Part shown: one piece after another, positions 1 through 64,000 of the stretch
Numbering within the stretch: position 1 is the stretch's first letter
Layout: every line of letters starts with the position of its first letter
Assembly (NCBI GenBank): GCA_950295325.1
Contig: OX485803.1
Coordinates: 7,748,001 to 7,812,000, forward strand
Source: Polytrichum commune
Taxonomy: Eukaryota > Streptophyta > Polytrichopsida > Polytrichales > Polytrichaceae
DNA length: 64,000 nt
Direction of reading: 5' to 3'
The notes under the pieces: model-generated
The model's input: only the letters and a program-made list of their open reading frames with translations
What the model was told of the DNA's origin: nothing
Databases searched by the model: none
Translations under genes and position numbers: made by a program

Positions 1-1050
1 ATAAACATGAGAAACAATAAGATTAGAATAAGGCTATAATGCTAGTCCGAAGAGAGATAAGAATTATCTCATATTGTTTGTATGAACCAATGAGAAAATA
101 AAAAACAGTAAAAGGCAAAGCAAGCAGAGCATGAGACCATCTCACTCCAAGCATTATTCACATACTTTTTGTGTATGTGTATGTGCTTGTGCAATCTTAT
201 CTCTAGTCTTAATTGATATCCAATAGCGTGGGAAGGGCGAGGCCCAACCAAATGAAGATGTGGTCTAGCATGGGGCGTAAAATGCTCCTTAAGCATTATA
301 AATTGTCGAAAGTGGGCCGAAACTGTCTACTAAAAACATGAATTTTTGAGAGATTCCAAGAATAACTCTAATTATTTTTTAAAAAAATTAAAAGAAAAAG
401 GAAAAACATGTGCAGAATAGTACAACCACCATTCGAGGAAAAATGGGCACAACAGAGACGATCGTCCGACGAAAACCTGGCAGCAAGTAAGCTTGGTTTC
501 CAGGCCCATGATGCTGGCCCTTCCTGGCCTCCTTCTTCTTCTCCCCCCTTCCGTTCTCTCTCTCTCTTTCTCACACACACACTTCTCCTCGTCGGAAAGT
601 CCTCCAAAATCTCTAACCAATCAAGAGACTACCTTCCTGTCAACGTTTGCTTCTTGCGTATAATCTTGGAAAATGGTTCAGAATTCCGTAAGAACGAGAT
701 TCCTGTGACCACAGAGAGCGTGGGCGGCGGGGCGGATCTTTTCGACATTTCCAGATTGTACAAGGAGGTCTTTGCAATGCAATGCAGTGAAGGGAGAAGG
801 AGAACATTTCAGCGTTGATGTTTGGAACAGGATTGTATAAGTAGTATAGGCGATCTTGACACTCTTGGAGTAGGTTGGAATCGGCTCTTACTCGATGGCG
901 AGATGTCATCTACGAAACGAGGTTTGTTCCTGGGATGTGATTGAGGGGGAGATTTGAGCTCAAGGAGGCCAGGTTTGCAATTTACTGAATCAGGAACTTG
1001 TAAGACATATTATTACGTTACAAGGAAGTGAAACAAATTGGAACGCCACG
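1..1050 (+). promoter_or_regulatory. Upstream region and probable 5' leader of the OPA3-like gene
   Basis: No coding region can be supported here. A pyrimidine-rich stretch with CT and CA runs at about 525-600 resembles a plant Y-patch or CT-rich leader, and the sequence becomes less AT-rich toward the ATG at 1051. The open frame at 408-818 has no recognisable domain and its composition follows the CT-rich tract, so I treat it as non-coding. The transcription start and any leader intron cannot be placed by eye. Confidence 0.3.
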
Positions 1051-2657
1051 ATGATACTACCATTTGCAAAGCTGGGGACACTGGTGTTGAGGACACTCAG
1101 CAAACCCTTGGCCAACAGACTGAAACAGCAAGCAGCACATCACCCCCGATTTCGAGAAATCATCATCAATTTTGCCCAGGTGAGGATCTCAGCATCATCA
1201 ACATAATTTTCAAAGGCTTTATTGTATCGGCCAGGAACTTGAATTCGTCTGTCTGTGTGCATCTATGAAGTGAATTGAGAAAAAGGATTCCTATGTATAT
1301 ATGAATGCGCGGAATTTGTAACCCTATTATCCAGGACTGTACCTCTTTGCATTTACAATGAGTCCTAGTGTGGGGACTGGAAGAGAATTACACTGAAGAA
1401 TCTGCACACTGTGTACCAATTTAGTGGTAACATGAATGTGGTGGAAAATGATGCAGCAAGGTTAATTGTACTTGTGCCTCTTAGCAATTGTGATTAGGTC
1501 CGTTGGAATGTTCTTTTGTTACCAAAATCGAAGACTCAGGAGTGTCCAGGAATTGTTTTGATAAGGGCAGCCAGTTGTATTTCCATTGTCTTGCGCTCTT
1601 TTTACTGTTGAATGCGTTGACAGGTCCTAGGGGTTTAGGGTTTAGGGTTTTGAGGTGAAGAAAGAGTAAATTCGGAGGAATTTTTTGCAATATGTGTAAG
1701 CGATCAGAAAATGCTAGGGTTAGGGCATTACTCTGTTATTGCAGAGCTGCATGCACTTTATAACTAGAAGATCTTCCCGTGACAATGAGGTGATTTGTTT
1801 GTTTGTTTGTTACATGAGAATTTGTGTATTGTTGCAGAACTGATTCAAGAGGTGTTTGTTAAGGGTTGCAGGCAAACCACAGGTTTCAGGTGAATTTGCA
1901 AAGGAGAATCTACAGCCACGCAACTGATGTTGAAATTCGACCACTTAACGAGGAGAAGGCTGTACAGGCAGCTTCAGATTTTCTTGGCGAGGCGTTCATT
2001 TTTGGAGTAATTTCCTGAACCTACATTGCAAAGCATGCATAGGTTCATTGACATATTGCTGTAAATTCTCATTAAAAGTCTCATTAACCACAATGGGGGA
2101 GAGGAGTTTATACCAGCAGGCTTGTTGTAGATAGGTAGTGCTTTGGAGGTATTCATTAGTTTATATAAAGGATTAGCACCATCTCATTCTGTGTGTTGCA
2201 ATATTTGGAGATTCAAGCAAATTCATTTGTGATGTCAGGTTGGAGGAGCTGTTTTAATTTTTGAAGTGCAACGAAGTGCACGATCAGATGCTCGAAAAGA
2301 AGAAGCTCGCAAACAAGAGTTGGAGGTACTGCTTGCAAATTTTCTGTCCAAATTTCTTGTTAAGCATTCATGTCAGTGATTGATGATGTTTGGAGGTGTC
2401 TTATTGGCATACTTTATCTTAACCATCTGCACCTGTTCTAATGTCTCCCTTCCTGACAGGATTTGAGAAGGAAAGACCAGGGTGTTGAAGATGAGCTTCG
2501 CCTATTACGGTCAAGATTAGAGGAAGTAGAGCACATGGTAAGAGGACGAGGTCTTACAAGTTGGATACCAGGATTAGGCTCTCAAGAAAACAAGCAAGCT
2601 TCACATACACCATTTCCAGAGGCGTCCCCACAATCGGCACAAACATCAGCTTCATAG
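1051..2657 (+). CDS. OPA3: OPA3-like protein, four exons
   Basis: Exons are 1051-1179, 1872-2006, 2239-2325 and 2460-2657. All introns are GT-AG and phase 0, giving a 182-aa protein, which is the usual family length. The N-terminus (MILPFAKLGTLVLRTLSKP) is the conserved OPA3 start. The middle holds the YSHATDVEIRPLNEEKAVQAA block and the hydrophobic FIFGVGGAVLIFEVQRS segment. The C-terminal half of about 70 residues is charged and coiled-coil-like (RKEEARKQELE, then RSRLEEVEHM). OPA3 proteins are mitochondrial or peripheral membrane proteins linked to mitochondrial shape in animals; the plant role is poorly defined. The start was chosen because it is the family start and the exon joins cleanly. 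The gene looks intact, and its large first intron carries a telomere-like tract. Confidence 0.9.
1632..1650 (+). other. Interstitial telomere-like tract (telo-box) in OPA3-like intron 1
   Basis: GGTTTAGGGTTTAGGGTTTT contains two to three units of the plant telomere repeat TTTAGGG. In plants such telo-boxes are often found near the 5' ends of genes for ribosome biogenesis and organelle functions. Here it lies in the first intron, about 450 bp past the first exon. Confidence 0.5.
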
Positions 2658-2799
2658 AAGGAAATTTCGAAACCCACTTTCTGTCTCTTTTTGTGCAGAC
2701 TACTGTAGTTCGCTGTGTTCAGGGACTTCTGAAGAGGTGTATCATTTTTTTCCATTTAAAACCCACTTAGTCTGTCATGTATTGACATAGATTGTGGTT

Positions 2800-2805
2800 A
2801 ATAAA
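2800..2805 (+). terminator. Candidate poly(A) signal of the OPA3-like gene
   Basis: AATAAA lies about 143 bp after the stop codon, followed by AT-rich DNA. This is only a hexamer match with suitable spacing; the cleavage site cannot be seen. Confidence 0.4.
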
Positions 2806-2809
2806 CACT

Positions 2810-5200
2810 AACAATTAGGATTGACAATTCAAAACTGGCAGAATATGAGGATATAGTTAGAAGAGCGCTTTGTTTTACAGAATTTATGTAGGTCTTTCCT
2901 AATGATCAACGCAGTCTGTGCTAATCCACCACATTTGTTCATGTCTGTGCACTTCATGAATTGTAAAGGACATTTTTGTCTCCACTATGTCTCTTATTGA
3001 ACGGTTCTCCTATTTTATAGTTTTGAGATTACATATTTCTGTTGCTTATCAACATTGATGAATTTCCCTCCTCCCCAGTTGTCATGCTCTGCAATTTGAC
3101 AGAAATGAGTTTTAGATGCCCAAGCATGTCTCATGAATTCACCAGTGAGGTTTGAATCTTCGTGGTGAAATACTCATGGTCACATATTTAAGTTCATATC
3201 TGACCATATTTAGGTTTACTTTTGAGTACCTCTTTTGTCTTTTCTTGACCTTGGTCTTGCACCTATCAGTCTTGCATCTATTCTTGCACCACCTTAGAAT
3301 TAGCTTCTTATTTGCAGGATAGCAATGCTCCGAAACAGATTGATGTTTGCAGAAGGTCACAAAGACTTGAGAGAGGAGGCAATTTGGGCAATACCTCAAA
3401 CAAATTTGCTCCAAAGGTGTCAAGTTCAATATGAGAGACACCCATCAACTGCACTTTTACCTCCTTTGGAAGAGGCATATGAACTCCAAATTTGGAAATT
3501 CAAATTCTCACATGCATGTATTCTACTTTCTATATGTATTTATATAGTCTGCCCTGTAAAACTGTTAACATTTCTGATTCAGAGCAAACATAAACCCCCA
3601 ATTGGAAATATTGAGTGTCTTAACACTTATAGAGGGCAGATTGTACTAGTTTGGGCATGTGCTGTGTTGCCATTTTGTACGCATGCGTGTGAAGTATTGT
3701 CCTGAGCCATCCCCACATTGTAGATGACTGCTTGTTTTGGAACTTTGCAATGATAATTGTGTCAATGTCCATGTGCCTTTGATGTTTGAATATTTTAGAA
3801 TGTATAGTACATACTAATCTAGGAGCTCATTTATCTCATTTCTGCCACGTCACAATTCCATTTCTGTCCGTCCGATTCATAACTTTTTCATGTGTGCCGT
3901 AGATGTTCGTTTTCAGCTTGTACATCGAGGATTCAGCTTGTAGATGTCCGTCCGATTAAATTTTATTTTCATGACTGCCGTCGATTTTGAGGTGAAACTT
4001 AACCGGAGCTTTTGGCGATGGATTCAAGGCGACGTTGAATTCAAGGCGTCGTTGCTTTCGTATTTCTGTTGAAGGAACGAAGGAAATGTTGGAGCGTGCA
4101 TCAATTCTTACCTCGATCGAACGAGTCCCAGCATTGTCATCCTGCTCCCCTGTCCACTTTGATTGCACGGATCCCCAAATTACTTGCTACTCCAACGACT
4201 TACATCGCCGAAATAGATCGAGTAGGAGGTGCGTCCAAACCCATTTCTTTCGTGAATCCGATCTCTCACCTGAAACCAAAATCTTAGCTGAGATGTTGCA
4301 TTTGGCACTACGGAATCCTCAGAAGCTATGGCGGCATCCACTCAATCACAAATCTCCTACTCAGAATGCGTGGGTGCGAGTACCGCCTCTGGAATGGGAT
4401 ACTGTCATTCGGATCACTGTGAGGGGTGGTGATGTGATTGGGTGGCTGGGGATTGATGTGCTCTCCACGTCTTGGGTCACTATAGGTTTCGTAGTTGTGG
4501 ACTTAATTTATTAGTCTCCGCTTCTATTTCAGAGAGTAATGTATAAGTCTTGTCGCTCTGTAGTGTCTCCCTGTGTGCGTCCTTACAGATGTGTGTTGAT
4601 AAAAGCTATATTTACAAGTAGGTATGGCTAGGGTTGAGAAAGAGTGAAGCTATGGTCCTGTAATTCTGGCCTGATGATTTTGCTCAAATTTGTCACGATG
4701 ACTACTATGCAGGAAGCTGGTGTGGTCTTTCCACATGCAGAAAGCTGCATTATTGGGGTGTGCTGAAGAATCCTTTTCGCTTCCATACATTGTTGAGATC
4801 GATTCTTTATTCCGGTCTCTTCCTCATGTGGGTGGACATGAATTCGCCGCCCATTCTTGCTGGTGGTAGGACTGGCTTTTAGAATATGGAAATGACCCTG
4901 TGATCTGATTGCATAAATCCAGAATGTAGGATAATATTATCAAGATTGTTCGTTGTGAAGTGGACCATCTGTGTAGCATTGTGCTGTACTTCGTGAATCC
5001 AGTGAAAGTTGTAGGGAAGTGCTGACACTCTTCATATTTACAATTTGGATCTGGAGTGCAGGCTTCGAAAGAAAATGCGGGGGAGTGATTATAGCAGACT
5101 ATTTGTGGTGTAAAGTGGGGATTAGGGCCGATCAAAGGAGGAGGACTTAGGCAGGCGGTGGAGATTATCAAGTGGGAGTTAGTCCCTACTACCCTAATTT
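2810..5200. other. No supported gene; short unassigned ORFs
   Basis: I see no convincing gene here. A candidate exon follows the acceptor TTTGCAG at about 3312-3318, reads KQIDVCRRSQRLERGG for a while, then meets a stop. The longest open frame, 4035-4514 (159 codons, plus strand), has no recognisable domain and is not supported by splice sites or by a second signal. A small inverted-repeat element sits at 3546-3643. Confidence 0.4.
3546..3643. repeat. Short MITE-like inverted repeat related to the Tigger-type MITE at 49 kb
   Basis: The left end reads AGTCTGCCCTGTAAAACTG followed by TTAAC. The right end is an imperfect reverse complement (AACACTTATAGAGGGCAGAT), and TA lies at both borders. 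The ends match the terminal pattern CAGTC..CCCTCTATAA..GTTAA of the 539-bp element at 49127-49665. At about 98 bp it would be a heavily deleted, imperfect family member. Confidence 0.45.
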
Positions 5201-5357
5201 AGTTTGCAGGAATGCAACGCTTAAATATGGCTGCGCTGTTGCCGCAAAACAAAGGTCGAAAGAAAGGGTCGAAAAAAATGTTATCAAAGTAGACCTTACA
5301 ATATCTGGTGGTGAGAATATCTGCTATATGAGCATGTGGTGGGGATGATTTTTGCAG

Positions 5358-5928
5358 GCGAATCCGACCCTGTCCATTGGACATCAATCCCAATTGTGTG
5401 TCCACATCTTCCAGCAACCAGGCTTACGGATTCCCTTGGGAAATTCCTCCCTCTAGCTCAAGTACGGCAACCAAGGTGAGCGGGCTCTTCTACAGATTTC
5501 CGTTTCCTCTTTGCAGGCCTTGGGAGTTGAGATGGCAGGAAATCCTCCAAGTCGCGGCATGAGTGTTTATTCACGCCTCGAACCTGTTCAAATGCAAGCT
5601 TATTGGTTTTACAGAGAATTGAGAGCGCCATACTTACAACACAAAAAAATGCACAGATCTTGAAGGACGAGGATCTTTCTGATGGTAAGCAAACCCTCAC
5701 TCTTTCTCTCACATACAAATACATTGAATTCCACAATATATTTGTTCTCCGGTGGATAAGTTGCTCCCTTTTTGTAGAGGAATCGTTGTTTCGCCTATAC
5801 ATGGAAGATATGTTGCTATATTGAAGTCAGACATTCACATGTATATTGTGCAGGTAAACGAAATGGCAGACTCTTAGTTGCCGAAGTAGACGGATTCTTA
5901 CTTCCTTCCAGAATCGGTTTTATTCAGG
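5358..5928 (+). pseudogene. DUF1499-domain gene fragment, three exons
   Basis: Exons 5358-5475, 5615-5684 and 5854-5928 have good splice sites and join in phase. The first reads CPLDINPNCVSTSSSNQAYG then FPWEIPP. The second reads RIESAILTTQKNAQILKDED. The third reads GRLLVAEVDGF. This order (CVSTSS, FPW.IP, a helix with TTQKNA, then LLAEVDG) is that of plant plastid-type DUF1499 proteins, whose function is unknown. Neither an N-terminal transit peptide nor the rest of the domain could be found, and the third exon runs into the 173-bp duplication that starts at 5901. I infer a truncated copy. It may be a captured fragment or the broken 5' part of a resident gene. Confidence 0.6.
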
Positions 5929-6073
5929 TTGATTGCAAAACATCTTCTTCTGTGATCGTTGTTGCATTGATTTGGTGGTTTTCGTTGAGTGATTGGTCAT
6001 TCATTGGAGCTTTTTGTATTCGTTGAGTTGAATTGAGTTGTAAGATCATAATAAATCAGTGTGAATCTTTTTC
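5901..6073 (+). repeat. 173-bp perfect direct repeat, copy 1
   Basis: Every base matches 19621-19793 by eye, in the same orientation and 13.7 kb away; similarity stops abruptly at both ends. Copy 1 begins inside the third DUF1499 exon (at CTTCCTTCCAG) and runs into the following intron-like sequence. Perfect identity, beside clearly decayed neighbours, implies a recent duplication or an assembly artefact. Confidence 0.9.
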
Positions 6074-6552
6074 TTCCTATGGTCATAATATCGTATGGTT
6101 GTGGTCATGATGGAATTGAACTTCCTCATCAAGTTTTTGGGTATAACCAGGTTTCGTTTTTGTTGGTGAATAATTGCCCTTTTAAATGTACCAGAGAAAA
6201 ATTATAGAAAGTTAATATACATATATTTTAATCCTATGCTCTTTTATTGTGTAAAAGTGAACTTGCAGAGTAGGAATTATGAAAAATTTGACTTTGAATT
6301 TGTCTGAGCTCACAAGTACATGATCGCTTTTCTCAAAAGACAGATCAGTCAATGGTTCCAATTTGTGAATGGAAAGTGAAAGGTAAGGAGAGTTCTTCCA
6401 GCTACATGCCCTTGGACCATTTTGTCATGATCTGAGAATTTGTTCTGCAGGATGATGTTTTCGCCCTACAATCTAATGCTCTTTTTTTTGGCTGTGTCAT
6501 ACCTTGAATTCCACGTATTTCGTTGAAGTCCCTACTTTGGGGTTTGTTTGGC

Positions 6553-6664
6553 CTATTTTACTTTATGATTCTATGCCATTGAAATCTTGTCAAACTATCC
6601 TCGAGTGAGTGCTGATGAGGTGATAGGTTGAATTGCTTGACAGGTGGTAAAATAACAGGGCCTC
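6553..6664 (+). repeat. Direct repeat of about 112 bp, copy 1
   Basis: The stretch starting CTATTTTACTTTATGATTC is nearly identical to 7108-7219, with about five mismatches (such as CTCGAG against CTCAAG). The two copies lie 555 bp apart between captured gene fragments. This is probably a local duplication formed while the Helitron's 5' part was assembled. Confidence 0.85.
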
Positions 6665-6905
6665 ACCGGTATCATAAAACTGATATGCAGGGTTGAGATA
6701 TTTTGAGGAGACTCCAGATTTCCCTTTCAAGTATAAGGTAAGCTTGGTGTTTGCAACAGGGTATGCAATCTATACTTTTTGCAGTTCCCTGATCAACTCA
6801 GCACGTCTTCAACTGAAGATGGCTGCTGATACAAACCAAATGTTTTTGTGGAAGGCATGAGCATTTGTTGATTACTCTTTTTGTTGTAAATTATTTCAGT
6901 TGCAG

Positions 6906-6991
6906 TGATGAAAGCAATTAGGGTGGTGAAGGCTCAAGCTGATCAAATCTTTAATCTCATAATGGATTATGGGTCGGAACGCCAACAATAA
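6906..6991 (+). pseudogene. START-domain (EDR2-like) gene fragment
   Basis: After the acceptor TTGCAG the frame reads MKAIRVVKAQADQIFNLIMD, then YGSERQQ and a stop (6989-6991). This resembles the beginning of the START lipid-binding domain in plant EDR2-like proteins (pattern V.GVV.A....IF.L.M....R..W). Only one exon is recognisable and it ends in a stop where the family continues. Two upstream exon-like pieces with splice sites (6691-6737 reading LRYFEETPDFPFKYK, and about 6780-6860 reading NSARLQLKMAADTNQMFLWK) may come from the same gene, but I cannot place them. Confidence 0.45.
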
Positions 6992-7107
6992 GCACTCACA
7001 ACTTTAGTTCCACTCTGCTATATTTGAAATGGAAGTTAGCACACTGTGAAAATGGTACCCCTTACATCTCCTCCAGTGTCAACATTCTTGAAATAGTCAC
7101 ACTGAGT

Positions 7108-7219
7108 CTATTTTACTTTATGATTCTATGCCATTGAAATCTTGTCAAACTATCCTCAAGTGAGTGCTGATGAGGTGATAGGTTGAATTGCCTGACAAGT
7201 GGTAAAATAACAGAGCCTT
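7108..7219 (+). repeat. Direct repeat of about 112 bp, copy 2
   Basis: Second copy of the 6553-6664 segment in the same orientation. It lies just upstream of the ARIADNE-like fragment. Confidence 0.85.
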
Positions 7220-7408
7220 ACTAATTTTGTGGGTCTTCAAAGGTGGTTGTGTTTTGCTTTTTTTTCCCATTTGCAGCATATTCATTAATACTAGGTTCTG
7301 ACCAGTTCATTGATAACATTATATAGGTACCTTGAATTGCTTGAAGTCTAGACTATTTGCGGTTCTTGTGGATGTATTATCAATAGTATTGATTATTTGA
7401 TATGATAG

Positions 7409-7536
7409 GTGAAGCGGAGGCTGGATTAGAGCGTCTTCACCAGTGTGCAGAAAAGGACTTGCAAACATTTTTTGAAGGGGACACTCCATTGAGCAGTTTC
7501 AATGACTTGTGAACAAAAGTTGCTGGCTTGATCAAG
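7409..7536 (+). pseudogene. ARIADNE-like RBR E3 ligase gene fragment
   Basis: After an acceptor (GATAG) the frame reads GEAEAGLERLHQCAEKDLQT, then FFEGDTPLSSFNDL, a TGA stop, and TKVAGL. This resembles the C-terminal helical region of plant ARIADNE ubiquitin ligases, where a LERLHQCAEKEL segment is followed by F.(D/E)FRTKLAGLTSVT. The RING and IBR domains are absent, the FNDLRTK position is a stop, and the later residues drift away. It is a single broken exon just ahead of the Helitron frame. The family call rests on remembered family pattern and should be checked by a protein search. Confidence 0.45.
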
Positions 7537-7786
7537 TGAGATACCGAAAGCCATGTCACATTGCTGTTTTTGAGAGTAAACCTCGATTTATATAGAACTG
7601 TGAACAAACATCCAATAGTTTTGGTAAGTCTAATTCTGTAACTATATGTAGTTGACAAATTATTTGGCTAAATGGCATCTCATTGAATGTCACAGTTTGC
7701 CTGCGATTCAAGTCATGACTTTGTGTTTGTGTTTGTGTTTCAAGTCATGATTTTTAGTTGACACCATAGCTCCACCAAAATTAACT

Positions 7787-10700
7787 ATGGGGTTCAAAAA
7801 AAAAGTGCATGAGAAACTAAGAATAAGACGTATGAAACGATTTCAACCATGGGATCACTATTGGCTTCATAGAAGTGATTTGCAATGTTCTTGGTTGAAA
7901 CAAACTAAATCATTTTTCAAAGATTTGCATTGCTGTGCAATTTGTGGTGTGACGAAGTTAAGTAACCGCAATAAGAAATACCGTTTCCTTCACAATACAT
8001 ATCTCGATGGGGTAGCACCAATGCAAGGATGTACCCCATACGGTACAACAAACACATACATTGCAAAACACACGACAAACGCCTCAGGGGACAAGATGAT
8101 TCTTTGTAATCAATGTCATTCAAATAGAAAGAATCCTCCTCATGCCCCTTATGTAGTGTACCGGCCATCAGCGTATATGAAGTCTATTGTCAAGTTGAAT
8201 CCTCTGTATGTGCAGTTGTTGTTGTTCATTGACATTGGTGTGCACATGCAATCTAAAGATTGAAGATTCAACACTGGCAAAATTGTTTCTGACAGTCTTC
8301 TTAATAGTCATTTATTTGGTTGGGTTGAGAACTGTGATGCATTCCAAACAATTGAGAATTTGGTATCATCTTTGACCCCATTGTTGTTTCAAAACCTGCA
8401 TACAAACCCATTTTTTCAAAAATACATGACGGTTTTTGAACAACCAGAAAAGAGCACGAGCATGTGTATTCTTACACCAGATGTGATTCAATCTATTATT
8501 GCCAACACTGGCACACAGTCGATGTCATTTCCAACCATGGACGTTCCTAGGGATGTGTACGATCTTGCACTCTTGTTTGACATGCGCACACAAACACAGC
8601 CTAGAAAATATGCCGATTTTTTCACAATAGGAAATGTCCATCTTCGAAATGGTTCGCGGTCTGATACTAGAGGGGAGCCTATCACATTCAGGAGAAATAT
8701 ATTGAATGTCCAATTGGAAGGCATGGCGCTTGAGAGTGTGTTATTTCTTTTTTTATTTCCATATGGACATGGAGCCTACGATGGTCGGACTATACTATCT
8801 GCATACCTGAAATATCGGATGACTACATTGTTCCCTCCTTTCACTCTATGCAAACCATATTTGCTATACATGTATGATATATGACAATCCGTGCAATTCT
8901 TGAAGAAAATTTCTCAGCAATGTTTGGAGAAAGATATCAAACAAACCCAACATGCACACCCGCATATGAATGAAGCTGAAGTATTGCAACACGTTACAAA
9001 ATATAGTCTTCCATCCTCTATTGAAGGCACTCCACGTTGGTACAAATCTCAACTAAAAGACTTACTCGCAATAGTTGACAAGTTTGGAATGCCTGACATG
9101 TTCCTTACATTAATAGCCGACGAAGCAAGCTCTCTCCGATGGGAAGATATTGCAAATATAGAACAAATAATCCAACAAATCGATAAGTCCATGATATGGA
9201 AAAATTGTCTTGTGGAATGTGCTTCCTTATTCCACTCACGCGTTCAAAAATTCCTTCATGATTACATACTGTTGGGACCTTGTATACTAGGACGTGTGAA
9301 AGAATACGTCCTTCGCTATGAAATACAATTTCGTGGTTCCTTGCATGCACACATAATGTTGTGGATAGAACATGCAGATTTGAAACGTGTTGCAAACGAA
9401 ATAACTGCAAGCGTTCATGCAGCATTTGACTCTACATCAGGCAATTTTATTGAGCCTACTGATACTGAGCAAAACACTTTGTTCAAAACAGTGATGAAAA
9501 AACAACTGCATACATGTACTTCACGATGCCATCACAGAAAAAGCCATGACACATGCAAATACGGGTTTCCTTTTCCACCGCATACAGAAGAGCAGACGAC
9601 GTACAATGTTGATACAAGAAGATGAGATTACTATAGACCCCGCAATGAAGACCGCAATGTTGTGCTATATCATGCAACATTTTTGCTACTTTGGGGTACA
9701 CATATCAATTTGCAAAGAGTTAATACAATTTATTGGTCGTACTACTTGCTGAAGTATGTGATGAAATCTGAGCCACATGGACCTATACAATTAGATAAAA
9801 CAAACGCTGAACGTTTGGGTCTACAAGGTGCTTCATATTCTCAACTGTAATTAATCTCCTCACTCATTATATCGAAACCAATTTCCCCTGCAGAAGCAGC
9901 ATTGGCTTGCCTTCACATCCCGGTAATCCAAAAAAACCGAATTGTGAAGTACATTGATTCTAATCCACCTATGCTACGAATAAAATTGGTTACCAAATCC
10001 AGGGTGCTTAGGTTCCATCCCATCGATGCATATTGCAACAGACCAATTGCTTTTGAGAGCATGACTTCTTTTCAGTATTTTGAAAGATTTGAAACTGACA
10101 GAATACAAAAACCGAACATGACATGCTATGGGGTCGACATGTTTGGATTCTATATGTACGAGATCACAAAGGTAACAAGGTTTACTGACTTCCATCACAC
10201 ACACAATACACAAGGTTTCTTCTTCAACATTCTCCTCCGTAACTTCACATTCAGAGATGAAAGACAACTATTGTCTGAGCGCAACACAAACAAGAACTAC
10301 CTCCTTGAATGTTATATTAGAGGTTTGCTTCCTGATGTCCAAGCAGTGCAAAATTATTTGTCACAGTATGCTCATCGAAACCTTATTAAGACTGAAAAAC
10401 ATACACAACTTTTAAATTGACTTTTGCAAGACTATCCATTCCTCGATCCATTAAACATTTCTAACAATGAAAATATTCCACACGAATTGACCCCTCCTTC
10501 ATTGCATCGCCTCAGTAGACCAAAAGACCATGTTTTTTATATTCAACTTTCAGACATGATGCTTACACCTGACCAACAACGTGTATTCCATGTCATTCTT
10601 CAAAATCCTACAGGGTTGCACGTTTTAACTGGAACACCTGGAAGTGGAAAAACATTTTTTGTTAAATATTTGGCTCTATACTTTCAAACACAAAATAAAC

Positions 10701-11850
10701 TTGTGTTGTTGTCTGCTACAACAAGCGTTGCAACTTTGAGGCTGTCATCAACTGCATCCACAGCACATACATTATTTCGTATTCCATCACGAGGTTACTT
10801 GTCACCACTGCCTGAGCCATCCACTGTACTAGAGCGTTTACATAGTGCAGACATAATTGTCATAGATGAAATGTCTATGATGACTAGCTATATGCTATGC
10901 ACGGTTGAGCATCGCCTCAAACAAGCATGTAGAGACACAATTACCAACACATTTTGCAACAAGCTTGTGTTGCTTGTCGGAGACCTTGCACAACTACCAG
11001 CAATATGTGTGTATGCTCCAAAAGCCCCAGATATTATTTGCAGATATTGCCACATTAGTTCCGCTCCATGTTGGGCCAGAGCACTGTAGTACAAACTACA
11101 AATATCAGTGCGTCACGCAACTGATCCAACTTACTTGCAGTTTCTAAACATCATACGAGATAGAGAACCAACAGAATCCGAAATTGAAGCCACATTGTCG
11201 ACATGCTTTGTTAACGAACTGGAGTTAACGGGCCACATTCATGCAGACACAACCATATTATGTTCTCATCGCCAGGATGTGATAATGTACAATGACATTG
11301 TGTTAAAAAAAAAATTTGATCAGTCGGAAACAATGCGTGTAAACTTGGACAACAATGTAGTGCCAGAAGACAATATGCAACATTGGCTTGACGACCCGCA
11401 CTTTGACCACATTCATCTTGTTGCTGTGGGTGCACTCGTTATGTTCATTGAAATGTAAGCCTTGCAAAAGGTGCAGTAAACGGAGCTACTGCAACTGTAA
11501 AAGGCATCAATGTGAACAGCGCACGAAAGGTTACCAGCATTGCCGTCAAAGTCAAAAACACTTCTAAGCACATGCTCCTGAAACATACTACCTTCCAACA
11601 TGTGTATACATTTGGTAAAAAGTTTTACAAAAGTGGATTTCCAATTGTGCTTGCATACGCAATGACTGGCCATAAGTCACAAGGCGCCACTATTTCCACA
11701 AATGTGGTGGTAGACATCCACAATGCCTTTGCCCCAGGGCTGACTTATGTAATGTTGTCAAGGGTTACGAACCGACAAAATCTCAAAATCAAAGGACGAT
11801 TGTCACCATCCCACTTTGTTCCATGTTATCTATCATACACCGCTTCTGAA
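7787..11850 (+). pseudogene. Helitron RepHel (HUH endonuclease plus Pif1-type helicase), decayed
   Basis: RepHel proteins nick and unwind DNA for rolling-circle transposition in the nucleus. One frame runs from 7787 to about 11455, broken by in-frame stops at 8261 (TGA), 8882 (TGA), 9623 (TGA), 9848 (TAA), 10418 (TGA) and 11087 (TAG). A one-base loss near 11453 shifts it, and it continues to about 11850. A cysteine pair (CCAIC) and CNQC near the start suggest the N-terminal zinc finger. The HUH motif is SLHAHIMLW (His codons 9344 and 9350). The Tyr motif is YWSYYLLKYVMKSEP at about 9731-9775. The helicase has Walker A GTPGSGKT (10631-10654), Walker B IVIDEMSMM, LVGDLAQLPAI and GHKSQGAT (about 11668). 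Length, about 1350 codons, is close to the family norm. It cannot make a full protein as it stands. The frame continues into a NOP14 exon. Confidence 0.9.
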
Positions 11851-14530
11851 AATCAAAAACAAGCAGAGGAGTTAGCTAAAGAAGAACTTGCTCGTCTTGA
11901 AAAACTTGAGGTATGTACAATGGCTCCCTATTTTTGTTGATTTATTTACTCTGCTGGTGTTCCTTGCATTGAGTTTACTGCAGTTGGAAGCATTGATGTA
12001 GAATGGTGCACAGCACAAATGTTTGTTTTCTATGATTACATCTTTGAAATTTTCTTAACTTATATAAATTGTGGCTAAGATTCTTGTCACTTTGATGCAG
12101 AAAAAAAGGAAGCAGCGGATGCTGGGTGTAGAGTCAGATGAGGATGAAGGTGGCAGTGATGAAGAAGAAACAGAGCGGCATAAGAAAAAAGAAAAAAAAA
12201 AGACTTCTCAGGTGATGATCTTGGTGAGAATTTTGTGATGGAGGACGAGTATCAAGAGAATTGGTTGATGGAAGGCCCATCCAGGACCTTGAGACTGCAG
12301 TGCAAAGGATTCGGAAGTGTAATGCCATAAGTCTTGCAGCTGAGAACCGAAGAAAGATGCAGGTTTGTGGTTGCTCTCCAATGTCCAGTGCCCATAAATA
12401 TCTACAGTTTTCCTTCTTTCTTTGAAGGCCTGATCCCACATGGTTAGCCTTGAGTTCTAAGCAATTGTTTGGATGAGGCTCACTTTGCAGCTTTCAATCA
12501 TTTTAAGCCTTGCAGACTTGCAGACATCTAGTACCTAATGTCAAGGTGTCGGCCCTGACATTAGGTATTTTTTTTGAGTATTTTTTTCCTTGCATGCTGA
12601 TGGCGTGTCTGAAAGTTAAATAATCAAGGTCTTTTTACAGGTTTTGAGGCCAGCAAGGAGATTTTGTCCAGAAGCTCTCAATTTTTTGCAAGCACTTCTA
12701 CTATCAGCATTGCCAAAGGCAAACCGTTCTAATGGTGTAGCTCAGCTTGCTATTGTAAGTCTTCTGCATATAACTTTACTGCTTTCTGTGGGTGTTATTG
12801 TCCAAGAATTTTGCGCTTATGAAGCTTCACTTCATAAAAACCATGAGTTTTTTTGGGCGTGTGCATTTTTAAGACCTTGGTGGAGCAAAATGCATGCTAC
12901 ACTATGTGCTCATTGCTCCATGTTCAACTACACACAGATTGTGAAGGCCTATATCCTGAGAAATGTGCCTTACCCTCACTTGCTGATTAGTGTACTGGTT
13001 AATATGAATGAGGATTTTTGACATTACGTCTCAGAAAATTATATCCATTTTGAAGTCTGGAAGCAGAGAATGAGGTGTCTGATTTACTTCCAGGTTAGCT
13101 TTCTGATGTGCATGGTTGCAGCTCTCAAACTCAAAAATGAAGACTCGGGATGTGCAACCTCTAGATTTTGTGAACTTAGTTACAGAAGATGCTTCATCAC
13201 CCACATTTGAGTCTGATTCTTTCAAGTAAGATTCAAAGCTATTTTCACTTTTTTGTATCTCAATATTTGAACAATGAAAATATAGCTCTAGTGTTCTCTG
13301 CACTTAAAGATCTTCCTTTTAATTCTTTAGTAGTGTATGGTTGTCAGAATAGTCCTGCAATGTTCCTGCATGTGAACATGGAATGCCATGTTTAGGAAGT
13401 AGGAAAGGTATCCAATCTCTCATTGTTGATCTCTGGTGTTGTTTTGTGATTGGGCCTGCAGAGCTGGAATGCTTTGTAATGTGTTGCAGACTGTACGTGG
13501 ATTTGCTGATATTTACAAAGACCTTATGTCATTTCCCGAGACTTTCAACCCCTTCATATCTTTGTTACAAATGTTGAAAAGGGATGTTTCACTTCCAGAG
13601 AGTCTTTTGGCTTGAAATAAAGAAGTAACTGAGAGTCTAGAAGAGAAGCTGAAAGAACATGAGAGGTTGCGGCAACCTTTGCGCATGCGAATGAGCAAAC
13701 CTGTACCCATCAAAATGTACAACCCAGTGTTTGAAGACAAGTAAGTACATCATCTCTTTAGACAACTCTCGGTGTAGTCTGACTTTTTTGTTGTGCTTGT
13801 CTGTCTTTTCAAATACTTCAAGTAAATTCTATGGTTGTTCTGGTACATAAGGTAGACCGGTGTTGATCCAACATAGCAATAATGTGAGCACCTATATTGG
13901 AGTGTATGTAGTTAGAATGGACACCAAAAAGGCTTCATGTACCTTAAAGAGATTGGACTATGTGCTCAAAATTTGTTATCCATTCTGTGCTCAATAGTCA
14001 ACATAATTGGTGGTAGATATATATGACCATTTAATGAGCTTGAGAAATCAAGAAATACGAATATCACATCTTGATATTCATATGAGCTCTGAAAATAATG
14101 AGGGAATTGGCTATGGGCATGATTTGGATTTTTAATCATCTTGTACTAATTTTGTGTTTCATATCCTATGAGAAGTAGGTGCATTAAGAAAAGTGTCTCA
14201 AGGCCCACTTACCTGATGTGAATATATCTGATTTGTACTTCTTTGGGGTGGGGTGTTTACAGCTTTGTTAAAGGTAGGGACTATGATCCCGATCGTGAGA
14301 GAGCAGAAATGAAGAAGCTCAAAAAGCAATTGAAGAGAGAAGCCAAGGGTGCAGCACGTGAGCTTCGGAAAGACAATTATTTCATAGCAGATGTAAAGGC
14401 CGGTGAAAAAGCTGTGGCACAACAGGAACGAGATGAAAAGTATCGTAAAGCTATGTCCTTCTTAGACCAACAAGAGTCCGCCTTCAAATCTGGACAACTT
14501 GGCAAAGGAAAGAAGAGGAAAAAACGTTAG
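11850..14530 (+). pseudogene. NOP14: NOP14 C-terminal half, captured and broken
   Basis: NOP14 is a nucleolar factor for 18S rRNA maturation and small-subunit assembly. Exons seen are: about 11850-11910 (AEELAKEELARLEKLE), 12101 to about 12360 (RMLGVESDEDEGG, GDDLGENFVMEDE, RIRKCNAISLAAENRRKMQ), 12641-12754 (RFCPEALNFLQALLLSALPK), 13122-13225 (VQPLDFVNLV), 13490-13740 (MSFPETFNPFISLLQMLK, KPVPIKMYNPVFED) and 14263-14530 (DYDPDRERAEMKKLKKQLKR to KSGQLGKGKKRKKR). The defects are a frameshift in the A-run near 12190, another near 12280, a TGA inside the 13490-13740 exon after SLPESLLA, and the loss of the central exons between RRKMQ and RFCPEA. The N-terminal half is absent. The first exon is fused in frame to the Helitron helicase. 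The last exon is intact, so the copy is fairly young. Confidence 0.85.
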
Positions 14531-15680
14531 ATCAGCCTTTAAATCTCACGGGTACGTGTCATATGGGATCTGGCTATACTTCTCCCCTGGTTGAACTGCA
14601 ATTTCTCCATCCACTGTATGATGGGGTTGCTTAATAGCGGGATATGCCAAAGGTCCGAGGGGAATTTACAAAGAGCACACAGATAGCTTGGATGTTTGCC
14701 CTTCATTCCTAAACACTGTCCTATTAGTGCTCTATGTTAGCAACCTCAACATTTCTGAGACGAGGCATTCTTTGAAAATTGAGATATAGCTTCAGTGCAT
14801 CATATGCATTTCTATCTAGCACATTTCATGTGTTTGTGGTAATTTTGTAATGGGATGTATTGCTTGGGCATCAAGAAGTGGTGACAGTTTTACATGGACA
14901 GCTCAAGTCAAACTTGTATTTGACCAATGACTGATGCGATTAGTGAGATATGTTTACAAGTTCGTCCTAGGCTACATGTCTACACACTTTTGTCAGTGAA
15001 TGTAGGCACCACTGTTTCCACACAATTTTCACACAATGTTCATTCTTTCCACTCTTCAATGGAGCATATTCTCTTGGTTTGGTGATCTTGAGTGATTGCA
15101 AAATAAACATCTATAATACACATGCAGAATTGACATGCAAACTTTGTCAAAGTCATGCAAATCTGGCAGCAAGGTCAAGTTCTCCACTATTTTCACCGTG
15201 TACTTCAACTTCCTTGTCTGTAATGTGTGTTGCAAACATAGTGGATGCAGTTTTTAGAAAAGTACAAACTTACTTGACTAAATTTGGTCTTCTGAGATCA
15301 CTCTGGTGTAATGAAAGAGAAGGAGGTCTGGCACAAACTTGCTCATTATGACCATGCCGATGATAGCATACCAGATCCACCACAACGTCTGTTTGAAATT
15401 TCTGGAAAAGTTGAAATATGGTACCAACATGAATCTCATGAACCAAATTGATCCAAATTGCAATTCCTTCCAAGAATTTTGGCCAGCATAGTTGTAGTTA
15501 ACTTGGGTTATCTGTGTGTCTGTGAATGAGACATAGAAGGCTTTGTATCTTGTGAAAACTGCAGATGGTGAGTTCAGTTAGGACTGGGAGTCTTTCTTTC
15601 ATAGTGGGTTACGAGTTCGAGAGAACTTGATAATAGACTGGACGGTGGTGTCAGTCACAAAGCAGGCACTGAGAGTTCCG
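14531..15680. other. No gene seen between the NOP14 fragment and the TATA-equipped unit
   Basis: Only short frames with stops in all directions occur here. No domain, splice-bordered exon or clear repeat was recognised. If the Helitron ends after NOP14, its 3' terminus (a CTRR end with a short GC hairpin) should lie in this stretch, but I could not pick one out. Confidence 0.4.
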
Positions 15681-15687
15681 CTTCCAC

Positions 15688-15695
15688 TATATAAA
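15688..15695 (+). promoter_or_regulatory. TATA box of the 16 kb unit
   Basis: TATATAAA in the context CCACTATATAAAGAGTG is a strong plant core-promoter match. It lies about 370 bp before the first plausible ATG (16065). The intervening sequence has candidate splice sites (an acceptor TTCATGCAG just before the ATG), so a leader intron is likely. Confidence 0.5.
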
Positions 15696-16064
15696 GAGTG
15701 CTGCCTAGTATTGTCCTTCATTATGTCTATATTCCTGAGGCTTCTCGTCATTGATTAAGAGTGCATGTCATTCTCTCCTCCTCTGCAGCCGCAAGCGGCA
15801 AGTTTCGTCTTTGCCTCTGCTTTCACCATTTTCAAACAGCATCCGAAAGTCCGAACTTTCATCTTCTGTAAATCAGCACTGTACGTTACGTTTCATTCAC
15901 CATGTTTTATCTTGCAGTTTTGTAGTGAATTCTTGTTGATTGCATAGCTTGACGTTACCAAGTTATTCATGAATGGAATCCATTTGCCCAATTGTTTCAT
16001 GGTTTACGTTATTTCAAGTTCTCTAGTAATTATACCTTTCATGCAGTTCAAACTCCTCATATCA

Positions 16065-16937
16065 ATGGCTCCTATCAACTACGCAAGCCTGTTAATAAAA
16101 CTAAAGGCTGATTTGCCGGAGTCAGAGCCAGAGCCCAAGAAAAGACGTCGCTCCTCCACAACCTCTTTTTATCCCACAGAGGCACAAAATCGCCTGTTGG
16201 ATGTTTGCGGTTATAAAGATTTCACGAATCCGCCAGCTTTTGATACCATCAAAGAAGCCAATGCATTTGTCACTAAATATGCAGACAACAAGAAAGCATT
16301 CAAGGACACATATGGCTCAGAGCCATGTCCAAGTGAATACTCCATCTTCAATATTAATCTCTAATTACTTGCACCATGACCCGCATTCAACTAACGACTT
16401 GCTCGCCTCATAACTACTAAAGTTTCAAAAAATACTAATATTCCCATTTGTAATTCACATATATGTTTATGCATGTATTGTGTTAATATGTACATATGAA
16501 TGCCACGATTCTTTTGTTGTTCCCTATGCACATGTTTTTTACAAACATAGACAACTTCATACGCTTCTGAATCAGGTCATGTGAAGATCCTCTTGGACTT
16601 ATTTCAAATTGACTATGCGGGCGACATAGACAAACTCACAGTTTGGAAGGCCAAATCGATGCTCAAGACGGTTGTACCGGGAGATTTGGGAACACACCAA
16701 ATGTTCCGATTCTACCATGAGTTTCGTATCACCGACCCTGCAGTTTGGTCTGATTTATCGTTTAAACAAGCAACGGCCTTGTTGGAGGCACTGAGTTCTG
16801 AATGTGAAGCTGCTGCTGGACTCGAAGCCCCTGCACCCAATCCCGTTGTGCCCAATACTATTGTTGGTATCACCAACGTTCCTTCATCTTCCCGTCCAAA
16901 AAACGGGAAGCGTGCCGCTTCAACGTCTACACCATAA
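16065..16937 (+). CDS. Unrecognised 209-aa protein, two exons
   Basis: Exons 16065-16332 and 16576-16937 join through a GT-AG intron in phase (SEPCPS, then HVKILLDLF), giving 209 aa with no internal stop. Near residue 20-30 is a basic cluster (EPEPKKRRRSS) that could be a nuclear localisation signal. The middle has aromatic and charged blocks (YPTEAQNRLLDVCGYKDF, KYADNKKAFKDTYG, FRFYHEFRITDPAVW). The C-terminus is low-complexity, rich in Ala, Pro and Ser. I know no family with this pattern. Its TATA box, splice logic and open frame contrast with the decayed neighbours, so it may be active. It could be an accessory gene of a mobile element, given the nuclease-like ORF just downstream, or a lineage-specific gene. 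The alternative is chance open frames, which the phase-matched splice makes less likely. Confidence 0.5.
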
Positions 16938-17040
16938 CTTGCAGGTACTCTACGTATTCCCATTTGGTTAGATATTTCCTTTTCTATTATAAAAATATCT
17001 CTACAATCTAATTTCTAAACTGCGCTCTCCTTTCTACTAG

Positions 17041-17326
17041 GGCCAACGGACGGGTCTACGTGGGGCAAACGATATCACCGCATGCAAGATACCTACAACA
17101 TGCCCGCTCCCCACCCCTCAATATGAGAAAGGACGCTAGGACTTACCAACCGTTTCTAGCTCACTTTCAGCTGCAGACAGTCTTTACAACGGCAAGGAAG
17201 TACCTTGCCAATAGGAAGGAGAAACAGTTGATACGTATGTATCAATCTCAACCAAATAAATCCTACAATATCTTAAGGGGTACACCATCGGCGGACCCTT
17301 TGTATTGGATATTGAAGAGAAAATAA
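17041..17326 (+). CDS. GIY-YIG-like nuclease domain, partial (missing the GIY strand)
   Basis: After a pyrimidine tract and acceptor (CTTTCTACTAG) an open frame reads NGRVYVGQTISPHARYLQHA, later KQLIRMYQSQPNKSYNILRG, and ends PLYWILKRK. This resembles the second part of a GIY-YIG nuclease: the YIG strand as YVGQT, the following Arg and His (R..H), a late Glu within KEKQLI, and the YN...G turn. The GIY strand should lie in an upstream exon. The stop of the 209-aa frame (16935-16937) precedes, so a direct in-frame join to it is not available as drawn. GIY-YIG domains cut DNA in homing enzymes, repair proteins and Penelope-like elements. No reverse transcriptase is visible nearby. Assignment is by motif only. 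Confidence 0.4.
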
Positions 17327-17664
17327 TAAATATATGTTTCCATTCCAATATGGAATTGCTGAGTATGCATCTCTCTGTCGTGTATTTGGACGTATCGTAA
17401 ATCTGAATTCAAGTACAAATTCTATAAACATGATATTGTATTGATGATATGCAAAGCATAACACCTTAGTGTTGACTTTTCAATGGTGAAAAATCCATAA
17501 GTGTCACTACAAACTAGGATTTTTATGTATAGTTCTTTAAGAAATTCAAAAAAATCAAAATTCATACATAATGAATTCACACATTTCTCTCGACTTCTTA
17601 TTGCTTCTTATTGCTCTCTTTTGTCTTCTCTTTTGCTTGTGAGGGATGCCGCCACATCCAAGAA

Positions 17665-19037
17665 GTCAAGAAGGGCTAGGGTGAACCAACACCTACACTC
17701 GTACCTTCGGGGGATGAAGGCCTCGCGGATGACACTGAAAACGTCATCCTTCTTTATGGGAAAGCCCCCCGACATTTTTTCTGCACCCGACCGAAAACTG
17801 CTGCCCGCCCGCCCGATTTCGAAAAAACTAGTGTACTTGCATTTTTGAAGGCTACTTGTCCACAAATCCCATATTGAGTGCACTTCATTTTCAAGGTCTC
17901 CAATCCAATATATATGTTCACTTCCATTGAGTAATAAGCAATTGACTAGATTTCATTTTCAAAGTGAAACTGTCAATAAAGCATGCAATTAACTTGGAAG
18001 TCAAAAACATTACAAAATCCTCATTAATACTGAGGAGGTTATAATTTTTGTCACTTACAATTGAAGGGACCTTTTCATTCTAAAATGAAACTAAAATTCA
18101 TGATTTTTTTTTTAATTTTATAAATATAATATAGTTAATACCTTCTACTATCACAAAGTTTCCATATGCATTTAAACTAGTTAAGTAAGATTGAATGCAA
18201 CTAAGTCTAATATATTTTGATTAATCCTAATTAAACCCAATTAAATCAGAAAATATGCTTTCCAAATTAATTAAGCCTAATTAATCATAAATTATATTTA
18301 CTGGAGTTAATTCCATTTAAATCATGACTAATTCCAGTAAGTACATTTTATAATTAATTAGGCTTAATTAATTTGGTACGCATATTTTCTGATTTAATTG
18401 GGCTTGAATACGATTCATTAGGATTAACCAGAAATTATTAGACTTAGTTGCATTCAATCTTACTTTACTAGTTTAAATGCGTATGAAACTTTGTGATTGT
18501 AGAAGGTATTAAATATATAATATTATAGTATAGTATACACTATATTAAAAATGTATTCTACTAGAATACATTATATTATATTATAAATAAATAAATAAAT
18601 CATGAATTTTAGTTTCATTTTAGAATGACAAGGTCCCTTTCAATTGTAAGTGACAAAAATTATAACCTCAATATTAATGAGGATTTTGTAATGTTTTTGA
18701 CTTCCAAGTTAATTGCATGCTTTATTGACGGTTTCACTTTGAAAATGAAATCTAGTCAATTGCTTATTTATTCAATGGAAGTGAACATATATATTGGATT
18801 GGAGACCTTGAAAATGAAGTGCACTCAATATGGGATTTGTGGACAAGTAGCCTTCAAAAATGCAAGTACACTAGTTTTTTCGAAATCAGGCGGGCGGGCA
18901 GCAGTTTTCGGTCAGGTGTAGAAAAAATGTCGGGGGGCTTTCCCATAAAGAAGGATGACGTTTTCAGTGTCATCCGCAAGGCCTTCATCCCCCGAAGGTA
19001 CGAGTGTAGGTGCTGGTTCACCCTAGCCGTCAAGAAG
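17665..19037. mobile_element. Foldback Mutator-like element with 9-bp target duplication
   Basis: The element spans 17674-19028 (1355 bp). Its ends are GGCTAGGGTGAACC and the reverse complement, and the inverted arms are about 670 bp each, nearly the whole length, meeting in an AT-rich centre near 18351. It is flanked by perfect 9-bp direct repeats GTCAAGAAG at 17665-17673 and 19029-19037. A 9-bp duplication with long terminal repeats is the signature of Mutator-like elements. No transposase is encoded; the ORFs in the arms are mirror images of each other. It must be moved by a transposase from elsewhere. Arm identity is high (a few mismatches per 100 bp near the ends), so insertion is fairly recent. 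Confidence 0.92.
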
Positions 19038-19620
19038 AAGGTGAGATTAGGGAAATATGAGATTACCGTCAATATGAGGTAAGTCTCCGACCTTGCTGTT
19101 GATTTTTTTACCCGTCTTTGCACCTAATTAGCGACCAAATTCGAGCATTGTGGGCATGTAGAATTATCGTTTGCCCTTAAGAAGTGCGACAATTTCGTCC
19201 TTGTGGATTTGATCTGCTTAGAAGCCCGAAGCGATGGAATTGGTCGGCATCGAGGTTGTAGGGATTATATTCACACATGCGACGACATTAACGTAATCGG
19301 CAATGCGTGCATCTTGGTCCTCGATCTTCTTCTATTGCGTCAACCCATTCGATCTGTTGTGTACAACTATTGGGCTTCAAAATTTTGGCAGAGCTAAAGT
19401 TGATGCATTGCAAACATAAAAAGTGCAGCTTTTTATCTCGCAAAACCCAGATACACGAACCGAGACCCAATTTTTTCCACATGCGATGTAACCAGGGAAA
19501 TTATGCAATTGTTCGTGTGTAAACAATTACACCGGTGGTTTTCCTACCTTGCCATTCTCGCCTGCTTCAAGTCACCCACATTGCTGCTACAACAGCTGAA
19601 TTGTAATTGCTCATTATTTT
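19038..19620. other. Possible host exon split by the Mutator-like element; otherwise nothing seen
   Basis: If the element and one copy of the 9-bp duplication are removed, the flanks join as a short open frame reading CRHIQEVKKKVRLGKYEITV, then NM, ending at a donor (ATGAG|GTAAGT, exon end 19079). I do not recognise the peptide. The rest of the stretch holds short frames only, up to the second 173-bp repeat. Confidence 0.3.
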
Positions 19621-19793
19621 CTTCCTTCCAGAATCGGTTTTATTCAGGTTGATTGCAAAACATCTTCTTCTGTGATCGTTGTTGCATTGATTTGGTGGTT
19701 TTCGTTGAGTGATTGGTCATTCATTGGAGCTTTTTGTATTCGTTGAGTTGAATTGAGTTGTAAGATCATAATAAATCAGTGTGAATCTTTTTC
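19621..19793 (+). repeat. 173-bp perfect direct repeat, copy 2
   Basis: Identical to 5901-6073. The preceding sequence (GCTCATTATTTT) is unlike the DUF1499 exon that precedes copy 1, and similarity ends again at 19794. Copy 2 therefore lacks the coding part to its left. Confidence 0.9.
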
Positions 19794-22700
19794 ATCCGGT
19801 TTTGGCCCAATTTTATTTGCATGGGTAAAGAGCCAACATATTCATGAATGTAGCCTAATTGCACATACCAGTTTTAGTGAAAGTAAGCATACTTCCACAT
19901 GTGGTGATGGTGCTACACTGTTCATCGTAATTAGTGTCACTTACTCTGGAGTTACACCATGTTTTTACTTTTTTACTTGTGATGTAAGATTTCACCAAGT
20001 AAAGTTGATTATGTTCTATAACCCTAAACAACCTATTTGACCTAGTATGTTGGCAAATAATGATATATATACAAAATAGTAATAGCCTTGTATAGTTCCA
20101 AATAGTATGTGACACAAAATGTCATAAAGGATGTGGTGAGGCATCTTCATTGGCAATGACTATGTTACAATGCACTCCGAGATATAGTAGATTAGGCACA
20201 TTCTCTTGTGGGGTCGTCTTTGTGCATCAAAACTGCAATACCCATATGCACACTTCCAAACACAACTTAATTGACATTATTGCAGGCCATCTTATAATGG
20301 CTTACATTATATCAATCATCCCTATGTTAGGTGTGGGCCAGATTTCAATGCCAAGATCAAAAATCAAACCATTCCATATTGTTTCGTAGTTGTTTTGATG
20401 ATTCTTTTGGTGTAAGCATCACTACCTATTTCCCAAACAAACTCTCTGCTTTGCCAACTTCCTTGCGGACTTCTTCTCCCACCAGCGGTGGGCCTTTGGC
20501 CCCTAGCGGCTCGTTGAGTCAAGGTGGAATTAACATGGGTTGTAGACCCCTTGCCTTCCCATAAGTCTGCATGAAGACTTCTGACCAACACATTGAATAT
20601 GAAATATAGGACAAAAGTAGCACCAAAAAAAGTACTCATTTTTTTATAGAAAAAATTAATTTGGCCCACATTAGTATTCTAGGATTTTAGTGTGGGGTTG
20701 AAGATTAATGTGGTGCACACTAATTCTCATTATGAGAATCAGTGTGGGCTCTAGAAAATGACTTTGGCCCATAATAGGACTATTTGGTGTAGTTGCCACA
20801 ACTTGGAACTTTAACTTTGCAATGGTTGGATCTTAAATTTTGTTGTAATGAAGTGAATTTTTTTCCCACATCTTTGTTGTGGTGTGGGACAAACTTTGGG
20901 AAATATGAACATTGTTAACAAGTTTGTAAATCACTAACTAGTTTACCATGGTGGTACTTCAACTAATTACACAATGTGGTTTTGCATTTCACTACCTTCT
21001 TAGATCAAAGTTCATCCAACATAACTTTCATTAGATAGGTGTGACTATTGTATGGTGCTCACTACTTGGTTCAACTTTTTTGATGCTGAACTATAATTTC
21101 CACAATTTAGATGGGTTTCAAGCAATGTAAAACTACATGTGGCAAAATTTCATGAATGATTATTTGTTAGAAGCCGAAACAGTTTGTAGGCAATCTATGA
21201 TTTTAAAAGAAAACTTCTTTCTAGTTTATGAAGGTAAAGACCTTTGCCGAATACCTTCATGACTGGCATGGGTTACCATTTGTCAATGTTGCATAATTTC
21301 AAATATTGTGGGCCACACTAATGGTGATATATAGTACAAAAACTAACACATGGAAACATCATATTAATGATGGATATTTACCCATTTTTGAAATTACCAA
21401 ATAATTGTGAATGTATTTGAAAACCACCAAATTAACATCCTTGAATGAACTTATTCTTAAGAGGTTGGGGATAGAGGGTGAAACACAAGAAACAAATCAT
21501 GAGTTTCACAAAGTTTATACTCTTGTGTAGGCTTACCTCTCCCATAAAATAAAATAAAATAAAATATACTAAACATCGACAACTTTAGGCTGATGATGTG
21601 ATTGAGGGCCCATTCATCGTATCGATGGCAAAGGGTCAACCCCGTTATTGGCTTTTCTGCTGTAAAAAACATTGTCGATTGGTAATGTTGGCTCTTATTG
21701 GCATACATTGTTTGCAACATGCTTGTCCCGTGTTAGGACCTACAAATTAACACACGACGACAAAAGAATTCCTCCTATTATCGGCCTCATTAGAGTTTAA
21801 TCCAAAGTTTGGTTTTTTTTTGTTGGGAAGATGTAAATTGAGGCTGAGAACTTCTTGGGAGCCTTGAGATTGGTGGGTGTAACTCCCATGCATATGTCTA
21901 TAGCTAGTATTTGTTGGAACCGGAGAATTTCCAACTACCTTAAAGACAAGATGCATCCTAAACTTTGATTTTTACTCCCAAGCTTTTAAAGATAATTCTA
22001 ATGAACTACACAAGCACATGAATAATTAGCGTTTAATAGGAAAGTTCACGAAGGTAATGCCCCCTTCCAACCTGACTTTAGTTAATACCCAAAGTATTTC
22101 CTAAAAACCAAGTAAAGCTCCCTTGGTTATAGCGGAGGCATCCAACTATCCCAATGCACCTACAAGAACTTGTCTGAAGATTTTCAAGTAGGTTTTAGTT
22201 AAGTAGCTTTTACACATGTTCATTGTTTTGTCTACCAAGTAATGAATGTTGGGTAGTTTTTGTCCCATCCCCAAATGCCTTACTACTCAACTATCTTACC
22301 ATTGGTTTTTGTTAATGGAGCTCCTCGTACCCTCATAGCTAAGACTAAAAAGCAACCAATCACAAGGGCGGGAGGCGACACTTTTAAAGCTCCTATATTC
22401 TTGCCTCATGTTTAGGTACTGATGGAAGGGTCGGTCCTTGAGGCTTAAAACCTCCACTTTTAAGCCATGCCACATCATTTGCCAACTAGGCTCGGCACTA
22501 GATAATGTGGATGGTGTGAAGGCCGGGTTGTTAGAACCAACTTTTAGTCTTTAGCTAAAGTCAGGTGGGAACGGGCATAAGCATTCTACCATCATAGATG
22601 GGTGCTGTGTGGGTTTTAGGTTACGGGGTCCCCAAATCTTCTAATTCCACTGATTCCCAGCTCCACATCTGCCAATTTGCAAGATTCTAATGTGGATAAG

Positions 22701-22984
22701 GTTCCTCGGAGGGTTTTAGCACTTCGGCACGCACTTCATCATGTTATGATCTTTGTGAAACTATCTTCTTCAACAATTTGCAGCTCCTGTGCGTAGGAAT
22801 CTTCTTTAGGTCTGTGGAATTTTGGTGAAGAAGCTTCTTGCAGTTTAGAAATTTCAAGAGTGTTTCGGAGGTTTGCAGAGGTTTGGAGCATTCTTGCACA
22901 CAAGGAAAATCGGCTTCATGAGCTCTGGAAGTGACTAGCCGAGGGTTTAAGGTGCTGTTTGGGAGATATTGTGTGTCTCTGGAA
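19794..22984. other. No gene seen; AT-rich spacer with a diverged dispersed repeat
   Basis: Only short frames are present. A GC-richer patch at about 20440-20580 and an (AAAAT)n run near 21545 are the main features before the dispersed repeat at 22086-22500. The promoter of the NusB-domain gene must lie in the last few hundred bases; no clear TATA box was seen. Confidence 0.4.
22086..22500 (+). repeat. Dispersed non-coding repeat, copy A
   Basis: This stretch matches, in reverse complement and with many differences, 62400-62830. Shared landmarks are CACCTACAAGAACTTGT, a block around ACACATGTTCATTGTTTT, CTTACCATTGGTTTTTGTTA, and GGTTTTAAAACCTC near the far end. No ORF or terminal repeat is evident, so it may be an old SINE, TRIM or untranslated part of a larger element. 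Confidence 0.55.
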
Positions 22985-25900
22985 ATGGAGGCATCCATAT
23001 CATTACGGCACTCTCTCACAGGCTCAATTGTTACCTCTTTTAGAAGCACACAGTTGCGAGGCACGCCATCACCATCTTTCTGTGTTCGCAGCGTTGCTGC
23101 TGTGGCTTCTTCTTCTTCTTCTCCTTCTTCTTCTTCTACTTCTTCAGGCCAGAGTAGTCGTGTCTCCAACGTAGCCCTAGGAACAAGCAGAAGAGAGGAA
23201 GCAGGAGCGACTTCGAGGCCTTCGAGGACAAAAAGAGATCCTCCACCGAAGAGAAACATTACTCTTCACGAGAAGTTAGATAAATGTGGTAGGCTACGGA
23301 CTCCTCGAGCTGCACGAGAGCTATCCTTGTGAGATCCTTTCTTCCTTTCCTTTCTCCCGCATTTCTTATCTATTTCTTAAGTTTTTTAAAGGGATGCTCC
23401 CGCATTTCTATGTTGTTACGTGAGAATTATGTCCTCACGTTATATTTTACACGGGTTTATGGTACTCTCAAATGTGAGCAATCAGCCAAATTTTGATGAT
23501 TCCTTTGTCGACATTTCGTCCAAATTATGATGTTTCATGGAACCAAGTTATACCATATTTACTGTGCGTCCATTGAAAGGATGCTCAAATGCCCACCATG
23601 GCCTAGTTTGCTTCTGTTCTGTGTTGTTGCTTGTCCCATTCTATTTTACATGGGTCCATAGTAATTCAAATGTGGGCTATCAGCCGAATTGTGATGATTC
23701 TCCGTTGACATTAAGTCCAAATTATGATTCATGGAACTTCATACAATATATTTGTTGTGCTTCCTTTTACTTTCAACAGTGACAGAATTCATGTATCCTT
23801 TAAATAATTCCCCAGGTCTGATTTGGAATGGCAGATCTGTGCTGTATGCAGCCTTTGTGACTGGCACTCACCCTCTGAAGGTTTTTGACGACCGCATGAG
23901 GTTACGAGCAGGTATTTATTTCCTCATCGTTCTGATTCAGGGCACGAGTAACTTCTATGTTGACTGCAAAATCACTCTCTCGATAATCGGCTTACAAAAG
24001 TTTGTTGGGTGGATTCCGCATGGTCATCACAGACATAAGTCCGTTTATATGACAAATCTTCATAGCTCACCGATTGAAATTGAGTGGCAGACACCCCTTC
24101 ATAGTTCTCTGACTCTCAATTCTTGAGGATGGGAAGGACTTTAGAGGGTTGCGTCTCTCTTGATAATTGGTGGGCAATAAGGATTCGTAAAACTTTTTGG
24201 GCTTTGTGGGTGGGATGAGCATGCGGCCCTGTACCCACAAAACCTAGAAAGTCAATCATTGAGAGATTCAGGGACCATGGGAGTTGCTGGATGAGTTCCT
24301 CGCAATGTTGGATGCCGGTTTTCTAGTTCCATTTTGCGGTTTAGGGTTTAGGGTTTTAGTGGTTGTAATGAATGTGGATGAACTCCGATTAACTGGGCGA
24401 AAATGTGGGTGATGCAGAGGGTTTTGACAAGTCATGGCTGCAGGGGTACGAGCATTGTGCAGATTTAGGAGAGAATGTTTTTGTTGAGGATGAAGGTCTT
24501 GCAAATGCCCTTGAAGAAGGTCAGGAAGCAGAGGCGTTCATAGGTTCGTCTGCTACTTTCCTCAAATTTAATTTTGGTTGGCGACCCAAGACATATTGCA
24601 GTGAAGCAACATGTTCTGGAGCTTGAGGTTGACTTGAAATACAGGAGCCCTGATTATATGTATAGATTTTGGTAATCTCACCCTGCTTATATTCACGAAG
24701 ATTTAAAAGCTGAGAACCTATGACGGAAGGAAACATTAACATTGAGTTTAACCACTTTATGGATGAAGAAAGGTGAAAATTGGTTAGGAATTATCATGCA
24801 TCAAGAAATATGAAACCCTTGGGGCCATCTTGACAGACACAATTACCACTACTCCTTGAGTCTGTTTATCTTATTGAGAATTTTAATGAGGACAATCAAT
24901 AGGTGACACTGCATTATTTTCCTGACTCTGCAGAAGCAATGGTTCTTGGCGCTCCACCTCCCTTGGTGTATAACAATTTTGCCACCCGGTGAGCACAGTT
25001 GTCATTTAAAGAAAAAAAAAACTTGGCTGAAATCCTTGTGATGCTTTATTTTACTTATTTAAAATTTCTGTTTACATTGGCTAAGGTTGTGCTGACCAGT
25101 ACGAATCTTTGTTGTAGCCTTGCACGTAATCTGGTGAAGGAGACAGCTGACAGATGGCTCCAGCAGGAAGCCATATTAATGGAGATCCTTCCAGCCAAAT
25201 GGAAGGTAAATCCAAGTCTTTAAGCAATGTTGTGCGGGTATCTTTTTATTTATTTACTAGTGGGTATGGGTATTGAATGAAAACTTATTCTTTGATACCC
25301 GGGGGTTCATGGTATTAAGAATAATTCAAAAATGTTTTAAGGTAAATAGGTGATACCATGGAATACTGCAGTGGTATATTTGCCTATGCAGAACTTCAGG
25401 GTGTACGATACCATGGATTTCAAGTGGGTATCAAAGATGTGATACCATCTGAAACGGGCACTTTATACCTGCAGACATATCCTAATAAATACCCTGGTTG
25501 AATCTATATGGCCACTCAACATAGGTCCTAACACTCTAGCAAGATAGGTCAATGTAAGTTCAGCTACCTACTGTGAATAGAATGTTAGGAGGTGTAGCTT
25601 ATTCTATATCAGGCAGACCTCTTACTATCCTCAAATCATGCAGTCTAGAATATCACTACTAGATCGGCCCTTGCTTCATGGTTGTTATAATCACCATGTA
25701 GGTTTCTTGAACAATGACAGTGATGGCATATTTATGAGTAAGAATCTGTACTACCAATTTGGAACATTCACCATTGTTGCTGAGACATGATATTTGAAGC
25801 ATGAATTTGTGTCAAGAATGAGTTTGTTTAGGGAGGAGTTGGTGGGGGCTTCACATGTTGAGACACCAATTGAAAGTGAGATATTTATCTAGTCAGTTGA

Positions 25901-27204
25901 CAGGAAGTCAGCAATTGACTTGAGCATCTACATTTATGACTTGTTTTGAGGATGGCTCATAAAGAGTCAGCTTTTTGATGTTCATGAATTTGTGACTGAG
26001 ATTTATGTGTAATTTCAGGCTGCTCCAAAGGGTGCACTTCTGCAAATTTGCATATTGCAAATGGCGATTGCGGAAATAGAGACTACAGACACTTCCCCAA
26101 ATGTTATTGCCAATGAAGTAAGCCTTGCAGACTATTGGGATAGAAATTTGATCCAGTTGAAGAGCTTGGTGGTATTTTTAAAAACCTTCAAGAATGAAAA
26201 TGGTGTCAACGTACAGTGTGCATTGTAGCATGTGTTTATAAAAACTTTGAGTCAGGTTTTTAAGGGCTGTAACTAGTTGAGGGCAAGTGGTATTTCAGAG
26301 TGGATTTCTTAGTTGATGTATGGGAACTATGGATAACTTGCCATTCTAGTTTGTACAAGTTGGTGCTAGCAGAAGTAGGCTTTGTGGGTACCTTAGAAAT
26401 AGCTGTAGTGTAGAACCTAAAAAAAAAGTAATGCTCTGCCTGTTATTCTGGACCTATTCGGGTAAGTTGTTGCCTGAACATGTTGAAGCTTGGGGACTGA
26501 TACACCTGTGAAAGAAAAAATAGCATAACATAATACATAGAGTTTGGATATCAAATGGTCTTCACTTTAAACAAACACATTTTAGGGCCAAGGAGACCCT
26601 ACTTCTCTCAAGCCTAGCGTTCTTCAAATCTAGAGAACATTAGTGACTTCCATAAGGTACATGGGCCTAATTCGGTTACATATCTCAATCAGACATATAT
26701 TTGAGTCATTACTTTTAAGAGAGATGGGACTATGTGCTCAAAATCTGCTAACCATTCTGGACTTTGAAACCAACATAATAGGAGTGACCTTGTGATCGTT
26801 TAATATGAACAAGAATCTTCACTTCGATAACGAATAGGATATTTATACAAGCGCCAAAAATCACAAAGGAAAATGGCTATGGCCTCAATTTGGATTTGCT
26901 ATTCACCTCGTCCTGATTTTCATGTTTAATATCCGAGAGTTTGGTTTAGGCCCTCTTACCTTACTCCTGGTAAATGCATCAGTGCTCATTTTCCTGCAAT
27001 GATGTGCAGGCAGTGGAATTGGCAAAGAGGTTCTGTGACCTGGCAGCCCCACGCATCATCAATGGATGCTTGGGGAGCTACACTCGTCGCAGAAAAATCA
27101 AGAAAAGACCAGCAGGTGCTGCACCTCGGAAACTTGAGATAGAGCAATTATCAGAGCCATTGCAACCTGAGGACTTGGGATGGAATGAGGATTACCTTGA
27201 CTAG
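22985..27204 (+). CDS. NusB-domain protein, probably plastid-targeted, seven exons
   Basis: Exons 22985-23328, 23835-23911, 24418-24543, 24934-24988, 25118-25205, 26019-26117 and 27010-27204 join with matching phases into 327 aa. The first about 90 residues are rich in Ser and Arg with few acids, like a chloroplast transit peptide. Then come KCGRLRTPRAARELSL and LYAAFVTGTHPLKVFDDRM (the first NusB helices), an acidic linker, LVKETADRWLQQEAILMEIL, APKGALLQICILQMAIAEIE, and the C-terminal hallmark VIANEAVELAKRFCDLAAPR followed by IINGCLGSY. This is the plant antitermination NusB-domain family. Bacterial NusB works with NusE in rRNA transcription antitermination; a plastid rRNA role is an inference. 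The second exon's acceptor (GGCAG at 23834) was chosen because it alone gives the family sequence across the join. The gene appears intact. Confidence 0.9.
24339..24356 (+). other. Telomere-like tract (telo-box) in intron 2 of the NusB-domain gene
   Basis: GGTTTAGGGTTTAGGGTTTT is the same sequence type as the tract in intron 1 of the OPA3-like gene, about 62 bp upstream of exon 3. Confidence 0.5.
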
Positions 27205-30200
27205 TTAATTATCAATCAAATGATCAATGCTTTTTAATATCATATTCATAGATCTGTTCACATTACCATTTAATGTGCCTGCGTTGGTACAAACAAACTT
27301 GAAAGATGGCCATTGAGCTTGATGTCATTGCACTCGAAGCAGGATGGAAATTATCGTGAGGATGACATGATACATAATTGCAATTATACCAAGTAATATT
27401 TCAACAATTTCAGTCAATGGGATACCCAGTTGCTGGCTGTGGGCTATATATCTAACAGATGCCAACAGTCAGGTATATTTTATAGTCTTTCAAGGGACAA
27501 AATCACAATGGGCCATAGTAATAGGCATACAAGGTGTAGTTGTTTGTTTTATCTCAGCAAAAAAAGATAATCTCATTCACAAGATCAGCAAATGACTAGG
27601 AAATCTAATGCTATGGTCTGTGACGAATCGTCTCAGGAATTTGGAATGGACTACGAAATCTTGGAAATAGATTCTAAGCTCTTCAAAGGTTCAGTCCCAA
27701 CAGTGAAGTGTTAGTTTCTTGAACACCGAATTACTAATCTCAAACTCTCACAACTTCTTTTCTAATCAACATAAATTTTGAATGTATCATATATTGCACC
27801 TCATATACATTGCTTAGCACATATCAACACTATGCATTTCAGAATTAGGAATCGCTTGACATCTTGGAGTTGAACATGTTTGACTATTCAAAGTATTTTA
27901 AAAATTCATCCATTTGCTATTAGAGTGTTATGGTTGTACATTATTTTTGTATTAAATACAAACACTTATCCCAGGGTGGTTGTCTTTTTGTAATATACAT
28001 TCTTAGCATGAGTCTATCAAACAGAACAAAAGTGAAAACTAACCCTGTATCCTAGAATGGTCAATAATGAAATCCATAGGAGTTAATTCCCACTTCCTAT
28101 TAGGTACTTCCAAAGATTGCAGTAACTCATAATTTCAAGCTTTTTCCAGTTTGTCACTTTGGCATAGCAAACATCTCTCAACATATTCCACAATATCTCT
28201 TCAATCTTGGCCAAAAGTAACATTATCTCACAACCATCTACAACAAAATACTTCATGATGCCCATCTATACTTTCCACGTGAACAATGAGTAGGTTTCAA
28301 GCAATAATAATGCCATGGCAAAGTACAAAACAAAATTATGTCTTTAAAGCTGAAGCGCTCTACGGTAGGTCATCTACAATTATGGTTGAAATAAAACTTG
28401 AACATCATGATAATCATTGAGGATTGTCCTTAAAGCATCCTTTACATGCACATATAAAGACTTACTCTATGATTATAATACAAAACTCATGTTTCATAAA
28501 ATTCACGATAGTTTTACATGCATGCGTGGTCAAATTGTAATGAAGAATTGGATAAAAACTTGAGCCAATTTATTTCAATCCTTAATGGGAAGAGAAATGA
28601 AGACATAATCCAGAAAGCAAAGTTAAATGATTGCGATATAAAACGATGATAAATAATCAATAATGCAACAATTTAGTCATGTGCCACAAAACTTTATTTC
28701 ATTGTGGAGTCACATGTGCACCCTAGTAAATGCTTTGCACTTTAGTGATGCATAGTTTCTTGGAAGACACTATAGGTGACGTAGCTCCTACATCTTTCAA
28801 AATAAAGTCTCATAAAAATTTGGCTCTTTGTGTGCAATAAATGCATCTCCTCCCCAAATTGTATGATGTTAGAATTCCAATAGCTCTAGCATGACGTACA
28901 TTGTCTTTGTGTTCATGCATGACAACGCAAAATTTTGGGAAAGTAGACCACCCTAAAGCTTGTGAGCTTGCTCATGAATCAACAAGTATCACCATGAGGA
29001 ATTACATTTGGTATAGTAGGGACAACCATTGACAGGGTGGAGCATACAATGCTTTTGGGAATATTCCAAATTGTGTGTCTATTGTATTCCTTCAGTTTTG
29101 AGAAAGGGAGCGGTTGCATGTTCAATGGCTTGGCTGAGACATTCACATGTGACGTTTTTTTAATTTGTTTTTTAAGAATTATTTTTTATTAATTAATTAT
29201 TGTCATTATTAATTGTTTCTTTTTCTTTTTCAAGGCTGACACAATTATTAGTCTTGTGGAATGCACTTGACATTTGAAAAAAATTGTAGTTGGCATAAGA
29301 TGCCTCCCAAGACCAATTCAAGTCAACCTTTCTTGAATTTGAGAAAATGACATTTATGACATTGTTATATGCCATGTGACATCTTCACAAATACCATGTA
29401 TTTTGCATGCAAGCCCTCTAAAGGAAAGTTTCTTTAACTATGTGGACGGTGATTCTCCGGGATGTCACTATTTGTAAATAATAGAAACCATCTTAGTACA
29501 AATTTAGGTGCTGATATATTTATTTGAGATAATTATCACATACTATTTTCTTCTACTTTAGTTATGTTGAATACCACAAACTTGAAATGCAAATACTATA
29601 TGGCACTCAATAATGCTTAGCATTAGGAAAAAGATACAAATATTTTAGTAGGGCCAAAAATGGGTTGTGATAGACAAATGAAAAACTCCCCATGATTTGT
29701 CCAATTCTATGAAGGAGGGGTGGATGACGGGTGTAGGCATGTTTTACATGCAACCTTGTGTTTCCCGTTTGGTTTCTTGGAGGTGTAAAGTTTGATGCGA
29801 TGGAAGGTTGGTTCGGCAATGTGCATATTGTTGTAGAGCATACTATCAACTTGGGATTGTCATTGCGTTTTGCCATTTTGCTTTGATTTGGGTTGTGGGC
29901 CCATTTCTTGTGTTTTTGTTGTTGTGGCTTCAGGGGATTCGAGGCCCAATTCATTCTAGAAATGATGTCTAGGATGAAGCTGCATATTCTAGACCATGAC
30001 CATGTAGAGCTAGACATGCTTGGACCTATCTATGTTCATGAGGGTGATAGTTACACTACTTTGGGGATAAAGTTGGAGGCTGAGAAGGTGTTGGAGAGGC
30101 CAATTAATTTCTTTGAATATTTTGGAGCAATTGAATATCATGCATGCAAATGTGTATGTGATCACCTTAGACATGTGGAAATCCACAAAGGCATTGTTGT

Positions 30201-31981
30201 ATAGGGGAGTCTATAATTGTTTTGGAGGAGGAAATTCAAAGAATCAAAGATTCCTATTATGCGGAACCTACTCACATGTCGCATGTCCATGGTAATAGTA
30301 TCACACCAACTTCGGGGTTTGGAATTTGTGACTCTTGCAATGTGGAGGGTTTGCAAGGCAATATTTTGAACTTAACACTTGTAACTAAGGATTGAGGAGG
30401 CCATGGATTTGTATTCTAATCATGTTGACAAACAGAAGCAAAAGCTTAAAAATCTATCACTGGAAGATCATAAATGGGGGAATAAGTCTTGGGATCACAA
30501 GGGGGTTGAGGTTGTGAGATTAGTTTGCTTTGGATGTCCAAAGGAATTTGGGGGTACTGTCAGGGTTCACAACAAGGTTGCCACTACTAACATTTTTATC
30601 AATTTCAAATAGAGTCATCTTGCATGTGCAACCACATCCATAAATGGTGTTCCATTATGATCATCAATTATAATAATCATCTTTAATCCATTTCTTAGGA
30701 AGGAAAGGCCGTGATTGCAATAATTGGACTTGTTGATCAGAAGGTGATCACTACCCATGCAATTCAAATAATGAACAAAGTGAATGCTAAGTTGCAAACA
30801 TAGCATCCTGCATTTGCAGTAGTTAGTGATGCTTAGTCAAATGTTGCCAAACGTTTTTGGGTTAAGGTTAAAAATATGAACTTTGTTGAATTCTTTATGT
30901 TGTGTCCCCGAAGAAGATTTTGGAGAATAATTTGCCATGTTATTGCATGGGTAAATAGTGTGAGTTAAGACAACCACAATTGCATGTATTGCTGTGAGAG
31001 TTTGTAAGACTTTACTTTATAAATCATCATTCATTTGCCAGTTCAAAACCAAAATTACTTGAAATAATCATATGATTGTCTTAATAAGAACTTGTTTGAG
31101 ACACCTAGATGAATTTTAGCCTCCTCTGCTAAGCACTCTAGAGTTTGTTGGATGTCAAAAACAAAATCTAGGTTAACCACACGCATGTGCTTTTTGGATT
31201 CAAGGTTGGCTAGTGGCATAACATATATATCCAAAGAAACTCCATTGGACCCCTCAAGCTTACAGTTAATCTTGAATCTACTCTCAACATCAAAGAATTG
31301 AAAGGGCCAATCTACAATATGAATACCTTCAAGTAGTGGTCTAAGTTTGGTGTATGTGTCGCCCTTAGCACACTTACAAGGTCCAATAAATTATAGACTA
31401 GCATTGGAATCAACAAGTGAGAACAATCCAACTTCAAAGACATTGCAAACTTGGTTTGTGACCAACAACCTTACAAGAACCCTAAACCTCAATCGCTCAC
31501 AATCACTAATGATCAAAAACATGAAAATTAGTGTTGAACATGGTAGGTTGGTAACAACACTTAATATAATCAAACACTAAATATCCTATTTAGTATAGTG
31601 CTAAATGTACCATGAAATTTGAGGTTGCTCATGGAATTGACAAAATGCAAGAGGTCGAACATGATGCTCCTGAGTGAAGGTTGTGAGTTCAGAAGTTGTT
31701 GAAGGTGATGTAAATTTCCCAAATATATATGGGTCCACTTGATTTGCACAAACTTCCCACCAAGTTGAGCACATTGTGCAACCTTGGATGCTAAATGTAA
31801 CAAGTTGGTTGCACAAACCTTGGCAGATTTGAATTTAGTTCCTCTCCATGTTTCTCTGAGCCCACACCTCTATGTAAAAGCATAGAAGTTAGAGAACACC
31901 ATCAGTGCTTTGACCGCAACATCCACATTTTGACAAGCAAGAGAGAAGTAGTACGAAATGTCTGCCTCATAACCCACAAGT
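27205..31981. other. No supported gene; AT-rich, decayed ORFs
   Basis: The stretch after the NusB-domain gene has frequent stops on both strands. The longest frames (29893-30204, plus; 29607-30017, minus, antisense to part of it) contain no motif I recognise. Frames at 30403-30612 and 31347-31580 likewise have none. It is probably old transposon sequence. It ends at the copia LTR. Confidence 0.4.
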
Positions 31982-32215
31982 TGTCAGTACTAGTTTAGCA
32001 ACCTTGCTATTCAATAGCATCCTAGAGTCACTTAGGCGGTAAATCATTCTAGATCTTAAATTTACCCCCAAGATAGATTAGGAAATCAGGGTTAATATTA
32101 TTAGCCCACCTCTCTTCTCATTCAAATTTCACCTCTTTGAGGATGTATATATATTGTTACCCTCCTTCAGTAAAGCATCTCCTTTACACATGAGTTACTT
32201 ATGTATGTTCCAACA
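31982..32215 (+). repeat. Copia 5' LTR (probable limits)
   Basis: The stretch starts TGTCAGTACTAG and ends TTCCAACA, directly followed by the primer site. It contains a TATA-like TATATATATT near 32147 and a downstream CATCTCC block. The 3' limit is firm because of the primer site. The 5' limit is inferred from the TG start and cannot be confirmed without the second LTR. Confidence 0.6.
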
Positions 32216-32227
32216 TGGTATCAGAGC
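32216..32227 (+). other. Primer binding site for initiator-Met tRNA
   Basis: TGGTATCAGAGC is the classical Ty1/copia primer site, complementary to the 3' end of plant initiator methionine tRNA. It lies immediately after the CA end of the LTR. Confidence 0.95.
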
Positions 32228-32876
32228 GCATGACGTTTCATGCGGATTGTTCTAGGGAGTTACCTTAGAATCCTGTTAGTTTCATAATAGAGAGACACTT
32301 TGTTAGGTATAGCTTTGGAGAGTTACTCCAAAATTTTCACGAGGAGGGTTGATCACACGCATTCTGGAGGTCGTGGACCGGTCAAATTTCTTCATCATGG
32401 GAAGCGACACCACAATACATGAAACCTGTAAGTTATCTGGCGATGCCAACTATGGGTCTTGGAACTTCATTTTAGAGAATATCTTGCATAGAGAAGACAT
32501 GTAACGTTTTTCAGAAATTTAGAATGCTAGTAGATGCATCAGAAGAGGAACGAAGACTAAGACAACGTGCTCTTTCTATCATCAACCTCTCTATTCATCA
32601 CTCTTTACATCAGTATGTCAGAACGTTCAGAGATCCATATGACGTATGGAATGCTCCCAAAACAAGATACACCTCCAGCAACTCATCTAAAAAGATCATG
32701 CTTCTACAGAAGCTTCCGTCCAGTGTTCAAGATTGAAGTCTTCAATGCCCTTCAAACGCGATTTGGCCCTTCAAAATATACCTCTCTCAAAACAGCCCTT
32801 CAAAATGCAACCCCAAACTCAAAATGAAAACTTCACTTGACGTCCTCAAAATTTTTACACCCATCAACACTGTAGC

Positions 32877-32936
32877 GCTACAGTGACGAGGAGGTCGCTA
32901 CAGTGACGAGGAGGTCGCTACAGCAACGAGGAGGTC
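32877..32936 (+). repeat. Three 20-bp tandem repeats just before the hAT ORF
   Basis: The unit GCTACAGTGACGAGGAGGTC occurs at 32877-32896 and 32897-32916. A third copy with two changes lies at 32917-32936, ending exactly at the first ATG of the ORF (32937). They lie inside the hAT element and may be regulatory or a replication-slippage scar at the deletion point. Confidence 0.9.
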
Positions 32937-33920
32937 ATGGAGAGATTGGTATTTTGTATGCCTGCAATTTTAGAAATTTGGGAGGTTGAAGAACCCACAT
33001 GGTACAAGGATCTAACTTCTCTTCAGTTCCAATTTTTCATTCACATGCTAGCTGATATATTATCAGAGTTGAATAAGGTCAATCGCAAGTTTCAGTTTGA
33101 TCTTGTAGATATCACTAGCATAGCTTCTACGATTGATGTAACAATCAGCTTGTTTCGTAGACACTATCTGGGTGTAAGTTTTGGCCTGACAACCAAATAC
33201 CTAGGAAAGTTTCTCCGCGAGGTGGTACCCAATGGGCAGATATTGTATATTGATAGTTTTGGGTGTGAAAAAATGCATATCTTGCATTATGATTCCATGC
33301 CCGAGTGTGACGTAGGAGGTTCATTGGAGGCATGCATCATGTTGGGGAGGCAGTATGTGCAGAAGATCATCGATCCACTCAATGATCGATTTCTTGACTT
33401 GTCCATTTTCAATGCGGCCCGGCTTTTTAGCCCGAAGCACTATCCCGTAGATGAATTGGACAGAGGGACATTAACGGAACAATGGTTGAACCGGTTGGTG
33501 ACACATTTCCGTTGGAGCGATGACCTTGTTAATCAATGCAATGCGGAATTGCTAGAATTCGTGGAGATGTTATGTTCCGTTTGTGAACGCCGAAGTATGC
33601 AAGAAGCTTGGGTTTTTTGTGGCAATGACCGGGAGTTCATGATTAATTGGCCAACTATGATGTCGCTATGGCAAGCCATACTTGTGATCCCAACTAGCAC
33701 TGCTGTTTGTGAGCGTGGTTTTTCAAAGCAAAATTGGGTTAAGAGTGAAAGGAGAACTAGACTCAACCTTGACACACTGGATGCTTTAATGAGGGTTAGT
33801 CTAAATGGGTTAGGAGTTGAATTCATGGATTGGGATAGTATTTTTGAATCTTGGAAAATTGGCACAAGAACCAACAAGCGTAGGGCATTATCACTAGAAG
33901 AGGTGGAGTTAGATGGTTGA
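32937..33920 (+). CDS. hAT transposase, C-terminal part (327 aa)
   Basis: The 327-aa frame is uninterrupted. Its C-terminal 90 residues hold the hAT dimerisation domain: WPTMMSLWQAILVIPTSTAV, then CERGFSKQNWVKSERRTRLN, then LDTLDALMRVSLNG. The upstream part (LTSLQFQFFIHMLADILSEL, then LNDRFLDLSIFNAARLFSPK) fits the end of the RNase-H-like catalytic region in the DUF4371/ZNF862-type hAT subgroup. The N-terminal zinc finger and most catalytic acids are missing, since whole proteins have about 600-700 residues. It is therefore unlikely to transpose, but it could still dimerise with a full-length relative. The intact frame inside a decayed copia indicates a younger insertion. Confidence 0.85.
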   Translation: MERLVFCMPAILEIWEVEEPTWYKDLTSLQFQFFIHMLADILSELNKVNRKFQFDLVDITSIASTIDVTISLFRRHYLGVSFGLTTKYLGKFLREVVPNGQILYIDSFGCEKMHILHYDSMPECDVGGSLEACIMLGRQYVQKIIDPLNDRFLDLSIFNAARLFSPKHYPVDELDRGTLTEQWLNRLVTHFRWSDDLVNQCNAELLEFVEMLCSVCERRSMQEAWVFCGNDREFMINWPTMMSLWQAILVIPTSTAVCERGFSKQNWVKSERRTRLNLDTLDALMRVSLNGLGVEFMDWDSIFESWKIGTRTNKRRALSLEEVELDG

Positions 33921-34789
33921 TTCTTAATTCTTCACATTGTATTGGAAGCATGCACCATATAAATCATGCATAAGTTTAATATGAGTTTTTTATATTTTAT
34001 TTCTATATTACTGAATTGACGTCTTGAATTTGAACTAGCCCTTCAACCGAAGGGCTCAAATTTTAGAGCCCTTCAAAATGAAACTCATATGAGGGCTTCA
34101 ATCTTGAACACTGCTTCCGTCCCTCAATATAAGTGACACACAGAAAATGGACGATTTCTTCTTAGAGACTAGAACCTTAGTCGACCAGTTAGGAGAAATA
34201 GCCCTAGCACTACCAGAGGAACTCATAGCCATCGTAGTACTAAATGCCTTGCCGAAACTGTACAAAGGGTTTGTGCAATCCCTAATCAGCAGAGATGAAC
34301 TTCCCCCATGGGGAAACATAAAAGCCAAACTCTTATATGACCTTCGTCATATAGAGCAGGAGAGAGACCTTGATTCTCTTCAAATTTCAGAGGAAGAAAC
34401 AGTCAAGGACCTAAGAGACTCACGTGATTTTGAAGGCAGATTTAGAAAGCCTAACAGATATCAAGACGGCAAGTGTGACAACTGTGGACAAGCAGGACAC
34501 TGGGAGAGAGAGTGTCCACTCAAAGCGATTGATGAACAAATACGTAAACTCGAACTAAGGAAGCGTGACCTTTGCAAAGCAGAAGCTCAGTCTATCTATG
34601 ACCTAGAAAACAACCCAGAAGAAGACTCCGACAAACACTCCCATCAAGGCTGCACCAAACACAACATCCGAAGTGATGAACACGAGGACACATACAACAT
34701 TCAAGACACGACTTTGCCTCACCCCAAGACAACTACAACAGAAGCCTTGGACACTAAAATGATGTCACAAACCAAAGCAACAACGCACT

Positions 34790-35510
34790 CGCCATTGAAG
34801 ATCACTCAACTGCTTGGTACCTTGACTCAGGGGCATCAAACCACGTCACAAGCAACCGTAATCTGTTAGTTGATATCAGACCAGTCGAACACGACATGGT
34901 AGTTCATACAGCATGAGGCCAATATTTGTTTGTCAAAGGAATAGGGTCTATCGTAATCAAATTACCAAGTGGAGAAATAAAAACCATAGGAAAAAAATTA
35001 TATGTCCTAGGCCTCACCAAGAACTTATTCTCTGTAGGATCAATAGCAGATAAAGGCCTCACAATTCATTTCTCACCTCATGCATGCCATGTTGTAGACA
35101 ATAACACTAACCAAACTCTCATCAAAGGGGTCCGAGGCTCAATCAACTCCCTCTACTACATTGAAAACTCCATCTTCGTCAAATGCATCGAAATCAATGT
35201 CACCTCTCGTATTAATCCTGCTACACTATGGCACGCCATACTAGGACACCCCAATGAAAGCGACTACATATCCTTGTTCACAAACAACTAGCTAGCGCAT
35301 GGATTACCGGCAAGCCTCCCGGAGAACCCTACAACATGCGAAACATGCGCAGCCGGCAAACATTGTCAACTTCCTTTTCCTCAAACATCACAATGGGTTT
35401 CTAAGCCCCTGCAGCTAATCCACATAGACCTCTGGGAACCAGCACTCATCCCGTCTTACTTGGGAGCTCGCTATTTTGTTTCCATCATTGACGACTTCGG
35501 CCGTAAGAAC
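34790..35510 (+). pseudogene. Copia protease and start of integrase, truncated
   Basis: The frame reads AWYLDSGASNHVTSN, with the aspartic protease core DSGA, then a stop at about 34915. The next open frame (34926-35291) contains LYVLGLTKNLFSVGSIADKG and the GAG-pre-integrase motif LWHAILGHPN, and ends in a stop. The integrase N-terminal zinc-binding residues follow (CETCAAGKHCQLPFP), then LQLIHIDLWEP and FVSIIDDFGRK at the catalytic core's first Asp region. Similarity stops near 35510. Confidence 0.85.
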
Positions 35511-36409
35511 TAGCACAAAAAAAGGAGAATTCTTCAGTTAGTTTCATTAAACATTTGTATTTCAGTAAAATGCTAGTATAGTTGGTATTTCATTTGGTTT
35601 TTATCATATTGTGTCTTTCATTTGGTTCAATTAATGGTTATCTTTTATAAGGTTTAGATTAAAGTTTGTCCTTCACTTGGTTTTTATTGAATTTTTTTTT
35701 CATACTTTGTCTTCCATTTCATTTCAATCAATTTTTGGAATTCTTTAAATTGTTATTTAGTCTACTTATTTATTTGGGTGGTGGAAAATAGCTTCTAGGC
35801 GGGCCTACATGGACTTTCAAAATTTATAGATCCACGTTCAAGTATAATAGAAGAAATTGTGTTGCTTTGTACACAGAAGAAGAGTTGAACATTTGGTATT
35901 GGAGGCCCATTTCAAATGTAAGAGTGTAGTTAAAAATGCAAATAACAAATCTGACTTTTTTTGCATACACTGTCATCAAAGACTCAAAGAGAAAAACGTA
36001 CTCTCTTACCATAGGATCTTCTGTGAATGTAAAGCTTGGAAAGGGCCAAGCCATTTGAAAATGTACCCCACATGAGGCCGGAGTCAACGTGATGAATTAA
36101 ATAAAATAGGAATTAAATATGGAAAATGTAAACGTAGGATGTTTGAAGGAGAAAAGTCAAGTGACAAAAATAAAATAAAACGGCCAACATCCATTGAGAG
36201 AGAAATGGTTATTGACAAAGAGAAGGATATCAAGCGGCAAACGAAAGATATTGTGAAGGTAGAGTATGTGTTTTTATACTCATCGTTGTATGTGAAGATA
36301 GATACGGATGTATATATATATAACCAACACCTGAACCTTCTATGACTAATAAGTTTGGTGATCAAATACCATTTAAGCTCACACGCAAAGATGTAGAAAA
36401 AAAACACAA
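35511..36409. other. AT-rich spacer with a possible zinc-finger ORF
   Basis: The first 300 bp are AT-rich with no frame. At 35857-36075 a 72-codon plus-strand frame contains FFCIHCHQRLKEKN, then YHRIFCEC. This is a C..C and H....C spacing reminiscent of a small zinc finger, without enough context to name a family. It may be the 5' end of the decayed gene that follows. Confidence 0.3.
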
Positions 36410-36425
36410 ATGGTTGCCAATTCAC

Positions 36426-39400
36426 TGACTATTAGTAGTGATTTCCATCTTGGGTCCCCACCAGAAGAAGTACAAATATATGGATTTTATATCATTATAA
36501 CTGAGACCCAACACGAATGGATGCCCAAATCATTACTTGATCATTCTGAGCAATGTATAGAGTTTTTTCAAACTCTCAAAAATGAAGGATTGCTCATACA
36601 AACAATATCTTCTGCAGTTGGGTCGTGGTACGTCACTAGGGTAAGTAATTCTACTCAGGGAGTACACTATTCATTAAAACCAAGCATCACGTGCGTGCAT
36701 GCCCCTTATTAAAATACCCCTGTATACATTTTATTTTTGCTAAAATCAAGCAATATACTTACAAATCTCATTGCTTCAAAATACATTTCCATACATACAC
36801 AAGGGTCAAAAAACAAATACAAAAATTGTATATAACATGTGTACAAATGTTTGGAAATGCAAAAATATGGCCCTATTATATGTATAATATCAAATCATGG
36901 ATTTTTAGTTATAAAGTTGTTACTTAGTGGATGAGAAAACACATGATTCTTGGTCCAGGTCTGACTTGAACGCGTAAATGCGTACTTTACATATATTTTT
37001 CTATAGCCTCATGTATATCTACTTCTTGCTTAATAGCAATATGTCTCTTGTACGTACATTTTATACATGTTTGTTTTAAATAATACCCCTTTTGTGCACC
37101 CACGTGTATAAATACAGTACTTGAACAGTGCACTCCCTGGGTAATTCTAATTTCAACTTACGTGTTTATGTATTGACTCTATATGATTCTATATGTTATA
37201 TTCAAAGAAATTCATTGTATATTGTCATGTTGATATTTCTAACATTTATGAATTATTTAGGTTTTTCTGACATGCATGGTTTTTTAAACAGTCAACGCAT
37301 TCAAAGATTGAACATGAAGCACTTGCTTCATCTTTGAGGATGCAGCTTAAGTGTTTTCAGCAAAAAAAAACCCCTTCAGATGACACTATTTTGGTTGAAT
37401 TTAATATATTAAAAAAATATTAGAAGTTAAAACTCGTAAAGCTGCATGTGATACAACTTATGCATTAGCAGTTGCTGAGTTGGAGGCTATGCGATACTCT
37501 ATTGTAGTGGAAGCTTTACGAAACTTTAACAACCACGAAAGAAAGACAAAAGAGTTGGAGCTTTGGGGTTGGTCGTCTCTCTATCGCATTTTAAAACTTT
37601 GGCATGTATCCAATATAGTTATGGATCCTTGGGAACACAACGATCGTGAGTGGTCAGAATTTGAAAGTATTTTGATAGAAAATGAAAAAAATGTACTTGC
37701 CTCTATTGAAAATGACTGCCCGCACATAATCGGGGTTTTTTAATTTATTTTTCATAATATGCTCAGGCGTTTTAGACCGCTAGCACATCCTGATAGAGGT
37801 TTGATAGTGATTATATTTGTTCATTCACAAACGATGTACAATATTCTACAAAAATGACACATACAACAACCTTCACTGAAAATATGAGTTGGACTTTTTA
37901 TCCTTCATAAAATCTTAGTAATTCATGCTTATAGTCTATATATATAGACATATCCAAATTTCTAGGTCATGATGTTGATCTTCAACAAACAATGATTAAG
38001 AAAATTGAATCCTTCATAGGCAAACTAGCTCAAAGGGCACTTGTAGAGATCATCAAACACCTCAAGCGCCAAGATTTGGCAAACATGTGATTTGCTTCAT
38101 CTGTAAACTTTACAAGGAGGACGCGATTGGATGAGGTAAGTCTGAGTATTTGCTTATGAGTTATATTCTTAATTATATATAAAATATTAGATGTTTAGCG
38201 TACTAACTAAATATTGTTATGTATGTAGAGTTTATCTACTAGCTTGTTATTAAAGGAGGACATAGACGTTGGATGGTTTATTATCGGGGACAACCATATT
38301 TCAACTGATGTAACTTGCTCCAAGATGAAGGAGTGCATTGAGGCATTGCAAGAGCTTCGTCGTGCGCAGCTGCATGTAATGAATGTTAGCTTTGACTTGG
38401 CAGACGGGGATGACTTGTCCATAGTATTTGTGCCCGAAGAATGTGTAATTACTGCCGATGAATCAACTGCCATTGTATTGTTTGATAATCTTGAAAACCT
38501 CCTTGAACCATCATAATCTATTCTTGGCGGTTTAGATAGTATTGCATCACAAGATATTTCACTGACACAAATATGTTCACACTTTGAAAAATCTACTGAA
38601 CATATCAACTCACTTAATTTGATAGATGCAGAAGATGTATAAATATCCGATTTTCTAAACTTTTCCAATGATCTCAGAATGGTTAAGGTCAAGGTTGACG
38701 ATTCTAAATTGCAGGAAACAAAACTTACAGCGTATAAGGATGCAAAACTTTCAGAGGAGTTGAAGACTATGATGGATACTGGCATTGAATAGGAAGAACC
38801 TACAACCAATAGGAAAATCTATATCTTGTTCAATGAAAGTTATAGACTATTTTTTATTTTTTATTATATTTCAATTACTTGTATTTCAATTTTATTGATA
38901 TTGTCTTTGTTTGTGTAGGTTGAATATTTTGGTTGATGTGGTCACCAAAAATGTAGGTGGGAATGCTTCGTCGTATTTAAATTTCACTTTAGATGGCATA
39001 TATTGTTGCATATCTTATCTAACAGATATTATGCCACTGATGACTGCTCCTAGAGAACTCTCAAACCATTTGATGGCTTGGTTCAGGGTATGGTATAATC
39101 TCCATATATTTTGTGGTTAGCCCATATCTACTTTAAACATTACAGGCATGGATAAAAGACAAACATGGAGAAGGAGGTCAAAATTTTGCACAGTTTTTTT
39201 TTAAAAAAAAACAAACAAATGGAGAAGGAGGTCAGGGTTTGATATTTCAATGTTGATCATTCCTTACTTGTTTGCGAAACATTGCAGTGTTTTTGTATTG
39301 AGCGAGGAGTGTTTTATACACTTTGATTCAATGTGGGCAGCTAGGCTACATGAACATAAATATTTTCATACATATCTTGTAAAATTGTGGGCGACTTGGA

Positions 39401-39580
39401 GAGGATTTTGGGTTGGATCAGCTGAGTGGAAGAGTTGTTCTTCCCCATATATTTGGGAACCCTTGTATCCCACAACAACATTCCAATTGGGAGTGCAAAT
39501 TTTATTCTTTGAAATGTATTATGGAATATTGCTCCATAAAGAAGAGTAAGAAGAATAAACATGTGATGAATATTATTTTT
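36426..39580 (+). pseudogene. Decayed multi-exon gene ending in an Ulp1/C48-like protease domain
   Basis: Several exon-like blocks have proper splice borders: one ending at 36642 before GTAAGT (GFYIIITETQHEWMPKSLLD); one from about 37292, continuing with AMRYSIVVEALRNFNNHERK to 37740; one ending near 38136 before GTAAGT; one from about 38230 (LLLKEDIDVGWFIIGDNHIS) with stops at 38514 and later; and one at 38920-39088. The last block (39288-39570) reads FVLSEECFIHFDSMWAARLH, then KLWATW, and after a shift CIPQQHSNWECKFYSLKC and IMEYC. HFDS, PQQ and EC match the Asp, Gln and Cys surroundings of Ulp1 SUMO-type proteases (PQQ.N..CG..VLK). The catalytic His region is not visible. ULP-like genes are often carried by plant Mutator and CACTA elements, but no such ends were found here. 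Confidence 0.5.
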
Positions 39581-39639
39581 TGTATTATTTATTGGTATTA
39601 TAGCCACCAAAAACTGTTTGTGCAATTAATTTGTAATTG

Positions 39640-39961
39640 TATTGAGCAGGGTCATAATTTCATATTTGGAATAAACAAGGCATTGTCAATTTGCACCATC
39701 CTTCAAGCAGCTCTATACGATGTCATAAATAGCGATGCTCATAAGAAAGGAGCATGGATAATTGAAGTTGTAGTAAACGCACAGGCTGATATCCCTACGG
39801 TATATGTAGTGGGATTGATTCCAAGCAATGTTGTCCATTATGTTAGAAAATCTGCACAATACAAAAACCAAAGAAAATTATTATTTGATATATGCATAAT
39901 TGGCTTGAACAACATGTACTACCATTTTCACAATTCTATATCAGTTATTTCCACTATATAA
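39640..39961 (+). pseudogene. Unassigned exon-like open frame after the Ulp1-like domain
   Basis: After an acceptor-like TTGAGCAG the frame reads GHNFIFGINKALSICTILQA and continues open to 39961, through AWIIEVVVNAQADIPTVYVV. I do not recognise it. It could be the last exon of the decayed gene before it, or of another element. Confidence 0.25.
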
Positions 39962-40084
39962 AGCAATTATTTCTTGTGATGAAAGTTGTTGTTAATGTTT
40001 TCGCTTATATAGTTTGTCTTTAAGTTTGGCCTTTATTATGTAATTTGTAGAAAATATGCCATTCACTTTGTCTATGTTGTCTCA

Positions 40085-40560
40085 GTGTGCTTCACAATGA
40101 TAATTGTTGAATTTACATTGTCCATATTGTCCTTCATTGTCGCAATGTCACTGACTATGTTATTTGTTGATTTCATGTCATCTACTTGGTCCTCTACAAA
40201 TGATATGTCTTTCATTATATCATTTGTTAATTTTATGTCTTCTACTTTGTTCTTGTGGGAATTTTTGTCATTCACATTGCTTTCTTGGTTTTAATGTCTT
40301 TCATTATGCATTTCAAAACTTTATGTCATTTATTTTGTCCTTTGGTGTTGCAATGTCATTCACTATGTCATTTGTTGATTTCATGTCATCCACTTTATAT
40401 TCTACAAATGATATGTCTTTCACTGTATTTTTTGTTAATTTTATGTCATGCAACAAATAAATGTACTACATTTTATCCTTTAATATATCCATTGGAGATT
40501 TAATGTGTTTCATTGTGTTCAGAATTGTTTTTATGTCTTTCACATTGTCCTTCACTACTT
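40085..40560. repeat. Low-complexity degenerate tandem repeat
   Basis: The segment is built from variants of TGTCATTCACTATGTCATT and TTTGTTGATTTCATGTCATC. A block of about 105 bp at roughly 40141-40245 recurs at roughly 40346-40450. Read on the minus strand it encodes a biased Asp/Asn/Lys repeat (such as DIKLTNDIMKDISF), which could be a coiled-coil or just slippage-grown DNA. Confidence 0.65.
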
Positions 40561-40645
40561 GAATTGAATGAGCTCTAAAATATGTATTATTCAATATAAG
40601 CACCTTATTAATATGAGCATGATTCAATTCAATTACGTTGTAATT

Positions 40646-41220
40646 CTACTCCTTTAATATACTCTCATATTGATTCATGTCAACTAACCACACATAGTAG
40701 ATTTTATTATAGAGGCAAACATTTATTACAACCATGTAGAACACAATAATCAATAAGAATTGCCAATCGTAATCCAAAAATCCAAAAACTATTTGTAGCC
40801 TTTCGGATATCCTATATGTATGTATAAGTTCCTGGGCATTTTGTGGACCTTGAAGCACTTCCTTCTAAGAAACTACGATGTCGCTTCAACGATCTATCTC
40901 TTAGTATCTCAGGAAATTGTGAGAGGCCCTCATGCTTAGCAGGGTTTGCCACTTCACGAGCAATAAGGCCTTTTTGTTTTTATTTTATATATTTAAGATC
41001 TGCAACAAGGTAATCTTGGAGTTTAGGATATGTTATGGCTATTTTGGCCAAAGACTCGTACAACACCCTGATACTTTTATGAATTCTTACATGTGTTGAA
41101 TCATTCGTGTCATGAAAAAGTACAGTGTGTTGTCCTGCAGGACTAGAGTACGCCTCGCGAATGGAAATTTGCGAGAACATGTCCTCCAGCTCTTCTAAGT
41201 CAATTTTGATCTGACTTCCA
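40646..41220 (-). pseudogene. Unrecognised minus-strand frames with one membrane-like segment
   Basis: A minus-strand frame at 41180-40980 (DLEELEDMFSQISIREAYSS upstream and within) and a second at 40858-40646 are separated by several stops. The second contains FLLIIVFYMVVINVCLY, long enough to cross a membrane. The Asp/Asn-rich repeat region lies further downstream on the same strand. I cannot name a family; this is probably a remnant. Confidence 0.2.
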
Positions 41221-41463
41221 GTGCTCCCAAAATCAGATGGAAAATCCTCTAAGTCAATGACATTGTCCGATATTTTTCCTTCAAACTCGGCATGTCATTT
41301 CATCTATGTTTGGGACATTGGCACTGTCCTTTCAACACCGTGGAGAATACCAGCCTCACGAACAATCACACTGTCCTTTATATCAAGGTGTAACATTTTA
41401 AATACCTCTATAGTGTGTTTACAAATCATATCCTACGACGCAATCTGTCGCAACACTTGCTAG

Positions 41464-44140
41464 CTCCCCTTAACTATATTGACCATTTTTATTTCTAGCA
41501 AGGGTCACGAGCACTAACCCTTCGCATTCCGCCATGCTAATGATTAGCTTCTCCTACCCCGGACCTTATAGTTCATGAAGGGGAACCAACCCTCCTACTT
41601 TGCTTTCGGAACTCACCCTTTAATTGGTAACCAATTCTTAAATGTGGATTTACATCCATGAAAATCCAATGTTATGTTGATCATCGCATTGCCGGAGCAA
41701 CACTCTAACAACCCGAACCATACTAAGCAACTATGCCCTCACATTGGGCCAATGCCCATGGAGGCTGTGCTGTTCGGCCTTGGGTGGATGAGGCCACACC
41801 ACCTCACTCATATAAGCCTCTAGGACTTTTGGCAGGGCCTCTACCCCACCGTCAAGAAACCTTTTGTCTCTCTACCAAGAGTTGGGGCCAAGTAGACATT
41901 TTCCTTTAGCCGCTGAGCCTAGAAGCCCCCAATAGCTTCAGAACAGCATAACTTCCTTGCATGATGTTTGATGCTAATAAGTGAGCACTCCATCCTCATC
42001 TGCGCTTCACGTAGATGTCGATGAACTCCTCACTTGCCTTATTCGGGCAAGTATTGAGGAAGTTATGTATGTTCAAACCTTGGCAGTCCCGGGAGCCACT
42101 CCCAGGCCACTGCTGCAACATGGCGCTGTCCCGGGACAACGCCCCATTCAAATTGTCATATCTCCTAGCTCACACCTCCTATTGAGGTGTTCTTGAGCAT
42201 TCTAGAATCCCCATTGCATAAGTTATCCATAGCTCTTGACCTTTCCCTCATGCCTCCTAGTCTCCATGGGTGGGAGGCGTTCCCAACGCCCGGGGCCCTC
42301 ACCAACACTAGGATCACTTGGGCCCTCTCACTAAGGGCATCACAAGTCCGGGGTGTTACTCCGGGGTCCCCCTTGTGCCCATGGTGTTTCGGGCACTCCT
42401 CATGGAGAGGTGCGTGACACCACCATAGCGAGAAGCCATTGAGGGTGGTGAAGAGCTTCCTCAAAGGTAACAAGTTCGGAGGGAGCTGCGGCCGGGCACT
42501 CTATGGTCCCCACGAACTTGTCGAGGTGCCTGGGGAAGAGGGGCTGCCGTGACGAGCGGCATGGAGGTGGAGCAAGAGGGTTGTTATCTATAGGTGGGAG
42601 GAGGTAAGGAGCAGACGAGGGTGGTGGGGGAGTGTGAGTCGGGGAGGATGAAGAGGAGGCTGGAATTGGGGTCCAACTGTTGGATCGGAAGGGGCATTGT
42701 CTCCGATTAGTAATTGCGATGAATCACGAAGTTTGTTATTTCAAGTTTTCAGAATCAGAGTAGTGATGCAAAAGTTGAAGGTCAATTGAAGGTTCTTTGA
42801 ATCCTTGATAATAGTCACAAAGGCTTTCACTATTGTGTTCACAATTGACCTAGAAAATAGGTCTAACTTCTGAGCATATAGCCCAATCTCGTCATAACAA
42901 GAGTCATATTTGGTGTGCATTCTTGACTACAGCCTTGCCATGTAGCACTCAAATATAGGTGTCTGGTTTTATAAGAGTGACCACATAAGGTCCACATTCC
43001 TTGTCTACGGAATGTCTACGCAATTTCTAGTGGTGAGAAACTCAGGGGTCTTCAAATCAATACATTCTCTTAAGAGTGCCCCATTCAGAGAATGTTTAAT
43101 GGACAGCATGCAAGGATGTGCATCAAAATAGAGCCCAACATTGATGTCAAAAGACATAAGATGTAGAATCATGACCTAAGACCCATCTCCAAGCTTTCAA
43201 TAATTTGAACAAGTGTGAAGCGGCCACAGTTAAGTGAGATATGAGTAGAGAATGGTATTAAACAAAGGGAATCTCATGCCGAGCCCAACTCTTGACATCC
43301 CTAACTGACCTCCACGAGGTAGGTTAGGATTTTGACAAAGGGCTTATCAAAGGATTAATCAACTTGGGATCGTCATAGTCATTCCACATAGTCATAGCCA
43401 TCTAAGCATCCCAAGTGTAAAGTGGACTTGAGTGATCAAGCGTGAAAAGGATCTTTAAGCTCTCTAGTGGCCTAGAACCTTGAGCTCCAAAGTGCAATTA
43501 ATGCAAACACACAGTGCTCAGACTCAAACACATAGTGCAAATACTGCTCAATTCTTTCAAGAGAAAACAAAAACATATATTCCAACATTAACTTGGAAGA
43601 CCCAAAGGAGAAACTGAGTACTTAAAGCTCAGGTCCATACCCAGCTACTTTGATTGACGAATATTTGGCTTGGAAATAGAGTCCCAACATAGAGCACGTC
43701 GTACCTATTTTGAGGAAGGAAAACCAACACTCACTGATGCCTCGCCTCAAAAAAATCAAGAGATTTTGTGCAATCGGTGCATAAAGGCGTAGCACAAGTG
43801 TGGGGTCATGCGTGGTACACGGTCCTATCAGACCCCTCCTCAACTATGCTGCAAATGGTCTCGCGACCTCAAAAATTAAATGGATGGTGCTCATATCTGA
43901 TGTGGCTGGTATTTCTGGGACACTAATGCTGATATGGAGGAGCCCCGGACTCTTCCAAAACACGGGAAAAACGTCGACATAAACTAGGTGAAAAATACTG
44001 AATGTCACACGCAAAAATCTCGTCTGCGGGCAAACTAGCCGATGTTGCTGAAGGTAGTGTACGATGGTCATGACATCCAAAAAAGGGCTAGGGAGCAAAT
44101 GGGGAACTACTATTGTACAAGGGTACTGGGTGGTAGTTAT
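41464..44140. other. No supported gene; GC-richer repeat-like stretch
   Basis: From about 41480 to 42700 base composition is clearly more GC-rich than its surroundings, with frames on both strands (41981-42196 plus; 42165-42473 minus) but no recognised motif. This could be an old transposon. From 42700 to 44140 only short frames occur. The 3' untranslated region of the acireductone dioxygenase gene should occupy the last few hundred bases on the minus strand. Confidence 0.35.
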
Positions 44141-46850
44141 TTACACCGTGAGCGCTTCCAACGAATTTGTGGCCAAATCTAGGCTGCAGCCCAGTCTGCG
44201 CTCGGCTTTGTAAAATTCCTCCTTCTCCAGCACTGACTGCAAGTACTCTTGCCTGCAAACACCATTTTTAAATATTACTCTACCATTCCAGTAGTCCACG
44301 TCAAAATTTATAGTTTAGAGTTCTATTTCAAGGCAGCAAGGGCTACCCGAGAGGTTGAGTCGAAACCCAACAGCAAGAAGGTCCAAACTTCAGCTCCTCT
44401 ACAGGCCCCCTCATGCTTTAGTCCACTTTACTTTCAAATTGTTATATTAAGCTCCATTCACACTGCCAAGAACCCTTACACGGATTAGTGAAACTTTTCA
44501 TAACAACCTTTGATCCATCACAACATTAATTGAATAATCAAACAATGTACCTGACTTCCATGATGTCTGTTTCCGGGTTGCTATCGAACTGTATTCTACA
44601 TGGCTGATCTTGGTACAACAACAGCGCCTGTGCCATTAAACCACGGAAACATGGAGAAATCCGGGTAAGAACATTGAATTCTACTGAATATAAAAGAATC
44701 CTCATATAGTCCACACTTCAGTGTTTAAGGTATTTAAGCGTTATCCGGTCACTCTTCTTAACTGGAGAACTATATTTGAAAAAGACACATGTTATGATGA
44801 GATTGATGTAAATTCTTAAATATATATATAGATACCATTCTAAGCTCAAGAGGGCCTATGTGATCATTTTCACCTCTTCTATATTTTGCATGTCAACTCC
44901 AATTTTGAAACTTGATATGAAAATCCGCTGGATATGCAGTTGCCAACCAAAGGAGACAATTGCTGATCCAATCCGACAGCGAAAATTGTCTGTGAAGTCG
45001 GAGGTTGCCAACATATCTTGAAGGGAGAGAAGTAGAAAGTAGAGAGTAAAGGTGAACCCACCTTGAGATACTGGGCGGAGTCCAGGGTGAAGCGGTGGTA
45101 CATCCCAGGAGGCAACACAATTAGGTCGCCTTTCTTAATTTCGATGCGGATCCACTGTCCGTCGAAGTCACGCACATCCTCATAACCTGCATCAGTGAAA
45201 CAATATCGGAAAATATTAACGTCAAATCAAGCGACAGATAATATATGTCATCTTGCACTACTGAAAAATCTGACATATACTGACTTATCATGTACCTCAA
45301 TAGAGTACCTTATCCTTTTCGTCGGGAGTTTTACCCCTATGATTAGTCCTTTTACATACAAGTCCAATAATATCTTTACACGTGTGATGCAAGCTCAGAG
45401 GTTACAGTGCTTGCATTTCGATGAAGAACCTGTTTCGTATATTGAGGGCCAGACTCACTCCACGAAAATACTTTTCCCAAACACGCAAAAGTTTTGGTCC
45501 CAGTGAGGTGAGTTATAGATTCAACTCTCACGATTCAAGCGTGTTGATAAACCTGTGAGAAATGAGAGAAGAAGCATCAACTAAAAGATATGGTGCAAAA
45601 TAGAAGTTGCTACACATACCCACGCCGTCCAGAATGAACCGAATCTCTTCGTGTTCGTGCAGATGCTCGGTATAGAACTTCTTCGTGTTGGCTTCGAAGT
45701 TGGGGATCTTTCCCGGTGCAACTGTCAACACCTCCTCGTAGTTATACCCGCGGTCCTTCTTGACGTTGTTCAAGAACTCATTTGTCTCGTACTCTTCCGT
45801 CTCAATTTGCGTCCATGTGAGTACACCGAGCTCTGAACAAACAAAACCCCATCACGGTTTAAACGAAGTCAAGTTCGAGAAACATCTAATGTTACTACAA
45901 GTGCAGAATCTGCGCACCTTGCTGGGAAATAACGGCTTAGAATTTTGGCGGAATTTAAAGCATCATCATAATGCAAAATTACAGGGATATGGTGATGAAA
46001 AAAAGACTGTAACTTGCATGCTTGAATCATACGTCAGTGTGGATATATTACATACCATTGAGGTGTTCGATGGGAACTTTGCGGTTGGGGTTGTACTGGT
46101 GAGGACTGCAGGGAGACTCCTCATCGTTGGCATTAAAATACCACGCCACAATTGGGACCGAAGAGTACTTGCAGGATCCGTGATTGGAGACTGGACTAGT
46201 TTCATGAGCTTCTGGTGGAAATTGTTGCGTACCCTTGGGCGTCACCTCCTACAACATGGTCCCAGTCATTCATGCATTTTCCAACTCCACGTGAGTTTCC
46301 AGTAGATCATTTCAAATCACCCATAAGGAATTTAAGATTATCCGCATCAGGACCAACCGAAGCTGAGCTTCGCCCCATCACTCAAAGTTACCGCAGAGTA
46401 AGTCTACTTCTAGCCGATAGACTAACGATTTAAAATAGCTTTGTCAAATCGACTCGCCCAAGCCTCGTAGATTGGTCGTGTGAATTTCACAAGAATTTCA
46501 TTTAAGACCATGTTTTCTACTAGTGAGTTACAAGAAGTAAGAAGAGCTCGCATCCTGGTGTTTGAAGCTACCGTGTTGGTTTGGACCATGTTTGTTGTTT
46601 TCTGCTCGTGGATTCCAACAAGAAAGAACCAAAATAGGAATGGTCTTTCTTAGTCTCTTCTGCCTCATGCATGAATGGAGCAGCCTCACTTTTCATGATG
46701 CGATTCATCTGCCAGCTGTTAACGAGGGACCTTGAGTCGCCAACCAAAAAGTGGTGAGAGAAGAGGATGAGATAGCCCTGTCAGAAGAGCATTGTGTGGT
46801 GCTCATACCTTTCTCAGGAGCAGAGAGCCTGGTGACGAATCCACGGCCAT
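44141..46850 (-). CDS. ARD: Acireductone dioxygenase, six exons
   Basis: Minus-strand exons are 46850-46809, 46248-46056, 45832-45620, 45186-45062, 44627-44551 and 44252-44141. All have GT-AG introns and matching phases, giving 253 aa. ARD is a metal-dependent cupin that oxidises acireductone in the methionine salvage cycle. The core is present: [29 protein letters not shown], and [20 protein letters not shown] with ligands His, His and Glu. It continues with [20 protein letters not shown] and RFTLD, with the fourth ligand His. The first about 45 residues ([20 protein letters not shown] onward) precede the usual start; plant ARDs have about 190 residues. The C-terminal tail after YLK also differs from the usual WTPYNRP block, but joins in phase. 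The 14-residue first exon was chosen because it supplies an ATG and a phase-0 donor; it is the least certain part. Confidence 0.88.
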
Positions 46851-49124
46851 GCTTGTGTCTCGGAGCCTGTTGATGGTGATCACACGGATCTAATCAAAGC
46901 GCCTGCACATCATCACCCTTCGCTTTCCAACGTAAGTTCATTCTCCAAAATAATAATTAATCCACCGTCACGGATACATAATGATGAACTGCAAGTAAAA
47001 GTTGCGTGTTCGGGCTAATTATCATTACTGTAAGTCCTCTGATCAGCAGTTCAAGAGTACACGGAGTACAATACTTAGAACTCCGCATTAACACGACGCA
47101 AGTAGCTGATGTATTGAGGCAATTACAATCATGGGCAGGCAAGTCATAACATTCAGCCATTTGTGTGTAAGAAACCATACTCTTCGACATCTTGGAAAAA
47201 AATGTTTGAATCAGTCTCGAATCTGTAGATCCAGTTTCAGACTAAGGATGTTACTACCTGCTCCAGCTTCGATTCAAATGGGACATCTACGTATTTGGAG
47301 GAGAAATGAGAGGAGGCAAGTTAGGAAAGTGGCAGGTTTTCTCTATACCGAAATAGAGAAGGCTTAAGGGCTTATGCGGTTGAAAAGTGTTCTGTGGGTG
47401 GACGACACTCTGTGTAAAGAAATACATAGTGACAATGCCGTCAAACGGCAAGCTCATCGGAAGAGCTCCAAGCTTTTTGCATTGTCCCCGGAACGTCAGT
47501 GTCCAACTGCAATTAATCTCCTCAGTTCAGAAATACTAAGGCATACCAAGAATGAGAATGAGAATGACCGAGTCACCCAGACTGCTCACCGCCCAAGATC
47601 AAGTGCAGTAAACAGTTACATGAGTGTAAAAAAGATAGTCTTTCAGTATAGATCAGATGGCTGAAGCCCACTGCAGATCTCTTGCAACAGCCCATTTCAC
47701 TTCAAATTTCGGTACTCGACATTCGAAAGCTTCCTTCAGCTGTGTACATAAGACACTTGAATGCATTTTCAATTACGATTGCATGAGATCTTCGACAAAT
47801 CGGCTCACTCGCAGAAGAGCATAATTTGTGTTCAAATGAGAACAAATCACAACCGCCCAAAGTTTTCTTCTATTCTAACCGTGTTACGGCCGCAACTTTC
47901 AATGCAAGAACGGACGCAAGAAGACCATTTCAATCCACAGTGCCGGAACCGTGCCCGCCCATTTCAAAGCTACTCTTTTCATGAAGTGCTCCGAAGCAGG
48001 CTACCTAACTGCGACAAACTTCAGTTTGATTTGCCTTAGGCTACTCAAAATAGTTAAAACGTGAAGCAAATATTTTTCTTCGAAATTCGCAACATGAGCG
48101 CAAATCTGTTCTACTCTCGTTGTGCTCCTGTCCAAGAAAATCCTAAGAGTAGATAGACTCACGCAGGGGCTCCAAGATGGAATATTTCGCGCTTCCAATG
48201 AGCAGGAACTCACTCGGTAAACCAATACTTGCTAGTTCATGATCACCACATTTTCCTGCTCAATAACGCCCGCAGATTCTCAAATCCAAACGAAGGTTGA
48301 CACTCACTCGACCACCAATTCGCTGGAAACTAGATAGAGTTCACTACTCTCGAGCCAGCCGACCATGGATCCATCCCATCCAATCTACCCACTCATCGCT
48401 CTAAACGAATCTCCTCATAAAAGTTGGGACACAGCAATCCGACAGGGGGGAGACGACAAACCACCTTGGAGTGGGCCGCCAGGTCGCAACAAAGAGATTC
48501 TCATCAAACAGCATGAACTTCGAAGCCCAGATTGCAGCCGAACTCGAAGACTAGATCTGAATCAGAAGTAGCAACGACCACCTCCACGAATCACGTAGTG
48601 CGACTAGAGAGGTACGTAGAAGGTGCGAAGAGAGGTCCTGCTCGCATCTAAGTTAGTGAAGACTTCACTTGACGTGAGGTCAAGCTTACGTGCATCTGAC
48701 CAGCTGATGCACCGCTCTTCCTGGCAGATGCGAGGCTGACGATCTTCGGAAGACCGCCGGTGCTATATCTCTTTATTTCGTGCGTGCAACTGCCAAGTTT
48801 AAGTTGGGCCTGCTCCTGCAGCACTCCGGCGCCAGGTGGAAGGCAACACACCGTACAGCTAATAAGTTAGTGCGGTGCGCACATGAGCGCGAGCATCTTT
48901 GCCGAAATAGCCACCTGATCCCAACCCCCAAACTTGGCTGCTTGCGGATCACCGATTGATGGTGCAAACTTGTAATGTTCGAATGTCAACTTTTTATTTT
49001 TATTTACTCGCCGGCTAGCTACCCACCCACCCACAGAACAAGGATATATACCTCCACCCAGGCTCCGACTCAAGCTTCTTTGATGGTTTCTATCTTCAGA
49101 GATTCTACGCCAGCTCTGGAGAAG
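46851..49124. other. No supported gene; upstream region of the acireductone dioxygenase gene
   Basis: Short frames on both strands lack motifs. The DNA from about 47200 to 49080 has higher GC than the repeat regions and looks like single-copy gene-flanking sequence. A TATA-like GGATATATACC occurs at about 49041-49051 and reads on either strand; it is too far (about 2.2 kb) to be assigned to ARD without a leader intron. Confidence 0.35.
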
Positions 49125-49126
49125 TA

Positions 49127-49665
49127 CAGTCCACCCTCTATAAATGTTACACCTATAAGTGTTAACCCTCTCTAAATGTTAACTTTCTTCTACTCCCCAC
49201 ATATTGCACACTATAAATGTTAAACGTGTTAACTGTTAACAAAATGGTACTCCCTTCTTTGTAAATTTGACTCTATAAATGTTAACGAATGAAATACAAC
49301 CATAATATGGATGATAAAAACTACACATGGAATCACGTTCATGTGATGTGTCCAAGTATGTGGGTTTGTTGGTGTAGATTGAGAAATATTTGCAAGTTGT
49401 GCATGCAGATGAATCTCACCAAAGAACCATTGATTCATACTTCACCCGTGATTTGTAAACTTGATATTGAATAAAGTTTTGATTGGGTTTGCAATTTTAT
49501 GAATGGTATTCTCTCACAAGGACTCTTCACAATTGCTTATATTTATAAATGTTAAGATTTGTATATTGCTCAAAAAAGTAATTTTATAATTGTTAACTGT
49601 TAACACCTCTATAAATGTTAACTTTGATCCACTCCCGAGGGTTAACATTTATAGAGGGTAGACTG
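49127..49665 (+). mobile_element. Tigger/pogo-type MITE with TA target duplication
   Basis: The ends CAGTCCACCCTCTATAAATG (left) and its near-complement on the right (CATTTATAGAGGGTAGACTG) are flanked by TA (49125-49126 and 49666-49667). CAG at the tip with a TA duplication is typical of the pogo/Tigger branch of Tc1-mariner. The motif CTATAAATGTTAAC recurs several times near both ends. It keeps a transposase C-terminal remnant, so it is a deletion derivative of an autonomous element. Confidence 0.85.
49378..49458 (+). pseudogene. Remnant of a pogo/Tigger transposase C-terminus
   Basis: The frame IEKYLQVVHADESHQRTIDS, then YFTRDL and a stop, matches the characteristic end of pogo/CENP-B-type transposases (a (R/Q).(S/T)(I/L)..(F/Y)F motif near the last residues). 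It is in the same orientation as the motif in the related element at 62920-63561. Confidence 0.6.
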
Positions 49666-49667
49666 TA

Positions 49668-52600
49668 TAAGGCGGTGCAAATTTCTCCCATTTAGGAATT
49701 TCCTCCACTGCACATTTCTCTCACTGCAAATTCTTTGGAATTTTATTCCTTGAATCCAAATTACTATGGATTTTTGAAGTCAAAAGTTGACCCCAATAAG
49801 TTACCAATGTCTAGAATCTACTTAAACCGCTCGTTTAAACCATTCATTTTTCTTCATTGTAGCACTCAAAACCAGGTCATGTGTTATGGCACTATTTGTT
49901 CCAACCTTATCAAAATTACGATAACCTATAGATTGCCGATGAGGTTTTGATCGGGAGTAGGCACCTTTACTATAATGTATGTATGTATGATTTGACACCA
50001 TAATTGAATTTAAAGAGCCCAGTTTAGTGTAGTGCAGTAGGCCACAACCTTGTAAGCTTATTAGGGGGTCAATTTAGTGTCGGATGGATGAGAGGTACGC
50101 TTGTGTGTGATAATCCCCTCTCTCCTATAGGTTCATGGTCGACACATCTCATATAGTTAATGTTGTGGGGTCTTTGAAGCTACACCGTTCACATGTATTA
50201 TTGTGGGTTGAAAATACCATGGTCCACTATATTTTATATGTGGGTTGAAAACTAGGGTGGCTTATAAAAGTATATAAAATATCAATGCTCAAATGTTGAT
50301 GGAAATTTGTTAAGGTACTAATACATTGCATTATAGTAGTCATAGTAATTGTGATAATACTTTTAACTCACAGTAATTCATCATATGTGAAATCCATTGA
50401 TTTCGTATTCCTAGTTTTGAACACATGATATTGTGGGCTCAAATATGGTGCGAGTCAAGACAAAATACATTCACCAAAAATAATGTGGTAAATCAAAACC
50501 CTAGTGGGTTAGAGTAATAGGTGTGAAAGGCACAATAGTGCATTCATGTTGTAATGCATACCTCTTTTCATCCATAATAATAATAAAAGCCATCACATAG
50601 TATGTACTCCACATGTTACTTAGTTAACTTGGTTTAAAACTCTAATCAACTTCCAAGCTACATTTGTGTAGTCCAAGTCATTTGAGATTAATTAGTCACA
50701 AATCTATAGGGCTCGGGGGGGGGGGGGGTGGAGTCTTCATGGGTAACTATGAAATTAAACCCCCTATATATGGGGAAAAAATACATACATATTAACCGCA
50801 AGCTAGAAAATGGACTCATATATTATACTAAGATTTCCAAATTAATGTAATAAATGCCCCACTTCATATACAACACATAAATTAGAATCAAATAGGCCTT
50901 TATTATATTGATAATCCCCTCTCGCTTTTGATGAAAAAGTCATTGAAAATTCAACTCGATGATTTTATCAAAACAAAGAAAGACAAGAGCACAATAACTT
51001 AGCCACAATATGGAGAGCAAAACTCGAGGTAGCCCATGAGCACTCCTCAAATTTGTAAACACCTCAAACCCAAATGTAAACCCTAACAAGAATGGACATG
51101 GTAGTCATTAAGGACTATTACTATATGACAACAATGAATGAAAATGTGGATTGGATGAAACTAGCACATCTACTATTAATTTTGTCACCAAACATTAGGG
51201 ACCCTTTTTCCCATCAATAGCCTTTTAAAATGTGCACATTAGAGAAAAATAATACCTCTCTTTTATGTATACTATGTACACCAATGCTTCAAGTTTTACC
51301 CCTTCTTGCACTCATGTTAGCTTGTACGTGGTATGAAGAGTCCACACAATGCATCAATGAAAATTGGACAAAATTTGGTTGAAATAGTGTTAGAAATGGG
51401 TATAACAATGTAAACAATGGGTGTGTGTATATACAACAAAATACCCCATTTGCGTTGAGGTGGGTGTTAAATTCTATTAGATGAGGGCCAACCCTTGTTA
51501 TTTGTTTCTTGAAGAGTAGTAGGTTTGGCTAAATGTTGAGTTTAAAAGTAGTGAAGGTGGTGAGCTTTACATTTTTGTGTAGTTTAGGGTGGCTACGTTT
51601 TGGTGAATCAAAGGGGGTATTTGGTATCACTGGGCCAGTTATGGCACGTCAATGTAGGCCTATCCCTATTTCTCATTGGAACCCATATTTCAATACTTTG
51701 TCCTCAGTTGTTTCATTGTTTCCCCATGGATAGTGTTGGCATCATTGGCAATCACAACATATAAGATATTTTATGTACATGATGGCATCCATGGCTAGTC
51801 TACATGTTTTTTTATGGTGCCTTCAATGCAAAGAGAACCCTCTTCCTTCTACAATAAGTCATCTTCACCACGCCATGGCAACCGGCCTCATCATTGTCAT
51901 ATGGCTACAATGACGATGCAAGTTCCACCAATGTTGGCAACAAATGGCTACCCTTTAGTCTAGTTCTTAGGAGTAGACTTCTTATCAAAGACATCACAAT
52001 GTAAGCCTAGAAATTGCAGCCCAAATTACTAGCATACCAATGTCACCATCTCCCGTAAGTTCCTCATCCACAATCTCCTAGGCTCACATATTTTTATGCA
52101 ATCTTCAGCCATAATAGATTCACAATCAAATTCTTAATAGCCTTTTAAATGTACACTCTAAAGAAAAAGAATACCTCTCCCTTAATAATCATGTGTACGC
52201 TAGTGCCTCAAATAATACCCCTTCCTACACTCACATTAATTTGTACATGGTATGAAGAGTCCACCCCCCCCCCCCAACATAGTAGAAGGGACAAACTATT
52301 GGTGGATAATAATGGGTAGCTTTGAATACCAATAATGCATATTAACTAGTAAAGAACCATTGATTAAGCTACTAAGTGAATGCGGCAATTGATGCCCGCT
52401 ATTGGGAGACTGTGTGGAGATAGTGACATCGACTACCGGTATGTATATGATGCAGAAGACTATACTAGGTGAGAGCGGATGAATATTTAGCCATGGATTG
52501 GTAAGGCTAGTAGGCAAGAAAGCTTAAGATGGATTTAGTAAAGATTTTTGGTACTGATACTACCACAATGATACAATAAATGACACCTTTGAGGCCAACT

Positions 52601-55600
52601 CAGACTTGGTACGCATAGTGGTAGTTACCAATAAGGAAACCTAAATAAATGATAAAGGAGATCCACCCCAATAGGGCAAGAACAACTGATCTACTAGGGG
52701 ATAGTTAAAATATTCTTTAATAATCCGTCCCATTCTTTTGTTGGGGACAACTTTAGAACGTGAGCATATGCCACAACAATATTGTCTACTAACATAAAGA
52801 CTTGTTGATGTTTCTTCATAGTAATGAACACATGCACACCAAGACCCTCCAAGCCATCGCCCATGTTGGATTGCACCATCCACTCCTCACGCGTGTTAAG
52901 GTTCAATAAAGGTGGCACTCTCGTTTAGTAGGGTTTTAGAGAGTTTGGAGGCGCCATTGTTTTGCTCAAGGTCCCTTTGTGTAGGTGTTCAAGATCTATT
53001 GTTCCCATGCAATAATTACATCTTTTGGCGGTGGGGACCCCAACAAATTGCATTCCATGGGCATTGCCAAATTCCTTGCACAACTCATGTGCACACTTGT
53101 TTGTAGGAAGCACAAAGACAATTGTGGTTCATTTTTTTTTTGCAAATGTCAATGTAAACAATCATGCCCATTTCGCCCTTGTTTAGCTTGCAAATGCTTT
53201 CCATGTCCATTCCAAAGTCATTCATGATAAGTGCGTTGATTTCGTAGTTAAGCTCAAGCTCCATAATACCATCCACGTGTTCGTGCCAGGACACCCTCCA
53301 TTGGATAACAACAAGATTTGACTCCCAATACAACACATTTGATAGACTTGTGAAAGGAGCTTGCACATTTCTATAATATTGGTAGTCAACACACCATTGA
53401 GTTTTGGAGATAGATGATTTGGTGATGTGCAAAGGAAAGAATTGAGCTAAGACGAAGTGGCATTGTGTGGGAGAAAGATCCTCCCAAATTGACATGCCTA
53501 TCCATAGTGCTAAACCCAAAGCTCAACAAGAAGGACTAAAATAATAATAAAATAAAAAATAAAAAATCTTACATGCAACAATTTGAGAAGGCTTGTGAGA
53601 TATGGGTTCACATGGGAAAATATGCACCAAGGATGTGCAGTGGCAAGCATACGTCATAATTCTTAATGAGTTCATCCTTTTGTTCAACCTTGCAAATCAT
53701 TTTTGGGCTCTTTTGTCCCCCACAAATTTCATTTCATTTCATACCACATTTTTAACTTGGCCCTTTGCTATTGAAAGATCCTATGATATAATGGTCCTAG
53801 GGTACAAAAGTTTGTATGCCAACTACGGCCCCCAAATTTCCTTGTAACCTTTTGTTTAATGTGTAGAAATTTAGGAGTACGTTGGTCTCTATATTTGCAG
53901 GAAAATATATTACTGACACATATGAACTCCTCATAATTGACGACTCCACATGTGATGCATGAATGGCGGTCTTCAAAGTTGTGGAACACAAATTGGTTGC
54001 AAGACTCCAAAGGTGACTAGCCTCTTTATGGAGCATTTGTGAAACCCATTGTTAAGCATGTCATGTATTTCACAATAGGCATGAGAGACAATGCTTTCAG
54101 AGTTCTAACAAAGGAGGTTGCAAAATCAAATGTGTACATGAAGGCCACTAAGGATTCCAAATTTAAGATCCTCAAAGAATAATGTGATGATGTGAAAATA
54201 GGGTGACAATGCTTGCACGGACCTTGTGTTGGAGTTCACAAAAAACACAAGGATTGTATTATTTGTGTTTTGTTTTAGTGACAATGGTACCCCCAATGAT
54301 GTTGGCAATGATGATGTAACACGTGTTCACTTTATCATCAAAGACTTGGAAAGATATATCGAAGGGCCAAGATTATGGGTTACCGACCTCTCCAAGCATA
54401 AAGAGGTGGCCTTGTCTTTGCAAGCCCACTGCAACAACCGGACAAAGTGTTTATTTCTACATGGTTAAGCACCGGGATGGTTTCAATCCTTCCCCTGTTC
54501 ATGACATTGCATTATTTTGTGTGAATGTACCTTACATCGGCATAGTTGATGGCCAAGAATGTGACCAATACAAAATTCTTAAGCATGCACCAAATTCTAG
54601 TTCAAGCTCCCACCAATCCTACATGCTTTGTGCTAATATACCAATGAATATGCCATCAAACTTGGAGGCCGTCAATGAGAATTTGCAACCAATGCTTATT
54701 GAGACATTATTGTTGCTCAATGTAAGGGGGGGGGAGGGCAATGGGTTTTTATGACTTCACATGTATCATTTCATTTTGCCGGTGTATTTCATGAGGTTTT
54801 ATGTGGATTTTCATAATCACAAAATTTGTGATTGCTATGGTTAATGTTGTGTGATGACCCATGTGTTAATTTTGCAAAGACATGCATCGAAAGTTTTAGA
54901 TTGTGCAAAGGAATGACACAAAATCATCCACAATCACAACCTTGAACATGGTAGTGTTTTTGAATGGTCAACAAGAAGCTTGTCCCAACAACGTGGATGC
55001 ACCTCATCCACAACCCATTACAAATGCAAAGCACAACAAAGTCGATCCAAAACTTGAGGCCACACCAATGGAGTTGTTTAGAGCAAGGACAAAAATAGCA
55101 TACGACTACGAAACAATAGCACAAACAATGCATGGATGGAATCCCAAACATATACAAGCATTTCCAACTATACTAAAAGTGCATTGTACATTTGTGTTGA
55201 GAGTCCTTTGATAAAATTGTCCCTTGTTCCGTGCTAGTGTAGTATTCATGGATTCTAATTTTGTAGAAGACACACAAAATGTGTGACCTCATAAGAAAAA
55301 TTCGAGAGTTTGAAGGAGATAATGCCAAAGGACGTTGAGAAAGCGTCCATGGGGGTTGAAGACACTAGGCATCATGAACCAAAAAGAAGAGGACGAAGAA
55401 GCAATGAACTTTGGGCATTAGGAAACCGGGGATGATAGACTGATACAATTGGCATTTTTATTGTACAATAAAACATATAATTGAATGTAATTTTCCCAAA
55501 TTTTTTTTAAAAAAAAAATCTTGTTCAATCCACAAGGCCATGTACATTGAAATAATATTGATTATCAATCAATAGTAGCTTTAATATCATGGATTTGCTC

Positions 55601-58015
55601 ATACTAAGCATGCACAAAAGTGCTTACTCCATTAAGTAAGAGTCTTCTTAGTGTAATAATTTAAATAGACTTCAATTTTGAGCTTTATACTAGTTATTGT
55701 AACATATAATTTTGTTTACGCTGATTAAAAAAATCACGGCAACAAACTAAAAACATTGAAACCACTTAAATTTTTACACCCGACAATTATGTATAGTACA
55801 ATGCCTCTCATTTTGGGTTTTCTTATGTATAAGGGTACTCCCGTCCTCTGCCTCAATAACTTTTATACACCCATCAAAGTCCGACATGAGAAGCATTGAA
55901 CACATAATGGAAGTTTGAGATTTTCTTCTTAGCCAACCTATTTATGTTGCTCAAAACATTTCATTGGTGAAATTACACTATTGATGCAAATGCATTCCAT
56001 CATTCCATGCAGTAAAATGCAATATTGCGCTTAGAAATGCAATTATGATGTATAAAAGAGCCGGTATTAACAAAAGGAAAAAACCAACAATGTTTTGAGG
56101 ATGTACACTTTCACCCTTCCAAGTCAACCCCATTCATTAGTTGAAAGTTGAAGGGCTAAGAGTGATGGCCATAATTTATTTATTTGTAAGCTTTACACAA
56201 TCAATCAAACTATATGTGGTTGTGGATCGTTATCAAGAATGGACGTAGGAGGGAAGAGCATAACTTAGTGATTGAATTGGCCACCATGTCCACATGTCAT
56301 GTGATTTCTGGGCCTCCTTCTATCGTACAAAGATAGAGTCTTTCCTCCATAGCCTACAAAATCCAAGCTCGGAAAGAAAACACAATACCTAATAGTACCT
56401 TGACAATATCTAGGAAGGACAATGATGACTGAGTTGATATCATCCCCATAGGCTCGAGCCTCAATCTTGACTTCATGACAATGGGCAAATTGGAGGGAAT
56501 AGGTGCATTGTTTTCTTCTTTTGACGCTCCCTGAAATGGCTTGGGTCCGTGGCATCTAGGTAAACTCACCCATCGTGGACAAAGGAGCTCTAGTAAAAAA
56601 AACCCTCTATATGTTGAGGGTTGATCTATTTCATTTGATAGTCATTAAATTAATTTGAGGGGGGGGGTTGCTTTAAGTCATTTGTCAAATAAATTTCAAA
56701 TAAAATATTCATGCTACAAAGTAACACATTGTGTTTTCACTTTCTCAATGAATGAGTTCACATAGACATTGTGATGAGTAAGCCCATGCTTGTTCAATAA
56801 CCCCCCCTCCCACCACCCCACGCGAGTGCAAAAAAAAGCAAGGGATTTTTATTTTTGTTTTTCAAAAGAACAATATCAAGATGAAAATGGGGGGTGGCCA
56901 AAATTTAAAAATGACATTATTACCAACATGGGCACTCATTCTTTTGAGTGTCATTCAAAACTCATATGACAATTTACGCCCACATGGATTTAAGGCGGAA
57001 ATTGGTTATTATGTGAGCAATGACATCACATGTAAAATCTTGATTATTCAACAAACTCCCGGCTAGGGTAGGTCCTATTGGTTATTGACATGTGGTTGAA
57101 GGTCAAGGGCCCTTGGAAGAGCTCCCAATTTTTGAAGCAAAATAATGAAGTTTAGCCTATTAAACCCGATCCATGGCCCTTTAATTTTGGCTTGTAGCCT
57201 TGGGTGGGGGTCCTAAGCATGCCATTTAACAATTTTAAGAACATGGGAAGCATCACTGGCTATTTAAATTTTAATAGGGGTTTATCTAGAACAACAATCC
57301 ACCGATAGGTGTACATTTCATTGTTGGAATTATGTGATATTTGCTAGGGTTGAGGTTGCTTAAATAAATCCAAAATGTTGAGCATAGGACCAAATTAATC
57401 ACATTATGAAGGAATCTCACCCATTGAATTTTCGAGATGTCCAAATTTGGACCTCTTTGATATTTCATATTTTCATATATATATATATGTAATCATAATC
57501 GTTCTCATTCACTATGAGATTGAATTTGGAGGCACTTTTTTCCGATTGATGAATTTGGAAATTTTGGATGAATTTGGAGGATGAGATGAATTTGAATGTA
57601 AGTTTGTTTCATTGTGGCAAATTGATGAATTTTTATTTCACTTGGGTGGGGAGGTATTACAAGAGAGGAGGGAGTACACGCTCCCGCCATGTGGTCCCAC
57701 ATTATAAAAGAAAACATGGGTTGTACAAAGTTGTGCAACAACGTACTGCATTGAGAAGCTTGGTGATAGTTATGGAGGACGAGCTCAAATACTTGTTGCT
57801 CATTGGCCCAAGGGTGGAGCCATGTGTGCACTTCAATCGGTAGACCCTACGATGGAAATAGCAGAAACTCGTCTTAGATGTGGATTACATTTCTTGTGTT
57901 GTAATAGACATGTTTGCATTGCACACACGAAGTGTCATTTGTGAACATACACATCTAGAGTGATTATTTGACCATATTGCTACTCAAATCATGTAAAATC
58001 AAGCTAGTCAATATA
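49668..58015. other. No supported gene; diverged repeats and homopolymer runs
   Basis: Stops are frequent. Runs of G or C occur at about 50716-50728, 52264-52275, 54726-54735 and 56661-56669. A diverged direct repeat lies at 51218-51346 and 52139-52268. The longest frames (53085-53519 minus; 54323-54754 plus; 54903-55211 plus) have no recognised motif. A segment at 50060-50130 (GGATGGATGAGAGGTACGCT) recurs in the same orientation at about 62130-62160. This is most likely layered old transposon DNA. Confidence 0.4.
51218..52268 (+). repeat. Diverged direct repeat of about 130 bp, two copies
   Basis: Copies at 51218-51346 and 52139-52268 share the order CCTTTTAAA.TGT.CA, AATACCTCTC, TGTACxC.A.TGC, ACCCCTTC and GTATGAAGAGTCCAC. 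They lie 920 bp apart and could be LTR-like or a local duplication. Confidence 0.55.
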
Positions 58016-58927
58016 CCGTACGTTAAGGGCAGCTTCGGCACAAAATAATTCTAAAAATAGACGCCGAAACTTTTGGAATATTATTGGCATTTTTTGCCGA
58101 ATATAAAATTAATTATTTTTCAAAATTGCCAAAAAGTAAGAAATTTTTACTTCTCACTACAGTTTTATTTACAGTGGAAGCATATGTGAATTTTGAAAGA
58201 GAGAAGGTGCTCCTTTTGTAATCAAGCTCACTTACATTAGTCCACAAAGAATATGGGTTAAGAAGTAGCAAGACTCTAGGTGAGGCTTTTCAAATGTGTT
58301 GTACACAAATTTTTGGAGTCCAATTGAGCATAGAAGATGAAGTTTTATAGAATTTTGTCCAACTAACAAAAGTTGAGAAATCAATCCTTCTTCCACCTCC
58401 AATAAGTTTTGTGTCAAAATAAGTCTTTATGCAAAAGATATGGACAAAACATTGCAGCCATGTAAAGATCAAAAAATTAAAATGCGTTCATAACAGTTTT
58501 TCGGAGCTCATTTGTGTATAGAAGATCAACTTTTTTGGAATTTTGTTGGTCTAAGAAAATTTTACAAATCAAGTAATCTTTCACCTCCAACAAATTTTAT
58601 GTCATTTGAAGACTCTATGCAAATGTTATGCGAGTTATAAAAATGAAGTCTAACTCGGTGCTTCACCTCAAAGTTTACATATCCCATATGCATTGTTGAA
58701 CGCAACTCCACTCTACTTGCATAAAGCACAGAGCATTCTCTACTCTTCACTCACATCTTACTTGTCATTCAATGCAAGAGAGATGTACAAGATATGAGCT
58801 GAATTTTAAAAATTAAAAGAGAAAATTGCCGAAAATATGAATATACTATTTATAGGTGCCGAACACTATCTTTTTAATTTTAATAATTATTCGGCAAGAG
58901 AGCGCCGAAGCTGCCCTTAACGTACGG
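58016..58927. mobile_element. 912-bp terminal-inverted-repeat element, TA-flanked
   Basis: Both ends carry CCGTACGTTAAGGGCAGCTT followed by CGGC, a 24-bp perfect inverted repeat. TA lies on each side, although because the outermost bases are near-palindromic (CCGTACG) the exact target duplication is ambiguous. GCCGAA motifs recur inside both ends. The interior contains a diverged tandem duplication (about 58306-58400 and 58500-58600, sharing the pattern ATAGAAGAT.AA.TTTT and CACCTCCAA.AA.TTT). No transposase is recognised. Superfamily is unclear. Confidence 0.8.
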
Positions 58928-58998
58928 TATGTAAATTGTAGTGTATTCCCCAAAAATAATATGTGTTACAATGTGCACGTCTCAACAACACAAACATA

Positions 58999-59369
58999 GA
59001 TAGATAGATAGAAACTCCGGTCCCTTTTTAGCAAGGGGCCGGCGTGAATAAAGTGTCCGTTCGTAATGTCAATGACCCGATGCCCACCGGACAAGGGGAC
59101 ATTGGGGCAATACTACTCTCCCCTTTCGAGGATGGGCACTATAGTGACACACTATACTAGTTCCTGGCTAGCCACTAGTGCCTTGAAGATACCGGACATG
59201 GTATCCCCCCAAAGGGCTTTGAGGTACCCATACAACAAGGTCCAAGGACCCCCCACCATAGTTGGGTGGACTAAGGTGGTGAGCACCACGCCAGCATGGG
59301 GAATAGAACCCACAACCTCCTCATTGGGGGCCATGAGCCTTAACCACCAAGCCAAGGCATGTGGTGCCT
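58999..59369 (-). mobile_element. tRNA-derived SINE, full length, 11-bp target duplication
   Basis: On the minus strand the element begins AGGCACCACATGCCTTGGCT. An A-box-like TGGCTTGGTGGTTAAGG lies at 59354-59338 and a B-box GGTTCTATTCC at 59310-59300, the two parts of an internal RNA polymerase III promoter. After a tRNA-unrelated body of about 290 bp it ends in a short CTAT repeat tail. ACACAAACATA flanks it on both sides (58988-58998 and 59370-59380). It has no coding role. Apparent ORFs across it are fortuitous. It would rely on a partner LINE for movement. Confidence 0.9.
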
Positions 59370-60820
59370 ACACAAACATACTCTCATACATCGAAACCTA
59401 ACAGTCTTGGGGAATCTTAGATAATTTTCCCATGCCTAGTAGTACATGAATTGTACTTGTGCAATGGCTTAAGAGTCCATTGAATATCAAGGGGAGCTTG
59501 AAGTCTCGCATTGCAACAACCATTTCTCTGTAAAACACAGTGAAACTGATGTTGCGCCCACATTGTTTGCATAACAAATGATGAGGTTGGAGAATGCATT
59601 ACACTCTAACATGCTCCCTTGTATCATGCATGTGGCAACCAAAACACCTGTGATAATAGTAAACTAGTGTAGCATGTGATATCATACACTAACACAAAGT
59701 AAGCATTACAATAATGACAATAATGACAATGTGATGTGTGCAAACATGTGGTTTGAATTCTATGGTGTACAATTTAAAAGTCAAAACCCATGATATATGA
59801 GGGGGGACATGTGACAACGAGGAGGGAAATTAAAAGAAACACATCCGTTCCCTAGGGTTTTGAGATATAGAAGAGGGAGTGACATTACGGAGGGTGATGT
59901 TACAGAGGTTAGGGGGTATTAGTTTTGGGCAAGCCTTTTGTCCATATTTACTTAAGCCCTAGGTTATACCCATTGGAAAAGCCATGAGGTGAAATGTCTG
60001 CAAGAATGCCAAAGTTCATAATGAAGAATTTTTTGGTAGGGGAAGAAGCAACGAGATTCAAGCATGCCTAGCCATGGGTTACTAAAGGGCTCCATACAAA
60101 ACAAATAAAAGTCCAAAAGTGGGGCTTTTGGTCCTTTAGTGGTCAACCAGGCTCCTACCGGTTTGCTACCATCCCGGAATGGATAATAAGACAAATTCAT
60201 TTTGACTTCACCTAAATGATAGCAACTTCTTCATCTAGCAAACAGATACCACAAAATGCCCCATCTAAAGCATGTCCTATGCAAGCTCAGTGTGCTTGTT
60301 GTTCACTTTCATTCTACATTTGCTTGTGTCTTTGAGGGTCACTTACATCAAAGACTTTACACTAAAGAATATGTTTAGTGTCACTTACTAATTGGAGTTC
60401 CACAATACTATATTTTTTGCTCTTAACATATACATATTTATTCATTTAAATTAAGTAAGTAAACATCTTAATGTTATGTAATGTCTAGACAATCAATTTG
60501 ACCTTTGTTGGCCAAAATGAGATATGCAGTAGATAGTTATAGCATTGTGAAAGTCCAAATACGTAGCAAGTGACACTAAATACAGTCTCTTGGACGCCAA
60601 AATGAGTTTGGTACCCAATGAACCAATATGGAATGTCGTTCGTTTCAAACCTCCACATTGACTCCAAGCATGCACCCACAACTTACCGAACATGGAAAGT
60701 TATGCATGCGAAACAACCAACTCCCTACTAAAACTTTGGTTGAGTTAAAGGATAACTATATTGTAGCAAATAGATAACTTCGAAAGTGGAACTCAAACTA
60801 AGTAACATTGTTGATAACTC

Positions 60821-60985
60821 AAAAAAAAAAAAAAAAAAAAAAAACTTCGGTCTCCGGAGGAGGCCGGAGTGACTAGAGTGTCTCTTCACAGAACATCCTT
60901 AGCCACGCCCTAGGGCAATGGTGTTAGATGTAGAACTACTTCACCCTTTTCAAGGAGTAGACACTATTAGTAACAAATAGCCGAT
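60821..60985 (-). mobile_element. Truncated copy of the same SINE with an A/T tail
   Basis: From about 60845 the plus strand reads CTTCGGTCTCCGGAGGAGGC and aligns with 59015 onwards (shared CCGG..GTGA, AGTGTC, CACCCTTTTCAAGGAG, ACACTATTAGTAAC). Only the 3' half of the SINE is present. On the plus strand it is preceded by 24 A residues (60821-60844), which is an oligo-T tail on the SINE strand. Confidence 0.6.
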
Positions 60986-60986
60986 T

Positions 60987-61007
60987 AACCGGTAACCGGT
61001 AACCGGT
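60987..61007 (+). repeat. Three tandem AACCGGT units
   Basis: AACCGGTAACCGGTAACCGGT, three perfect 7-bp units directly after the SINE fragment. Each unit contains the palindrome ACCGGT. Confidence 0.85.
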
Positions 61008-61009
61008 AG

Positions 61010-62399
61010 TATGTGGTAGTTTTTTAGTAGGGTTTATCTAGTGAAGTGGCATTCTTTATATTTTGGGGTGTACTGAGCTTGAAGGTTTGAGACAGATTGT
61101 TTGTTCTCTAGTCTACGTTTATGGACTAGTATTGAATGTGCATATTGTGTGGCGATAATGTTAATTTGTTGGAATGTGTTTATTTTTATTTTTATGAGAG
61201 GGAGTTTAAGTATTGTTTCTAGGTTTTGCATTGATGGGATGTGTGTAGTGGCTCTTGCACCTACGACTAGTACCATGAGTGGGGCTACATTCCAACCCCT
61301 TGTGATAATGTTATTGATGAGCGGTTGGTATTTTGTGGTTTTTCTATCGAGGGTTTCTGCTGTAAATTTGTCATTGCAGTATGTAATTTCTATGAATTGT
61401 ATTGTGATTCCGGTTGTAGGGGTTTTTGGTGGGGGTGGTTATATGGATGTCCTATGACGCATATTATGTATGGTTTAAACATGGCGTTGCAGTGGCATCT
61501 CTGGGTGCCACATGTGCATGGTAATAGCCATGTTGGCACAATATTTTCTTGAGGTCGTTCGTTGTACGCTCCCGCATTCCTAAGTGTGTAGTGTCTAGAT
61601 ATTTTATTTGATAAAATTAATTTACATATTTCCCATACAACTTTGTTATGTCATTTTGTTACGAGTGTTGATAACTCCACTTTAAGCCATGCTCGTGCCT
61701 ACTTAGGTTATTTGGGTAGAAATGATACTCTCAGCAAAATGTTATAGCAACACATCACTCCAAATGATAACCCACACTAGTTACACAAAACAATGTAGTC
61801 CTTCATGTTTTCCTAAATTCCTCTCCTAAATGATCAATTGTTTGTTTCAAGATTTGATGAGGTGGAAAATGGCTCCTCCATGGAGTCAAGAGTTGGATGA
61901 TGATATGTAAAATATGTATTGCATACCCAAGGAGGGAGAGAGGGAACTATTGTATATGGGTGTAGTACCTCTCATTCATTCAACATAAAAGCCCTAACAT
62001 AATATGCAACCCAAAGGTTATTATTTTTAGTTGACATCGGATACAACTCTGGAGACCCAGATATAGCTTACATATGGCCATTTCAAATGAACCAGCCACA
62101 AACTATTGCGGGTCAAGTTTTTATGTTGGATGGATGAGAGGTATGCTCGTATGTGATAATTTCCTTTCTCCCCCAAGGAGGGGGCTAGAGTGTGGCAATG
62201 TGCAGATGACTCATCCATAGAGAAGGTGAAAGTGTTGTAAATGACTTCTTTTACGGCTTTAAAAACCTTTGCATTGCTCATTGCCCCCTTTGCACATGGC
62301 TTTAGCATAACTAGAATTAAACCTAAAAGCCCTTGTAAAAAACATGGCCTCCACACCATGGACACTATCTAATCCCAAGCCAAGTCGGCAAAAGGACGC
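61010..62399. other. No supported gene
   Basis: Plus-strand frames at 61101-61457 and 61325-61552 overlap in different frames and have no recognisable domain. The first has hydrophobic stretches, which in AT-rich DNA is expected by chance. The segment near 62130 matches 50060-50130. Confidence 0.35.
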
Positions 62400-62830
62400 A
62401 ACATTATTCAAAGAGGAGGTTTTAAAACCTCAAGCACCAACCCTCCCATCGGTACCTAGAGATGAGGCAAGACTACACTAAGACCTTTGAAGTGTCGCCT
62501 CTAGCCCTTGTGTTGGGTTGCTCTTAGTAGCTACGACGAGGGCGCAAGGAGCTTCATTAACAAAAACCGATGGTAAGGTAGATGAGTGGTAAGGCATTTG
62601 GTCTTGCTTCAAAAACTATCCAACAGGTCATTGCTTAGTGCATAAAACAATGAACATGTGTGAAAACTACTGAACTAAGACCTACTAAAAAATCTCCATA
62701 ACAAGTTCTTGTAGGCGCACTAGGATAGCCGGGAAACCTCTACCATAACCGAGAGAGAGCTTTTACTCAATTTTTAGAGAAGACTTTGCTTAACTTATTT
62801 GGCAAAACCATGTGGAGATGGACCTTTATG
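62400..62830 (-). repeat. Dispersed non-coding repeat, copy B (inverted relative to 22 kb)
   Basis: Reverse complement relative of 22086-22500, alignable over about 400 bp with many differences. It ends shortly before the pogo-like element. Confidence 0.55.
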
Positions 62831-62919
62831 CTACTTAGAAAATGGTAACTCTAAGTTAATCTAGTGAGATCCAATTGGAACAAGTCAGTCCTCTCCCTAT
62901 GGAAGCCTTGTTTTCAATA

Positions 62920-63561
62920 CAGTAACCTCCTGTTTAAGTACGCAACTTGAACATGCGCAGTTTGCGCGTACTTAGCTGGTAGGTGCGTACTTTAGGGTTT
63001 CCCAAATTGCTTGTGTTTCACTATAGCCGGTAGGTGTGTACTTTAGGGTTTAAGGTTTCCCAAATCGCTTGTGTTTCGCTACAATGTCGAAGAAACCAAA
63101 CGGAAAGCGTCTCAATGAGCAACAACGTTGTGAAATCATCTTGAAGCTTAGCAGAACGAATACTCCGAGTAAAAGGGTTCTAGCCCGAGAGTACATCGTT
63201 AGTGAACGCGATGTTAACACTCAGGAACTGAATGTCGGTTTAGAAAACGGAGTTATATTCTAGGGTTTTGACTCTCTTTATAAGCATGTTCTTGACATCG
63301 AGGATTAGCTGTTTTGCCTTGAAGTTCAAGCAGAAGCAGAGGAAATTTTTGATGGCCTTAAGAAACCGTTTGAATCATTACAGAGCAAGATCCGAGTGGT
63401 CGGCCTCAAAGCCAAACACAAAAAACTTCAAAACTTACGCCAAATGACGATTCACGACATGTTCAATTAAGAAATCTTGAACCCTAATTTTTTTGCCAAA
63501 AAATGCGTACTTAACCAGGATGCATACTTAAACGAGTGTGTACTTAAGTGGGAGGTTACTG
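62920..63561 (+). mobile_element. Pogo/Tigger-like element, internally deleted, TA target duplication
   Basis: The ends CAGTAACCTCC....TTAAGTACGCA and the imperfect complement (GTGTACTTAAGTGGGAGGTTACTG on the right) are flanked by TA (62918-62919 and 63562-63563). The 642-bp element keeps both ends of a transposase gene and a 5' leader with a duplicated block (62974-63024 and 63025-63083, sharing GGTAGGTG.GTACTTTAGGGT). Confidence 0.85.
63084..63470 (+). pseudogene. Pogo/Tigger transposase, N- and C-terminal remnants
   Basis: The first part (63084-63263) starts MSKKPNGKRLNEQQRCEIIL and continues KLSRTNTPSKRVLAREYIVS, the helix-turn-helix that opens pogo/CENP-B-type transposases. It then stops. 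A second segment (63324-63470) ends KHKKLQNLRQMTIHDMFN, the family's terminal (R/Q).(S/T)I..(M/Y)F motif. The DDE catalytic core is absent. It is an internal-deletion derivative like the 49 kb element but from a different subfamily, since the ends differ. Confidence 0.65.
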
Positions 63562-63603
63562 TAGAGCCCCTTTCACCTCCCCTAGAACGAATGAATTACC
63601 TAA

Positions 63604-63998
63604 GGGCATCTGTAGTGGATCTAGGTAAAGCTCACTACAAACCAAAACCTATCTTTTGACTGACCTAAAATTAGAAACTGAAATTACCATCATTAGAAGC
63701 ACACCTAAATAAACGTGAGATATTTCTCAAGAAAAAAGAATTGTAAAAATTTGACGTAGGTGAAATCCCTCATTGAAAACACCACATTTTCAAAATTTAG
63801 AGGGAGTGCACCAAATCTTGCTTTAAAATGGAAAGATCCTCCCACACTCCCTCCAAATTTTTGACATTTAGAGGGAGTGTGGGAGGATCTGTCCATTTTT
63901 AAGCAAGATTTGGTGCACTCCCTCTAAATTTTGAGCAATTTTAAGCAAGATAGGTCTTGGTTTGCAGTGAGCTTTACCTAGTTGCATTGCTGATGCTC
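63604..63998. mobile_element. Foldback MITE, PIF/Harbinger-like, at the window edge
   Basis: The left end GGGCATCTGTAGTGGATCTA and the right end, reverse complement GAGCATCAGCAATGCAACTA, continue as a shared inverted repeat AGGTAAAGCTCACT(A/G)CAAA over about 54 bp. TAA precedes the left end (63601-63603) and TA is the last readable sequence on the right (63999-64000), fitting a 3-bp TAA duplication whose third base lies outside the window. GGGCATC ends with a TAA/TTA duplication are typical of PIF/Harbinger MITEs. Confidence 0.7.
63791..63932. repeat. Long hairpin inside the MITE
   Basis: The left arm 63791-63860 starts CAAAATTTAGAGGGAGTGCA. The right arm 63867-63932 is its near-perfect complement, with a loop of only about 6-10 bases. 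A transcript from either strand would fold into a 65-70 bp stem with few mismatches. This is a possible source of small RNAs, or only the core of a nested foldback element. Confidence 0.85.
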
Positions 63999-64000
63999 TA

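Follow-up and report, generated by a model that had tools for sequence, protein, structure and literature searches.

Capture of host genes inside Helitrons is a known phenomenon, and the locus described here is one more clean example. In maize and other plants the captured fragments (transduplications) are intron-bearing copies of a living gene, in sense with the gene of the element, and maize Helitrons give chimeric and alternatively spliced transcripts, as related in passages of PMC4528327. The filler-DNA captures of Hel1 elements in Spodoptera, in the passages of PMC6544945 that deal with them, lie internal to the element, a position that excludes end bypass, and their joins share 2-13 bp; end bypass, in which a Helitron is read past its 3' end into host DNA, is itself a known model of capture (parts of PMC6544945 and PMC6431247). 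Also among the closest known systems are Helitron2, as defined by Bao and Jurka (PMC3627910), and the bat Helitron Helraiser (PDB 7lcc).

The locus lies in a stretch of 64,000 nucleotides of the Polytrichum commune genome, hereafter the window (C1:7748001-7812000); the genome searched comprised 408 Mb in 64 contigs, and its 58 matches to the chlorophyll a/b-binding family show a photosynthetic eukaryote. A reading of the letters of the window (the sequence-only reading) had proposed that a Helitron helicase reads directly into a captured exon of NOP14 and is spliced to the next one. Indeed, the frame 11452-11940 is open and contains the helicase motifs GHKSQGAT and RLSPSHFVPC together with the NOP14 segment AEELAKEELARLEKLE, and both proposed splice sites, a GT donor after 11910 and an AG acceptor before 12101, are present. 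We searched the genome with window 11800-12360 and obtained 15 matches in all, one of them the query itself. The left part, 11800-11852 (in some matches from 11801), matched 12 other places, none of them covering 11853 onward, and the right part, 11853-12360, matched C7 only, in two pieces of one locus. Since the match sets of the two parts split exactly there, the breakpoint lies at 11852|11853, and alignment to the intact NOP14 locus, the check that had been proposed for it, fixed it at the same position. The same junction was also looked for in other Helitron copies and was found once only among the 15 matches. The helicase-to-NOP14 junction is thereby confirmed as real and exact.

Seven of the 12 helicase-end matches were fetched and read, as was the C7 locus. 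All seven end the native helicase with K-L-S-TAG, the TAG falling within four codons of the breakpoint. These codons have been replaced in the window, together with the family sequence that follows them (1591 bases in L008); in two other copies the variable sequence behind the stop of RepHel, the gene of Rep and helicase, measures about 1.6 kb. Just after its helicase stop, L008 carries a weak match to a MYND finger (5657-5914; 20.3 bits, under the cut-off of 22.7). Pfam searches with ten pieces, taken from the native and from the replaced regions, returned only this match, a GIY-YIG match also below cut-off and one chance-level hit. The MYND match, below its cut-off, suggests that the interval after the helicase stop may have taken up host DNA before.

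The parent of the captured piece is a gene on C7, which we fetched with its surroundings (C7:37634600-37644500, 9.9 kb). Pfam Nop14 was matched in nine exon pieces of this locus, stops were absent from all nine, and alignment found no helicase match in the 9.9 kb. A search of solved structures with a joined pair of parent exons found none, so that the identity of the gene as NOP14 rests on Pfam. The captured piece is 3.45 kb long and keeps its introns (Table 1). Its 5' join shares no bases between donor and acceptor, and its 3' join shares GG (15305-15306). Helitron family sequence resumes from 15305, and the fragment is thus bounded on both sides by Helitron. The parent on C7, the two joins and the Helitron flanks bear out the proposal of a NOP14 capture. 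The contrary case, a helicase merely inserted beside an intact NOP14, is excluded, because the intact gene is on C7 without a helicase and the fragment in the window is flanked by Helitron. Unlike the captures of maize and other plants, the join here lies inside the end of RepHel and removes its stop, and the element keeps RepHel.

Table 1. Features of the Helitron and of its captured NOP14 piece, in window positions
Feature	Position	Strand	Basis or remark
Whole decayed Helitron, 3' end CTCGTT at 20515	3844..20515	+	Homology to three full elements, terminal matches
Segment absent from elements E1-E3	4070..7219	+	Pieces recur in other elements without helicase
RepHel (Rep and helicase), decayed	7751..11852	+	Domain matches; stops, then frame change
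5' capture junction	11852..11853	+	Genome matches and alignments; native gene has K-L-S-stop here
Captured NOP14 piece in sense: 3' half including introns, plus 3' flank	11853..15304	+	96-98% identity to C7:37634600-37644500
First captured exon (part), ends AEELAKEELARLEKLE	11858..11910	+	In helicase frame through a 1-base insertion
Second captured exon up to TGA 12236-12238	12101..12238	+	2-base insertion near 12190
Deletion of ~0.44 kb of parent exon, most of acidic tract lost	12258..12259	+	Alignment to parent
TGA in later NOP14 exon, common to second element	13613..13615	+	Exon pieces and alignment
Insertion in captured intron, absent from parent, common to second element	13855..14190	+	Alignment
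Helitron sequence after capture	15305..17673	+	Alignment to family
Accessory gene: exons a 16065-16332, b 16576-16944, c 17041-17323 (putative GIY-YIG)	16065..17323	+	Limits by eye
Candidate slip site A AAA AAC	16898-16904	+	Zero-frame stop 16935-16937
Inverted-repeat element with 9-base target duplication, inside Helitron	17674..19028	.	Inverted repeat; second element continuous there
3' part common to other elements; ends CTTCTTCTC, hairpin (predicted), CTCGTT	19112..20515	+	Alignments, ends, fold

The Rep (HUH) domain and the PIF1-type helicase of the Helitron superfamily are both present in the element, being matched in separate pieces of the window (Helitron_like_N, 5.5e-23; PIF1, 1.8e-19). 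The stretch RGSLHAHI near 9330-9355, read by eye, we take to be the HUH-like one. The helicase part is related to Helraiser (chain 7lcc_A, E 7.2e-9), from which this element differs in that its ends are not TC/CTRR and its RepHel is decayed: in-frame stops end at 8263 (this first one begins at 8261), 8884, 9625, 9850, 10420 and 11089, and a frame change follows. RepHel was broken in all eight copies read (that of the window and seven others); since the genome holds 86 further partial matches, we do not claim that an intact RepHel is absent. The first 51 bases of the family are missing from the window copy (window 3793-3843), the 5' terminal pattern of the family had 0 matches within the window, and with those 51 bases gone the copy is probably immobile now.

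The segment that E1-E3 lack is shuffled among several elements in differing orders (C5:1069509-1074184, L021; C3:24733133-24734410, L020), and no Pfam family over cut-off was found in the pieces of it that were tried. The inserted inverted-repeat element is about 1.36 kb long, and its 9-base duplication is of a size that recalls Mutator-like elements. Elsewhere in the window, an open frame of 337 residues (32907-33920) looks by eye like the end of a hAT transposase.

By its ends the family resembles Helitron2. All 26 of the 3' ends read are CTCGTT; at the 5' end a T stands before CGAG in 20 of the 21 read and before TGAG in the other one, and terminal repeats are present at both ends (GAGAAGAAG at the 5' end, CTTCTTCTC at the 3' end). 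A 5' T and short asymmetric terminal repeats are common to this family and the Helitron2 group, as the latter is described in parts of PMC3627910. Other features agree with that description less well. Among six 3' ends folded, CTTCTTCTC stands directly before a predicted hairpin in three (window, N2 and C5x), whereas this arrangement is missing from E1-E3; the 5' repeat is unpaired in the predicted fold, which in all five ends pairs other bases, although a CGAGA/TCTCG pairing can be written by eye; and a putative GIY-YIG gene is present. The joined flanks of E1 matched across the join at no fewer than 41 places (41 of 41 among the matches listed), and this empty site read GTT in all eight places fetched. 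Because the empty sites of E1 read GTT, insertion is into T/T without target duplication, a statement about that one element and not about the copy in the window. The joined flanks of E2, E3, the second NOP14-bearing element (see below) and C5x gave no match among the matches listed (the best 40 of 2683), so that the lack of target duplication typical of the Helitron superfamily was found for E1 only. Assignment to canonical Helitron1, whose elements start with TC, end in CTRR and go in between an A and a T, was rejected, being opposed by the CTCGTT ends, the 5' T and the GTT target.

The frame runs on across the junction because the native helicase end was replaced and because the captured first exon has, in the alignment, one extra base relative to the C7 parent. 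A functional chimera would be conceivable, in which splicing joins the transcript of RepHel to exons of NOP14 whose basic and acidic tails take the product to the nucleolus or nucleus. It could draw on the open frame and the preserved donor and acceptor, on the basic stretches that follow the proposed splice and on the precedent of the maize transcripts (passages of PMC4528327). However, the six stops and the frame change lie upstream; the frame joined over 11910|12101 ends at TGA 12236-12238, 45 residues past the splice, because of the 2-base insertion; most of the acidic tract is gone; and the later part of NOP14 is missing or stopped, the window lacking, further on, about 1.0 kb that includes coding sequence in the parent. 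In addition, the junction occurs once among the 15 matches, and the element is without its 5' terminal bases. No continuous frame passes through transposase and host exons, and we consider the chimera highly improbable.

A second element, at C1:7907934-7915496 (L018, L019), allowed us to follow the capture over time. It lies about 0.15 Mb away, has the 5' and 3' ends of the family, and is shorter, with no helicase and hence no junction. It carries sequence like that of window 13009-15416 (98.1%) and shares with the window the 3' join, a 111-bp deletion, the later TGA and the intron insertion; beyond its ends, its flanks gave no match to the first 40 kb of the window. Since the deletion, the stop and the insertion are common to both, the captured piece travelled with the element, and the capture has moved in this way at least once. 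In the 1976 columns that could be compared between the parent and the two captures, 56 changes set the parent apart from both captures, 7 are found in the window only and 19 in the second copy only; the 56 shared changes mean that the capture took place before the two elements separated. Since their separation, 10 of 626 exon positions and 16 of 1350 non-exon positions changed, small numbers that leave aside the junction exon, which the second copy does not have; exons, therefore, changed no slower than introns, and selection on the fused frame was not seen. Between the parent and the capture in the window, 24 of 1047 exon positions differ, against 70 of 2067 elsewhere. This lower exon divergence is explicable by constraint on the parent only; the capture, too, may have been constrained in the time before the two copies separated.

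Of the transposase-host fusion that the sequence-only reading had suggested here, the part that holds is a frame literally running into NOP14; a working fusion with a targeting part finds no support. The gain of nucleolar or nuclear targeting is made unlikely by the upstream stops and frame change, by the early end of the frame after the splice and the deletion of most of the acidic tract, by the TGA further down that the second element shares, and by exons that changed no slower than non-exon sequence after the captures parted. A working fusion protein from the junction frame is very unlikely, and what appears to be one is more probably an accident, already dead, than a gene newly made.

Our preferred reading, to which we give a probability of about 0.92, is that a Helitron2-like element took up the 3.45-kb NOP14 piece internally, probably through filler repair, and then moved, the open frame being a by-product. 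The piece replaced the last codons of RepHel, its stop and the variable sequence that follows; a break inside the Helitron would have been repaired with NOP14 DNA as filler. The capture was then carried by the element, the copy 0.15 Mb away containing part of it, and the open frame across the junction arises from the loss of the native stop together with the 1-base insertion. The filler route is likely because the piece has internal Helitron sequence on either side and shares 0 and 2 bases at its joins; since the 5' join shares none, we infer it rather than observe it. Captured DNA is internal to the element here as in the Hel1 captures of Spodoptera (passages of PMC6544945), from which this case differs in the shorter identity at its joins, its plant host and its Helitron2-like ends.

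Under end bypass, instead, the 3' end of the Helitron would have been read through into NOP14, a new 3' end being gained later. The fragment does lie downstream of the helicase, as this established model would have it, but under it host DNA should reach as far as the new end, and here internal sequence of the element itself (15305-17600, with the accessory gene) follows the fragment before the 3' end is reached; we hold bypass to be no more probable than the chimera. Still less credit can be given to a short transcript from the last helicase segment that would yield a small regulator peptide, encoded within 11452 to 12235 and at most 198 residues long: the 198-residue frame is open over the proposed splice and would add a basic stretch of NOP14 to a helicase tail, yet no conservation accompanies it, its junction is in one place and a signal of selection is absent. 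Nesting of a Helitron in a NOP14 pseudogene, or a misjoin in the assembly, found no support here, although nesting is common in such regions, and is just as improbable as the peptide, since the piece replaces native bases and is not split by the element, sits between matching Helitron flanks and has a 3' join that recurs in the second element.

Beyond the filler capture that we favour, the element carries an accessory gene, which is also present in L066-L095, E1-E3 and N2. Pfam gave a weak GIY-YIG match at window 17012-17323. The score of exon c alone, 20.9 bits in the window, is under the cut-off of 22.6, and the same exon exceeds the cut-off in five of five divergent copies. With a segment in the -1 frame added, the window copy scores 30.7 bits instead of 20.9, L070 48.4 instead of 35.1 and L066 42.6 instead of 26.4. 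VYTITCR, the domain's first strand, is found in this -1 frame at the end of the preceding exon, directly after a heptamer A AAA AAC that is in phase with the zero frame, and in copies read as intact a zero-frame stop comes within 3-13 codons. We read 35 of the 69 genome matches of the exon and left out two that do not have it (L073 and L076). The heptamer, as A AAA AA(C/T), is kept in 29 of the remaining 33 copies, which are related and not independent (L072, L074, L083 and L091 have the exon without it). The codon before the heptamer varies (CCA, TCA, ACA), its last A being constant; codon use alone favours A to some degree, AAA making up 87 of 136 lysines and A standing in the third base of 173 of 566 comparable codons.

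The 69 matches form 54 clusters, 20 of which are within 12 kb of a RepHel match (0.17 expected). In 6 of 15 codon comparisons dN/dS was 0.08-0.37, and the other nine were saturated. Against the structure database the GIY-YIG exon had a best E of 0.026, a weak and unrelated match taken as chance, and no relative with a solved structure was found. From its sequence, the accessory gene seems to yield a GIY-YIG nuclease through a -1 frameshift at A AAA AA(C/T); alternative splicing may instead give access to the GIY-YIG frame. Retroelements join Gag to Pol by frameshifting, a scheme to which that of the accessory gene may be likened. We speculate that, by cutting the element or its targets, a nuclease of this kind could favour internal breaks at which host DNA like that of NOP14 enters. 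We would put at even odds the existence of a two-gene Helitron group that couples RepHel with a frameshift-extended GIY-YIG nuclease, possibly favouring capture breaks.

No mention of GIY-YIG in a Helitron was found in the literature passages on both, taken from part of the papers that name the two terms together and including PMC3627910, PMC6431247 and the Helitron passages of PMC6585611, a scope that does not imply that such a gene is unpublished. In the passages of PMC6875170 that concern Helitrons and ribosomal frameshifting, the frameshift belongs to LTR elements. A literature search for 'Hecatron' with 'Helitron' gave no match.

The capture is unusually well resolved, since a single assembly contains the parent gene, the two breakpoints, the unaltered helicase end and another copy that has lesions in common with the first, and it is dated before the spread of one daughter element. 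It also shows how losing a stop codon can produce what looks like a fusion of transposase and host protein although no gene results, which calls for caution in surveys of such fusions. The GIY-YIG gene, a side find, would, if true, matter more than the capture itself, as a nuclease gene expressed by frameshifting would be relevant to the way Helitrons cut DNA and to the ease with which they acquire host genes.
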